Origin: a virus
IMG/VR virus record: IMGVR_UViG_3300015360_000065
Coordinates: 1 to 49,203 of that record
Reading direction: 5' to 3' (one strand)
Length of the DNA: 49,203 nt
A model generated the notes under the pieces. The model searched no databases. It was given only the letters and a program-made list of their open reading frames with translations, and was not told the origin of the DNA. Every line of letters begins with the position of its first letter. Position 1 is the first letter of the stretch. The position numbers and the translations under genes are program-made. Shown here one piece after another: positions 1 to 49,203 of the stretch.

Positions 1-34
1 AAAAAAAAGGCCACCCAGGAAACCCTGAGTGGCC
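1..34 (-). terminator. Rho-independent terminator after the capsid gene
   Basis: On the minus strand an 11-bp perfectly paired stem (one G-U pair), starting GGCCACTCAGG, has a GTTT loop and is followed directly by at least eight T residues at the window edge. It lies 22 nt past the stop codon of the major capsid gene, so it is placed to end the capsid transcription unit. It is the clearest intrinsic terminator in the window. Confidence 0.93.
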
Positions 35-56
35 TTTGTCTGAACCTAAGTCCTAC

Positions 57-938
57 TTAGACTCGGGTTACAACCAGGCGGGTGAGACCACGGGGATTGA
101 AAACCCCTATGCCCACGTTTTCAAAACAGGAAAATCCGATTGTGCGAGCTTTCGGATCATCCGCAGAGAGCACGGTAAGTTCCGTACGCACTGGAAAGCG
201 GCCGAAGTTATCGGCCTCGGCGCATACGTAAACGAACCCAGCTGGGACCAGACGAGACGTGATGATCTGAGCGCCCCACAGGGTCGCCTGCAGACCGGTC
301 TTGAGTAATGTCGCCTGCGACTCGATATCCAGGATGTCACGACCGAATTTACGGATATCCGCATAGTCGGTAGCGTTCATATAGATTCTGGCGACGCGCA
401 AGTCGTGACGCTCGACCTCTGCAAACGCGTCGGCAAGGACGCTAGGAGAGATCGGAGCCACAACCGCGATATCAGGGTTGGTCTGACCGGGCAGCGTGTC
501 GAAGCCCGAGACAGCGACGCTGTCCAGAACTGCGAACACACGCTCGTCCTCAGCTGCCTGGATCTGAGCTTTTGCCAAATCCTGGGCCCGCTCAATCAGG
601 TCGAAGCGACGTTCCTTAATCTGCGTCAGGGGTATTTCCGGGTTCGAGGCAATCTCGAACAATGGGAAAATCACTCGACGAGGTTTCTGGATCGCTACGA
701 TGTTTTGGCCTTCCTCACCAACAACGAATGCCGTAACTTCTGGATCTTTGTCGTAGATGGGGAGTGCGCCATCAGGCAGCTGCTCAACCAGCAGGGTCTT
801 ACGACCCACCGCCGTGTAATCACGACGAAGGCGGAGAGGCTGGATCATGGAGCTAGCGAGCTTGGCACGGCCAGCAGCGGTCTTGATATACTCGCTAATG
901 ATCTGTTGCTTTAATTCGTTAGATACTTGTTGTGACAT
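57..938 (-). CDS. Major capsid protein (HK97-fold type)
   Basis: A 293-residue protein that is probably the major head subunit. I infer this from its length, its mixed alpha/beta composition without signal or membrane segments, its N-terminal helix followed by an extended-loop-like stretch (LPDGALPIYDKDPEV near residues 54-68), and above all its place as last gene of the portal, protease, scaffold, capsid series. The later part (IYMNATDYADIRKFGRDILD, then TGLQATLWGAQIITSR near residues 211-226) looks like the P and A domains of HK97-fold subunits. The start has a clear AAGGAAAAAG ribosome site, and a strong terminator follows the stop. Family assignment rests on context and general features, not on a search. 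Confidence 0.82.
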   Translation of the reverse strand: MSQQVSNELKQQIISEYIKTAAGRAKLASSMIQPLRLRRDYTAVGRKTLLVEQLPDGALPIYDKDPEVTAFVVGEEGQNIVAIQKPRRVIFPLFEIASNPEIPLTQIKERRFDLIERAQDLAKAQIQAAEDERVFAVLDSVAVSGFDTLPGQTNPDIAVVAPISPSVLADAFAEVERHDLRVARIYMNATDYADIRKFGRDILDIESQATLLKTGLQATLWGAQIITSRLVPAGFVYVCAEADNFGRFPVRTELTVLSADDPKARTIGFSCFENVGIGVFNPRGLTRLVVTRV

Positions 939-982
939 GGCTTCTTTTTCCTTGGTTTCCCAGTTAAAGGTCTTGGTTCCGC

Positions 983-1594
983 TCAGATGCGGAGATCAAT
1001 AACCATGAGCGAGTTGTTCGCATCCGGGGCAACCTTAACGATGCCGATGATGGTAGCCGTACCAGAGCTAGCCTGTTGCTCGTAAGCATCGGCGAGCACG
1101 TTGGTGATGAGACCGTTCGAGCTAGCGTAGAGCACATTGCCCGCCGCGTAGACAACAGCCGCCGAACCACTAGCCTGATTCTGAGTCTCCCAGAGGTCCA
1201 CTCCGACAGTGCCGCGTCCACAAAGGTAAGGACCCTTGCCGGAGGCAACACCAGGCGTGTTTTCGAAAGGATTCCCGAGAGAATCATTGATAAACAGACC
1301 TAGTGGCTTAAGCGTGACGCTGAAAGCCGACGCGATCTGAATGGCACCGCCGAGAAAACCGTTGCCGGCGTCGGGGCGAGTGAATGCGATGCTTGCACCG
1401 AGTACACCCTTTTTACTAATACCTGCGAGCCTGGTGCTCACATTTGCGGACGTGGTGACAACTGGGGGGTTGTTCTGCGTGAATGCGTCTGCCGAGAGGA
1501 CACCCATAGAATTACGGATACCCTCGTAGAAGATCTGCACACGAGCTGACGTTTCCCGGAAATCACCCGAGCCCTGGCCGTTGGATAAAGGCAT
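983..1594 (-). CDS. Probable capsid decoration or head structural protein
   Basis: A 203-residue protein rich in Gly, Ala, Ser, Val and Thr, with few charged residues and no membrane segment, as expected for a beta-rich virion protein. The end reads IGIVKVAPDANNSLMVIDLR, a style common in head-decoration or head-stabilising proteins. It sits between the scaffold-like gene and the major capsid gene, where many phages encode a decoration protein. An AGGAG ribosome site precedes the ATG. I do not recognise a specific family. A role as minor capsid protein or head fibre component is equally possible. Confidence 0.55.
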   Translation of the reverse strand: MPLSNGQGSGDFRETSARVQIFYEGIRNSMGVLSADAFTQNNPPVVTTSANVSTRLAGISKKGVLGASIAFTRPDAGNGFLGGAIQIASAFSVTLKPLGLFINDSLGNPFENTPGVASGKGPYLCGRGTVGVDLWETQNQASGSAAVVYAAGNVLYASSNGLITNVLADAYEQQASSGTATIIGIVKVAPDANNSLMVIDLRI

Positions 1595-1682
1595 TTGCTT
1601 ATTTCTCCTGTTAGCGTTTGCTGGGGTTGATCAAAATATACATCTGGGTCTTAAATCTTAGGGGATTGGTAAACCAAACTAA

Positions 1683-2966
1683 TTACGAGTTGAAAACACT
1701 CGTAACGTCTGGTGCCGATGCCCAAAGTCCTTGTAGACGATCCACCTCGACATTAGCCGAACCTGCGGATCCGCCACCCAACTGAGACACTCCGCCGGAG
1801 GGGCGGGTACCGACAGTACGGGTCGACGCGGTACGGGATGTACCCGATTGTAGCGCACGGGCGTGCGACGCGTGTTTCACTTCCTCGTGGCTAGCGAACA
1901 GGGCCTGGAGAGCCTCATCCTCTGACCCGAGCCGTGTTTCCGAGGTATCCATCGAAGGACCGTCGAGCTGTATATCGCCCGATGCAGTCATCATCTCTGG
2001 GTACTGTCCCTGCTGTTGGAGCATTTGGTCGAGCAGCATGTCGTCCTGCATCTGCACGTCCTGCATCTGCTGCTGACCCTGCATCTGCTGCTGACCCTGT
2101 TGCTGACCCTGCATCTGTTGCTGACCCTGTTGTTGACCCTGTTGTTGACCCTGCATTTGCTGGTGAGCCTGTGACAGCATTTGCTGTACTTGCTGTTCAG
2201 CCTGCTGCTGGCTAATCTGCTGCTGCTGGGCCTGCTGCTGAATCTGAGCCATCTGCTGGACAAGCTGTTGAGCCTGTTGCTGATTACCCTGTTGCAAAGC
2301 AACACAAGCCTGCTGCTGGAGCTGAGCGATCATGTCGGAGGCCTGCTTCTTCTGCTCTTCTTTGTCGTCCTCTTCTTTGTCGTCCTGACCCTGAGCCTGC
2401 TGAGCCTGCTTCTTCTGCTCTTCTTTGTCGTCCTCTTCTTTGTCGTCCTCTTCTTTGTCGTCCTGACCCTGAGCCTGCTGAGCCTGCTTCTTCTGCTCTT
2501 CTTTGTCGTCCTCTTCTTCTTCTTCTTTGTCGTCCTCCTGAGAAGCCAGGCGAGTCGCAGTAGCGACGATATCCGAGTCAGCCATGTGCATAAATGCAAA
2601 TGCCTGGTCTTCAATCATCTGTTCCGAAGCAGTCTTGGGAAGCATCTTCTTAGCGATGTGCAGACAGACATCCGCTTTCTTTTCGAGAAAGTCGTCGTCC
2701 TCGTCCTCGTCCTCGTCCTGTTGAGCAGTCTTGAAGGAGTCGCTACGAAACTCGGGCATGCCGATCTCGTTACGCTTAACGGCATCGCCGCTGTATTCTG
2801 CTCGCCACCCACTGGGCGCAACGTCCTCAGCGAATTCAGACGGGCCACCGATATCATAAGCGTCAGCCGCGGGCTGAGCCTTATCGTGCTCCGGGTTATT
2901 CATGGACCCTAGGTCCTCAGCTAATTTAACAATCTGCTTGCGATTCCAAGTAGTACGCTCACGCAT
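1683..2966 (-). CDS. Low-complexity Gln/Glu-rich protein, probable capsid scaffold
   Basis: A 427-residue protein with three parts: an acidic N-terminal third with a DEDEDEDDD tract, a middle of repeated DDKEE and EQKKQAQQAQGQ units, then a long Gln-rich part with QGQQQ and QMQ repeats. The last 80 residues are ordinary (Ser/Gly/Thr rich). Its place directly after the protease and before the capsid genes, and its charged, helix-prone, repetitive nature, suggest an internal scaffold that the protease could cut. I chose the ATG at 2966 because AAAGG lies 10 nt upstream; the longer reading from a GTG at 2990 has no ribosome site. Function is inferred from position only. Confidence 0.6.
   Translation of the reverse strand: MRERTTWNRKQIVKLAEDLGSMNNPEHDKAQPAADAYDIGGPSEFAEDVAPSGWRAEYSGDAVKRNEIGMPEFRSDSFKTAQQDEDEDEDDDFLEKKADVCLHIAKKMLPKTASEQMIEDQAFAFMHMADSDIVATATRLASQEDDKEEEEEDDKEEQKKQAQQAQGQDDKEEDDKEEDDKEEQKKQAQQAQGQDDKEEDDKEEQKKQASDMIAQLQQQACVALQQGNQQQAQQLVQQMAQIQQQAQQQQISQQQAEQQVQQMLSQAHQQMQGQQQGQQQGQQQMQGQQQGQQQMQGQQQMQDVQMQDDMLLDQMLQQQGQYPEMMTASGDIQLDGPSMDTSETRLGSEDEALQALFASHEEVKHASHARALQSGTSRTASTRTVGTRPSGGVSQLGGGSAGSANVEVDRLQGLWASAPDVTSVFNS
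2040..2310 (-). repeat. CTG/CTGTTG-rich tandem repeats coding poly-Gln segments
   Basis: Within the scaffold-like gene, short in-frame units on the plus strand such as CTGCTGACCCTG and CATCTGCTGCTG recur many times and encode QGQQQ, QMQ and QQAQQ on the minus strand. The units vary by single bases, which suggests slippage or unequal exchange followed by drift. Confidence 0.85.
2335..2535 (-). repeat. 15-nt tandem repeats coding DDKEE
   Basis: The plus-strand unit TCTTCTTTGTCGTCC occurs about eight times, in clusters separated by two near-identical blocks that encode EQKKQAQQAQGQ. The reading frame is kept throughout. The blocks are so similar that recent expansion is likely. Confidence 0.9.
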
Positions 2967-3004
2967 GACGGGGATTACCTTTCGTCTCACTCTTTGGGTG
3001 GTGA

Positions 3005-3043
3005 GGTACCGTGTTAATTGTCACGGGTTCAGGTCCGTGTACC
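3005..3043. promoter_or_regulatory. Leader element with two mutually exclusive hairpins
   Basis: Three segments lie in the 92-nt gap between the protease and scaffold genes: GGTACCGTG (3005-3013), CACGG (3022-3026) and CCGTGTACC (3035-3043). The middle CACGG can pair with either flanking CCGTG, giving two 5-bp hairpins with 8-nt loops that cannot form together. The outer GGTAC and GTACC can also pair and close the whole element. It would be in the 5' leader of the scaffold-capsid transcript. A role in attenuation, RNA stability or translation is inference. Confidence 0.4.
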
Positions 3044-3052
3044 TTCATCTGA

Positions 3053-3066
3053 AATGGACTATAAAG
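3053..3066 (-). promoter_or_regulatory. TTATAGTCC motif, candidate promoter of the capsid unit
   Basis: The minus strand reads TTCTCTTTATAGTCCA across the end of the protease gene, whose TAG stop lies inside the motif. The same string with one base fewer (TTCTCTTATAGTCCA) occurs at 49153-49167, and CTTATAGTCAGA occurs at 20252-20263. All three sit shortly upstream of a gene. This fits a phage promoter -10 region, with a start site about 80 nt before the scaffold gene. Not proven. Confidence 0.4.
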
Positions 3067-4669
3067 AGAACCGCGAAACCCCGAGGTCATAGATATGACC
3101 TTTGGAAATGAGAGTATCACGCTCTGAGTTAGTCAGGTCTCGGCCGAAAAAACGGCGACATGCCGCTAAATAACCATCTACATCTGTATATGGGGAGAAC
3201 CCTCCGACTGCCAAAATGGCTCGATAGATACGAGCTTCCCCAGCAATCCTGGATCCTTGAAATTCGTCTAAAAACCTAGAGATTCCAAGTACTTCGCGGC
3301 CTGAGAAAGAATTGGCCGCACGAACCGCATGCCAACCACCATTCTTGAAAAGAATGAGGCCGGCAAAGATACGCCGAGACCTGGACGGATCCTGTACTTT
3401 GGCTTGCACTACCCTGAGGATCTCTTTCCAATAGGGATTAGCGGAAGCCTGATGAACCAGCGTGTTGTTCTGATTCTCAGAAAAGTCGGCACGGGGCTCA
3501 AGCTCACGCTTAGAAATCTCGCCCCGAACCTTATCCATCGCTTTCTCTTTGAGAATATCAGCCAGATCATCAATACCCTTTTGCAGGGAGTCAGGCTTAC
3601 TCTCAAGTGCAGGGGTTGCGATGTCAGGAGTCTGCTGTGTTTGACCCTGATCTTGATCAGATTCTAGATCGGCACCAAAGTCTGGGTCCACCTTATCTTG
3701 CCCAAGAAGTGTTCGATAGTGATGTGGGGTACCGACACTTCTAACAACCTTATCATCACCGTAAATTTGAGAAGGCTTGGAATATCCGGATACCCTGGCC
3801 GCTCGGGCCATAAGGGTGGGATCCACCTGCTGCACAGGCATGGAAAACGCCATCTGGAGTCTAGGGCCGATAGTCTGAACTTCAGTAGGGGTCAGAATAT
3901 CCCGCAAAACAGCGCCCGTGAAAGCCGGGTTAGCAACCCAACTAGCTTCAATGAATTTAACACTATTGGGATTCGTCGAGTGACCACAGAGTTCAGCTAC
4001 TTTGCGAGTCTTACCCAAACCATCCATGAAGGTGTTTCCCTTCATGTATCGAATGTGAGAACATAGCTGTGTCTCGTCCTCTGCCGCATTACCACACCGA
4101 GAACACACGGTGAATTCGACTGAACAGCCCATCGATAGCGTGTTCAACTTCTTAGATTGGATTGCCGCTACCAAAGGTTTATGTCTCAATTCGGTCGCGA
4201 CCAAGATATCAATGTAGATCGACTCCCCGATATCCCGAGCCGCGGCATCAATGATTCTACCCTTAGACATCTCGGCAATTTGGAGATGCTCAACATAGTT
4301 CTGACCCCCGATAAAAGTACGGAAAGTGCTTAAAAGCAGTTTCCTTTCCCATGAATCGTGGTTGTTATTTATGAACTTAGATGTAGCGGGTGTAATATAG
4401 TAATCGTGGAATCTACGATCTACTTGGAAGGCTCCTTCTACATGACGACCTACCGGGCCTGGACCATTCTCAGTATCTACTGAGGCCATGATAGTACAGT
4501 GACTGAGCATGTACTGTTTGGGGTCATACTTCTGAGAAAGATCCTGTCGGGCCTCTCGTTGAGAAAAGGCCGATCCTATTGCGAGTGATGTAGATCGCAC
4601 CTGATCCCATGATGCCATCGTTACGATGGGCTGGACTATCGCAGCATTAGCATACTTTGAAAAAGCCAT
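3059..4669 (-). CDS. Prohead maturation protease
   Basis: A 536-residue protein whose first 270 residues look like the serine proteases that process phage proheads (T4 gp21/HK97 gp4 type). HDSWERKLLLSTFRTFIGG and EHLQ..MSKGRIIDAAARD are followed by a beta-strand IYIDILVAT and then LSMGCSVEF, where the His of the first part and Ser of SMGC are the expected catalytic residues. A CSRCGN...CSHI cysteine/histidine cluster follows the serine and may bind zinc. The remaining half is a long linker (with QDQGQTQQTP) and a separate C-terminal domain near residues 430-536 that I do not recognise. A good AAAGGAAA ribosome site precedes the ATG. It precedes the scaffold and capsid genes as usual. Confidence 0.8.
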   Translation of the reverse strand: MAFSKYANAAIVQPIVTMASWDQVRSTSLAIGSAFSQREARQDLSQKYDPKQYMLSHCTIMASVDTENGPGPVGRHVEGAFQVDRRFHDYYITPATSKFINNNHDSWERKLLLSTFRTFIGGQNYVEHLQIAEMSKGRIIDAAARDIGESIYIDILVATELRHKPLVAAIQSKKLNTLSMGCSVEFTVCSRCGNAAEDETQLCSHIRYMKGNTFMDGLGKTRKVAELCGHSTNPNSVKFIEASWVANPAFTGAVLRDILTPTEVQTIGPRLQMAFSMPVQQVDPTLMARAARVSGYSKPSQIYGDDKVVRSVGTPHHYRTLLGQDKVDPDFGADLESDQDQGQTQQTPDIATPALESKPDSLQKGIDDLADILKEKAMDKVRGEISKRELEPRADFSENQNNTLVHQASANPYWKEILRVVQAKVQDPSRSRRIFAGLILFKNGGWHAVRAANSFSGREVLGISRFLDEFQGSRIAGEARIYRAILAVGGFSPYTDVDGYLAACRRFFGRDLTNSERDTLISKGHIYDLGVSRFSL

Positions 4670-4745
4670 GAGGTTCAGGTTTCCTTTAAGATCTCCAAGT
4701 CACATCAGGAGGCAAAGTTTTCTGCCGCTAATCTTAAGTTACTTT

Positions 4746-5465
4746 TTACCATGATACAGGGTCTCCTTGAGGACCCACGATATCTGCCTGCTTAATTAGA
4801 TAGAGATCTTTAGGGCAAGCAAAGAGTTTGATTCTCAGCCCTTCTGCCATCTTGTATGTCGCTTTACGCATTGCGGTCCCGCACTTGGGGCACGAGGGAC
4901 AACCTGATTTAACCTCAGCCCTGGTCGCCCGGTGCGTGCGATTCTGAGCCATCCAGTATGTCGCGGTCTTCTGTGCTTGCTGACTTAAGAAAAGCTCAAG
5001 TGAGTTCGCGGCAAACCGATAGAGCTTTGAAACTTCATTCCGGAGTTTTGAATCATCATCTGAGAACGATGCGTACCTGTGCCACAGCTCGTCATATGCC
5101 TGAACTTCGTTGGCCCCCTTGTGCACCAGGCGGGCCAGCTCCTTATGGAACCCTGGAGGTAGCTCGGCTGACGCCCAAAGCGTTCTGGAAGCCAGGCGAG
5201 CCCTCTGCTGTTCCAACCCAGGATAGTACGAGAAATCCACCATTGGAGGAAGGAACGAGGCAAACTCCTTGTTAACCTTCACAACATCTTCGGGCGAGAC
5301 CCGCTCATTGCCGAAAGGCCATTGAACGTCGAGAAATCCTATCCCCTTCAGGACCGCCGTGACGCGACCCACATATGGGGATAGGCTGACGCTCCGACTC
5401 GGGATATACCTCTGAACGAAGTCCCCAGGCTCAAATTCCCGACTCAATTTCCAATAGTCAATCAA
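4746..5465 (-). CDS. Protein with SH3/KOW-like N-terminus and C-terminal zinc ribbon
   Basis: A 239-residue protein of unknown function. The N-terminus (EFEPGDFVQRYIPSRSV, GRVTAVLKGIGFLDVQWPFG, near residues 10-53) has the pattern of a small beta-barrel of the SH3/KOW type. The middle is helical. The C-terminus holds CPSCPKCG about 20 residues before a further Cys (LFACPKDL), a likely zinc ribbon. It lies in the head gene block between a small helical protein and the protease, so a virion or assembly role is possible. No catalytic motif is visible. Confidence 0.6.
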   Translation of the reverse strand: MIDYWKLSREFEPGDFVQRYIPSRSVSLSPYVGRVTAVLKGIGFLDVQWPFGNERVSPEDVVKVNKEFASFLPPMVDFSYYPGLEQQRARLASRTLWASAELPPGFHKELARLVHKGANEVQAYDELWHRYASFSDDDSKLRNEVSKLYRFAANSLELFLSQQAQKTATYWMAQNRTHRATRAEVKSGCPSCPKCGTAMRKATYKMAEGLRIKLFACPKDLYLIKQADIVGPQGDPVSW

Positions 5466-5505
5466 AGTGGTGTCCTCTGTCAGGCTCGATTCGATCTGGT
5501 CACAG

Positions 5506-5898
5506 TTAAGCTAAAGGACGGCCGGACGTGGACTTGCCGGCCCGAACTGCTTGCGTCTGATCATCCGCGTATGCCGACATATAGGGTTCGTCAGCATCGG
5601 TCTGCTTGGGAGATGACGGGCCATTAAAGGATGCCATGTAAGACTCATCGGAATCCTGCTGAATCACATGAGCCTGCTTCAGAACTTCGACCTGGCGACG
5701 CTGAAGAGAATCTAATCCGAAGAAACGCTCTTCGAGTGCATCAGCGATCTTATCTAGGTTGTTGACAACCGGGCGGACGCCCTCAAGAGACATGCCCCAG
5801 CTCTTGTAGTTAGCCTGAATATCTCGGGCCAAAGCATCGACTCGACCGAGGATCTCACTGGCCTGCTTGGATTGCACGGCCGACAGTTTCGTAGTCAT
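5506..5898 (-). CDS. Small helical protein of the head gene block
   Basis: A 130-residue protein with a helical, possibly coiled-coil centre (ILGRVDALARDIQANYKSW, then IADALEERFFGLDSLQRRQ) and a polar tail that repeats DESYM/DEPYMSA. I chose the ATG at 5898 because AGGAAAAG precedes it at good distance; a longer frame from 5967 would overlap the upstream gene by 40 nt. It follows the 940-residue protein by 29 nt. I do not recognise a family; a structural or assembly role is inferred only from its neighbours. Confidence 0.6.
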   Translation of the reverse strand: MTTKLSAVQSKQASEILGRVDALARDIQANYKSWGMSLEGVRPVVNNLDKIADALEERFFGLDSLQRRQVEVLKQAHVIQQDSDESYMASFNGPSSPKQTDADEPYMSAYADDQTQAVRAGKSTSGRPLA

Positions 5899-5927
5899 TT
5901 TTTCTTTTCCTATCGGGGGGTTTTGGG

Positions 5928-8750
5928 TTAGACCAGGTCTTTTAGGGCCCGGAGAACGGGTAGCCATGCGGCTCGTTGCGTCGAATCGACCGAAGCCGCC
6001 TGACGAACAATCAAAGAACGGAGAGAAGCCACTCGGAGACTTGCCTCTTTCTTCTCGTCTTTCTTCTCGTCTTTCTTCTCGTCTTTGCCCTCAAACTTTT
6101 CCTTCAACCAAGAGGGCATCTTCTTCTCGTCATCCGCCACAACGTCAGCGCTAGCCAACATTTCAAAAGCCAATTTAGAGTCCAGTTTGGCAACGAGAGC
6201 GGCGTACTTTCGAATCTCTTGGGAAGCTTTCATATTGGTCCTTGAGGGTTCATTAGACGGGGGAGTAAAAGTAAAAGAGCGAAAGCGCGGGAGATACCCT
6301 GGAGTACTCGGGCTGGCGTACAGCCTGAATCCGGATAGCGCGGCCGCGACGGCTCGATATGTGTCCTTTTCAGAACCCTTGGGGAAATCAATACGGAATA
6401 CAGTCTCGGGGACTCCCTGACTAGCTTGTTTTCCGACATCAACAGTCCGGAGTATACGAGGGTTAATACATGCAGCGTTACGGATTGTACCTGAATCATC
6501 CGTGAACGTGATCGGTTGTGCTGCAATAGCAGCCAAAACATCTCGATTAAAAGAACTCTCTCCAAACGCTACCAAGTAGCGAGTCTCAACTTTATGATCG
6601 AAACTAGCTTCCTTCTGAATTGTTGGGAGATTCTGACCTATATCAGGAACCGGTGCTCCAGCCAATCGAGCAAGGATGTGGCTGTACTGTGTTGCATTAA
6701 TAGCCCTGTTATACTCGCTATCGTAAATAGCCAGATCCAGAGCGGCTCGGTAGCGTGCATCCGGAACCATACCCTCTACTGCAACCGACAAAAGACTAGA
6801 CTTAAGCCACTCCTCAGCCTTACCCAAGATAATCTTAAAGTCTGGCTCGCCTAAGTCGCGTTGCTTGAGTTGAAGCCATCCTGGGTATGCCTGCGGACCA
6901 TAGGCATACGGATCAATACCATGGTAGACAGCTGTTTTTTTGGTAGAGCCCATCACAAGGGATGCTGAATAAGTAAAATCACTACCTTGTTTTGTTTGAC
7001 CCGCGGTAATCGAATCCCACAAGTCATCACTTTTTGCCGTTAAGGCAGCGGGTCTCTTGGGTTTCTCAGGTTCTGGACCCCGACTGAGGCTAGACTGCCA
7101 CGCCTTATGGCTGACTTCCCATTTTTTATATGAATCCCGGTACTCTTGCTTGTCCAATTTAGGCAGCAAGTCAGCGACCTTGCTTGCTTTCTCTGGCTCC
7201 AGAGCTTGGAGGCGGGACAGGACTCTGCTTCTAAAAAAATTAGCCGATGGGTGGGTCTCGCCAGCACGGCCATAGAGCGAGTTACGCTCGTTAAAAAACT
7301 GCCCCGCTCGCTTCAAACCTTGTGCTATCTCGTGAGGGTACTGCCACTCCGATATAGACTTATCATCACCCTTCAGAAACTGTTGTCTGGCGGCTGCATA
7401 ATCATTAGCCTGGAAGTACGATATCGCGGCTGCATGAGCGGCTGGATGGTTCTTGACTGACTTCAGCAGACTCTTGATCGTCCCGTCACTAATCCGGTCC
7501 AATTTCCCGCTAGATATTGTATCGTCATATTGCTTAACAGCCTGCTCCGCAGCCTGCCCCTCCGGTACCTTGCTCAAGATCATGCCCGCTAGCTGGCCCG
7601 CTAGCTTGACCGGGACCCTAGGTCGTCCCGTGAGGGTACCTTTGCTCGAAAGCTTATCCGTCAGCAACGCCTTAGCCGCCAGGCTCAAGGCCACGACCCG
7701 GACCTGGTGCTGTCTATAGGCTTCAGCCCCATCATCAGGACTCAACTGATCAAACGGGACTATCTGACCCTGTCTGTCCTGCCCTGTCTTGGGAGGAGGG
7801 ACCTGGTCTGGGTCCTGCTGGTATATCGTAGCGGCCTTCGCGATCACGCCATCGATATCCCTTGGCTTAACCTTCTTGGCAGCTAGGTAAGTCTGGACCA
7901 GAGACTGCACATCATCCGGATGCATATTTTTTGCAATCAGGTTGGCCGCCACCTCCGATGGAAATGTGCTGACCAGAGAACTCAGGGCCGCCTGACGTTC
8001 CGCCTGATTTACAGGCCGACGAGCGGGTGGATCGATTCCAGCCTTTTCGGCCGAGGATGTCTCCTTAGGACTCTCGGGCTTTTTCTCGGGACTCTCGGGC
8101 TTTTTCTTAGGGCTTTCGGGCTTCTGTTTTTCAACTGGCTTTTTTGCCTGATCTTTTTTGCCCTTGGCGGGGGCCGACTTACTCAGAGCATTCTGTACAT
8201 CCTGTACTGTCTTGATCCCGTCGGGCAGCTTAACCCCTGGGAGTAAATTTGCCGCTGGATAGCTGGGATTCTCGTGGACGATCCCGGCTATCTGGGACTG
8301 AGGATTTAAGAAATTCTTTAAGGCACGGTCAAGCTTAGGGTCCTGCTCCGCCATGCTTCTGAGGGCATGTCCCGCCTGTTGCAGAGCTTTACTCAGGTCC
8401 TGAGGACTCTCGACATCGTCACCATCGACCGGCTTATACTTTCCGGGCTTTGCCTTAAGCGTGTCCGGAGAGATCATCACGACATCCCCCGTCTCAGTAC
8501 TTTTGGCCGGGATTCGATCCGCGGATAATCTGACTCGGAGAGCTAGCCTGTCCCTCAGGGCTACCTTTTTGTAATTTCGGCTTCGATCCTGACGATCTGA
8601 CGAGTCGTCGAGGTCAGGGTCAGGGTCAGGCTTAACCATCTCTCGACGACGATCTCGACGGGGAGGCTTTGCCTCGGGATTCTTGCGGACAAGACGCTCG
8701 TCTTCTTCTTGTTCCCGCTCTTGATGCGTTTTTGTACCGTGACGATCCAT
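5928..8750 (-). CDS. Large Lys/Pro-rich protein between portal and protease genes
   Basis: A 940-residue protein with no recognised enzyme motif. Residues 1-60 are very basic and acidic in turn (RRDRRREMVKPDPDPDLDD). Around residues 200-235 there is a KKPESPEKKPESPK repeat, and near the C-terminus a KDEKKDEKKDEKK repeat. The rest is largely helical, with an AYGPQAYPGWLQLKQRDLG stretch in the second half. Its position among head genes and its charged linkers suggest a protein packaged inside the head or a large minor head component, perhaps cut by the neighbouring protease. The 8750 ATG has no clear ribosome site; an ATG at 8639 is a possible alternative start. Confidence 0.6.
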   Translation of the reverse strand: MDRHGTKTHQEREQEEDERLVRKNPEAKPPRRDRRREMVKPDPDPDLDDSSDRQDRSRNYKKVALRDRLALRVRLSADRIPAKSTETGDVVMISPDTLKAKPGKYKPVDGDDVESPQDLSKALQQAGHALRSMAEQDPKLDRALKNFLNPQSQIAGIVHENPSYPAANLLPGVKLPDGIKTVQDVQNALSKSAPAKGKKDQAKKPVEKQKPESPKKKPESPEKKPESPKETSSAEKAGIDPPARRPVNQAERQAALSSLVSTFPSEVAANLIAKNMHPDDVQSLVQTYLAAKKVKPRDIDGVIAKAATIYQQDPDQVPPPKTGQDRQGQIVPFDQLSPDDGAEAYRQHQVRVVALSLAAKALLTDKLSSKGTLTGRPRVPVKLAGQLAGMILSKVPEGQAAEQAVKQYDDTISSGKLDRISDGTIKSLLKSVKNHPAAHAAAISYFQANDYAAARQQFLKGDDKSISEWQYPHEIAQGLKRAGQFFNERNSLYGRAGETHPSANFFRSRVLSRLQALEPEKASKVADLLPKLDKQEYRDSYKKWEVSHKAWQSSLSRGPEPEKPKRPAALTAKSDDLWDSITAGQTKQGSDFTYSASLVMGSTKKTAVYHGIDPYAYGPQAYPGWLQLKQRDLGEPDFKIILGKAEEWLKSSLLSVAVEGMVPDARYRAALDLAIYDSEYNRAINATQYSHILARLAGAPVPDIGQNLPTIQKEASFDHKVETRYLVAFGESSFNRDVLAAIAAQPITFTDDSGTIRNAACINPRILRTVDVGKQASQGVPETVFRIDFPKGSEKDTYRAVAAALSGFRLYASPSTPGYLPRFRSFTFTPPSNEPSRTNMKASQEIRKYAALVAKLDSKLAFEMLASADVVADDEKKMPSWLKEKFEGKDEKKDEKKDEKKEASLRVASLRSLIVRQAASVDSTQRAAWLPVLRALKDLV

Positions 8751-8827
8751 TCTAAGCTTAGAAAGCTAAAAATAGATTCTTGATCTAATCTGCCCCTGTC
8801 GTGCGGATCCGGACCCCTAGCTGAGCA

Positions 8828-10636
8828 TCAGAACCGGCTTCCACCGCCCTCGGCCTCACCGCCCTCGGCATCATCCGCGGGCTTCAGTTTCAGTTTCAAA
8901 TACTTCATAATTCGATCTTGTACATCCGATTTCTCGGCTAGCCCACGACCAATTTCATTATACATGGATCTCATGATCTCATTAAAGATCGGATCATTTA
9001 CCGTAAACATGTCACGCTCGATCTTAATCCTAGTATCGTTAGGGTCTATATTCAACATCTCCAAAATGAGATCAATCGATATCGAGCCCTTGGAGTATAG
9101 GTTGTAGAGAGCGTCGAAAGTATCCTGACTATCTCGGAGAGGTAATCGAGTAAAGCTCAATTTGGGGAAGAGTACGACTTCTTGTCCCCATTCATCTTTC
9201 TCTACGAAACCCATGCGCTGAGCTACGGGACGGAACAGGTGCTCCTCCACGTACTCCTGCAGGATCTCTCTAAGATGCAGATAGCGCTGATTGATCACCT
9301 CCAGCTTAAGCCTGTCGCCCGAGTATAGAGACTCACCCGACATCAGGCTCTCAGTCACGCCCAGGCCGGCCAGGAGACGACGCTCCGTCTGCTCATACTC
9401 AGTCGATAGATCCAAGAGACGATCCCGTGACCCCATTTCCTCCCAATGAACCTCATAGTTCGCCACGATAGAATAATCAGGGTCTACTAGCGAGAGATCG
9501 ACCTGTTCTCTCAGCTGATCCACATCCGAGTCAGACAGGCCCTCAGCCCACACGATCCGCTTAGGAGTCATGGCCCGGCTGGCGATGGAAGTCTGAGCTT
9601 GACGGAGCTTATCTCTGAAGTAAAGCGTGCGTAAGCATCTGTTCAGTATAGACTGACCCAGCACGTCATCCGCACTCTTACTCCCGGTCAGGACATAGGC
9701 AAAACTGCCCTCGTCAGGATCTGTCCCGAGAGGGATCAGGCGTCCGTTCGAAATATGGTCCCTGACTTCATGCGGAATTTCTTGAGCTAACTTTTCGCTA
9801 GCGGGGTCTCCACTCGCGGCCTGCTCAAGCAGGACCTTATCCTTGTCCGATGGGATAAGCTCCAGGATGCACTTATCCGTATAACTGAAGGTTGATATCT
9901 TGACTCTGTCGATAGGCAGGACGATGAGCTTCTCCCATCCTGCGTAATTTTTCATGTAATATTCTAGTTCTTTTTCCTGAGTCTCGTCGTTAGCCTCCCA
10001 TGATGAGCTGTCCCGCTCGACAGGATTACCTTCCTCATCCAAGAACGATAGCTTAAGGGTCTTGCGGACCTTCCCGATCTCAGGCGGGACTTCGACCGTT
10101 CCATCTTCCGCAAAAATCACCGCAACGCCGTCCAGCCAGTAGTGGTGCACCATCGTGATCAACTTCTGGAAAAGCTTGATCTTTCGGCACATTCTCTCAA
10201 AACGGTCCAGGATATACTTGCCGTAACTCTCGGGGCTAACGAACCCTGTAGCTGCATGGCGGGGCTTTGGGGCGGCCAGCCGGACCTTAGAAAGGGGTAG
10301 TTCGGTATGGAGATCTAGTGCCTGTCCTACCAACTCATCCGAGTTATAGAAGTGTCGGTATATTTCACGACGCTCCCGCAGACTCTGAGGCAGTTCGAGG
10401 AAGTCCGTCGAAAGCTGTGGGCTAAAAAAGTTACCCTGAGAGCTTTGGATCGTGCCCCCGCTCATCCCGCTCAGCTGACCCATACCGGACGCCTGCTTGG
10501 ACTGCTGACGCACCAGGCGTTCCTTGTACGTCAGATTGCTGGCATACGACTGGGCCACATAAGGACGAGCCATCCGGACTGAAGTACGGACCAGGTACTG
10601 GGAGTGTTCTGGCTGGTTCGAGTAATTTTTAGGCAT
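8828..10636 (-). CDS. Portal protein
   Basis: A 602-residue protein with the features of tailed-phage portal proteins. It has an N-terminal arm, ELPQSLRERREIYRHFYNSDELVGQALDLHTELPLS-like sequence in the first quarter, FRDKLRQAQTSIASRAMTPK near the middle (the wing-to-stem region) and a C-terminal helical part (LYNLYSKGSISIDLILEMLNI, then a tail rich in Glu and Gly). Portals form the dodecameric ring through which DNA enters the head. Position downstream of terminase and upstream of the protease fits. The ATG lies one base past the TAA stop of the upstream gene, so translation is probably coupled. Confidence 0.85.
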   Translation of the reverse strand: MPKNYSNQPEHSQYLVRTSVRMARPYVAQSYASNLTYKERLVRQQSKQASGMGQLSGMSGGTIQSSQGNFFSPQLSTDFLELPQSLRERREIYRHFYNSDELVGQALDLHTELPLSKVRLAAPKPRHAATGFVSPESYGKYILDRFERMCRKIKLFQKLITMVHHYWLDGVAVIFAEDGTVEVPPEIGKVRKTLKLSFLDEEGNPVERDSSSWEANDETQEKELEYYMKNYAGWEKLIVLPIDRVKISTFSYTDKCILELIPSDKDKVLLEQAASGDPASEKLAQEIPHEVRDHISNGRLIPLGTDPDEGSFAYVLTGSKSADDVLGQSILNRCLRTLYFRDKLRQAQTSIASRAMTPKRIVWAEGLSDSDVDQLREQVDLSLVDPDYSIVANYEVHWEEMGSRDRLLDLSTEYEQTERRLLAGLGVTESLMSGESLYSGDRLKLEVINQRYLHLREILQEYVEEHLFRPVAQRMGFVEKDEWGQEVVLFPKLSFTRLPLRDSQDTFDALYNLYSKGSISIDLILEMLNIDPNDTRIKIERDMFTVNDPIFNEIMRSMYNEIGRGLAEKSDVQDRIMKYLKLKLKPADDAEGGEAEGGGSRF

Positions 10637-10637
10637 T

Positions 10638-11081
10638 TTACACTACATTCCCATACAGCTCATCGAAAGCATCATCAGTCGGAAGAATCATGCGATCTAT
10701 CTGTTTTTGAGTATTCCGAGCTTTTTCCCATTTCCGCTCATCCTGATCTCGACGCTCCTGATCTTCCTTCTCTGCCTTAACCCTGTCTAGTAAACGATCC
10801 ATACCTTGGCAGGTTCTTTTCAGACCCTGCTGTGATGCTCCGGCAAACCTGAGGTGCCCGTTAGCGAAAGTGACCCAGCTGACCGCACCATCAGATCGGG
10901 TCCTCCTAGCCTGGTCCCGCAAGGCATCCGCCACGCTAGTCAGCTTAGCCAAGGAGTTCTCGACCTCCTGTCGAGCATCTCGAACCAGAGCAAGCTGAGA
11001 CTGGAGGGCATACTCATCCTGTTGCTCCTTGGATTGCAGGCTCTCCAGCTGATTAATTTTGGACTGTTGGCTTTCAGGCAT
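10638..11081 (-). CDS. Small coiled-coil protein upstream of portal
   Basis: A 147-residue, highly charged protein. Residues 1-60 (KINQLESLQSKEQQDEYALQ, then VRDARQEVENSLAKL) and 95-130 (MDRLLDRVKAEKEDQERRDQ) should form coiled coils. A short non-helical part lies between them (SWVTFANGHLRFAG). It ends one base before the portal start. No family is recognised; a role in head assembly is inferred only from the place in the operon. Confidence 0.6.
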   Translation of the reverse strand: MPESQQSKINQLESLQSKEQQDEYALQSQLALVRDARQEVENSLAKLTSVADALRDQARRTRSDGAVSWVTFANGHLRFAGASQQGLKRTCQGMDRLLDRVKAEKEDQERRDQDERKWEKARNTQKQIDRMILPTDDAFDELYGNVV

Positions 11082-11087
11082 GGACCC

Positions 11088-11603
11088 TCACATCGAAACT
11101 TGGATGCCTAGATAATTTCGGTTCTGTGCCTTAGGCAGCTGAGCCACATACCCTACCCCGGGAGCGGGGGCTGCGGGGTTGCTAGATAGGGTTAATTCGT
11201 CCTCTTTGGTCCAGAGACCTCTAAGAGACAGATACAGGGAGTCATTTGGACTGTACACAAGAGGGATCGCAGGGCCTGATTGCCTAGATGCATACGTGTA
11301 CCGCTCGTACGAACTGGTAGAAATAAGGCAGCCGCCAAAGAACATGGTGGCATAACGATAGGCCGTCTGCTGTCGAGTCACGGCGGTATAGTCGTCCCCC
11401 AATTCGTCCGAACCCCAAAGGAGGAAGCCTCCAAATGGGCCCGTGCTGTACGTAACTACCCGATCATCCCCTTGGACTCCCACCCACTGGACTCCCTGTC
11501 CCCCAGCCCAACCGGATGCCACCATGGCAGTCGAAACCGTGACGGTCGCAGAATCGCCCTTGAAAAAAACAACACAGTCTTGTGATCGTATGATCTCAGG
11601 CAT
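11088..11603 (-). CDS. Virion-type protein, third of three tandem paralogues
   Basis: A 171-residue protein homologous to the two genes just upstream. All three share an N-terminal CxVxxKGD-like strand, TVSxAMxxSGWAGGQGVQW, GGFLLWGSDE, a YERxTYASRQSGP block and LxLRGxWTKEDExTLS. The pattern of short strands and Gly/Ser turns suggests an all-beta protein, perhaps a decoration, head-tail or fibre-type protein. It is the most divergent of the three. DNA identity with the others is high at 11271-11299 (29 identical nt). No family is recognised. Confidence 0.65.
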   Translation of the reverse strand: MPEIIRSQDCVVFFKGDSATVTVSTAMVASGWAGGQGVQWVGVQGDDRVVTYSTGPFGGFLLWGSDELGDDYTAVTRQQTAYRYATMFFGGCLISTSSYERYTYASRQSGPAIPLVYSPNDSLYLSLRGLWTKEDELTLSSNPAAPAPGVGYVAQLPKAQNRNYLGIQVSM

Positions 11604-11605
11604 GG

Positions 11606-12124
11606 CTACACCGTTGTCTGGACACCTAAGTACATGCTATTCAAAGCGCTGGGACGCTGTGTCACAATTCCAGAGAAGTGTTGGTTAGGTGCTCTAGGGT
11701 CCCCAGAAATAGTGAATTCATCCTCTTTAGTCCAGTATCCTCGCAAGGAGAAAAGGAGCTTATCGCCTTCAACATATGTAATAGGCACCAGAGGGCCTGA
11801 TTGCCTAGATGCATACGTGTGACGCTCGTAGGTATCGGTGGACATAAGCCATGACCCGGAACACAAAACTCCAAATCCATACTCAACGTGGCTACCTGTG
11901 AATGAAACATATTGATCTGATGACTCGGCTGATCCCCATAAGAGAAAGCCTGAGAATATACCGTCTGAATACGAAACCTGAAATGCGTCTATAGGCGAGT
12001 CTACCCACTGGACTCCCTGTCCTCCAGCCCAACCTGATGCCAACATGGTAGTTGAGACTGCAACAGCGATAGCATCGCTTCGATAGAAGACTGTACAGTT
12101 TCTAGTTCTGAGAAGCTCCGTCAT
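11606..12124 (-). CDS. Virion-type protein, second of three tandem paralogues
   Basis: A 172-residue member of the tandem trio, with the same blocks: SGWAGGQGVQWV, GFLLWGSAE, YERHTYASRQSGPLVPITY and LFSLRGYWTKEDEFTISGDP. Its ATG overlaps the TGA of the upstream paralogue (ATGA), so the two are translationally coupled. A 51-nt stretch at 11784-11834 is identical to 12299-12349 in the upstream copy, pointing to recent duplication or gene conversion. Function unknown; probably beta-rich and structural. Confidence 0.65.
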   Translation of the reverse strand: MTELLRTRNCTVFYRSDAIAVAVSTTMLASGWAGGQGVQWVDSPIDAFQVSYSDGIFSGFLLWGSAESSDQYVSFTGSHVEYGFGVLCSGSWLMSTDTYERHTYASRQSGPLVPITYVEGDKLLFSLRGYWTKEDEFTISGDPRAPNQHFSGIVTQRPSALNSMYLGVQTTV

Positions 12125-12645
12125 ATCACTGTTTGTATCGTCAAGAAGTTATCCGTGATAACGGTAGGAATCTGAACCACATACCCTAAAATGTTAGTAT
12201 TGGGTGCTCTAGGGTCCCCTGAGAGGCTCCACTCGTTTTCATTAGTCCAGTATCCTCGCAGGGAGAAAAGGAGCTTATCATTGGCGCTGTACGTGATTGG
12301 CACCAGAGGGCCTGATTGCCTAGATGCATACGTGTGACGCTCGTAGGTAGTGGTCATAAATAGCCAAGACCCAACTGCCTGAACGGCAAACCGGTAGGAT
12401 GGCTGGTTCATTGTAATGGACGTAAACCGGTCCGATGTCTCATCCGATCCCCATAGGATAAAACCGCCGTAGGATCCGTCTCCATACCCGACTAGGAATT
12501 CGTCTTTTACAGAAGCAGTCCATCTGACACCTTGCCCACCACGCCAACCTGCCGATGCCATGGCTTCGCTGACAGTCACGGGATATGTGTCGCCTTTAAC
12601 TAAGACGACACAATCACGGGTACGGAACTGCTCAGGGGATGCCAT
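12121..12645 (-). CDS. Virion-type protein, first of three tandem paralogues
   Basis: A 174-residue member of the tandem trio. I chose the ATG at 12645 because the resulting N-terminus (MASPEQFRTRDCVVLVKGD) lines up with both paralogues and avoids a 75-nt overlap with the upstream gene; a longer frame reaches 12720. The shared blocks are GWRGGQGVRW, GGFILWGSDE, YERHTYASRQSGPLVPITY and LLFSLRGYWTNENEWSLSGDP. No catalytic motif is visible. Lying between terminase and portal, it may be a structural protein made in several versions. Confidence 0.65.
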   Translation of the reverse strand: MASPEQFRTRDCVVLVKGDTYPVTVSEAMASAGWRGGQGVRWTASVKDEFLVGYGDGSYGGFILWGSDETSDRFTSITMNQPSYRFAVQAVGSWLFMTTTYERHTYASRQSGPLVPITYSANDKLLFSLRGYWTNENEWSLSGDPRAPNTNILGYVVQIPTVITDNFLTIQTVI

Positions 12646-12646
12646 A

Positions 12647-12904
12647 TCAGACTTGCTCGACCTCTTCGGTTTCCTGCTTTCGACCCGGCATCTTATTCCA
12701 GCCCGTAACGACTCGCTCAAGCAATGTCAGTTGCTGTATGTCACCCTGTGTCAAGAGCTGCCAGTTCCCCTTGAGCTTACGAAATACTAAACGCATCAGT
12801 GCGTAGTCTCGGGGTTTGATCGAAACACCACCCAATAGGTGATCGGCAAATTGTTGAATCACCCTATTAGCGAATATGATCGGAACTTTGGGCGGATCCT
12901 CCAT
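12647..12904 (-). CDS. Small protein of unknown function after large terminase
   Basis: An 85-residue protein (MEDPPKVPIIFANRVIQQF..., ending in an acidic EETEEVEQV-like tail). It is mainly helical, with no cysteines and no membrane segment. It starts 6 nt past the terminase stop and ends in a TGATATG junction with the next gene, so it is a regular member of the operon. I do not recognise a family. Confidence 0.6.
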   Translation of the reverse strand: MEDPPKVPIIFANRVIQQFADHLLGGVSIKPRDYALMRLVFRKLKGNWQLLTQGDIQQLTLLERVVTGWNKMPGRKQETEEVEQV

Positions 12905-12910
12905 GGCACT

Positions 12911-14914
12911 TTACCTCGTCCTTATTCTTGAACCACCAGGCCGGCGATCCCCTAAACCATGATGTCTAGCTCGGGCCATTTGATATCTTTGGGGCGTCAT
13001 AGCTGACGCTACAGCGGGTCGATAGGGAGATCCGTATGCCGTGTGCTTCTGGTTCAGCAAAACGTCGGCAGAGAGCCAGATAGCCCGCACGATGGCGTCG
13101 CTCAAGTCATCATGAGACCCTGCTTTTTTAGGAGCCTCTACTAAAACGATATTTTTACTGATTTGGGATGCCTGCAAGGACAGCAACTCAGTAATCAAGG
13201 GAGAGTGGCGGCCCCCTAGGTCCTTATTTTTCTCAGGAATAGGGTAGTCGTAAAATTCGAGTTTCTCGTCAAACAGGAACATCTTGGCAGTCTGATAAAT
13301 CTTACTCGTATTATCCCGTGTAAAAAACTCAGACTTAAACTGCCTCAAGCCCTTCTTGTGCAGTGACTGCTCAAGCGGGATACCGTTCCATCGATCAAAA
13401 AGTCCGGCTGTAATGAGAAACTTGAGCGTAAGGGATTGAATCCAAGCCGCGATCTCGTCAAAGTCCAGCCTCTCTACGGTACTCAGGGTCTTGCTGTAAT
13501 CGGTCGAAAACTTGCCGTCGAGGTGTGGGTTAGAATCTCGCCAATCCACCCCTGCTTGCCAGACCTCATGGTAATCTAGCACGATCTTATCTTGCTGAAC
13601 ATGAGTGATCGCTATCGCGGTACCATCTCCCACCAGCCCTACGTCGATCCCCATCTGATGGGGAGACCTGGGCTGACCAGCTAGCTTGGGTCGAGCCAAG
13701 GGGACAATACATTTTTGAAGGTCCGTCTCCCGTTCAATCCAACCCCGGGCTTGGTCAGAAAACTGTGCCCCGTGCTCCACCATGAACACGACCGGGTTCT
13801 CATGATATTTCTCCCGGTAATACGAACTAGCAATGGTGGGGTTGATCTCCCAAGTAGGGGCCTGAACCGCTATCAGGTTATTGGACCCATCCCCTCCCCG
13901 CATAGCCAGATCATACTTTTCAAAGAACTTACCTGACCTACCAAGGGGTGATGAAATCAGAATGATCCGGCTCTCAACATCCGAATCCTGCCCGTTAGCC
14001 AATTTGGTCGTCCTGCCGGTCTCTAGATCCTTTCGAGAGAATGCGGCAGCGCTTGGCGTTACGGCATTGTAGATCTCCTCAGCCGAACTGGCACCCTTAT
14101 CCTGAAAGTGGGCCACCTCGTCCAGGATGATCACGATATTACCAGCACCACGAAGTCCCTTAGCGATACAGGACTTGAATGTCACCCTTAGACTTGCTTT
14201 TCCGTTGAAACTGACGAACTTCCCGTTCTCTTGTCGGGCTGATGGGCCAAACTTCTCAATATCGTAGGGGGTCCTGAAGTTGACGTGACTCAACGTGTTA
14301 TTGGCTACGAATGGTTTGAAGTAATCACACTTAGCAAGATGACTTGTCACCTCATTGAAAAGCAATCCGGCCTGTTCTTTGTCCGTCGCGACCGAGATAA
14401 TCTGGATCCTATTGCCGTTTGGAAGTCCGTAGGTCTCTTGTGGATTGTATAGATTCAGGAGTCGGTAAACTTCATAACTAGCGAAAATGCCAGATAAAGT
14501 CGTCTTCCCTGCCCGGCGACCGATGGCGAGCACAAGCTCTCTCCTATCATGATCCTGAGAACCTATGTTACAGCGTCCCTCATTATAGAGATACGAGAGA
14601 TACTCCCGTTCCGTAAATTCGTACAATACCTTAGACTTGAACATGTCCGTGATCTGAATCCTGCGATTCGGATCTTCAGGCAATGTCTCGTCCATAGGCA
14701 AATTATAGTAAAGTTTGACCAGAAAGCGTTGAGCCGGGTATAGCTTCATAGCCAGACCCCAGGGCTGTTCAATGTAGTCTAAAACATTGAAGATCCTGGG
14801 GGCAGCTACGCCTCCCGAATTTTCGGTGCGACCCGATTCATCTCGCCCGTCTTGCCGAATCTTTTGACCGACCTCACGAACAAGATGGGAGATACCTTTT
14901 TTTCCAGAAGCCAA
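12911..14914 (-). CDS. Terminase large subunit (packaging ATPase-nuclease)
   Basis: A 667-residue packaging motor protein. The ATPase domain has Walker A GRRAGKTT (residues 132-139) and Walker B VIILDE (261-266). The RNase H-like nuclease domain has MGIDVG with Asp424, DRWNG near 507-511 and HDDLSDA with Asp602, 603 and 606. Length and motif order fit TerL. It would bind the portal, drive DNA into the prohead and cut concatemers. The start is a TTG with AAAGGA seven bases upstream. The gene lies 11 nt past the AT-hook protein, a candidate small subunit. Confidence 0.95.
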   Translation of the reverse strand: MASGKKGISHLVREVGQKIRQDGRDESGRTENSGGVAAPRIFNVLDYIEQPWGLAMKLYPAQRFLVKLYYNLPMDETLPEDPNRRIQITDMFKSKVLYEFTEREYLSYLYNEGRCNIGSQDHDRRELVLAIGRRAGKTTLSGIFASYEVYRLLNLYNPQETYGLPNGNRIQIISVATDKEQAGLLFNEVTSHLAKCDYFKPFVANNTLSHVNFRTPYDIEKFGPSARQENGKFVSFNGKASLRVTFKSCIAKGLRGAGNIVIILDEVAHFQDKGASSAEEIYNAVTPSAAAFSRKDLETGRTTKLANGQDSDVESRIILISSPLGRSGKFFEKYDLAMRGGDGSNNLIAVQAPTWEINPTIASSYYREKYHENPVVFMVEHGAQFSDQARGWIERETDLQKCIVPLARPKLAGQPRSPHQMGIDVGLVGDGTAIAITHVQQDKIVLDYHEVWQAGVDWRDSNPHLDGKFSTDYSKTLSTVERLDFDEIAAWIQSLTLKFLITAGLFDRWNGIPLEQSLHKKGLRQFKSEFFTRDNTSKIYQTAKMFLFDEKLEFYDYPIPEKNKDLGGRHSPLITELLSLQASQISKNIVLVEAPKKAGSHDDLSDAIVRAIWLSADVLLNQKHTAYGSPYRPAVASAMTPQRYQMARARHHGLGDRRPGGSRIRTR

Positions 14915-14925
14915 GGCTCAATCCT

Positions 14926-15585
14926 TTAAAGGTTTTGAGCCTTTTCCTCCCAACCTTCCAACTTCGTCTCTAGACGGTTGAACAGGAGGTCGACTAACTC
15001 GGGTGACATGACTTCAACCGCTGAATCTTTCACGGTGGTGAGAAAGAATGTGAAGATCTTCTGGAAACGCTCGCTCTTAAGGTCGATTATCGTGACCCCG
15101 AGCCTTTTGATTTCCATCTCAATACTCGTAATTTCCCTAAGACTAGCTATTCTTCGACTCGATATTTGAGTCGTATCCTTACCGTGTTTTTCAAGTTCCA
15201 TTCGAGCAAAGAGTAGAGCCGCCGCCTCACGCGCTATTTGAGACTTAACCGCTTGTAAAGTTTCCAACGTCTCTAGACGACTTGAGGTAGCTTTAACAAG
15301 TTCATCTTTTAAAATGAATGCTTCCTTCTGCCGCATCATCTCGGCATGGTATATCAGGTCATCTGTAGTAGGCTTCTTGCCGACCTTCCGAGGACGTCCT
15401 GGACCTCGTTTGACCGGCAGATTGACTGCATGGAGCGGAACTATAATGCCTCCGTTCATGCCTGCAATTCCAGGATGTTGATCCTGAACTGGGGTCTCTT
15501 CTACTGGGGTCTCTTCTACTGGGGTCTCTTCTTCTGGGGTCTCTTCTTCTGGGGTCTCGACATCTATATTTTCATTTTCAGACAT
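14926..15585 (-). CDS. AT-hook protein upstream of terminase, candidate small terminase subunit
   Basis: A 219-residue protein. It opens with a five-fold ETPEE/ETPVE repeat, then carries KRGPGRPRKVGKK (near residues 59-71), a textbook AT-hook that binds the DNA minor groove. The rest is long helices (ETLQAVKSQIAREAAALLFAR, EITSIEMEIKRLGVTIIDLK). DNA binding, helical oligomer-like body and a place directly before the large terminase would fit a small terminase subunit, but I see no defining small-terminase motif. A nucleoid-like or regulatory role is the alternative. Confidence 0.5.
   Translation of the reverse strand: MSENENIDVETPEEETPEEETPVEETPVEETPVQDQHPGIAGMNGGIIVPLHAVNLPVKRGPGRPRKVGKKPTTDDLIYHAEMMRQKEAFILKDELVKATSSRLETLETLQAVKSQIAREAAALLFARMELEKHGKDTTQISSRRIASLREITSIEMEIKRLGVTIIDLKSERFQKIFTFFLTTVKDSAVEVMSPELVDLLFNRLETKLEGWEEKAQNL
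15476..15560 (-). repeat. 15-nt tandem repeat coding ETPEE/ETPVE
   Basis: The plus-strand unit GGGGTCTCTTCTACT or GGGGTCTCTTCTTCT occurs in about five nearly perfect tandem copies, giving the acidic ETPxE repeats at the N-terminus of the AT-hook protein. Copies differ at one or two positions only. Confidence 0.9.
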
Positions 15586-15587
15586 AA

Positions 15588-15986
15588 TTACTTACCTTCT
15601 TCTGTACCAGACTCACCATTACCTTCGGTTCGGATCAGATACTGGGATAGATTATTTACTACATCATACCCCTTATCTTTGGGGATCTGCTTGTCTAACG
15701 CCTTCGAAAGATCTCGGCCCGTCTGGGCCAAACTCAAAACTCCCGTATTATTAGGAGTGGCGGGGAAGACATCCTTAGGCTGAATGTCCTTACGTTGAGG
15801 CTTAACCGTGTCGTCTCCCTTCGTCTTCGAGACCCCATTATCCCTAACCACCGTCGGGGCTATGCCTTTCGGTCGATTGATAGGCAATGAATTACTCTTT
15901 GCCTTCTGACGAGCGCCTGGGATTTGATCAGCCTGACGACGATACGCCAACACGACCCTACGGATTGAGGCAAGATTGCTTCTCAC
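15588..15986 (-). CDS. Small basic protein of unknown function
   Basis: A 132-residue protein with a strongly basic N-terminal half (MRSNLASIRRVVLAYRRQ; KSNSLPINRPKG) and little predicted order apart from a C-terminal helix (VVNNLSQYLIR). It starts inside the end of the upstream Cys-repeat gene (4-nt overlap) and ends 2 nt before the AT-hook gene. No family is recognised. The basic, proline-containing chain could bind DNA or be packaged in the head, which is a guess. Confidence 0.55.
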   Translation of the reverse strand: MRSNLASIRRVVLAYRRQADQIPGARQKAKSNSLPINRPKGIAPTVVRDNGVSKTKGDDTVKPQRKDIQPKDVFPATPNNTGVLSLAQTGRDLSKALDKQIPKDKGYDVVNNLSQYLIRTEGNGESGTEEGK

Positions 15987-17788
15987 AGCTTTATCTCATG
16001 TCGGCCAATCATGACGGACTGGGCGACCTTGACGGGCTCTGGAGCCAACTCGATCTCCTGGTTATAATTCTGGAGCTGATACTCCTGCATCATGGACAGG
16101 CCGTTGCTAGCCATGAGGGCTTGATCTGATGGTCGCTCCATTGCCGGGCCGGAGTTCAGGATAGCCTGTTGTTCAGCCTGCTTGTCGATGTAGGGAGGCT
16201 CCAACACCAAGGTCTTGTTCAGCACAGAACAGTGGCCTACTCGTGTGTGATGAACACACGAACTACACTTGTCCCCAAGCTTGGCATACTTAATAGCGGA
16301 CCGGCTTCGATACAAGCTTGCCACTCGGTCACACCCCTTACCGTAATCATCATACACGGTAGGATCGATGTATTTGAAGCCCTGCAGACCTTCCTCGCCC
16401 ATGGTCGCTTTCAACTGCCTGCCATGCTTCAACAAGACATCGAGGGCGTATGTCTGGCGGAGTGCCCGGACCAAATCTCGACCATACAAGCCCTCGTTCA
16501 GGTACTGGCTTGCCGTCTTGACGATTTTAATCGCCATCGGGTCCACATCGGCATTAACGGGACGAGCATTACCGTAAAAGGCTTGCTCAATATTCGAGCG
16601 CACGGATTGAGTCAGGCTAGCTAGAGGGGTTGAAGCTGCTTTATGGATAGATCGAAGAGCCTCTACCGGAGTGCTGCCCCAACTCATGCGAGCAGCCTCC
16701 TGGGGAAGCTTGCCGGCTATACGATGCTCAGACACGACGGCCTGGACTGTTGCCTCCGTGTACAGCTCCTCTGCGGACGCAACTAAAGGTCGACCGTACA
16801 GCAGACAGCGAGCCGCTTTGTTAAAAAAGCAAGTCCCGCACTTAGTGCCCGCTACTACAGCCCTGATCGACGAAGAATGCTTATGGACGAAGTCCGCCCC
16901 TTCATGACAATCCGAAAAGGATTCCTGAGTCGTATATACCGCTCCATACAGACCCGCTTCCTTGAATGTCGGAGCCCACACGTCCGAAGTATCGTTCAAG
17001 TCCTGGTAGCTAAAAGAGATTTTGAGACCTTGAGCTAACTCCGCCTCGTTACGACCCTTCAGCAATTCACGGCGGAGAAAGCCTACGATCTCGCTCGCTT
17101 TGATTTCCCTGGCTTTACTCTCGGCCTTGACAGACCTGAGACGAACCAGGTTCTGTGCCTGGACCGCCATCTGGCCAGGCGTGTCGTATTCAACTAGTTT
17201 CTTGAGGAATACGCCACAATGATTTGACCCGCTCTCAACCTTATGATGAGGGCATGTGCCACAAGCCTTTTTCGGCAAAATAAACTTTGCCTCAGATGCA
17301 AACTTGCGAACAAATTCAACACCTTGCTGGCCAGTTGCACAATCCGGAAAATCATTTGCCGCAATATATGTCTTGCCTAGACGACCTCGTTCAGTGAAAA
17401 CCTCGGACAAGGCCTGCTTGGACTGAATCAAAGAATCTCGGTCATAGCGAGAAGTCAGGGCATGACGGATCTTAGCGGGATCCGTCGATTGCATGACCGC
17501 CAAACGAGCCGTCCTGACAATATCAGTCGAGGCTTTGAAGTCCCGCAAATTCCCGTGAAGCTGTGAAAGGTCGCCCATGGTTTTGGGCTCGCCCAGATTA
17601 GGCACGAAGTTAGAAGCAGGCTCATCTTTATGACGCCAGAGAGCCTCGAGGTCAGGCACCATATCCAGGTTCTGCTTGGGCAGAGTGTCCTGAGCACGAT
17701 ACTGCTCTGCGTCGACATCAAGCCAGTCGAGATCCTGGACGGCAGAACCTGTTTTAAAAAAGCTAGTGAGGTCGCCAAGTTCAGCCAT
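15983..17788 (-). CDS. Protein with three repeated four-cysteine modules
   Basis: A 601-residue protein. Three copies of one module are spaced along it: a DC/GC start, a helix containing FV or RV, then CxxC and a final Cys. They read DFPDCATG...KKACGTCPHH...NHCGVF, SFSDCHEG...TKCGTCFFN...RCLLYGRPLV and DDYGKGCDR...DKCSSCVHH...GHCSVLNKTLV. Each has four cysteines and could bind zinc or an iron-sulphur cluster. The ATG at 17788 follows an AAAGGGA ribosome site; a GTG at 17827 is the longer alternative. It lies among virion-type genes. Function unknown. Confidence 0.6.
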   Translation of the reverse strand: MAELGDLTSFFKTGSAVQDLDWLDVDAEQYRAQDTLPKQNLDMVPDLEALWRHKDEPASNFVPNLGEPKTMGDLSQLHGNLRDFKASTDIVRTARLAVMQSTDPAKIRHALTSRYDRDSLIQSKQALSEVFTERGRLGKTYIAANDFPDCATGQQGVEFVRKFASEAKFILPKKACGTCPHHKVESGSNHCGVFLKKLVEYDTPGQMAVQAQNLVRLRSVKAESKAREIKASEIVGFLRRELLKGRNEAELAQGLKISFSYQDLNDTSDVWAPTFKEAGLYGAVYTTQESFSDCHEGADFVHKHSSSIRAVVAGTKCGTCFFNKAARCLLYGRPLVASAEELYTEATVQAVVSEHRIAGKLPQEAARMSWGSTPVEALRSIHKAASTPLASLTQSVRSNIEQAFYGNARPVNADVDPMAIKIVKTASQYLNEGLYGRDLVRALRQTYALDVLLKHGRQLKATMGEEGLQGFKYIDPTVYDDYGKGCDRVASLYRSRSAIKYAKLGDKCSSCVHHTRVGHCSVLNKTLVLEPPYIDKQAEQQAILNSGPAMERPSDQALMASNGLSMMQEYQLQNYNQEIELAPEPVKVAQSVMIGRHEIKL

Positions 17789-19013
17789 TGTCGTTATCGT
17801 CCCTTTGAGCGCTGTAATCGTGAGCACTGTAATCGTGTCTCACATACGGAGTTGCCGTGTCTTCATAAATATAATTCACATTTACTAAATCAAGGTCGGC
17901 ACGACCCGTCGCTGGCTCTACTGCAGGGAGCACAGATTGCGTGTTGACCAAGTTACCTCGATCTCCACGATAATAGTCCGACCGAGCAACAGGATGGTCA
18001 TCGTCACCTGGCAACTTGCCTTGAGCGAGAATGTCTCCGGAAGCGCCGGGTAACCCGCTTGCGGGGCCCCACACGCCCTTATTATTGCCTTCTCCAGACG
18101 GATTCTCGTACCCACCGGCTCCCTGGCCCCGTGCTCCGAAACCCAGACCAAAGTCCCAGGCCTGTGTCTCGGTCGGCTCTGATAGGTAGTCAGGGACCTT
18201 AGATGCAGCGCCCCGATCCGCCAAGTCGTTATCCCAGGCACTGGGGTAATCGTAATCTCGACCTGAGGGAGTGCCCCAACCATCATTAGTATAGGCATCC
18301 TGAGGATTAGGATCCTCGCCTGGACCCAAATGGACTACGCGGGGTCCCGAGAGGGAGTCAGGAGATACCGACGAGTCGGCAACCCGGCCCTGCTTCTCCT
18401 GCCGATCCTTATGCTCAGGTGTCGCGACTCCGCTACCCGGTAACTCGGATGAGTTATCCTTAGCCCGCCCGCCATCATTCATTTCTTCGATCTCTTGCTC
18501 TGATTCCTCCGCCAAGTCCTCAGGGGCATCGATATTACCCTTAGATTCCTCAACAAAGCGCTCTACGTCCTCAGCCTCATTGTCATCCAGTTGAGCCAGG
18601 CGAGGCTTCCAATGCGGGGCATTGATCTCATCATAAAGCGTGTCCGTGATGGCACTAAGGGTCTCGCATACCTGATGTAGCTTATTGCGAATATCCTGCA
18701 CGGGCATGATGTACCCGTGCCCGCCTAAGTTGCCGTCCGGACTGATAGTCGTGCTTTTGAGCCGACTCAAGTGGCGATATGCTGTCAGGGCATGCCCCAT
18801 ACTTACGCTTGACGCCCAGAGCGTTTTTGCCAAAGGCTTCAAGGAATTAGGATCGTAAGGATGATCCTTAGGGATATTCCTTTTGCCGGATTGGCCAGGC
18901 TCAGCGGGACCTAATGAGGCAGTCTTAACGACGGTCTCAGGATCACAGTGCCATGCTGGCTCCCCGTTACGGTACCGAGCAAGGACTCTTGATTTTAATA
19001 GCTCATTGTCCAT
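17781..19013 (-). CDS. Virion-type protein, acidic and Gly-rich C-terminal half
   Basis: A 410-residue protein. The N-terminal 170 residues look folded and helical (LKPLAKTLWASSVSMGHALTAYRHLSRLK, then VQDIRNKLHQVCETLSAITDTLYDEINAPHW). The second half is acidic, rich in Gly, Asp, Pro and Ser, and probably disordered. It overlaps the Cys-repeat gene by 8 nt and starts directly after the next upstream gene. I do not recognise a family; a head or internal protein is possible from its place. Confidence 0.55.
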   Translation of the reverse strand: MDNELLKSRVLARYRNGEPAWHCDPETVVKTASLGPAEPGQSGKRNIPKDHPYDPNSLKPLAKTLWASSVSMGHALTAYRHLSRLKSTTISPDGNLGGHGYIMPVQDIRNKLHQVCETLSAITDTLYDEINAPHWKPRLAQLDDNEAEDVERFVEESKGNIDAPEDLAEESEQEIEEMNDGGRAKDNSSELPGSGVATPEHKDRQEKQGRVADSSVSPDSLSGPRVVHLGPGEDPNPQDAYTNDGWGTPSGRDYDYPSAWDNDLADRGAASKVPDYLSEPTETQAWDFGLGFGARGQGAGGYENPSGEGNNKGVWGPASGLPGASGDILAQGKLPGDDDHPVARSDYYRGDRGNLVNTQSVLPAVEPATGRADLDLVNVNYIYEDTATPYVRHDYSAHDYSAQRDDNDNG

Positions 19014-19304
19014 TTAGCCCTTTATCGGTGTTGCCCCGTCTTGAAAAAGACGTTCGATAAAATACTCAGAACCCTCATGCTTAATGGCCCAAAGATCCTG
19101 CGTAGACTTGTGGATCAGAGTCTCGTTCGAAATCCTTTGGAATCCTGCAATGTCAACCATGGTCGCGATCCTGATTCGCTGAGGTTTAGCCGACGCTTGC
19201 TTAATCGAACCAAAAGGCGAGATAGTTTGAGGCTCGTTCTCAAAAAAAGCGTCTAGCCCCGTGGCGCCTGATCCCTGCATGTGTTCAAATTTAAAGTCCT
19301 GCAT
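19014..19304 (-). CDS. Small protein of unknown function
   Basis: A 96-residue protein. The end (RISNETLIHKSTQDLWAIKHEGSEYFIERLF) reads as alternating strand and turn, as in a small beta-sheet domain; the first half (GATGLDAFFENEPQTISPFG) looks extended. It ends where the next gene starts and begins 14 nt past the BACON-like gene. It is a plausible small virion-associated protein but nothing in the sequence defines its role. Confidence 0.55.
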   Translation of the reverse strand: MQDFKFEHMQGSGATGLDAFFENEPQTISPFGSIKQASAKPQRIRIATMVDIAGFQRISNETLIHKSTQDLWAIKHEGSEYFIERLFQDGATPIKG

Positions 19305-19318
19305 AGCCTGCTCCTAAC

Positions 19319-20227
19319 CTATGTAACTACGAGGCGAATGATGACATCCGCATAATCGTTGAAACTGTAGCCACTAATACGCAAAGTCTCTTCGTAAATG
19401 CCGGGCATCAGACCCTCTACAGGCTCGACCAGCACCGTGATACTCTGCACCGTGCTAGCAGGCAGGGTGCCTGTCACGGGAGTAAAGCTAGCCAGCCAGC
19501 TCTGCGAGAGTCCGGTCAGGCGAGCGATCTGGTAATCCAGGACTGATCCGGACGGCCCAGAGTTCTGCACCGTAAATTGCTGAGTCGCGATAGCTGGGAA
19601 GGGTCCGCTAATAGGACGTGATACGACGTAGGTAACGAGACCTGGACTGATCGAGACAACCGCCTTAGGTCGCACCGTGATCGTAATGGGGAGTACCTGG
19701 GGCGAATTGGTCGATGACCCGTCCTGGAGCGATATGGACCCTGAGTAGGGGCTGGACGTGGTCAGGAGGTCTGTGGAGTCCACCGAGACGTCAAAGACAC
19801 CGGACTGGTTAGACGCGAGGTGGGGTATAATGGCTGGATTCGTGCGGATATAGACAGCCGACGCGACCAATGTCGTGCTGAGCAAAGACCCGTAAACCCC
19901 TGTGTTGGTAACTCGCCCGGTCAGGGGTAGGCTGTAGCCCCGTCCTTCGTCGACGACGAAAACCAAAGCACTAGGAGGGCCTACCAGGATAGAGGGTCGG
20001 TAATTAGCTACGAGGGACTGGATAGACTCACTCATCCCCTCCACGACTGCCCCAGGCAGGGGGGTCGAATCCCTTAAGATCCCATATGGGGTCGTGATAT
20101 TTTTTATCATGAATGTCGGGACGGCTCCCGACACATCCATGACAGTGGTCCAGCGCCACACACGACCGTTCAGCGTGATGCTGAACTCGACATTTTGGGA
20201 GCTAATATTGGCAGCAGAGATCGACAA
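19319..20227 (-). CDS. Virion protein with BACON/Ig-like domains
   Basis: A 302-residue all-beta protein. The last 100 residues match the style of BACON or Ig-like surface domains: VSISPGLVTYVVSR, ATQQFTVQNSGPSGSVLDYQI, QSWLASFTPVTGTLPAS, then VEPVEGLMPGIYEETLRISG. A second, looser Ig-like repeat precedes it (residues 80-185). Such domains bind glycans or proteins and are common in tail or capsid surface proteins. The start is TTG at 20227, with a strong GGAGGA nine bases upstream. It is the first gene after the CRISPR region and so probably opens the structural operon. Confidence 0.7.
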   Translation of the reverse strand: MSISAANISSQNVEFSITLNGRVWRWTTVMDVSGAVPTFMIKNITTPYGILRDSTPLPGAVVEGMSESIQSLVANYRPSILVGPPSALVFVVDEGRGYSLPLTGRVTNTGVYGSLLSTTLVASAVYIRTNPAIIPHLASNQSGVFDVSVDSTDLLTTSSPYSGSISLQDGSSTNSPQVLPITITVRPKAVVSISPGLVTYVVSRPISGPFPAIATQQFTVQNSGPSGSVLDYQIARLTGLSQSWLASFTPVTGTLPASTVQSITVLVEPVEGLMPGIYEETLRISGYSFNDYADVIIRLVVT

Positions 20228-20228
20228 A

Positions 20229-20262
20229 GACTATAGTCCTCCACATATAGTCTGACTATAAG
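20229..20262. promoter_or_regulatory. Palindromic GACTATA cluster between structural operon and CRISPR array
   Basis: A perfect 10-nt palindrome GACTATAGTC (20229-20238) is followed by a perfect 15-nt inverted repeat TATAGTCTGACTATA (20246-20260). On the minus strand CTTATAGTC here matches the motif at 3053 and 49153 and could drive the BACON gene. On the plus strand TATAAG at 20257-20262 lies 18 nt before the first CRISPR repeat and could be its -10 box. The palindromes could also be operator sites. No binding protein is known. Confidence 0.4.
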
Positions 20263-20279
20263 TAGTTTCAGGCTATTTG

Positions 20280-20325
20280 GTCTCGTCGGTCTAGGTCCTG
20301 ACGAGCAATAATGATCCTCAGATCC
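20280..20325 (+). repeat. Divergent first CRISPR repeat with enlarged loop
   Basis: This 46-nt copy keeps the GTCTCGTCG start and the last 25 nt exactly, but the two loop bases TA are replaced by GTCTAGGTCCTG. The stem is retained and even lengthened (CTCGTC with GACGAG). The unchanged 3' part is the part expected to form the crRNA handle. Confidence 0.85.
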
Positions 20326-20690
20326 CGTAAGTCTCGGGTTTTTCGATAAACCTCAACCGCGTAAGTCTCGTCGTAACGAGCAATAATGATCCTCAGATCC
20401 GCCACTCACGGTGCACCTAGCGTCATAACGCAGTAGCCCGTCTCGTCGTAACGAGCAATAATGATCCTCAGATCCTGCCGAGCGGCCATGAGGGCCGGGC
20501 TCTCACAGTTTGGTCTCGTCGTAACGAGCAATAATGATCCTCAGATCCTGGGTCCTGACCCACCATCGTGACACAGGCGGGAAGTCTCGTCGTAACGAGC
20601 AATAATGATCCTCAGATCCGCGGTCCTGACCCACCATCGTGACACAGGCGGGAAGTCTCGTCGTAACGAGCAATAATGATCCTCAGATCC
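20280..20690 (+). CRISPR. CRISPR array with CasPhi (Cas12j)-like repeat, 6 repeats and 5 spacers
   Basis: Five identical 36-nt repeats lie at 20365-20400, 20440-20475, 20513-20548, 20584-20619 and 20655-20690. A sixth, 20280-20325, has the same ends but about 10 extra nt in the loop. Spacers are 39, 39, 37, 35 and 35 nt. The repeat starts GTCTCGTCGTAACGAGCAAT and ends CAGATCC. It can fold a CTCGT/ACGAG hairpin and a GATC-CTCA-GATC hairpin. From memory this matches the plan of CasPhi repeats (GTCTCG, hairpin, CGAGCAAT, second hairpin, TCC end), which sets the strand as plus. Spacers 4 and 5 differ at only two bases. No cas gene is in the window. The array call is firm; the CasPhi assignment is inference. 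Confidence 0.9.
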
Positions 20691-20782
20691 TGGTCTGCCA
20701 AAAAGCGTGAGTTTTCAAAGAGCTGGACCCTGGATCGCGAGCGATCCTTGATCCTGATCCAACTCTACACCGGGACCTCAGG

Positions 20783-20804
20783 CGCCCGACCCTAAATTGA
20801 ATCT
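20783..20804 (-). promoter_or_regulatory. Shared 22-nt intergenic element, copy 1
   Basis: The plus strand CGCCCGACCCTAAATTGAAT plus CT matches 48489-48510 (CGCCCGGCTCTAAATTGAAT plus CT) at 20 of 22 positions. Both are non-coding and lie past a gene end and before the next gene on the minus strand. A promoter or regulator site is possible; no -35/-10 pair is convincing. Confidence 0.3.
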
Positions 20805-20813
20805 TTTTTAGAC

Positions 20814-20847
20814 AAAAAGTGACCCGCGAGAGGATCGGGCCCTTTCT
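20814..20847 (-). terminator. Weak terminator candidate after the sigma-like gene
   Basis: On the minus strand GCCCG can pair with CGGGT over a 9-nt loop, followed after CAC by TTTTT. It lies 23 nt or more past the stop of the sigma-like gene and would separate the replication region from the array. The stem is only 5 bp, so confidence is low. Confidence 0.25.
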
Positions 20848-20869
20848 GAGGCTCCGGACCCCTCGCACA

Positions 20870-21589
20870 TCAGAAACACTCGTCGCCTCCTCGGCCCTGC
20901 CACTGAGGGAGTTTTACCTCCCTCAGTATATTGAAGTGTTTCGAGCTTATGGACGTAAATATCTGATGGTAAGGGACCAGTTTCTCATCCTGCTGGGATG
21001 CCAGCTCCAGAGCTTGGACAGCCCTGAAAAATCGATGCCTGACCCTACCCTGAGTGAGTCCTAATTTTGACGCGACCTCGGACTGACACGTAGTTGTCCA
21101 CATACCCACCAGGATCTCGACATCGACCAATATTTTCTTAGTGCCCTGGCAAATCGGACAAACCCCGTCGACTGAGAAGCATTTGGGGCAGGTCAGCTCG
21201 CACGGAAATACTGAGCGTAAGTCGACTCGCATATCCTCCTCCAGTACCTGAGGTATACGGAGGAGAAATCTCAAACGTTGAATCCCTCGGGCCAGTCTAT
21301 AACTGACAGCAGCCTGCGTTACCCCGAAAATTGTAGCAATGTCGGCCTGTCGCTTTTTGTGAATTACGTATAGTGTAATTAGATCCGCCTCACGATCTGG
21401 GATGCGATCTAGCAGAGGGACGATCCGACTCTCATAATCCCCGTCAGGGATAAGGCTCGCCAGAGATTCGGCTAGATCGATCTCATCTAGCTCCGGATCC
21501 TCGTCCTCGGCATCGTACCTAGGGTCGTCATGAGACGAGAATCTCGACAAATCTGACGGGTCTACTGAGATTAAATAACCAGTACTCAT
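20870..21589 (-). CDS. Sigma-region-4-like DNA-binding protein with zinc ribbon
   Basis: A 239-residue protein with two helix-turn-helix units. The first (residues 60-110, DRIPDREADLITLYVIHKKR, then ADIATIFGVTQAAVSYRLARG) is like sigma-70 region 4. A zinc ribbon follows with Cys134, 137, 144 and 147 (CPKC, CPIC). The second HTH is at 166-195 (CQSEVASKLGLTQGRVRHRFF). It has no sigma region 2, so it may be an activator, an anti-promoter factor or a phage sigma-like subunit that works with another protein. It follows the NusG-nuclease gene by 7 nt and is the last gene before the CRISPR region. It is a fair candidate for the phage's late-gene transcription switch. Confidence 0.7.
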   Translation of the reverse strand: MSTGYLISVDPSDLSRFSSHDDPRYDAEDEDPELDEIDLAESLASLIPDGDYESRIVPLLDRIPDREADLITLYVIHKKRQADIATIFGVTQAAVSYRLARGIQRLRFLLRIPQVLEEDMRVDLRSVFPCELTCPKCFSVDGVCPICQGTKKILVDVEILVGMWTTTCQSEVASKLGLTQGRVRHRFFRAVQALELASQQDEKLVPYHQIFTSISSKHFNILREVKLPQWQGRGGDECF

Positions 21590-21596
21590 TTGGACG

Positions 21597-23444
21597 TTAC
21601 CTACTTGCTTCCAAAAAAGATCCGAGCAGAGACTCAGGTGTAATAGCTAAAGCTATCAGCTTCTCTGCTGCTCCATGTGGGTCTACATCTAGAGGCGTAA
21701 CGTGATAACCAACAGCCTGGAGGGTCATTAGTTCGTAGTTGATTCTGACCTGAGGCTCCGAATTACGCAACCTCTCGTATTGGTTCTTCGTCAATCCAGA
21801 GAGGCCGGACTTATATACCCCCGTGACGGAACCAAATGTCTGAACCAGACTTTTCAATATCTTTTTTGGCACTCGCGGGACGCCCGGGATATTATCCGAG
21901 GTATCCCCATAAAAGGCCCGTAGCTCCAACACTTTATCCGGGGGTACGCCCCAGGCCTTACGTACTGAGTCAGGATCGTGCAGGACCTCATTCCTGCTCC
22001 CCTGAGCTGGGAGCAGGACTTGCGTATTATCGGTTACGAGCTGGAGGAAGTCACGGTCGGTGGAGAAAATGACGTTTGATTGCTCCGCCATACCAGGCTC
22101 ACGCACCAGAGTCGCGATCACGTCGTCGGCCTCCTCATCGGGATTCCAAGCCTGAGTAACACCCAGGTTAGGCAGGATGTCTTTAAGAAAAAGAATCGGG
22201 TCAAAAGCACCAGTCTCCGTTACGACAGCTAGACTCTGTGTACTTCTCTGGCCCTTATAGTCACCGAACTGAGCCTTACGTCTCTTATTCGACCCGTCCC
22301 ACACCACATGTAGGACTGCATCAGGATACCTCTTCTTTAATGATCCTAAGCTCCTGAGGAATCCTAGGATCATCCCAGTAGGCCGACCTGAGGGATCTAG
22401 GAGACTCGACATCCCGGGTGCGTAAAAACAGCGGAAAACCAGGTTGAGCCCATCTACCAGCACATTTTGAACCATGACACTATCTTTCTGTTTGTTCTCT
22501 CGAGCCAGGGATCTAGACAGACTGTCTACGTCCTGCCAGAGTGTTTGAATCCTACCTAGGACCCCTCCCACCCTAGCTAAGTCGAGGACTTTCACCTGTA
22601 TGTGCGCCAGCGTCTCCTCACGCACGGGATGCTTGGGATTATCGACAAATTGATAGAAGATGTGTAATGGAGCGGCCCTAGTGTCCCAATCCACTAATCG
22701 AGCTAGCTCACGAGTCCGGAGAGACAGTTCTTGATTTGGTTTGACCAGGACTCGGTCGAAGTAGACCAGCTCATAGAGCCTGTTAGCGGAGCTACCTAAA
22801 ATGCTGATACGCTGATACTGACTGAATGTCTCCAGCATTCTATTCGGAGATTCAGTCCAAGCAAAAATGGGTTGAACTAACTCGGTCCAATCTTTCAGAT
22901 TATTCAAACGATTCGAAGCTGACGACAGGGGTTGTCTCTCCACCACCGTGAGGAACGAGCGAGGCAGGGTCAGCAAGGCCTGCTTAGATCGCAGCTTGAT
23001 AAAAACCTGCACCTGGTCCTGGTAGTCCTCCACCACAGTAGCTGTCATGCTCCTGTAGGGGCCTGTCGTGATACAGACCAGGTCACCTATACCTATGCCT
23101 TGGTTTGTCAGCTGTTTTATCTGATCCTGCATACGCAGGATTGCCTGATCCTGGACGGTAGAAAGTCTTCGATAGCGACTCTCCGAGCCCGGCTTGATCA
23201 GGACAGTCTGACAGTACTTCGAATTCTCCAGCTTGAAATAGTCAGCTGAAGGGCGTTTATCCAACTTAACGAAGCAATACCCCTCCATCAGATAGTGAAT
23301 CACGCGGTCCTGACCCACCATCGTGACACAGGCGGGAACGAAAACCTCAGCACCCTTGAGGGTACGCAAGATAGCTCGCTTAACCTGGTCGGGGTCGTCA
23401 TGCTCACCCCGAGGGGTTAGCTCCACTACGATCCACTCACCCAT
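21597..23444 (-). CDS. Fusion of a NusG-like elongation factor and a 5'-3' exonuclease (FEN type)
   Basis: A 615-residue two-part protein. Residues 1-170 look like NusG: an NGN domain (GEWIVVELTPRGE, VFVPACVTM, EGYCFVKL, VLIKPGS) and a KOW domain (GIGIGDLVCITTGPYRSMTATVV, 116-138). Residues 170-320 are helical and unassigned. Residues 324-615 are a 5'-nuclease/PIN domain: VLVDGLNLVFRCFY (Asp331), VVWDG (383), DEEADDVIATL (436-446), STDRDFLQL (462-469) and GDTSDNIPGVP (513-523), as in T5/T7-type flap exonucleases. An inner ATG at 22475 exists but has no good ribosome site. The start overlaps the dnaX stop (TAATG). The fusion is unusual, and a CRISPR spacer matches residues 36-47. Confidence 0.85.
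   Translation of the reverse strand: MGEWIVVELTPRGEHDDPDQVKRAILRTLKGAEVFVPACVTMVGQDRVIHYLMEGYCFVKLDKRPSADYFKLENSKYCQTVLIKPGSESRYRRLSTVQDQAILRMQDQIKQLTNQGIGIGDLVCITTGPYRSMTATVVEDYQDQVQVFIKLRSKQALLTLPRSFLTVVERQPLSSASNRLNNLKDWTELVQPIFAWTESPNRMLETFSQYQRISILGSSANRLYELVYFDRVLVKPNQELSLRTRELARLVDWDTRAAPLHIFYQFVDNPKHPVREETLAHIQVKVLDLARVGGVLGRIQTLWQDVDSLSRSLARENKQKDSVMVQNVLVDGLNLVFRCFYAPGMSSLLDPSGRPTGMILGFLRSLGSLKKRYPDAVLHVVWDGSNKRRKAQFGDYKGQRSTQSLAVVTETGAFDPILFLKDILPNLGVTQAWNPDEEADDVIATLVREPGMAEQSNVIFSTDRDFLQLVTDNTQVLLPAQGSRNEVLHDPDSVRKAWGVPPDKVLELRAFYGDTSDNIPGVPRVPKKILKSLVQTFGSVTGVYKSGLSGLTKNQYERLRNSEPQVRINYELMTLQAVGYHVTPLDVDPHGAAEKLIALAITPESLLGSFLEASR
23304..23338 (+). other. Self-match of CRISPR spacer 5 (35/35) and spacer 4 (33/35)
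   Basis: These 35 nt are identical to the spacer at 20620-20654. The spacer at 20549-20583 differs only in its first two bases. The match is on the plus strand in the spacer's own orientation, inside the NusG-like part of the fusion gene. The three bases before it are CAC, not the T-rich motif expected for a CasPhi-type PAM. A plus-strand crRNA would be antisense to the gene's mRNA. Confidence 0.95.
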
Positions 23445-24808
23445 TAGCTATGCCCCAGGAGTTTAGAGCTTTGAATCAAAAACTTGATTCGAAATTCCTC
23501 TGGTGTGAGAAATAACTCTTTAGGGCCGCGCAAAGGCTTTGCGTTCGTCTCAGACCCGCTGCGTGGTGCCTTAGGCGCTATTCCGAATTCATCAATGGAG
23601 GTCAGGGCTCGGCTATCGCCTGAACCCTTATTACCCGCGCCAGACTTTGCCTGAGCCGGGACCTGAGGCAAAGCCTGAGCCGGGACCTGAGCCGGGACCT
23701 GGATTGCTTGAGTAGTGGTGTGTGCCAGCGGGGCCTGGAGCACGACAGGAGGTTGTGTTACTGCTGAGGCTGGAAGGGTCGGAATGCCTGAGCTACATGC
23801 GATAATGTCACTCAGGAGTGAGATTTTAGAGGTTCGGTATGATCTTAAAAAATACTCCGAGAGCTTGATCACGTGATCCCCGTAAATGGCGTGAACCTTT
23901 TGGGCCAGGACTCGGTCTACGTGTGTGAATTCAGCAAACATCCCGTGCGCCAGTCGGTACGAACTCATGGCCGCTTCAGCCAAGCCTTCCGCTACCTCCT
24001 CCGGCCCTACTAGGTCACATGCCGTGTCGGTAAGGGGTACCGACACAGTAGGATCGCCTAAAGCCAGCAGAATCTCATAGTATGTTGAAATGACTGAAAG
24101 ATTCAAGTGATCTCTAACAGCTTGAATCGAAATAGGCCCCAGTTGGGCAACCATCTCCAATTTATTCAGGATATCTCGGACATGGCCTCCGAAATAATCG
24201 ATGACAGTCATCACGGCATCGTCCTCGTACTCCACGTTCTCACGGGACAGGACACGCTTCATGCGATCCAAGATATGCTCACGAGTGATTTTCCGGATTG
24301 GGTACTCCTCGCACCTAGACCTGATAGGTCCCCGGATCTTATCAGGCTCAGTCGTGCAGAAAATGCCTACTAAACGCTTATCCTCTAAGGGCTTCAGCAG
24401 AACATCTTGAGCGTCCCGACTCATTCGATGAGCCTCGTCAAAGATGTAAATTCTTTTAGACGCACCCTCAACCATGAACGAGAGCTTGTCTACGATCTCT
24501 CTGGCGGCGTCTACAGTACCTCTAGATGCCGCATCCATCTCAGAGAGCGCGGGGGCAGTTTCGTTTAAGGCGTCCTTACAGTTTTCACACTGATTACATG
24601 GCTCGGCTTCAGGTGTCAGATTCTGACACAGCATAGCTCGACCCAGTATGCGAGCCAGGGTGGTCTTACCTTGGCCATGACCCCCACTGAAAATATAGGA
24701 GGTATCCAGGGCCGTCCCTTTGGACAGCCTGGCTTTCAAAACCTGAACGGCCCCATCCTGACCCAGCACGTCATCAAAACGCAGGGGTCTGTATCGGACA
24801 TCCCACAT
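23444..24808 (-). CDS. dnaX: DNA polymerase III gamma/tau-like clamp-loader ATPase
   Basis: A 454-residue AAA+ ATPase with full DnaX features: Walker A GGHGQGKTT (residues 42-50), zinc ligands Cys61, 71, 74 and 77, DEAH at 124-127 and the SRC arginine-finger motif at 164-166. The collar domain follows and the C-terminus is a Pro/Ala/Gln linker (VPAQVPAQALPQVPAQ) with a short tail. It would form the phage clamp loader with the delta and delta' proteins of this window and load the DnaN-like clamp. Cellular tau is about 640 residues, so this is closer to gamma length. Its stop overlaps the start of the NusG-nuclease gene. Confidence 0.93.
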   Translation of the reverse strand: MWDVRYRPLRFDDVLGQDGAVQVLKARLSKGTALDTSYIFSGGHGQGKTTLARILGRAMLCQNLTPEAEPCNQCENCKDALNETAPALSEMDAASRGTVDAAREIVDKLSFMVEGASKRIYIFDEAHRMSRDAQDVLLKPLEDKRLVGIFCTTEPDKIRGPIRSRCEEYPIRKITREHILDRMKRVLSRENVEYEDDAVMTVIDYFGGHVRDILNKLEMVAQLGPISIQAVRDHLNLSVISTYYEILLALGDPTVSVPLTDTACDLVGPEEVAEGLAEAAMSSYRLAHGMFAEFTHVDRVLAQKVHAIYGDHVIKLSEYFLRSYRTSKISLLSDIIACSSGIPTLPASAVTQPPVVLQAPLAHTTTQAIQVPAQVPAQALPQVPAQAKSGAGNKGSGDSRALTSIDEFGIAPKAPRSGSETNAKPLRGPKELFLTPEEFRIKFLIQSSKLLGHS

Positions 24809-24811
24809 ATA

Positions 24812-25324
24812 TCAGACTTCTGAAAGGGGGTCTTCTACCTGTTGGACCTGACTAATCACATTCAAGTTTTCATCCGCATCATCAAATCCGGTCAAGTCTA
24901 CCTTTTTAGCAATACTGACAAAACCAGCCAAACCATCATGCCAGGCACCATGACGATCCAAAATCGAGGAGAACTCCTGCACATCAGGGTCCCGGATCTT
25001 CCAGCGCATTTCTCCTGATTTCTCATCTTCCTCACCAGAACATCGTTCAAGCAAGTGATCTACTAAAGCAGTCCTCTGTGGCGAATCCAACTCATTCCAC
25101 TTATCTAACGCGACCTCGATCAAAAAGTCGCATTCAATAACCCACTCCATAAATCCCGTGATCTTCTTGGCGCGGCCAGCGACTTCCAACCCGCCTTTAA
25201 GGGATGCCTCGCTGACAAAGATATATTTGAAGCGCGCCGTCGCCAGCTCCGCGTGAAAGTTAGGGATCAAACCCCCGGCAATAACTCCAACCGAATCATC
25301 CGCATATGTCCATTCTTTAGGCAT
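24812..25324 (-). CDS. Metallopeptidase-like phage protein with degenerate zinc motif
   Basis: A 170-residue protein that resembles the 'putative phage metallopeptidase' family (PF18894, from memory). The shared plan is: VGVIAGGLIPNFHAEL, RFKYIFVSEASLKGG, a DFLIEV strand, LDSPQRTALVDHLL, MRWKIRDPDVQEFSSILDRHG. Where the family has a DHELxH zinc site this one has DHLLERC, so the Glu and second His are absent and it is probably not an active protease. It may keep a binding role. It lies between the primase and dnaX genes. Confidence 0.6.
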   Translation of the reverse strand: MPKEWTYADDSVGVIAGGLIPNFHAELATARFKYIFVSEASLKGGLEVAGRAKKITGFMEWVIECDFLIEVALDKWNELDSPQRTALVDHLLERCSGEEDEKSGEMRWKIRDPDVQEFSSILDRHGAWHDGLAGFVSIAKKVDLTGFDDADENLNVISQVQQVEDPLSEV

Positions 25325-25342
25325 TTCTAGACCGCTCCTTAA

Positions 25343-26047
25343 TTAACGCCGCTCAAATGCAGCTCTAAGATATACACCGACTCGCTCATCACCCATGACC
25401 TCCCAAAGGTCAGAAGGATCTTTTGCTCTTCTGCCATCTAAAAATTTCACCTGAGGAAATTGAGGGATCTTCACTTTTGAAAAATCTCGTCCATGCTTCT
25501 TAGCAAAGTCGAACGCGCCTTTCCTTCCTGCGGAGTCCATATCGTACCCAAACCACACCTCACGGACATTTCGCTTAAGGAATCTGAAAAATGTGCTCGA
25601 TACGTTAGATGTCATGGTCGGAACCGTGAAGGGAAACACACGCTGAATTGGGAAAAGATCGAACGCACCCTCAACTAGACAGATTTTTTGCGTAGCCCAC
25701 ATGGCTGGCATCGCTTGAGCAAAACCAAAGAAGACCGGTTCATCCTTAGCCGTAAGGTAGTCCGTGTAACCCTTAGCCTTTCGGTCAACATGGCGAAACT
25801 GCACACCTTTCACCTGTCCTAGACAATTCGTCAAGGGGAATGTGAACACATCGTCAAGTTTATTATCGGATCTAGCCCAGGCCAGAAACTCATCAGGATA
25901 CGGGATACCCTGAGGTAGCCCTGTCAGGTACCCAACCTGATACCCGGAGATCTGTTCATCGGAACACCCACGAGACCATAAAGCCTCTAACTCACGGTCC
26001 CCCGTCAACCCTTCATTCGCTGCTGAAATCAGGTCATCTAGCCACAT
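25343..26047 (-). CDS. DnaG-type primase, TOPRIM domain protein
   Basis: A 234-residue protein with a TOPRIM fold: KICLVEGAFDLFPIQ (catalytic Glu), VWFGYDMDSAGRKGA (the DxD motif) and KDPSDLWE. Before it lies a short DnaG-like part (FTFPLTNCLGQVKGVQFRHVD...YTDYL), typical of the N-terminal subdomain of primase catalytic cores. The usual zinc-binding domain and helicase-binding domain are missing, so this is a minimal primase core, about half the length of DnaG. Near the clamp and clamp loader it most likely primes the phage's DNA replication. Confidence 0.85.
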   Translation of the reverse strand: MWLDDLISAANEGLTGDRELEALWSRGCSDEQISGYQVGYLTGLPQGIPYPDEFLAWARSDNKLDDVFTFPLTNCLGQVKGVQFRHVDRKAKGYTDYLTAKDEPVFFGFAQAMPAMWATQKICLVEGAFDLFPIQRVFPFTVPTMTSNVSSTFFRFLKRNVREVWFGYDMDSAGRKGAFDFAKKHGRDFSKVKIPQFPQVKFLDGRRAKDPSDLWEVMGDERVGVYLRAAFERR

Positions 26048-26660
26048 TCGGGGATACCAGTATGATAGCCTTATTGGCTTGGGTGAAGGTCAGGGCCAAA
26101 TGATCGTATATCCGGGTGTACATCCCTACTAGGGCAGGGAGAGTGCCTAAAATGGCGTGACCAGCGGGCAGGGCTTCCCTAGCTGATAATACGCGAACAC
26201 CCTCGACCTCAGCCACACAGCCCTTAGTCAGGGTCAGCATCTCGGCCTCTTCTGGGCTCAGATCCAGGCCTACGATCTCATTCAGGGTGCAGAAAGGTAC
26301 AATCAGAGTTCGGGGCTCCAACCCAAACTGGACCATCCTGTTAGATGCCTCTTCGATGGTAGGACACACATTACCCCACTTAAAATTATTTCTGAAGCTA
26401 ACGATGGTCTGGAACAATTCCAAAAGGATTGCATCCTCCTGCTCCAGGGGGCATTCGGTAAAAGCCTGCCCTATCAAGCCATCCTGGTCCCTACGAGTGA
26501 GGACCAGTCTGCCCTTGGTATTAGATGTTATCCAGGGGCCCTGGTCGACCTCACTCGGGAACTTGATCATTACCGGGGGTGTGAAGGTGCCTAACTCATG
26601 CCCCATTTTCCGACGATGTCGGTCAGAATGCAGCAATCTCTCTAAGACCGAAACTCTCAC
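26034..26660 (-). CDS. Protein of unknown function in the replication block
   Basis: A 208-residue protein starting at a GTG (26660) that overlaps the upstream stop as GTGA, the same junction type as the next gene up. An ATG at 26606 is the alternative start. Visible features are a strand-rich middle (WITSNTKGRLVLTRRDQDG), EQEDAILLELFQTIVSFRNNF, and a Val/Ala-rich end ending in AIILVSPNV. No motif of a known enzyme is seen. It overlaps the primase start by 14 nt, and so probably works in the same stage. A longer frame exists up to 26753 but would run through the upstream gene. Confidence 0.5.
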   Translation of the reverse strand: MRVSVLERLLHSDRHRRKMGHELGTFTPPVMIKFPSEVDQGPWITSNTKGRLVLTRRDQDGLIGQAFTECPLEQEDAILLELFQTIVSFRNNFKWGNVCPTIEEASNRMVQFGLEPRTLIVPFCTLNEIVGLDLSPEEAEMLTLTKGCVAEVEGVRVLSAREALPAGHAILGTLPALVGMYTRIYDHLALTFTQANKAIILVSPNVAR

Positions 26661-27178
26661 GGGTCGCCGGGCAGCAAGCGCGCGGGGTCCACATGAGGTT
26701 GGAGAGCTTCTAGTCGGTAGCGGCGTAACGAGTTGACGACCCGGGAAAACCAATTCATTTTAGGCAGGGCATGCTGGTCCAGGACCCAAAGCAAAGCAGC
26801 TAGCTCGGGCATATTGGAACTGACCCAAAGAGGTTCTTGGAGATCTTGGTAAAACTGATCAAGAATGACTTGTCTTTCGTGCTGAGGCACGAAGAGGGGG
26901 CATCGTTGAGCATCGATAGGGTCCTCGCAGATATTGCCAAGCCAAGTTTCAGCGTCCTCAGATCCATACATACACAGACCAATAGTCTGCCTTGTCCGGG
27001 AGACATTATTGTAATCCTGGTTGGGCTCTCCTAAGGAAGTCTTACGGATATCTAGGGCCTGTCTATGGTTGTAGACGCACCTATGAGGAAGCCGTCTCGT
27101 GCTCTCCACAAGGCGGGAATCCCGCTCCGTGTCGATCAACTTCTGAACCCTGTCTTCAATCACGTCTCTGTCTTTCAC
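26657..27178 (-). CDS. Four-cysteine protein of unknown function
   Basis: A 173-residue protein starting with GTG at 27178 in a GTGA overlap with the upstream gene. Four cysteines in the first 95 residues (RCVYNHRQALDIR, GLCMYGSEDAETW, NICEDPIDAQRCPLF) with aromatic and Pro neighbours look like a metal or iron-sulphur site. The C-terminal half is helical (MPELAALLWVLDQHALPKMNWF). It lies between a Rad50-like half-gene and the unknown protein next to primase. I recall similar cysteine patterns in proteins of other large phages but cannot name a family. Confidence 0.55.
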   Translation of the reverse strand: MKDRDVIEDRVQKLIDTERDSRLVESTRRLPHRCVYNHRQALDIRKTSLGEPNQDYNNVSRTRQTIGLCMYGSEDAETWLGNICEDPIDAQRCPLFVPQHERQVILDQFYQDLQEPLWVSSNMPELAALLWVLDQHALPKMNWFSRVVNSLRRYRLEALQPHVDPARLLPGDP

Positions 27179-27855
27179 GACATTTTCCTCAGTGATACAT
27201 GCGATGACCCGTCAGGCTCGCCCTCGGATATACACCGGAATGCCGTGTGGGCATGATCTAGGAAAGCTTGCTTGTGTGTTACTAGCAAGATATCGAAGTT
27301 CAGCTTCTCCGCTAAAGCCCGGATAAACTGGCCTGTAAGGTCTATGTAATCATCCGAGACGGCCGCCAGGGATTCGTCCAGGATCAGCAAGGGCCAGAGT
27401 TTCAGACGCATCACCGTCATGACTCTCAAGATCAGAGACACCACACTCGAAGGACCTCCGCCAAAGGCCTCTAGGGGACGTCCTCTAAACGATCCAGCCT
27501 GCCCTTTTGTACCGCTCCTAAAGAAGAAGTCTACCGCGATCTTATTGTACTTAGGGTCTACGTCAGCCTCTAGACTCAGGTCCTGATCAGGAAATACGGT
27601 CTGGAGACCTTCAGTCCCCAACCGCTCTACGATCTTGACCTGCTTCTCAACCAGCTGATCCATCAGGACCCGAAATAATTCGACTACTTTAGCAATCACC
27701 TCAATCTCAGAGGCCAAGTGCACCACCTCCTTCTCCTTAAGGATCAGATCCTGAGCAACCTGATCCCTAAGAGTTGATACACGGGTGCGAGTCGTCAGAA
27801 CCGACTCCAACCTAGACTTTAGGCCATCGAGGTTATGAAGTGCGTAACTAGACAT
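27175..27855 (-). CDS. SbcC/Rad50-like ATPase, C-terminal half
   Basis: A 226-residue protein with the second half of an SMC/Rad50 ATPase head: ABC signature FGGGPSS (131-137), Walker B LLILDE (156-161) and a switch His in LLVTHKQ (His194). The first 80 residues are coiled coil. It lacks a Walker A site and a zinc hook, which lie in a separate protein (31273-32625). The two would have to assemble to form an active head. The ATG has an AAGGAG ribosome site 11 nt away and overlaps the clamp gene by 37 nt. Confidence 0.8.
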   Translation of the reverse strand: MSSYALHNLDGLKSRLESVLTTRTRVSTLRDQVAQDLILKEKEVVHLASEIEVIAKVVELFRVLMDQLVEKQVKIVERLGTEGLQTVFPDQDLSLEADVDPKYNKIAVDFFFRSGTKGQAGSFRGRPLEAFGGGPSSVVSLILRVMTVMRLKLWPLLILDESLAAVSDDYIDLTGQFIRALAEKLNFDILLVTHKQAFLDHAHTAFRCISEGEPDGSSHVSLRKMS

Positions 27856-29084
27856 TCGTAGCAGGGCTCCTTAGCGTCCTCAGTTGAGACATAAGACTTA
27901 CCACTATCTCCGATAAGACTCCGAGCAATTGTCCTAAACAGATGCTTCATCTCACCATTGTTCTCCGCGGACGCGACACGCAACTCCACATTATAATCAC
28001 GGCAAGAATCAAAGAGGCCAATGAAAGCCTTGATATCCACGTTGGCGTCAAAAGCCTCACCTGAGTTAAGACCTTCACCCAAAGACTGAGGATCGCAAAC
28101 CACGGAAGCGCTCTCGACGGCTTCTTTGCTTACAGCTGATACAAACCTCAGGTTCGGGTTATCGTAGATTACTCTGATCTTAGCCCGATCTTTCATCTCA
28201 CTCATAAGATGCCGAAGGGTCTTCAATACATGATCCCTAGGGACGATCAAACGCACCTTATCAAGCTTGGCTGGGTAGTACCTGTACTTAGGGTGGGTCT
28301 TAGTTCGGTTAACCCAGCCAAATACAGCTCCGTCACTGGTCTCGGTACCGTCAGGACTTTTGACCTGGTCTACTACAAAGGTCATGGTCGTGCCGATCTT
28401 GATCTTAACCTGGCTTTGACACTTACCAAGAAAGGACATCAAGTGGGGCATGTGTTTGATGTGTACAGCAAGCCCCTTACCTTCAAATTCAGGGCTATAA
28501 AAGTAGCACGCCCTTTGACCATCCGCGGCATACATCGTTCCGTCACCCTTGGCCCAATCCTTATCGCTAGTGTCGAAAATCTGAACCGTGGTATTAGGCG
28601 ACTCCTGATCGGACGGGTTAGTTAGGGCATAGCCGGAAGTGGTAGAGAGGCCTTCTTTCAGGAGGATGGTGGGGAACAAGTATTCCCCCGTGGCTTCCTT
28701 TAATGCCCGATCCAAAGTGTTGAAAGATGTCGGATCAAGAGTAGACCTGCTCGACTTAGCCCCGCTCTCCGTGAGGTAATTTAGCCAATGTCGTCCTTCG
28801 TCTACCCCCGTCGCGATCTCAATCCAACCGTCCAGAAACTTCAGGGCGGCAACACGATCTGCCGGGTAGGCAAACATTTGAGGGGACTTCTTTGACTCAT
28901 CGTCTATAGCTAAGACCCGCACCTCCGTGCGAACATAGTCATGTGCTCCCTGAGAATGGATGAAGCACCTTCCGTCGTTCACTGTGAAAAGGTACGCGCT
29001 GTCCCCTGCCTGATTAACTGGCTTGACAGTAGATGCAAAGCTCAGAGCTTCGTTAAAGTTCGATAGGTCTAACCTGATTTTCAT
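27819..29084 (-). CDS. dnaN: DNA polymerase III beta-like sliding clamp
   Basis: A 421-residue protein that has the look of a DnaN clamp: short N-terminal MKIRLDLSNFNEALSFAS, three similar-sized parts of alternating strands, and KVRLIVPRDHVLKTLRHLMSEM near the start of the last third. A clamp ring would tether the polymerase and recruit ligase, helicase or the nuclease. It is about 55 residues longer than bacterial beta. The identification is supported by clamp-loader genes nearby but rests on general fold signs rather than a sharp motif. Confidence 0.7.
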   Translation of the reverse strand: MKIRLDLSNFNEALSFASTVKPVNQAGDSAYLFTVNDGRCFIHSQGAHDYVRTEVRVLAIDDESKKSPQMFAYPADRVAALKFLDGWIEIATGVDEGRHWLNYLTESGAKSSRSTLDPTSFNTLDRALKEATGEYLFPTILLKEGLSTTSGYALTNPSDQESPNTTVQIFDTSDKDWAKGDGTMYAADGQRACYFYSPEFEGKGLAVHIKHMPHLMSFLGKCQSQVKIKIGTTMTFVVDQVKSPDGTETSDGAVFGWVNRTKTHPKYRYYPAKLDKVRLIVPRDHVLKTLRHLMSEMKDRAKIRVIYDNPNLRFVSAVSKEAVESASVVCDPQSLGEGLNSGEAFDANVDIKAFIGLFDSCRDYNVELRVASAENNGEMKHLFRTIARSLIGDSGKSYVSTEDAKEPCYECLVTHFITSMA

Positions 29085-29095
29085 ATAGACTCCTT

Positions 29096-29377
29096 TTACT
29101 TTTTCTCGAAGGTAGCGAACGCTACTTCAACTTGGGTCAATCGCTTGTCGAAGTCCTCAATCAAAGTCAAGACTTCAGTTTGCAGTTCGTCCCGCTTGTC
29201 CTTCAGTTTTTTTGGATCAAGCCCAGCATCCTCAATCTCTTTTTTCAAGGATGCCAGCTCCTCCTTCTTAGCTTGGAGAAGACCACTCAGGTTAGACTTC
29301 TTAGCTGAAGCAGCTCTGAATCGTTTGTCCAGGTCTTCGACTTTTATTTTGATCTGATCTAGAGAAGATGTTGTCAT
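29096..29377 (-). CDS. Small coiled-coil protein
   Basis: A 93-residue protein that is almost all heptad-like helix (IKVEDLDKRFRAASAKKSNL, KKEELASLKKEIEDAG, KDKRDELQTEVLTLIEDFDK). It has no cysteines and no membrane segment. It starts within the end of the nuclease gene (4-nt overlap) and ends 11 nt before the clamp gene. It could be an adaptor or a regulator for one of these; nothing more can be said. Confidence 0.6.
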   Translation of the reverse strand: MTTSSLDQIKIKVEDLDKRFRAASAKKSNLSGLLQAKKEELASLKKEIEDAGLDPKKLKDKRDELQTEVLTLIEDFDKRLTQVEVAFATFEKK

Positions 29378-30306
29378 GATTTACGGTCTCTTTTGACTTG
29401 GGCTTGAGTTTCAATTTGAGCCTTAACTTTGGCTCCTTGTGGACACCCCGAAGAGTAGGGACAGAATCTACAATTATCTTCGTTGGCCTTCGGTTTGAAT
29501 ACACCTCTAGCCGCAGCTACAGGAGAATTCGGGAGTACCATTTTTTCAAATTTAATGATCTCTTTAACCGTGTCTTGGACCTCCTCAAAAAACCCCTTAA
29601 AGTCATCCTGAGAGAAGGTCAGCCAATCCATAGCTTTCTCTGGTTCAGCCTTCCAGTAAAGGAACGCTGTCTTATCCGGAATTAGGGGACCCCCTTTCTC
29701 AAGGGCATGCAGCCAGAAAAGCATCCCGTACCACTTGAGCTGTTGGGGATCTACGTACCTGCCCAAGTGCTTAGACCCCTTCCCGTCCACGATCAGGAGG
29801 TCAGAAAATGGCTTCAATCTCTGGATAACAAAGTCTGCACGGCCGCCATACTTGTTACCCTCAAACTCATAATCGAGTTTCAACTCAGCGTCCGTGCGAG
29901 GTCCTACTAAACGATGGTACTTGATAATCCTCAAGCCTCGGATAACACCGGCATTCACGTCTTCAGTCAACTCAGCCCTGTCCGTATACATGCCCGCAGG
30001 ATTCTGACCGGGTCCCGTGCCCTTCCACATCAAGACACCAGCCTTCTTGTGACCCTTATCGGACGTCTCCTCACGGATCACAGATGACACGATTTCATCC
30101 ACCAGGTCTAACAAGAACTTCTGAGGATCCAGCTGCTTCCAAGCCTGCGTAGCGTAGAATGTCTCAAAGATCTTCCCGACTATGGTCCCGTAAATGGAAC
30201 CCAGACGGTCATTAGGTTCGCTTAAGACTGTGTTGTTGATGTAGCTGTTCCAATATGCGAAATTGCATTTTTGGTACTGTTTGAAACCCGAATAGGATAA
30301 GAACAT
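29374..30306 (-). CDS. Cas4/RecB-like PD-(D/E)XK nuclease with a cysteine cluster
   Basis: A 310-residue nuclease. LSYSGFKQYQKCNFAYW (first Cys), GTIVGKIFETFY, DYEFEGNKYGGRADFVIQR, LLIVDGKGSKHLGR (the D-x-K of the active site, with GRADF before it), QLKWYGMLFW and CRFCPYSSGC (three Cys) fit the RecB/AddB/Cas4 family with a 4Fe-4S cluster held by one early and three late cysteines. It lies next to Mre11 and Rad50-like genes, which supports DNA end processing. I place the start at the ATG 30306 (AGAGG ribosome site, 1 nt past the upstream stop) rather than at 30363. Though Cas4-like, it is not evidence of a CRISPR adaptation module. Confidence 0.8.
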   Translation of the reverse strand: MFLSYSGFKQYQKCNFAYWNSYINNTVLSEPNDRLGSIYGTIVGKIFETFYATQAWKQLDPQKFLLDLVDEIVSSVIREETSDKGHKKAGVLMWKGTGPGQNPAGMYTDRAELTEDVNAGVIRGLRIIKYHRLVGPRTDAELKLDYEFEGNKYGGRADFVIQRLKPFSDLLIVDGKGSKHLGRYVDPQQLKWYGMLFWLHALEKGGPLIPDKTAFLYWKAEPEKAMDWLTFSQDDFKGFFEEVQDTVKEIIKFEKMVLPNSPVAAARGVFKPKANEDNCRFCPYSSGCPQGAKVKAQIETQAQVKRDRKS

Positions 30307-30307
30307 T

Positions 30308-31276
30308 TTAACCTCTTGCTCGCTCCAAGTACGCCAAGGCTCGGGACCGAACCTCTGGAGCAAAGTTCATTGAAGCTACACCGGCCTCTATGTCCTGGTC
30401 AGGATCAATTTGAAGGTCAGATTCTAGCTGGCTTACGAATTGTTCGATGATCGAACTCTCCTTCTCCTGACGCTCCTTGCGTTCAAAATCGTAAACTTCC
30501 TCAGCCGGGGCTACCTTCAAAGGTAAGACCCGCACAGAAATACCGTCTTCCTTGGTGATCTGGATCAACGAAACCTTGGGAATCCGTTCGGTATTCTCTT
30601 TGGTCAAAGACCCGCGGGACACGGCACCCTGATTGACAAAGAAGCGGTCTTCGATCTGCACTACTCCCTGATCTCGGTGCCAATGTCCGAAAGCGAACAG
30701 GTCCGGTCCCTGGTCATAAACAAGATGCTGGTATCTAAAGACGGCTTCACCAAAAAATTCCTCTACGTGGGCGGGGGGGTTCTCCGATGCTAAGGCGTGC
30801 ACGATAGCTATCAAGAAGTCGTCACCGGGTTTTTTTCGGATTGCTTGGATCTGATCTAAGTCTCGGGAAAGGCTGTAAGGGACTCCCACGACCCTCACCC
30901 TAAGACCGTCCGATTCGAAAACCTCTTCCTGAAGGTGTTTAAATATCCCTGACACATAGAGCACGCCGAGCGGTTGCGTGTCCACAGTAGCCAAGTTATT
31001 CCCAGTCAGGTCATGATTACCCTCGATAGAGTAGACAGGGCAAGGATACTCCTTATGTACAAGCCCCGTAGCAATGATGAGTCCGTGTGAATTGCGTGAA
31101 GGTGTTTTTACATGAAAGTAGTCACCTCCGTCCAGGACTGCCGTAACCTGATGCTCACGAGCCAGGTCTCCGATCTGACGCAGGCTCTCAAAGATTTCAG
31201 CATTATAGTCCCCTTTCCAAGAAACGGGGCTCTTATCCGACACATGCACATCGGTGCGGAATATGAAAGATATCAT
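30308..31276 (-). CDS. sbcD: SbcD/Mre11-like metallophosphoesterase nuclease
   Basis: A 322-residue nuclease with the five metal-binding motifs of Mre11/SbcD: TDVHV (Asp9, His11), DGGDYF, EGNHD, IVHA and FGHWH. After the catalytic domain comes a strand (RVLPLKVAPAE) and a charged helical tail. It would cut DNA ends and hairpins together with the Rad50-like ATPase. It lies directly after the Rad50 N-terminal half gene (4-nt overlap), which is the normal pairing. T4 gp47 and SbcD are the closest functional counterparts. Confidence 0.93.
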   Translation of the reverse strand: MISFIFRTDVHVSDKSPVSWKGDYNAEIFESLRQIGDLAREHQVTAVLDGGDYFHVKTPSRNSHGLIIATGLVHKEYPCPVYSIEGNHDLTGNNLATVDTQPLGVLYVSGIFKHLQEEVFESDGLRVRVVGVPYSLSRDLDQIQAIRKKPGDDFLIAIVHALASENPPAHVEEFFGEAVFRYQHLVYDQGPDLFAFGHWHRDQGVVQIEDRFFVNQGAVSRGSLTKENTERIPKVSLIQITKEDGISVRVLPLKVAPAEEVYDFERKERQEKESSIIEQFVSQLESDLQIDPDQDIEAGVASMNFAPEVRSRALAYLERARG

Positions 31277-32625
31277 CGGGTCTCCAAGTGAAGCTTATGG
31301 TTCTTGCTCAAGGGCTGACTGCAAGTAGGGCAAGAGCCTAGGGCCTCTAATTGAGTTAGTGCCTCAGTTTCATCCGCTTCCACTACCTTAACAGCCGCGG
31401 AAAGGTCGCGGATTGATCCAGCTACCGAAACCAAACTGTCTAGTAAACGCTGACATGAGCTTAACTCTGAAACCTTTTTGCCCAGCAAATCCATATCAGG
31501 TAAGTCTCCTACTTCTGGAGACTTGCTGAGAGCTGTTTCGATAGCCTCTAGAGAGTGACTATACTTGGCAGTAGTCAGGAGCTTTGAGTAAACAAGGCTT
31601 AAGTCTGACCATTCAGGTAAGGAAGTGTCATCAACCGAGGACAATGACTTGTGGGCTTGTTCTACAGAATCTAAGCTCTTGAGAAAGCTCTCGACTTGAA
31701 CCAGAAGGTCTGAGCAAGGACGGACAGGGTTCTCGTCCGGAACCTCTACCTTGGTTACTTCCATCAGGGCTCGAATAACCGGAACCTTCTCACTCAAAGA
31801 ATCCCAGAATCGTGAAGCTTTGACTAACTGATCCCGAGCAGAGCAGAGCAGGTCATTGTCGGGGAGGGCTGGCTTCAGTGTGGTGTCGAGACTAACTAGA
31901 GTCAGGGCTAAGCTGCCTAATCGATCTAAAAATCCTCCTACCTGATCCTGCTTTTTCTTCTTGGTTTCCAATGACTTCAGGGTCCCTACCAACGCGTCAA
32001 CCGGGACATCGTCTAAACCATCATACTGAGTCAGGGAAGCCTTCAAAGACTTGACGTCCCCTTCACGAACCTTCGCCTTGGCTGTAGCGTCGCGTCTGTC
32101 TTTATTGGCCTCCCCCATCGCCTTATTGATAGCATCCAACCTGGCCACGTCACTCAGGACGTCCGCTACCGCGACACCTGATTGATTGAGAAGAAATATA
32201 GGCTCGAATTGATCCGGTATCTGGATCAATTCATTGCCTGACCCTACCTTGACAAGCTGAAAAGCAGGTTTGAGAAAGTCCGGAGTGCCTCGTTTCAGGC
32301 CGTCATAGACCTCAGGCTTAGATCCATCACGAACCACGGTATAGCGATTAACGCTATCCCCCTTCTCCCAGGTGACCTCCACCTGGGATGTCAGGATTCG
32401 GACTTTGCTGAAACACTTGCACTCCTTCGTACCCTTAACCTTCCGCTCACACTTAGGCCCGTGCCTGACGAAGTCCGTCCCTACTTCCCCCGTCAAGGCA
32501 TACTGGGCCGCTCGGACAATAGCACTCTTGCCTATATTGGACTTGCCAACAATGGCCGCAAATCCACTCACCGTCATTGAGGCATGACGGATAGACTGGA
32601 AGTCTTGAACTTCCAGTTCGATCAT
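31273..32625 (-). CDS. SbcC/Rad50-like ATPase, N-terminal half ending in a zinc hook
   Basis: A 450-residue protein. The N-terminus is the first half of a Rad50 head: MIELEVQDFQSIRHASMTV, Walker A GKSNIGKS (27-34) and a Q-loop-like part. Residues 160-425 are coiled coil. The chain ends 15 residues after a CPTC motif (432-435), the zinc hook. It thus stops at the hinge and lacks the second coil and the signature/Walker B half, which is the gene at 27175-27855. It has a 4-nt overlap with recA upstream and with sbcD downstream. Confidence 0.85.
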   Translation of the reverse strand: MIELEVQDFQSIRHASMTVSGFAAIVGKSNIGKSAIVRAAQYALTGEVGTDFVRHGPKCERKVKGTKECKCFSKVRILTSQVEVTWEKGDSVNRYTVVRDGSKPEVYDGLKRGTPDFLKPAFQLVKVGSGNELIQIPDQFEPIFLLNQSGVAVADVLSDVARLDAINKAMGEANKDRRDATAKAKVREGDVKSLKASLTQYDGLDDVPVDALVGTLKSLETKKKKQDQVGGFLDRLGSLALTLVSLDTTLKPALPDNDLLCSARDQLVKASRFWDSLSEKVPVIRALMEVTKVEVPDENPVRPCSDLLVQVESFLKSLDSVEQAHKSLSSVDDTSLPEWSDLSLVYSKLLTTAKYSHSLEAIETALSKSPEVGDLPDMDLLGKKVSELSSCQRLLDSLVSVAGSIRDLSAAVKVVEADETEALTQLEALGSCPTCSQPLSKNHKLHLETR

Positions 32626-34001
32626 CCTTCAGCGCCACTTTCTTGATCACTTGCGTCCGCCTGCGTAAAGTCTTCTGCTTCGATCTCCGATTCCATAGCG
32701 GTACCCACGGTATCTTCAGATGCATCCTCGTCAGATGCATCCTCGTCCCCAAACATAGTACCCATCATGTCTTCGATTTCATTCTCAGACTGATCCGGCT
32801 CACCTTTATCCGCACGAATAGCTGCAAGAGTCTTCTGCTTGATCTCCTCAAACAAGGAAGGATTTTTGACTAAGATATCCCGGAACTTGTCTTTACTGGG
32901 AGCCTGGTATGTGCCGTAGGCGTTGATAGCGCCGTTCCTGCGAACCACCTTAGTCGCGACCGCAGCTTCCAGAAGGCTGTAGTAATCATCAATGCCTTGC
33001 CCGTACCTGATAAATATGTCGGTAGTGTGGCCCGAGGTGCCGTCAACCTTGGACTTCACGATCTTGGCTTGAGTGTGGTTACCGTACTGATAGCTCTGTT
33101 CCTTGCCTGTAACAGGGTTTTTACGCTTCAAGAACTCTCCTCGGATCTTGGTAAACTTGATCCTGAGGAAACAATAGAACTTGAGTGCCTTACCACCGGC
33201 CGTGCTCTCATTATCCCCGCGAGCGGGCCCATTTGTGTTGATCACGGCACGAGTCTGATTGATCAGGACCACCGCCGTCCCTTTGGGGTTTGACGAAATC
33301 TTAGGATTGTCTAACCACGAAATGACCTTCTTCAAATTACTGCTCAGGTTGCTTGCTTGAGCCCCAACCTTTGCCGCTTTATCTAGGTCCTTATCTAGCT
33401 CATCCCTAGGAGTCATCGCGGCAACAGAGTCAATTACGATAATGTCCACGCCCGCCTTCAAACCAACCAGAAACATCTTCCAACCGTCTTCCATCGTGTC
33501 CGGTTGAAATAACAGGAGCTTGTCAGGGCTGAACGAGACCCCAATCGAACGAGCATACTTTTGGGTCAAGCTGTGCTCAAAATCCAGATACATGGCAGAG
33601 CCTCCAGGAAGCTGCTGGACCGCGGCTACCGCCTCCAAGGCTGCTGTGGTCTTGCCTGACGCTTCAGCCCCGTAGACCTCAGTCAGATGGCGTCTAGGAT
33701 ACCCCGGACACAGAGGTGCCTTACCGTCTTCAGCGAGCACCCCCCCAATCAGATAATCCAGAAGGAAGCTGCCTGAACTAACGTGAGGCATAGACGTCTT
33801 GGTGACCTCCACGTCCTTTTTTCCCGTGTGCTTGAAGATAGACGCTCGGGCGGCCTGGAGCCTCTTGCTAGTCTCTATATCGGCGGCACTGACTGAAGCC
33901 TTTTTAGCCTCAGGCTTCGCTACCTTAGCTGCCTCAGGCTTCGCTAGCTTAGCTGCCTCAGGCTTCGTGTCTTGCACAACTTCCACTTTTTTAACGGGCA
34001 T
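32622..34001 (-). CDS. recA: RecA recombinase
   Basis: A 459-residue RecA-family protein. The core has YGAEASGKTT (Walker A), AMYLDFEHSL, IIVIDSVAAM (Walker B), VVLINQTR and GGKALKFYC with the DNA-binding loops between. The N-terminus is an Ala/Lys/Pro-rich linker (KPEAAKLAKPEAAKVAKP) and the C-terminus a 60-residue acidic tail with DEDASDEDASED. It would catalyse strand exchange in phage recombination and replication restart. The ATG at 34001 (AAGGAAG ribosome site) starts 2 nt past the RuvC stop; a start at 34085 would overlap it. Confidence 0.93.
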   Translation of the reverse strand: MPVKKVEVVQDTKPEAAKLAKPEAAKVAKPEAKKASVSAADIETSKRLQAARASIFKHTGKKDVEVTKTSMPHVSSGSFLLDYLIGGVLAEDGKAPLCPGYPRRHLTEVYGAEASGKTTAALEAVAAVQQLPGGSAMYLDFEHSLTQKYARSIGVSFSPDKLLLFQPDTMEDGWKMFLVGLKAGVDIIVIDSVAAMTPRDELDKDLDKAAKVGAQASNLSSNLKKVISWLDNPKISSNPKGTAVVLINQTRAVINTNGPARGDNESTAGGKALKFYCFLRIKFTKIRGEFLKRKNPVTGKEQSYQYGNHTQAKIVKSKVDGTSGHTTDIFIRYGQGIDDYYSLLEAAVATKVVRRNGAINAYGTYQAPSKDKFRDILVKNPSLFEEIKQKTLAAIRADKGEPDQSENEIEDMMGTMFGDEDASDEDASEDTVGTAMESEIEAEDFTQADASDQESGAEG

Positions 34002-34003
34002 CA

Positions 34004-34747
34004 CTACTTCCTTTTCGGTTTCTTGGCCGGGGGAGCTACCCCCGCTTTCTGCGTCAGAACTTTGGAACCTTTTTGACATAGCCATATCCTGTACTCCTCT
34101 TCATCAACCTGGAGCGGTCTCTGGGAAAACTTGAAAAATCTGTCGTTCTCTCGGAAAATCAAACCATCTCGAACTGTCTGTCCTGCTCTATGCCCTTTGG
34201 AGAAAGTGTGGGTCCGGCTGAAGGATCTCAGCTCAGCTGGTGTTAACTCGTCTTGGGTTAATACACCGGACTCCAACTCCCAAAATCGAGCCGCCGAACG
34301 ACCTATAATGTAGGCATCCGCAATATTATGGTTGAGCTTCACCCCTACTTCTGCTTTGGCCGCCGCTACCATGTCAGGCTTATCCATGGCACCCCTACGG
34401 ATCTTAGGGTCCATCTTGGCCAGCATCTTCAGTGTAGACGGGTCGAAGTAGACTACGTTCTTCCGAGAGACGTAGATAGCCTCATTGACGTAGACAAATA
34501 GGGCATACAGCCCTTCACTAAAAAGCTCTCCGTAGGGAGGAGATTCGACCCCCACAGCTTCGACCGGATAGTGATCCAATAAAGCTGCCAGGGTAGATCG
34601 GAGAGCTATATAGCGAGTAACATATACTTCTGAAGATCGAGTCGAAATGACCCCCGAAGCAAGGATCCTTTTAACACCGAGAGCTGCTGAGTCGTGGACA
34701 CACCAACCGAATCCAGTGAGAGAAGGATCGATGCCTAGGGTAATCAT
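34004..34747 (-). CDS. ruvC: RuvC-like Holliday junction resolvase
   Basis: A 247-residue RNase H-fold resolvase: LGIDPSLTGFGW (Asp7), VGVESPPYG (Glu68) and HNIADAYIIGR (Asp144) carry the acidic active-site residues. A 90-residue C-terminal extension with basic residues (ending KKPKRK) is longer than bacterial RuvC (about 170 residues). It would cut four-way junctions made by RecA or clear branched DNA before packaging. It lies between the SSB-like and recA genes. Confidence 0.88.
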   Translation of the reverse strand: MITLGIDPSLTGFGWCVHDSAALGVKRILASGVISTRSSEVYVTRYIALRSTLAALLDHYPVEAVGVESPPYGELFSEGLYALFVYVNEAIYVSRKNVVYFDPSTLKMLAKMDPKIRRGAMDKPDMVAAAKAEVGVKLNHNIADAYIIGRSAARFWELESGVLTQDELTPAELRSFSRTHTFSKGHRAGQTVRDGLIFRENDRFFKFSQRPLQVDEEEYRIWLCQKGSKVLTQKAGVAPPAKKPKRK

Positions 34748-34760
34748 CTAGGTGTTCAGA

Positions 34761-35639
34761 TCACATGCTGTCGATAATGTTTGTGATATCCTCATCAGAC
34801 CCGACACCCTGATCGGAGCTTGAGTCCCCACTGCTAATACCAAGCTTGATCCGGAGGTCCGAGGTCGACATCTCTCGGAACGGAACCAGTTTAGAATAGA
34901 GAGGTAGCGCTTTAGCCAGCACGTTAGCAAAACCAGCCTTGCGATCTTTCTGCCAAATCGAAGGACCACAGCCATCAACATCGAAGTGCTGGAACTCACG
35001 GTTACCGCAGGTCAACATCAAGTCTTGACTTGCAATAGACAGCTTGTTGTCCCGAAGCGACGCGGACCTCTTATGCAATGTCTCGTATACCTTAGCGCCA
35101 AAGCGCCAAGGTATTAGATCAAATTGACCTTCCTGACCCTTGAGCATCTCGCCGTCACGAGAACAACGATACATGAGCAGGAGCGTCGTGAAGTAGACTT
35201 TAACATCACCCAGCTGATTCCAAATAGCGTCAGCCTCTGGACCATCTTTACCAAGTCTAGAAAGGGCGTATCCTACGCCCTCCTTATAGTACGCTTCAAG
35301 CCTTTTGAACCGGACATTGGTAATGTCTAGCTTCTCGTGTTCAGCCAAGGCATCAACCGGCTTGGACAACTCTTCCGCCCGCTTTGCCAGCACTTCCTTG
35401 ATCTTAGCCCGGACAGCATCCTTATCCAGTGCTTTACCATCCTTCCGGGCCTTGGCTTGCATGGCCTTAATAATGGACGTGTCTAGAGAGTTGAAGTAAA
35501 CGATAGAAGCGCGATAGTTGAAACCCTTCTCGCCCTTGAACCAATCGAGGTTGCCGGACTTTGCATACTTCTTTTCCTCAGGAGCAAGACCTACGTCGCT
35601 ATCATCGTAGTCATCCATTGAATCTAATACATCAGACAT
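34761..35639 (-). CDS. Probable single-stranded DNA-binding protein
   Basis: A 292-residue protein. It has a central beta-rich part (FNYRASIVYFNS...; KVYFTTLLLMYRC; FDLIPWRFG) between helices, and an acidic C-terminus (SSGDSSSDQGVGSDEDITNII), typical of phage SSBs (T4 gp32 or T7 gp2.5 style) that recruit partners with an acidic tail. No zinc site is obvious. Its place between ruvC/recA and a likely mediator helps the call. I chose the ATG at 35639; the frame is open to a GTG at 35699 without a ribosome site. SSB identity is inference. Confidence 0.55.
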   Translation of the reverse strand: MSDVLDSMDDYDDSDVGLAPEEKKYAKSGNLDWFKGEKGFNYRASIVYFNSLDTSIIKAMQAKARKDGKALDKDAVRAKIKEVLAKRAEELSKPVDALAEHEKLDITNVRFKRLEAYYKEGVGYALSRLGKDGPEADAIWNQLGDVKVYFTTLLLMYRCSRDGEMLKGQEGQFDLIPWRFGAKVYETLHKRSASLRDNKLSIASQDLMLTCGNREFQHFDVDGCGPSIWQKDRKAGFANVLAKALPLYSKLVPFREMSTSDLRIKLGISSGDSSSDQGVGSDEDITNIIDSM

Positions 35640-35764
35640 AATATAGGGCTTTCTTTGTTTAGGTGCTCGAGCACTTGGTTTAGGGAACGTCAACACCACT
35701 GGTCTCGTATCGAGAAATAGGAGGTTTCAACGCTTCGACCAAGATCTACACCAAGCAGATCCGA
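35640..35764. other. Intergenic region with palindromes
   Basis: This 125-nt gap has a perfect palindrome GTGCTCGAGCAC (35663-35674) and a TCTCGTATCGAGA hairpin (35703-35715). GATCTACACCAAGCA at 35746-35760 recurs at 36590-36604 at the end of the helicase gene. No T-run follows either hairpin, so these are not standard terminators. They could be regulatory sites. Confidence 0.4.
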
Positions 35765-36583
35765 TCAAAGCTGATCAAAAAGATCAAAAAGATCGTCCTG
35801 GTCACAAAGGGCTGGAGACTCAGGATCGGCCGGCTTGGCTGCAACACCGTCGAGAAACCTGGCTATGTCCGGGTCATCTTCAGAAGATTGGGGCGGTACC
35901 TCAGATGGTGCCACTACCTGTACCTCATTTAGGCCGAATGGGTCATCATCATCGGGTTCCTGAGCATCCGCCACAACCATAGTCGGCTCAGACAGGATTT
36001 CAGCCAAGAGGCTATTCGTTCCCTCCTCCTCATCCAGCGTGTCGGCATCTTCCGTAACGCCAATTTGAGGCCGGGTCCTTTTCTTGTTACGGGAGACATC
36101 ACTCTCGTCCCCATAAAAACTGCCTGAATGCACCTCGGAATCAACCAAGCTCTTCTGCATCCGGATAGCCGACATCGTATTGTCCAGCTCCTTATGTCGA
36201 TGCTTGACTACCTTCTCGACAAAGCTAAGCTCTCGCAACAGTTTCTTCTGCTTCTGAATCTCAGCCTTTTCGTCCTTCAAAAGGATATTGATCTTGGCCC
36301 GTCGGTCTTCAATGCTGGGCAAAGAAGACACGTTGTGATCTTCAGCTAGTAGGCAATCCGAGCTAACCTCGAAAGCCGCTTCAAGAGCCGTCAGGTTGCG
36401 CTCTAGCGCATGCTGTTCACGCAGCACCTTCTGAAGAATCAGGCTTGTCTTATTAAGATACCCGCGAGTCTTAGATATCAGGTCCTGGAGATACTGAGGA
36501 CCCTTGCTGAAAGGGTCAGGGGCTAGCTCTATTATCAAACTCTCTAACTCGCCGTATATCGCATCAACCTGAGACTGGTCCAT
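35765..36583 (-). CDS. Helical protein with acidic tail, possible recombination mediator
   Basis: A 272-residue protein. Residues 20-150 are long helices (LISKTRGYLNKTSLILQKVL, DRRAKINILLKDEKAEIQKQ, FVEKVVKHRHKELDNTMSAI). The second half is acidic and probably disordered, and ends QDDLFDLFDQL, which looks somewhat like a clamp-binding QxxLF peptide. Short size, charged helices and a place between the RecD-like helicase and the SSB/RuvC/RecA genes would suit a mediator like T4 UvsY or a helicase loader. No motif proves this. Confidence 0.45.
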   Translation of the reverse strand: MDQSQVDAIYGELESLIIELAPDPFSKGPQYLQDLISKTRGYLNKTSLILQKVLREQHALERNLTALEAAFEVSSDCLLAEDHNVSSLPSIEDRRAKINILLKDEKAEIQKQKKLLRELSFVEKVVKHRHKELDNTMSAIRMQKSLVDSEVHSGSFYGDESDVSRNKKRTRPQIGVTEDADTLDEEEGTNSLLAEILSEPTMVVADAQEPDDDDPFGLNEVQVVAPSEVPPQSSEDDPDIARFLDGVAAKPADPESPALCDQDDLFDLFDQL

Positions 36584-38774
36584 GCTCCGGATCTACACCA
36601 AGCAAACTGCTGGCCGTCAGAGCCTTAGAGAAAATGGTGTTCCGCCTGACCACCTTATTGTTCTCTACGGCCCGCTGGACTGCCAGATCTTCCCCAATGA
36701 GCCACACTCGCTTCCTTGCCCTCGTAATGGCAGTATAGAGAAGGTTGCGTTGCAGTAGTTGGCCTTGTGATCGTGTGATAGGCATAATGATCGTATCAAA
36801 TTCGCTGCCCTGACTCTTGTGAGCCGTGATGGCATAAGCCAGCCGGAGCTTTGACATAGCTGTGTCTACGTCAAACGGGACATCCCTATCCAGGGACCCT
36901 CCCGTGCCGTGAATTTTTACGAGCAGGTTGCTCTTACCTATCTCAGAGAGCTTCCCTACGTCACCATTGTATACTTCTAGTTTATAATCGTTCTGGACTA
37001 TCATCAGACGATCACCCTTGCGGAACTTGATTTTGCCTCGACTCCACTCCATAGGGCCTTCAGGATTCAAAGCATCCCTCAAGAGTTCATTCAGGGCTAT
37101 GACCCCTACCACTCCGTCATGCCTAGGAGACAAGACCTGAAAATTCACCCCCTGACTCTTTAGCTTGACCGCCATCTTAACGATCAACTCAGCAATCTTA
37201 TGCTCGTCAGAACAACGGATAAATCGGAATTCTGACTTAGGATCTTTATCATCAAGATCTGGCAATTGGCCCGAATAGATCCTGTGGGAATTTGTGATGA
37301 TCTCCCCCTTAGCCGCTTGACGGAATATCTTGGTAAGACGGACATGAGGGATCTTGTCGCAATCAAGTAGCTCCCTGAGAACATTCCCAGGACCTACTGA
37401 GGGCAGCTGTGCATCATCCCCCACAAAGACTAGCCTGGTCTCAGGACGCAGGGCAGACAGGAGCCTATACAGGAGTTCCTGATCCAACATGCTTGCTTCA
37501 TCCAAAATTATGGCATCCACCACGAACCTGTTATTAGCGTTACGAACCCAAGACTCCCCGTCATAACGCAAGAGACGATGTACCGTGCTAGCTGGCTGAC
37601 CCGTCACGGTACTCAGTCTCTTAGCCGCAATACCCGTAGGAGCCATCAGGGCAAAGCTCAACTTAGCCTCTTCAAACAGTCGAACGCTAGCACGAAGGAC
37701 CGTTGTCTTACCCGTTCCGGGAAGGCCCGCTATAACCAGGACCCTATGTTGCCCCAACATCTCAACGGTTTTCCGCTGATCATCAGAAAACTTAATGTGC
37801 TGAGCTTTCTCGTACTCTTCCAAAAAAGATTGGAGGTCGACTTTAAGATCTGACTTCATCGAGACTGCCGTAATGAGAGCCGCACTATCCCGTTCGTACC
37901 GATAGAGGCTGGGTAAGTACAGGCCCGCGTTAGGATCCAACACAACAGACTTCTGCTCTAACAAGACTTCAGTTGCGTCGCTATAGCTTTTGAAAGGATC
38001 GGGGCCAAGAGCCAGGGGGGTCATGTGCTCCCGATGCATCAAGTCCCCTATCTGCATACTCATGTCGCCCAAACCCAGGTAAAGGTGCCCTTGCTTAGAA
38101 GCTTCATACAGGGCCCACAAGAGGGCTCCCTGAATCCTTCTGGGATCTTTTGACACCACCCCAAGCTTAAGGGCCAGGGTGTCTACTTTAGAAAAAGAGA
38201 TCCTCCCGACCTCCATAAGGCGGTAGGGGTTTTCCAAAATAATTGACTTAGCCTCCATACCGAATCTGGCTAAGGACATTTGAATCTCTGTAGCGGTCAA
38301 ACCCCCAGAGCCGAGCAAGGTAGACATATCTCGCTGGGCCAACATGCGACCCCAACCCAACACTACCCTATCTAAGGATTCCTGAGAAACATCTGGAAAT
38401 GTCTCTTTCTGTACTTCAGCCGGGTGGTCAGTTAACCACCCGTACGTCTCCATATCATAACGCTTTACGATCTCCCCCACCACCCTGCCGTCAGAGCCCC
38501 CTGGAACACAGTACTGAATGAACCGGGATACTTGCAAAGTAGTTGATGCCCAAGGTTCCCATGTGGTCAACATGAACTCTCGACCGTACTTAGAGTGGGT
38601 TTTCCACTCCCCTATTAGCTTTAGGGGAGTGCCTACCATCGCTTGAACAAGGCCGTGCAGACTACCCTTAACTTTGACCGGTGCCTGTCTGTCCAAGACG
38701 GCAAAACTAAGGATGTAGTAGTCCGAAGAATTGTAGATGATCGAAGCAATATCCCCCACCAGACAGTCGGCCAT
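36564..38774 (-). CDS. RecD2-like superfamily 1B DNA helicase
   Basis: A 736-residue helicase. After a 340-residue N-terminal region (with OB-like and helix-hairpin-type parts as in RecD2) comes the motor: AGLPGTGKTT (Walker A, about 350-357), IILDEASMLD, VGDDAQLPSVGPGNVL, and the final AYAITAHKSQGSEFDTII and LLYTAITRARKRVWLIG. These are motifs I to VI of SF1B helicases (RecD/Dda). It should unwind DNA 5' to 3'. The ATG at 38774 is 8 nt past the thyX stop; a start at 38828 would overlap it. It overlaps the next gene by 20 nt. Confidence 0.9.
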   Translation of the reverse strand: MADCLVGDIASIIYNSSDYYILSFAVLDRQAPVKVKGSLHGLVQAMVGTPLKLIGEWKTHSKYGREFMLTTWEPWASTTLQVSRFIQYCVPGGSDGRVVGEIVKRYDMETYGWLTDHPAEVQKETFPDVSQESLDRVVLGWGRMLAQRDMSTLLGSGGLTATEIQMSLARFGMEAKSIILENPYRLMEVGRISFSKVDTLALKLGVVSKDPRRIQGALLWALYEASKQGHLYLGLGDMSMQIGDLMHREHMTPLALGPDPFKSYSDATEVLLEQKSVVLDPNAGLYLPSLYRYERDSAALITAVSMKSDLKVDLQSFLEEYEKAQHIKFSDDQRKTVEMLGQHRVLVIAGLPGTGKTTVLRASVRLFEEAKLSFALMAPTGIAAKRLSTVTGQPASTVHRLLRYDGESWVRNANNRFVVDAIILDEASMLDQELLYRLLSALRPETRLVFVGDDAQLPSVGPGNVLRELLDCDKIPHVRLTKIFRQAAKGEIITNSHRIYSGQLPDLDDKDPKSEFRFIRCSDEHKIAELIVKMAVKLKSQGVNFQVLSPRHDGVVGVIALNELLRDALNPEGPMEWSRGKIKFRKGDRLMIVQNDYKLEVYNGDVGKLSEIGKSNLLVKIHGTGGSLDRDVPFDVDTAMSKLRLAYAITAHKSQGSEFDTIIMPITRSQGQLLQRNLLYTAITRARKRVWLIGEDLAVQRAVENNKVVRRNTIFSKALTASSLLGVDPEHGPVSG

Positions 38775-38781
38775 GCAGTAC

Positions 38782-39672
38782 TTATCCGCCCTTTTGAGGG
38801 ATCTCGGGGTAGTTTTCCCAACCCGCATCAGCCATCTGTTGCTCTTTACGCCGATAACTCATGATGTCAGCCTCACCCGAGATCTCAGCCCTATGCTGAA
38901 TCCAACCCTTGAAGTTAAGGCAAGATGAACTAAGTTTAGCCTCCACAAGAGTCATAGAACGAGCCACATGTTCCATAGGACTCATGTGACCGGAATCTAA
39001 AAGACTGTTGTAGAGATTTAGGTCAGCAAGAACATCTCGCTTACCGTCGTGAGTCAAGTAGCTAACTCGGGCACACCGGGCCACACATAGCTTGATTAAC
39101 ATCTCAAGACCATGCTCTTCCAATTCGCCCGGTTGAGCATAAGGCAGATGCCAAGCGTTTAGGCTCGGCCAAGAATTGAGATAGGTCTTTTGCATCTCAT
39201 TAGCGATATACTGGATCTCTGGCTGAGCCTTAGGGCTGTTCCGGAGATTAAAAAAGTTAGACCAATCCGTCGCTGTCACGATAACGGTATGCCACATAAA
39301 GGTCTCTAAAAACCTGTTAGTGATCTGCTTGTGAACGCCTTTATTCCGAAAAATCTCAGTATGGTGAACCGCGGAGTCTCTAGCTTTAAGCCAATCCACA
39401 ACCAGTTCCTTCTGAACCTCTTCGCTCAACTCCTCGTCGGCCTGCATACCCTTTTGATTTTTACCCCAATAGATTGGGATGAAGGGATCTTCCAGCACTC
39501 GTGCAATCTGCTTATCTACAGGAATAGCTCGGGAAGAAGCGGAGTTTCGACTAAACATTCGATGCGTATTGAACTCTGCCAAGACCATCCTGGGGAAGGT
39601 GATCTCGAACGTAGTTAACCGGACCTCTGTAGGAGCAATAGAGTCTGCAATTATTTTACAAGAATATGCCAT
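38782..39672 (-). CDS. thyX: FAD-dependent thymidylate synthase
   Basis: A 296-residue ThyX that makes dTMP from dUMP with FAD and methylenetetrahydrofolate. The signature appears as THRMFSRNSASSRA (residues 36-49, usual RHRxxSxNxxSxR). FNLRNSPKAQPEIQYIANEM and the CARVSYLTHDGKRD stretch are typical of the family. Length is slightly above cellular ThyX (about 220-250). It supplies thymidylate together with the ribonucleotide reductase of this window. Confidence 0.93.
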   Translation of the reverse strand: MAYSCKIIADSIAPTEVRLTTFEITFPRMVLAEFNTHRMFSRNSASSRAIPVDKQIARVLEDPFIPIYWGKNQKGMQADEELSEEVQKELVVDWLKARDSAVHHTEIFRNKGVHKQITNRFLETFMWHTVIVTATDWSNFFNLRNSPKAQPEIQYIANEMQKTYLNSWPSLNAWHLPYAQPGELEEHGLEMLIKLCVARCARVSYLTHDGKRDVLADLNLYNSLLDSGHMSPMEHVARSMTLVEAKLSSSCLNFKGWIQHRAEISGEADIMSYRRKEQQMADAGWENYPEIPQKGG

Positions 39673-39680
39673 CGTACGCC

Positions 39681-39977
39681 TTAACTACGTTTTTTCCGGG
39701 AGGGCTTCCGCTCCTCAGCTATGTTTTTAGATACCCTGCTAATTTCTCGATTGACGAACCAAGCAGCCTTTTTCAAGTCATCCAAGGTAGACTCACCGGG
39801 CTTCAACCCACTACGCCACAAGTACTTGATCGCAGCGCCGGCATTGAAACAGAGGTGTTCGATGATATCAATACACTCAACTCCGAAACGTGCCGTGATA
39901 GGATGGCTACGATAATGTTCAGGGTGGACCTTGTCGTAGGACTTCTTAGCCGTCTTTTTCTTGACCGTCTTTTTCAT
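39681..39977 (-). CDS. DUF3310 protein (nucleotide-metabolism associated)
   Basis: A 98-residue protein of the DUF3310 type common in phages: HPEHYRSHPITARFGVECIDIIEHL, FNAGAAIKYLWRSGLK and LDDLKKAAWFVNREI. The family is often annotated as nucleotide kinase-associated, but no kinase P-loop is present here and its function is not settled. A basic N-terminus (MKKTVKKKTAKK) and C-terminus flank the domain. It sits beside thyX, which fits a DNA-precursor role. It overlaps the upstream gene by 4 nt. Confidence 0.85.
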   Translation of the reverse strand: MKKTVKKKTAKKSYDKVHPEHYRSHPITARFGVECIDIIEHLCFNAGAAIKYLWRSGLKPGESTLDDLKKAAWFVNREISRVSKNIAEERKPSRKKRS

Positions 39978-40204
39978 CTACATTTCTCCAGTGCTTCGTG
40001 CTCGCAAGGGTCATTGTCATAACATTCTTGTTTGATAACCGGCTTGCGACAATCAGTGCAAATACCTTCACTAATCTGAGCACGCTCTACATAGGACCTT
40101 GTGCCCTCGTGCTTCATGAAGCCGCATCCGCCACTGCAATGACTCCCCACTAACTTGAAGGAACGTCTGGCCTGCTTAAGCGACTTCTCAATTGAATCTG
40201 ACAC
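39974..40204 (-). CDS. Small cysteine-rich protein, probable zinc binder
   Basis: A 76-residue protein with eight cysteines or histidines arranged in pairs (SHCSGGCGFMKHEG, GICTDCRKPV, ECYDNDPCEHEALEKC). Two zinc sites are plausible. It starts directly after the RNA ligase stop and overlaps the DUF3310 gene by 4 nt. No ribosome-site oddity is seen. Function is unknown; zinc micro-proteins like this are common in phage early regions. Confidence 0.6.
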   Translation of the reverse strand: MSDSIEKSLKQARRSFKLVGSHCSGGCGFMKHEGTRSYVERAQISEGICTDCRKPVIKQECYDNDPCEHEALEKCR

Positions 40205-43254
<3,050 letters not shown>

Positions 43255-43512
43255 TTAGCCGCCGAACGGTACATCTGGCATATCGCCCAGCTCCTGATTC
43301 CCAGCCTCTACCATTTCGGTAATCCGAGACAAGTCATCGAAGGACGCGAGGGTGACCCGGACGTCCTTACTCAGATAACGGGCCAGCAGGACCTGGAGAT
43401 CCTGAGGTAGGGGCCGGCCTTCCTGATCCTGACCCATTATAAAAAAGCGGCCGGATTGAGGATCCTGCTCGACCCTCCCTTCGATTAAATGCCCTAGATC
43501 AAGACTTGCCAT
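43255..43512 (-). CDS. Small protein of unknown function
   Basis: An 85-residue protein (MASLDLGHLIEGRVEQDPQS...). LGHLIEGRVEQDPQSGRFFI and GQDQEGRPLPQDLQVLLARYL, then VRVTLASFDDL, suggest a small beta-barrel with one helix, of the kind used as an OB- or SH3-like subunit. It lies 20 nt past the ribonucleotide reductase and 33 nt before the DNA ligase. No family is recognised. Confidence 0.6.
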   Translation of the reverse strand: MASLDLGHLIEGRVEQDPQSGRFFIMGQDQEGRPLPQDLQVLLARYLSKDVRVTLASFDDLSRITEMVEAGNQELGDMPDVPFGG

Positions 43513-43531
43513 AGTTAACTACCTTAGTCGC

Positions 43532-45475
43532 TTAACGCACAGGACATACACCGCCAGCACATTCCTCGACCTCCATATCGCCCCCATGCACAAGCGGGTG
43601 ATCATGATTGACCTGGCTATACATGGACCGGTACCTAGCAGGATCAATTTCCTCATAGGGAGCCTGTGCGTATCCGTGAGTCCTGGGGAGGCATGACGTG
43701 CTCTTGAGGCGAGGGACATACTCCCTCAGACACTCGACCAGTTCTCCACGTTCCGTCTCGGGATCGAAATTCAACGTCGCGGACACGGCGTTATCAGCCC
43801 ACCACTCCTGCACATCGACCTGACGCTTAAATTGATCCCTGACCGACTCGGTCTTAGACGTGACCCTGGTGTGGCTTGCCTTAGTCGGGAAGGAAAATAC
43901 CCAAGTGTGCCCGGACTTATCATACACGTCCTCCTCGTAGGGAACATTGGCTTCCATCATGGCACCGGCCATTGGGTCATTTTTGGCAATGCGAGTCCTA
44001 CGGATGTAATACTCCGAGTGAGGAGCATGAATCCCTGGAGAGCTATCATTCAGCAAACTGATAGTACCGCTGGGCTTTACTGTCGTGACCGTTATAGGGC
44101 GGCTCACCCCCAGCTCATCCGCATAGGAGTCAGCTTCTTTGCGACACATGCCAAACCAAGACGCTAGAGATGCTGGGGACCACTCAAAGTCGCATAGCCC
44201 TCCCAGACCTACGCCTATGCGCATATTTTTCTGCCCGACATCATTACTCCTAATATCCAGAAGAGGAGTTAGTCTCTGGCGAATAGCATAGCGAGTTACG
44301 AGACGGAAAACTGTGGAAGGATCTGTCACGGATTCAAACTTAGCTGGGAAAACCTCAGCTAGGTTACAGGCTTCTCGATCATAAAGGGCTTGTTCACCAC
44401 AGGGGTTAACTCCCTTGGCTCCTGGATCAGTCTTCCACACGAGTGGGAGATTCAAGATCCCTGGCTCGCCGAAGTTGATGTTATCTTCGACAAGGCCCTC
44501 CCAATCAAACCCTTCGATCTCACTCCAGCTCCTGAAAACAATCGAATTGTTCGACGTGTGGCGATGAGATACCACTGCCTCAAAATCTTTCTTAGCGTCT
44601 CGGAATGCTTGATCTGTAGCTGAACCTAAAACGATTAAAGCGGACCGTCGGACATTCCCCGACTTAATACATAACCCAATGTGGTTCGTGATATCCAGGC
44701 ACTCTACACTTGTGAGCTTACGCCCCTGGGCCCCTCGAACAATGTTCCAAGCCGCTCTAAGCAGGTTGGATAGCGGCCCTGGCCCACAAGCCACACCGCC
44801 AAAGGTTTTGATCAAGGACCCGCGGGGCCTGACTTCCGAAACCTCGATTACAATATCCTGACCCTCATAAGCAGCGGTCAAGACTTTACGAAGTGCCAGG
44901 ACCCAACCATCACGAGAGTCAGCCACTCGATACTTAGGAGTCGAGCCATTAACGTATGAGGGCCCTTCGGGCTTAACTTCCGAAATGTCTGGATGATCTT
45001 GCCGACAGTGAATTGCAAATTTTGCTCCCGACATGGGAACGTGAGGGAGTTCCTGAATATCACTCAAACCAACCCCGACACCGCCACCAAGCATCAAGCG
45101 GTCAGCCGTCCAGCACCAATCATCGATACTGTAGAGCGTCGTATACCAGCAGTTGAACCGTGCATCCGCGGGAATACCTTCCACACCGCCGGTCCAAAGA
45201 CCGCGACCAGGAGGGAATGCTTGACCAGTCCAGAAAAGATGAAACAAAAGCTCCGTCTCAGCCGTGCTGACCCCGTGAGCTAAATTGATATTGCCTTCCA
45301 CCACCCTTTGAATCGTGTCAGTCCAGGTCTCGACCCCGCCTCGACAGTACTTAGTCAGGTACGTAGAGCGTGCTAGTAGCGACGTGAAGGGGTCTCCCTT
45401 ACGACGATAGGGAGATAGGAAATTCTCGCTGAGACGACGAGATGATGTTTTGGGGGTGGTGTCGACAATATCCAT
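43532..45475 (-). CDS. nrdJ: Class II (adenosylcobalamin-dependent) ribonucleotide reductase
   Basis: A 647-residue monomeric reductase like Lactobacillus ribonucleoside triphosphate reductase. NPCGEQ holds the radical cysteine Cys359 and Glu361; Cys109 (FNCW) and Cys370 (EACNLAE) form the redox pair, with the same 11-residue spacing to the radical Cys as in the Lactobacillus enzyme. The end ECAGGVCPVR gives the shuttle pair Cys639 and 644. VKPSGTISLL and GVGLGGL are also typical. It turns ribonucleoside triphosphates into deoxy forms using cobalamin, without NrdB or oxygen. The host or medium must supply B12. No cobalamin riboswitch is seen. Confidence 0.92.
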   Translation of the reverse strand: MDIVDTTPKTSSRRLSENFLSPYRRKGDPFTSLLARSTYLTKYCRGGVETWTDTIQRVVEGNINLAHGVSTAETELLFHLFWTGQAFPPGRGLWTGGVEGIPADARFNCWYTTLYSIDDWCWTADRLMLGGGVGVGLSDIQELPHVPMSGAKFAIHCRQDHPDISEVKPEGPSYVNGSTPKYRVADSRDGWVLALRKVLTAAYEGQDIVIEVSEVRPRGSLIKTFGGVACGPGPLSNLLRAAWNIVRGAQGRKLTSVECLDITNHIGLCIKSGNVRRSALIVLGSATDQAFRDAKKDFEAVVSHRHTSNNSIVFRSWSEIEGFDWEGLVEDNINFGEPGILNLPLVWKTDPGAKGVNPCGEQALYDREACNLAEVFPAKFESVTDPSTVFRLVTRYAIRQRLTPLLDIRSNDVGQKNMRIGVGLGGLCDFEWSPASLASWFGMCRKEADSYADELGVSRPITVTTVKPSGTISLLNDSSPGIHAPHSEYYIRRTRIAKNDPMAGAMMEANVPYEEDVYDKSGHTWVFSFPTKASHTRVTSKTESVRDQFKRQVDVQEWWADNAVSATLNFDPETERGELVECLREYVPRLKSTSCLPRTHGYAQAPYEEIDPARYRSMYSQVNHDHPLVHGGDMEVEECAGGVCPVR

Positions 45476-45487
45476 GAGACTAAATCC

Positions 45488-46456
45488 TCAGGCTGCAATA
45501 GCGAGAACGGCCAGCTCTACGAGGGTCCGTTTAGACCTGGCCGCTCCCTTAATTTGGAAGTCCAATTTACATAGGTTATTCATATGCCCTAGAAGGGCTT
45601 TTGCCGTGTGCTTCTGAGCTGTGGGTACGATATTGATCTTGCAAACGTACTCATGGATCCCAAGTCTGATTGCTACATCTGCCACTGAGCCATCTTGATC
45701 TAATATCTGGCGTGCAATAAGAAGCTTCTCCACCTGATGCAGACCCGACACAACGATGGGTATGCAGACAGGATCGCCGGATAGTTTGAATAACTTAGAC
45801 AAGCGGTTCTGAGCTAACTTTTTATTCTTACCAAAAGCAGCTTCCATCACCTGGTGAGGCTCGATTTCTACCGATGACACCATCACCTTAACGACGTGTT
45901 CCTTCCTCACTAGACGGTCAGGACCTACGAGATAAGAGACCTTGGTCAGCTCGTTAACAACGGACCTTAGATTGTTTCCGAGGAGTCTGTAAATAAGGTC
46001 AGCTACCCCGAGGTCCAGCTTCAGTTTGAGCCCTTCGGCCTCATCATCAATACCGTCCAGGATCTTTTTAGATTCCCAAGGACGAGGCTTCATGAAAGCA
46101 ACGGAAGTCCCTTTTTTTGCCAAGCTGGACCAGCAGGCCGGCATCTTGGCATCACGAACGATAGCCAGAAAAAGATTGGATAAGTTAGCAGGATTACGCT
46201 TATCGACGTACTCGGACCATACTTTACCACACTTAAGTTCTTGAGCGTTGTCTAGGAAAATGACCCGACCCTGACCTTCGTCGAATATAGGCTCCGTCTC
46301 GCAAAGGTTAACCAGGTCTACCTCAGACATATCCGCCCCATCCCGAAGGGTAATGTGGCGCTTTTTCCAAGCAGTCTTTCGGTAAGCAATATACCGATCT
46401 TGGGAGAAATCGTCATCCCCCGATATAACAATAAATGGGCTCGATAGCTTTGCCAT
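45488..46456 (-). CDS. holA: DNA polymerase III delta-like clamp-loader subunit
   Basis: A 322-residue protein with the shape of HolA: an N-terminal strand FIVISGDDDFSQDRYI, RVIFLDNAQEL, FLAIVRDAKMP, then LDLGVADLIYRLLGNNLRSVVNELTKV, the well-known delta signature with LxNEL, and HQVMEAAFGKNKKLA with a C-terminal helical collar. It has no Walker A, as expected. Length 322 against about 340 in E. coli. It is 13 nt past the delta' gene. It would open the clamp. Confidence 0.85.
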   Translation of the reverse strand: MAKLSSPFIVISGDDDFSQDRYIAYRKTAWKKRHITLRDGADMSEVDLVNLCETEPIFDEGQGRVIFLDNAQELKCGKVWSEYVDKRNPANLSNLFLAIVRDAKMPACWSSLAKKGTSVAFMKPRPWESKKILDGIDDEAEGLKLKLDLGVADLIYRLLGNNLRSVVNELTKVSYLVGPDRLVRKEHVVKVMVSSVEIEPHQVMEAAFGKNKKLAQNRLSKLFKLSGDPVCIPIVVSGLHQVEKLLIARQILDQDGSVADVAIRLGIHEYVCKINIVPTAQKHTAKALLGHMNNLCKLDFQIKGAARSKRTLVELAVLAIAA

Positions 46457-46469
46457 TCGCTACAACCCC

Positions 46470-47444
46470 TTACTCCGAAAACGCTGTACCGAGGGCTGCT
46501 TTTACGTGAAAAACTAACTGGATCTTCGAAATAGATGCCGTGTGTTGAACCCGGTTGATCGCCTGCAATAAGACTCGAATACGAGCGGGCCCAAGACGCC
46601 TCCCCAACAGACCTAAGTCTTCCCTTAGGTCCAAGTTGGCAATGCCGGAAGGGTTGTAGGGGAGCAAGATCATGTCGTAGAGAATATGTTCCAGAAAGTG
46701 CAGAGCTAGTCTGATGTCGGATTCAAAAGTATCTTTTGTGTCAGACTCTTTTTTAAGGTCATCCACGGAAGAGAAAAGGAGAGACATGTCTCGCTCGATC
46801 CCTACTCGGATCAAATTAAAAGCCTTGTTTCTAAGATTAAGCTGATTAGCCCCGAAAAACCGAAGTGCTCTCCCAAGAGAACGGTTGGAGAGTCGTGCAT
46901 AGACCAAAGCGATAAGAGGATCCGGGATGAACTCACGCAAAGATTCTGCTATAAATTCTTCACTTAATCCCTTATAACGCACGGTCCCGCAGCGTGACCT
47001 GATGGTGGGGATCACTTGCTCCGAAGATTCCGCGAGAAGAATAAATTGCGTGCGGCCGGGAGGCTCTTCCAACGTCTTGAGAAGTGCGTTGGCTGCCGGA
47101 ATGGTCAGACGATCCGCACCGTCTAGGACATAAAATTTCCTGTCCGAAAACATGGGACAGTCATATGCTGTACGGATGACTTCTCGGATCGCTTCAATAC
47201 CTATATCCCGACCACCATCTGACGAAACAAGGGTTAGGTCGGGATGTAGACGGCGATCTACCTGCAAACAAAAGTTGCTCTCAGGATCCCCGCCTGAAAA
47301 AACATCCTTAATGGCTTCTAAAGCGGAGAACCTACGCCCGACGCCTTCGCCCCCCACAAGAAGCAAGGGTGATGTTAACTGGCCGGAAACAACTCTCGAC
47401 AGATAAGCAACGGCTTCATCCTGGCCCCTGACTTTGCTCAGCAC
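46470..47444 (-). CDS. holB: DNA polymerase III delta'-like clamp-loader subunit
   Basis: A 324-residue AAA+ protein. GGEGVGRRFSA is a decayed P-loop (no GKT), as expected for delta'. FYVLDGADRLTIPAANALLKTLEEPP and IPTIRSRCGTVRY (SRC) are strong clamp-loader motifs. The C-terminal collar is helical. It would form the loader with the gamma/tau and delta proteins of the window. The ATG at 47444 overlaps the zinc-ribbon gene by 29 nt. Confidence 0.88.
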   Translation of the reverse strand: MLSKVRGQDEAVAYLSRVVSGQLTSPLLLVGGEGVGRRFSALEAIKDVFSGGDPESNFCLQVDRRLHPDLTLVSSDGGRDIGIEAIREVIRTAYDCPMFSDRKFYVLDGADRLTIPAANALLKTLEEPPGRTQFILLAESSEQVIPTIRSRCGTVRYKGLSEEFIAESLREFIPDPLIALVYARLSNRSLGRALRFFGANQLNLRNKAFNLIRVGIERDMSLLFSSVDDLKKESDTKDTFESDIRLALHFLEHILYDMILLPYNPSGIANLDLREDLGLLGRRLGPARIRVLLQAINRVQHTASISKIQLVFHVKAALGTAFSE

Positions 47445-47637
47445 GTGAAGACTCCAGTAGGGGGGTAGGGTAATCAGGATCCACGGGGACCAATTGCATC
47501 ACGACGAAGTAATGCTGCTTACAATCCTGACACTCAAAACGATAGGGCTCACGGCCCGACCTCACGAGGTTCAAGCTCCTACACCGAAGGCACCTGAGGG
47601 AGCCCGTTACTGGCTCAGGTACTTCCGAATCAGTCAT
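47416..47637 (-). CDS. Small zinc-ribbon protein
   Basis: A 73-residue protein with one zinc ribbon: LRCLRCRSLNLV and FECQDCKQHYF (CxxC, about 15 residues, CxxC). The tail is polar and probably disordered. It overlaps the membrane protease gene by 4 nt and the delta' gene by 29 nt. Zinc ribbons of this form bind DNA, RNA or proteins; this one could be a small transcription or replication factor. No more specific call can be made. Confidence 0.7.
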   Translation of the reverse strand: MTDSEVPEPVTGSLRCLRCRSLNLVRSGREPYRFECQDCKQHYFVVMQLVPVDPDYPTPLLESSRAEQSQGPG

Positions 47638-48449
47638 TTTTTCAGCGAGTGCTCAGAGAGAAAGTGATCAACTACGCTGTAGGGGTAATTGGCAGGCGAA
47701 GCATCGTGGTCCACTTTGCGTGAAATGGCTTCCAACGTCTTCTCAATGTACTGACGATCCCAACTCATGCGGTAATAATTGAACCCCACGAACTGCCCCA
47801 CGATACTCCGATTGAAGTCATCAGGGACTGAACCAAAAATCCATCTTACAACAGCCAGAGTCATGGCGTAACCACGAAGCTCATACTCCACCCGCCAATA
47901 GGCAGGCCATGGAATTAGCGCTAGCATGCCTAATAAGGTTAAACTCCGCCATCCAGTCAGGATCAAAGCAAGACCCAGGAGGGCCGCGACGCCCACCAAG
48001 AAAATACTTAGGAAAATGGCCCGAGACCCGTTGCCTAATATGGAGCCTGAGTAGAGGGCTATAACCGGCAGAAGTAATATCCAGGCATGAGACCCTGCCA
48101 GTATGCCGTAAGCCAGGAGGGGGATAATGACCAGAACCTGAGGCATTAGGTACTTCAATTTAAAGAAGCGATCCCGCTGAGCATCACAGACATGCACAAA
48201 CTCGTGAGCCAGCACAATCAGACTACCCTCTGGATCCTTCAGATAATTACTCTCGGACGGAAAGTAGACCGTGCTACCGACTGTAGTCGTGAACTGGGTC
48301 ATGTACTCGGGACAGAAAGACCGAGTCAACACACCTAAGAGTCTTTGGGACCAACTCTCATTTTTGAACTCGACCTTGAATTCCGGGTTCTCTCGACGCA
48401 AGTGCTCAACGAATAAGTCTAAAGTCTCAGCCGTTATCTTAGTCACCAT
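47634..48449 (-). CDS. Membrane-bound HExxH metallopeptidase
   Basis: A 271-residue protein. LIVLAHEFVHVCDAQ (near residues 78-92) is a canonical HExxH zinc site. Between it and RVEYELRGYAMTLA (a likely third zinc ligand Glu) are hydrophobic stretches of three or four membrane spans (MPQVLVIIPLLAYGILAG, AWILLLPVIALYSGSIL, FLSIFLVGVAALLGLALIL, LTLLGMLALIPWPAYW). It looks like an active integral membrane gluzincin of a DUF-type family. In a phage this could act on the host envelope or membrane proteins; that is inference. It precedes the zinc-ribbon and delta' genes. Confidence 0.7.
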   Translation of the reverse strand: MVTKITAETLDLFVEHLRRENPEFKVEFKNESWSQRLLGVLTRSFCPEYMTQFTTTVGSTVYFPSESNYLKDPEGSLIVLAHEFVHVCDAQRDRFFKLKYLMPQVLVIIPLLAYGILAGSHAWILLLPVIALYSGSILGNGSRAIFLSIFLVGVAALLGLALILTGWRSLTLLGMLALIPWPAYWRVEYELRGYAMTLAVVRWIFGSVPDDFNRSIVGQFVGFNYYRMSWDRQYIEKTLEAISRKVDHDASPANYPYSVVDHFLSEHSLKK

Positions 48450-48488
48450 GAAATGTCTCCTGATCCAGAACTACAACAGGGTCCTGGA

Positions 48489-48510
48489 CGCCCGGCTCTA
48501 AATTGAATCT
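48489..48510 (-). promoter_or_regulatory. Shared 22-nt intergenic element, copy 2
   Basis: The same sequence as at 20783-20804 (20 of 22 positions: CGCCCG, C, C/T, CTAAATTGAATCT). It lies at the end of the 48510 gene, about 40 nt upstream of the membrane protease start. A promoter or regulator site is possible. Confidence 0.3.
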
Positions 48511-48740
48511 CAAATGTGAATATACCCGCCAACCGAGATGCTGGTAGTGTGTCCACACTGTGTGCAGCGATAAGCCCTGTGAGCAGGCACAGGAGCACCC
48601 CGTGCCTGCTCGTGAATCAGGATTTCAATTACTTCTTTCGAAGAACACCGGGCTTCGGGGCACTTCATAAACACAGTTTTAGGTTTTGCTTCTGCACCGG
48701 GGATTATGCCAGGTGTTGTCCCTCTGGGGTCGATACTCAT
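48510..48740 (-). CDS. Small zinc-ribbon protein
   Basis: A 76-residue protein with cysteine pairs MKCPEARCSS and YRCTQCGHTTS (C-x4-C, about 30 residues, CxxC), a likely zinc ribbon like those of transcription factors. The N-terminus is Pro/Gly-rich. It ends ISVGGYIHI. It follows the gene at 48755 by 14 nt. Role unknown. Confidence 0.6.
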   Translation of the reverse strand: MSIDPRGTTPGIIPGAEAKPKTVFMKCPEARCSSKEVIEILIHEQARGAPVPAHRAYRCTQCGHTTSISVGGYIHI

Positions 48741-48754
48741 CTATATCTCCATTT

Positions 48755-49144
48755 CTATAATGATGACGTTGGATACTCAACGGGAAATAGACCCTGGAGA
48801 GTATTCAACACCCTGAGGTAGTACTGTCGATCCGTGCGGTCTATGATAGATGGTGCGTGTGCCGTCAGGGGATCAAGCCAAACTGTATCCATCTGAGATT
48901 TAAACACGGTCTGGTTGAAAGAATCATCCTGAAGATAAGGCATGATCTTAGCCCAGTCGGACGCCAGGACCTGTACGTTGCCCTCAGGTGTCTCTAGCCT
49001 GACGTATTGCAGATTTCGACTTGTGCCTGTCTTTGCTCTCCCCTGCCTAAGCAGTACTGCAACCAGGGCCCGGGCTAAAATAGGGAGATCTTGTCTCCGT
49101 AAGTTTCCGGGACGAGTTTCAATTTTGAATAAGCGTGAGTCCAC
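48755..49144 (-). CDS. Protein of unknown function, start overlapped by a hairpin
   Basis: A 129-residue protein with helical N-terminus (RRQDLPILARALVAVLLRQG) and a more extended middle (YVRLETPEGNVQVLASDWAKIMPYL). No family is recognised. The start at 49144 is GTG without a ribosome site and lies inside a 9-bp inverted repeat (49138-49158), so the true start could be further in. The TTATAGTCCA motif sits just upstream. Upstream genes, if any, lie outside the window. Confidence 0.5.
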   Translation of the reverse strand: MDSRLFKIETRPGNLRRQDLPILARALVAVLLRQGRAKTGTSRNLQYVRLETPEGNVQVLASDWAKIMPYLQDDSFNQTVFKSQMDTVWLDPLTAHAPSIIDRTDRQYYLRVLNTLQGLFPVEYPTSSL

Positions 49145-49158
49145 ATTAGATGTGGACT
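49138..49158. promoter_or_regulatory. 9-bp inverted repeat over the start of the 48755 gene
   Basis: AGTCCACAT (49138-49146), TAG, ATGTGGACT (49150-49158): a perfect 9-bp inverted repeat with a 3-nt loop. It could act as an operator or as an RNA hairpin that hides the GTG start. Confidence 0.5.
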
Positions 49159-49167
49159 ATAAGAGAA
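49153..49167 (-). promoter_or_regulatory. TTATAGTCC motif, second copy
   Basis: The minus strand reads TTCTCTTATAGTCCA, identical to the capsid-unit motif at 3053-3066 except for one T. It is immediately upstream of the gene starting at 49144. A promoter role is inferred from the shared position relative to gene starts. Confidence 0.35.
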
Positions 49168-49203
49168 AAGCTCGTGCGGTCTAAGCTCGTCTCACCTAGT
49201 CGA

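Follow-up and report, generated by a model that had tools for sequence, protein, structure and literature searches.

The viral DNA analysed here (the window, i.e. the whole stretch of 49,203 nucleotides) contains a CRISPR array which, judged by its repeat, is of the CasPhi (Cas12j, type V-J) kind, and two of its five spacers match a gene of the same phage. The self-match is real, correctly located and not a product of chance. In other respects the array belongs to a known kind; what makes it unusual is that a phage-borne CasPhi array has an intact, doubled and PAM-permissive match to its own carrier. The explanation we favour, held tentatively and at a little less than an even chance, is that this is a CasPhi array for the exclusion of sibling phages which has recently gained self-matching spacers. 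Phage arrays are believed to target rivals or hosts, and in the viral case studied best, mutations in the carrier's own locus prevent self-targeting. With the window array one can ask cleanly how a virus lives with a guide directed at its own genome, and how spacers enter arrays that lack Cas1.

The array and its match to the NusG-FEN gene

The array consists of five exact 36-nt repeats (GTCTCGTCGTAACGAGCAATAATGATCCTCAGATCC; starts at 20365, 20440, 20513, 20584 and 20655), one degenerate terminal repeat and five spacers which, from left to right, are 39, 39, 37, 35 and 35 nt long. The features referred to below are as follows.

19319..20227, minus strand: 302-aa protein, downstream of the array; order conserved in relatives
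20280..20690, minus strand (crRNA strand): CRISPR array, from its repeats, spacers and hairpin fold
20280..20325, minus strand: degenerate sixth repeat with an insertion of about 10 nt in the hairpin loop; trailer end, hence leader on the right
20326..20364, minus strand: spacer 1, no convincing target in the window, INPHARED and PLSDB comparisons
20401..20439, minus strand: spacer 2, no target found in the same comparisons
20476..20512, minus strand: spacer 3, no target found in the same comparisons
20549..20583, minus strand: spacer 4, first 33 crRNA bases equal to the protospacer of spacer 5, last two PAM-distal bases CA and not GC
20620..20654, minus strand: spacer 5, leader-proximal, 35/35 to the phage's own NusG-FEN gene
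20691..20869, minus strand: presumed leader, between the sigma-factor gene and the first repeat
20870..21589, minus strand: sigma-70 region-4 protein, upstream of the array; order conserved in relatives
21597..23444, minus strand: target gene, NusG-like (NGN+KOW) domain and FEN-type 5'-3' exonuclease, 615 aa
23304..23338, minus strand: protospacer in the NusG-like part of the fusion gene, crRNA sense to the mRNA
23339..23341, minus strand: PAM position, 5'-TCG-3', which fits TBN

A preliminary description of this DNA had equated spacer 5 with 23304-23338 at 35 positions and spacer 4 at 33, and had held a chance match of this length to be negligible; base comparison and shuffling bore out both statements. 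Spacer 4 differs from spacer 5 and from the gene only at its two leftmost plus-strand bases, which are TG where the others have GC. The 33-nt core common to the two spacers and the gene occurs exactly three times in the window and, with up to 3 mismatches allowed, not once in 100 dinucleotide shuffles. The match between spacer 5 and the gene ends exactly at the repeat boundaries and the flanks are unrelated on both sides, save for one shared C. Identical stretches of 69 bases are present inside the array. Spacers 1-3 matched the window at no more than 24 of 39 positions, a level also reached by shuffled spacers, and a comparison of spacers 1-3 and 5 with INPHARED and PLSDB gave nothing above chance. 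No Rfam family matched the array region, and no convincing promoter was found in the presumed leader.

Two short repetitions were observed within the array. The degenerate terminal repeat has in its loop (20294-20302) the 9-mer GGTCCTGAC, a microhomology which recurs at 20551 and 20622 (spacers 4 and 5) and at 23306 in the target gene, with an expected count in the window of 0.19 per strand. The sequence CGTAAGTCTCG opens spacer 1 (20326-20336) and recurs at 20360-20370, across the junction of spacer 1 and the next repeat, and spacer 1 itself may contain a short array-derived copy.

The protospacer covers codons 36-47 in the N-terminal part of ORF 21597-23444, and its earlier placement within the NusG-like part of a NusG-nuclease fusion was confirmed. 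The NusG-like part comprises the first ~175 residues; a profile of seven relatives matches NusG PDB 2lq8 (E=1.2e-7) and the predicted fold has a mean pLDDT of 84. Pfam KOW and NusG match the fusion proteins of the relatives, and the remainder of the ORF is a FEN-type 5'-3' exonuclease. The NusG-FEN fusion in the target gene is genuine; it is kept in 6/6 relatives.

CasPhi type, crRNA strand and protospacer flank

Read on the minus strand the repeat is GGATCTGAGGATCATTATTGCTCGTTACGACGAGAC, which folds into a 3' hairpin CTCGT-loop-ACGAG. The crRNA repeat of CasPhi-2 (Cas12j-2) ends in ATTGCCCCTCACGAGGGGAC and is located 5' of the guide (PMC11048056). A closely related repeat was found in a syntenic relative, G006 (IMGVR_UViG_3300037722_000745, 323 kb), whose array has seven repeats CTGGGGACCGATCCTGATTGCTCGCTGCGGCGAGAC (minus-strand sense) and spacers of 36-38 nt. 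Directly beside that array lies a 718-aa protein which has alignments of nearly full length with CasPhi-2 (E=2e-159) and with Cas12j-SF05 (E=2e-150), and aligns with CasPhi-3 as well; it is a full-length CasPhi, the RuvC region of which aligns with active enzymes. The window, CasPhi-2 and G006 repeats have in common the end ATTGC(T/C)C-stem-loop-stem-GAC, and the stem pairs CTCGT/ACGAG in the window, CTCGC/GCGAG in G006 and CTCAT/ATGAG in a further phage array (G003) represent compensatory changes. The 36-nt repeat with the CasPhi hairpin (ATTG-C-rich stem-loop-GAC) lies directly 5' of the spacer. Its length and that of the spacers (35-39 nt) are in agreement with the array of Cas12j-SF05 (CasPhi-SF05), which has a 36-nt repeat and spacers of 35-38 nt (PMC10663539), and the spacers of both the window and G006 are of the roughly 35-38 nt found in type V-J. 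Because the repeat end and hairpin are like those of CasPhi-2 and of the repeat adjoining the G006 CasPhi, the window array is on repeat sequence of the CasPhi kind, as had been proposed at the outset.

The exact repeat was not found in IMG/VR outside the window, nor was its exact 20-nt end found in GTDB genomes; hence no host array with the window repeat was seen. A search of IMG/VR with the degenerate repeat gave mostly single matches at chance level, save for the small G003 array.

Three features, namely the orientation of the CasPhi repeat, the presence of the degenerate terminal repeat at the left end and the place where the CasPhi gene lies in G006, lead us to infer that the crRNAs are produced from the minus strand. 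The degenerate repeat marks the trailer end, which would place the leader on the right (20691-20869) and make spacers 5 and 4 the newest. Since the array and the target gene both lie on the minus strand, the crRNA would have the sense of the mRNA and would not pair with it; a crRNA antisense to the fusion-gene mRNA, as had been suggested earlier, is not what this orientation gives.

The 5' flank of the protospacer on the minus strand is CTGAGGTTTTCG (GTTTTCG), giving the PAM triplet TCG. In the preliminary description the match was said to be preceded by CAC, which is not T-rich, so that a CasPhi enzyme might not cut it. That triplet lies on the PAM-distal side, and TCG on the PAM side fits the TBN (B = C, G or T) recognized by CasPhi-2 and Cas12j-SF05 (PMC9942878; PMC10663539). 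The own site would therefore be expected to be permissive for, and cut by, the two nearest characterised CasPhi enzymes. As a mark of a CasPhi-type array the TCG flank is weak, since TBN fits 19% of the positions in the gene, and its presence is no evidence of selection. A synonymous escape from the PAM (TTT to TTC at F35, where G006 and G007 have TTT) was considered and rejected, as it needs a TTN-strict enzyme, and TCG is acceptable to the enzymes closest to this system.

Spacers 4 and 5 are identical at the PAM-side end; the two final PAM-distal bases are their sole difference. Cas12j-SF05 cuts with guides of at least 17 nt, and 22 nt of the target strand are traceable in it (PMC10663539). 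Because the differences are confined to the PAM-distal end and so short a guide is sufficient for SF05, the two spacers should amount to one functional guide.

Relatives, array location and the search for an effector

The NusG-FEN gene and its closest relative were used as an alignment to search for relatives, which yielded five more, G006 among them. The window is a linear fragment of 49 kb; of the relatives, the larger ones span 94-411 kb. The order exo, sigma factor, 302-aa, 96-aa and 410-aa protein was kept in the relatives wherever it could be tested, and G006 and the window have in common the order exo-sigma-p302-p96-p410-terminase. The gap between the sigma-factor and 302-aa genes is 642 bp with the array in the window (20228-20869) and about 90 bp in G005, G006 and G008, and in G001 and G007 it holds an HNH-like ORF (L047 10454-11702; L051 12012-13773; HNH label assigned by eye from the sequence). 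On this comparison the gap is an insertion hotspot.

Unlike the G006 array, the window array does not lie beside an effector; no CasPhi was found in the 49-kb fragment, and the array stands in a viral genome without adjoining cas genes. In searches of IMG/VR, GTDB and INPHARED the only CasPhi found was that of G006. Cas1 was found neither in the window nor in six other phage records (relatives G001, G005, G006, G007 and G008, and the array carrier G003). None of the six spacers of the G006 array matched its own 323 kb, which argues that self-matching is not a general habit of CasPhi arrays, and neither of the two G003 spacers matched its own genome.

Several elements resembling the repeat were observed in other phages. 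The G003 array (IMGVR_UViG_3300009095_001812, 203269-203430, locus L012) has two spacers and a CasPhi-like repeat hairpin, and neither CasPhi nor Cas1 was found in its 208-kb phage contig. G006 has three solitary elements GGTGTAGTCA(C/T)(G/A)CACTCATTGCTCGCTGCGGCGAGAC at 11450, 242052 and 243439 (loci L070 and L082), which carry the exact 20-nt hairpin of that phage's CasPhi repeat behind another 5' part. No adjoining TnpB gene was seen, and the elements look like stand-alone guide RNA ends. In G001 (IMGVR_UViG_3300001398_000002) elements of the form GGTGTA...ATTGCTCAGTACGCTGAGAC with a hairpin like that of the CasPhi repeat occur at 141636, 142695 and 147774 (locus L025), a region with several TnpB genes, and the element at 142695 lies just 3' of one of them. 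This suggests a common scaffold for CasPhi repeats and the omegaRNA-like ends of phage TnpBs. G006 also has, at 194554 (locus L079), a solitary CRISPR repeat that is nearly perfect (end GATTCCCAG vs GGTCCCCAG); it lies at the start of the phage's RuvC-like gene and on the strand of the array.

Origin and possible use of the self-matching spacers

In six relatives only 14-21 of the 35 protospacer bases match, and neither the 30-nt protospacer core nor the 21-nt seed was found exactly in IMG/VR outside the window, which argues that the spacers came from this phage or from a near-identical sibling. No sibling allele confined to a rival was found. The match occupies the interval between two repeats precisely, with a single C of flanking homology, and in this the self-match resembles spacer integration and not gene conversion. 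Translated, the end of spacer 4 would give P at a position that is R or K throughout the relatives, and for this reason it probably reflects an effect of the junction or of copying rather than a different allele. The idea that its CA end was copied from the CA end of the leader was rejected: nothing in G006 supports it, and a single dinucleotide is its whole basis. The two spacers may have arisen by two acquisitions or by one duplication.

Three readings had been offered in the preliminary description, two of which, defence against rivals or siblings and an accident of acquisition, remain; antisense control fails, the crRNA having the sense of the mRNA. According to the explanation that we favour, a large phage would have received a stand-alone CasPhi-type (V-J) mini-array at a site flanked by its sigma-factor gene and the conserved 302-aa gene, and the two newest spacers of the array would act as one guide. 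This guide would be directed at NusG-FEN, a replication/transcription gene, in the phage itself or in a sibling nearly identical to it. A CasPhi encoded elsewhere in the phage genome, or one provided by a co-resident element, would cut the NusG-FEN copy of siblings or close relatives entering the same cell. The perfect match in the carrier would be tolerated if the effector were absent, silent at the time, or of a kind that requires TTN rather than TCG. The effector itself, its use in sibling exclusion and the avoidance of self-cutting are the parts which we infer. The exact, non-chance match, the CasPhi repeat, the synteny with G006, the newest position of the spacers and their near-identical source speak for this explanation. 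Against it stand the lack of an effector in the 49-kb fragment, the TBN-permissive own site, the failure to find a rival-only allele, an own locus which is intact unlike that of the viral precedent, and a G006 array with no self-match in 323 kb.

The main rival is nearly as likely as sibling exclusion. Adaptation machinery acting in trans may have copied the phage's own replicating DNA by accident, either twice or once with a subsequent duplication, leaving useless spacers which persist only because there is no active effector or because they are very young. The self-matching spacers are the newest, there is no Cas1 in the window or the six other phage records and no CasPhi in the fragment, and the match fills the spacer with one repeat base of flanking homology, as in spacer integration. 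Spacers 4 and 5 also differ at the spacer end adjoining the repeat, the expected place of a junction effect, and the P in place of R/K is unlike another allele. Self-matching looks exceptional, with 0/8 spacers of the G006 and G003 arrays matching their own genomes. Two spacers against one site are nevertheless many for a five-spacer array, although a tandem duplication would explain them, and the permissive PAM flank would be harmful if the effector were active.

We consider it unlikely that CasPhi or an inactive relative, guided by spacers 4 and 5, represses the NusG-FEN gene at the level of DNA. The perfect 35-base match with its permissive TCG flank, the doubled spacer, and the location of array and gene in one syntenic block with the same reading strand would suit such a role; Cas12m represses without cutting (PMC10442227), and repression has been suggested as the role of a phage effector that is defective (PMC7162821). 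The window phage has no known effector, however, the G006 CasPhi is full-length with a RuvC region aligned to active enzymes, and no relative has a comparable self-match. That the doubled, PAM-permissive guide against the own NusG-FEN gene would be a working part of the life cycle (a timed self-repression or kill switch) is likewise rather improbable. Copying of the gene segment into the array, or duplication of a spacer, by the assembler is very unlikely: this is a single assembly without reads which contains 69-base identical stretches, but two bases distinguish the spacer copies, and the match stops at the repeat boundaries, beyond which the flanks are unrelated, a pattern that collapse or a tangle would not produce. 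Antisense pairing with the fusion-gene mRNA is scarcely credible, as the long exact complementarity would require plus-strand transcription of the array, and the repeat orientation, the left terminal repeat and the G006 gene position all point to a minus-strand crRNA identical to the mRNA.

Sibling exclusion has its nearest parallel in archaeal viruses, where the spacers of mini-arrays are directed at close relatives and their targets lie in the vicinity of the arrays (PMC6858448); some spacers of huge phages also target other phages (PMC7162821). The mini-arrays of the Sulfolobales portogloboviruses SPV1/SPV2 resemble that of the window in standing in a viral genome with no cas genes nearby, with spacers close to their own viral lineage and targets near the array (PMC6858448). 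In SPV1/SPV2 the own locus of the spacer carrier is mutated or deleted (PMC6858448), which prevents self-targeting, whereas the window phage is intact at 35/35 with a TBN-permissive flank, and this is the real oddity of its array. Only its own phage was matched by the window spacers (relatives at most 21/35). The host domain and the CRISPR type are different as well, and there are five spacers here as against one or two there.

The CasPhi-2/Cas12j-SF05 systems of huge phages have, like the window, a phage-borne array with a 36-nt repeat and conserved 3' hairpin and no Cas1. The window array differs from these in that it stands alone between two conserved phage genes, with no effector in the 49-kb fragment and with 2/5 of its spacers matching its own phage. 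Bacterial self-targeting spacers (PMC6990116) likewise match the genome of their carrier exactly; in the window it is a phage that carries the array, and the match is present twice, in neighbouring spacers at the leader end.
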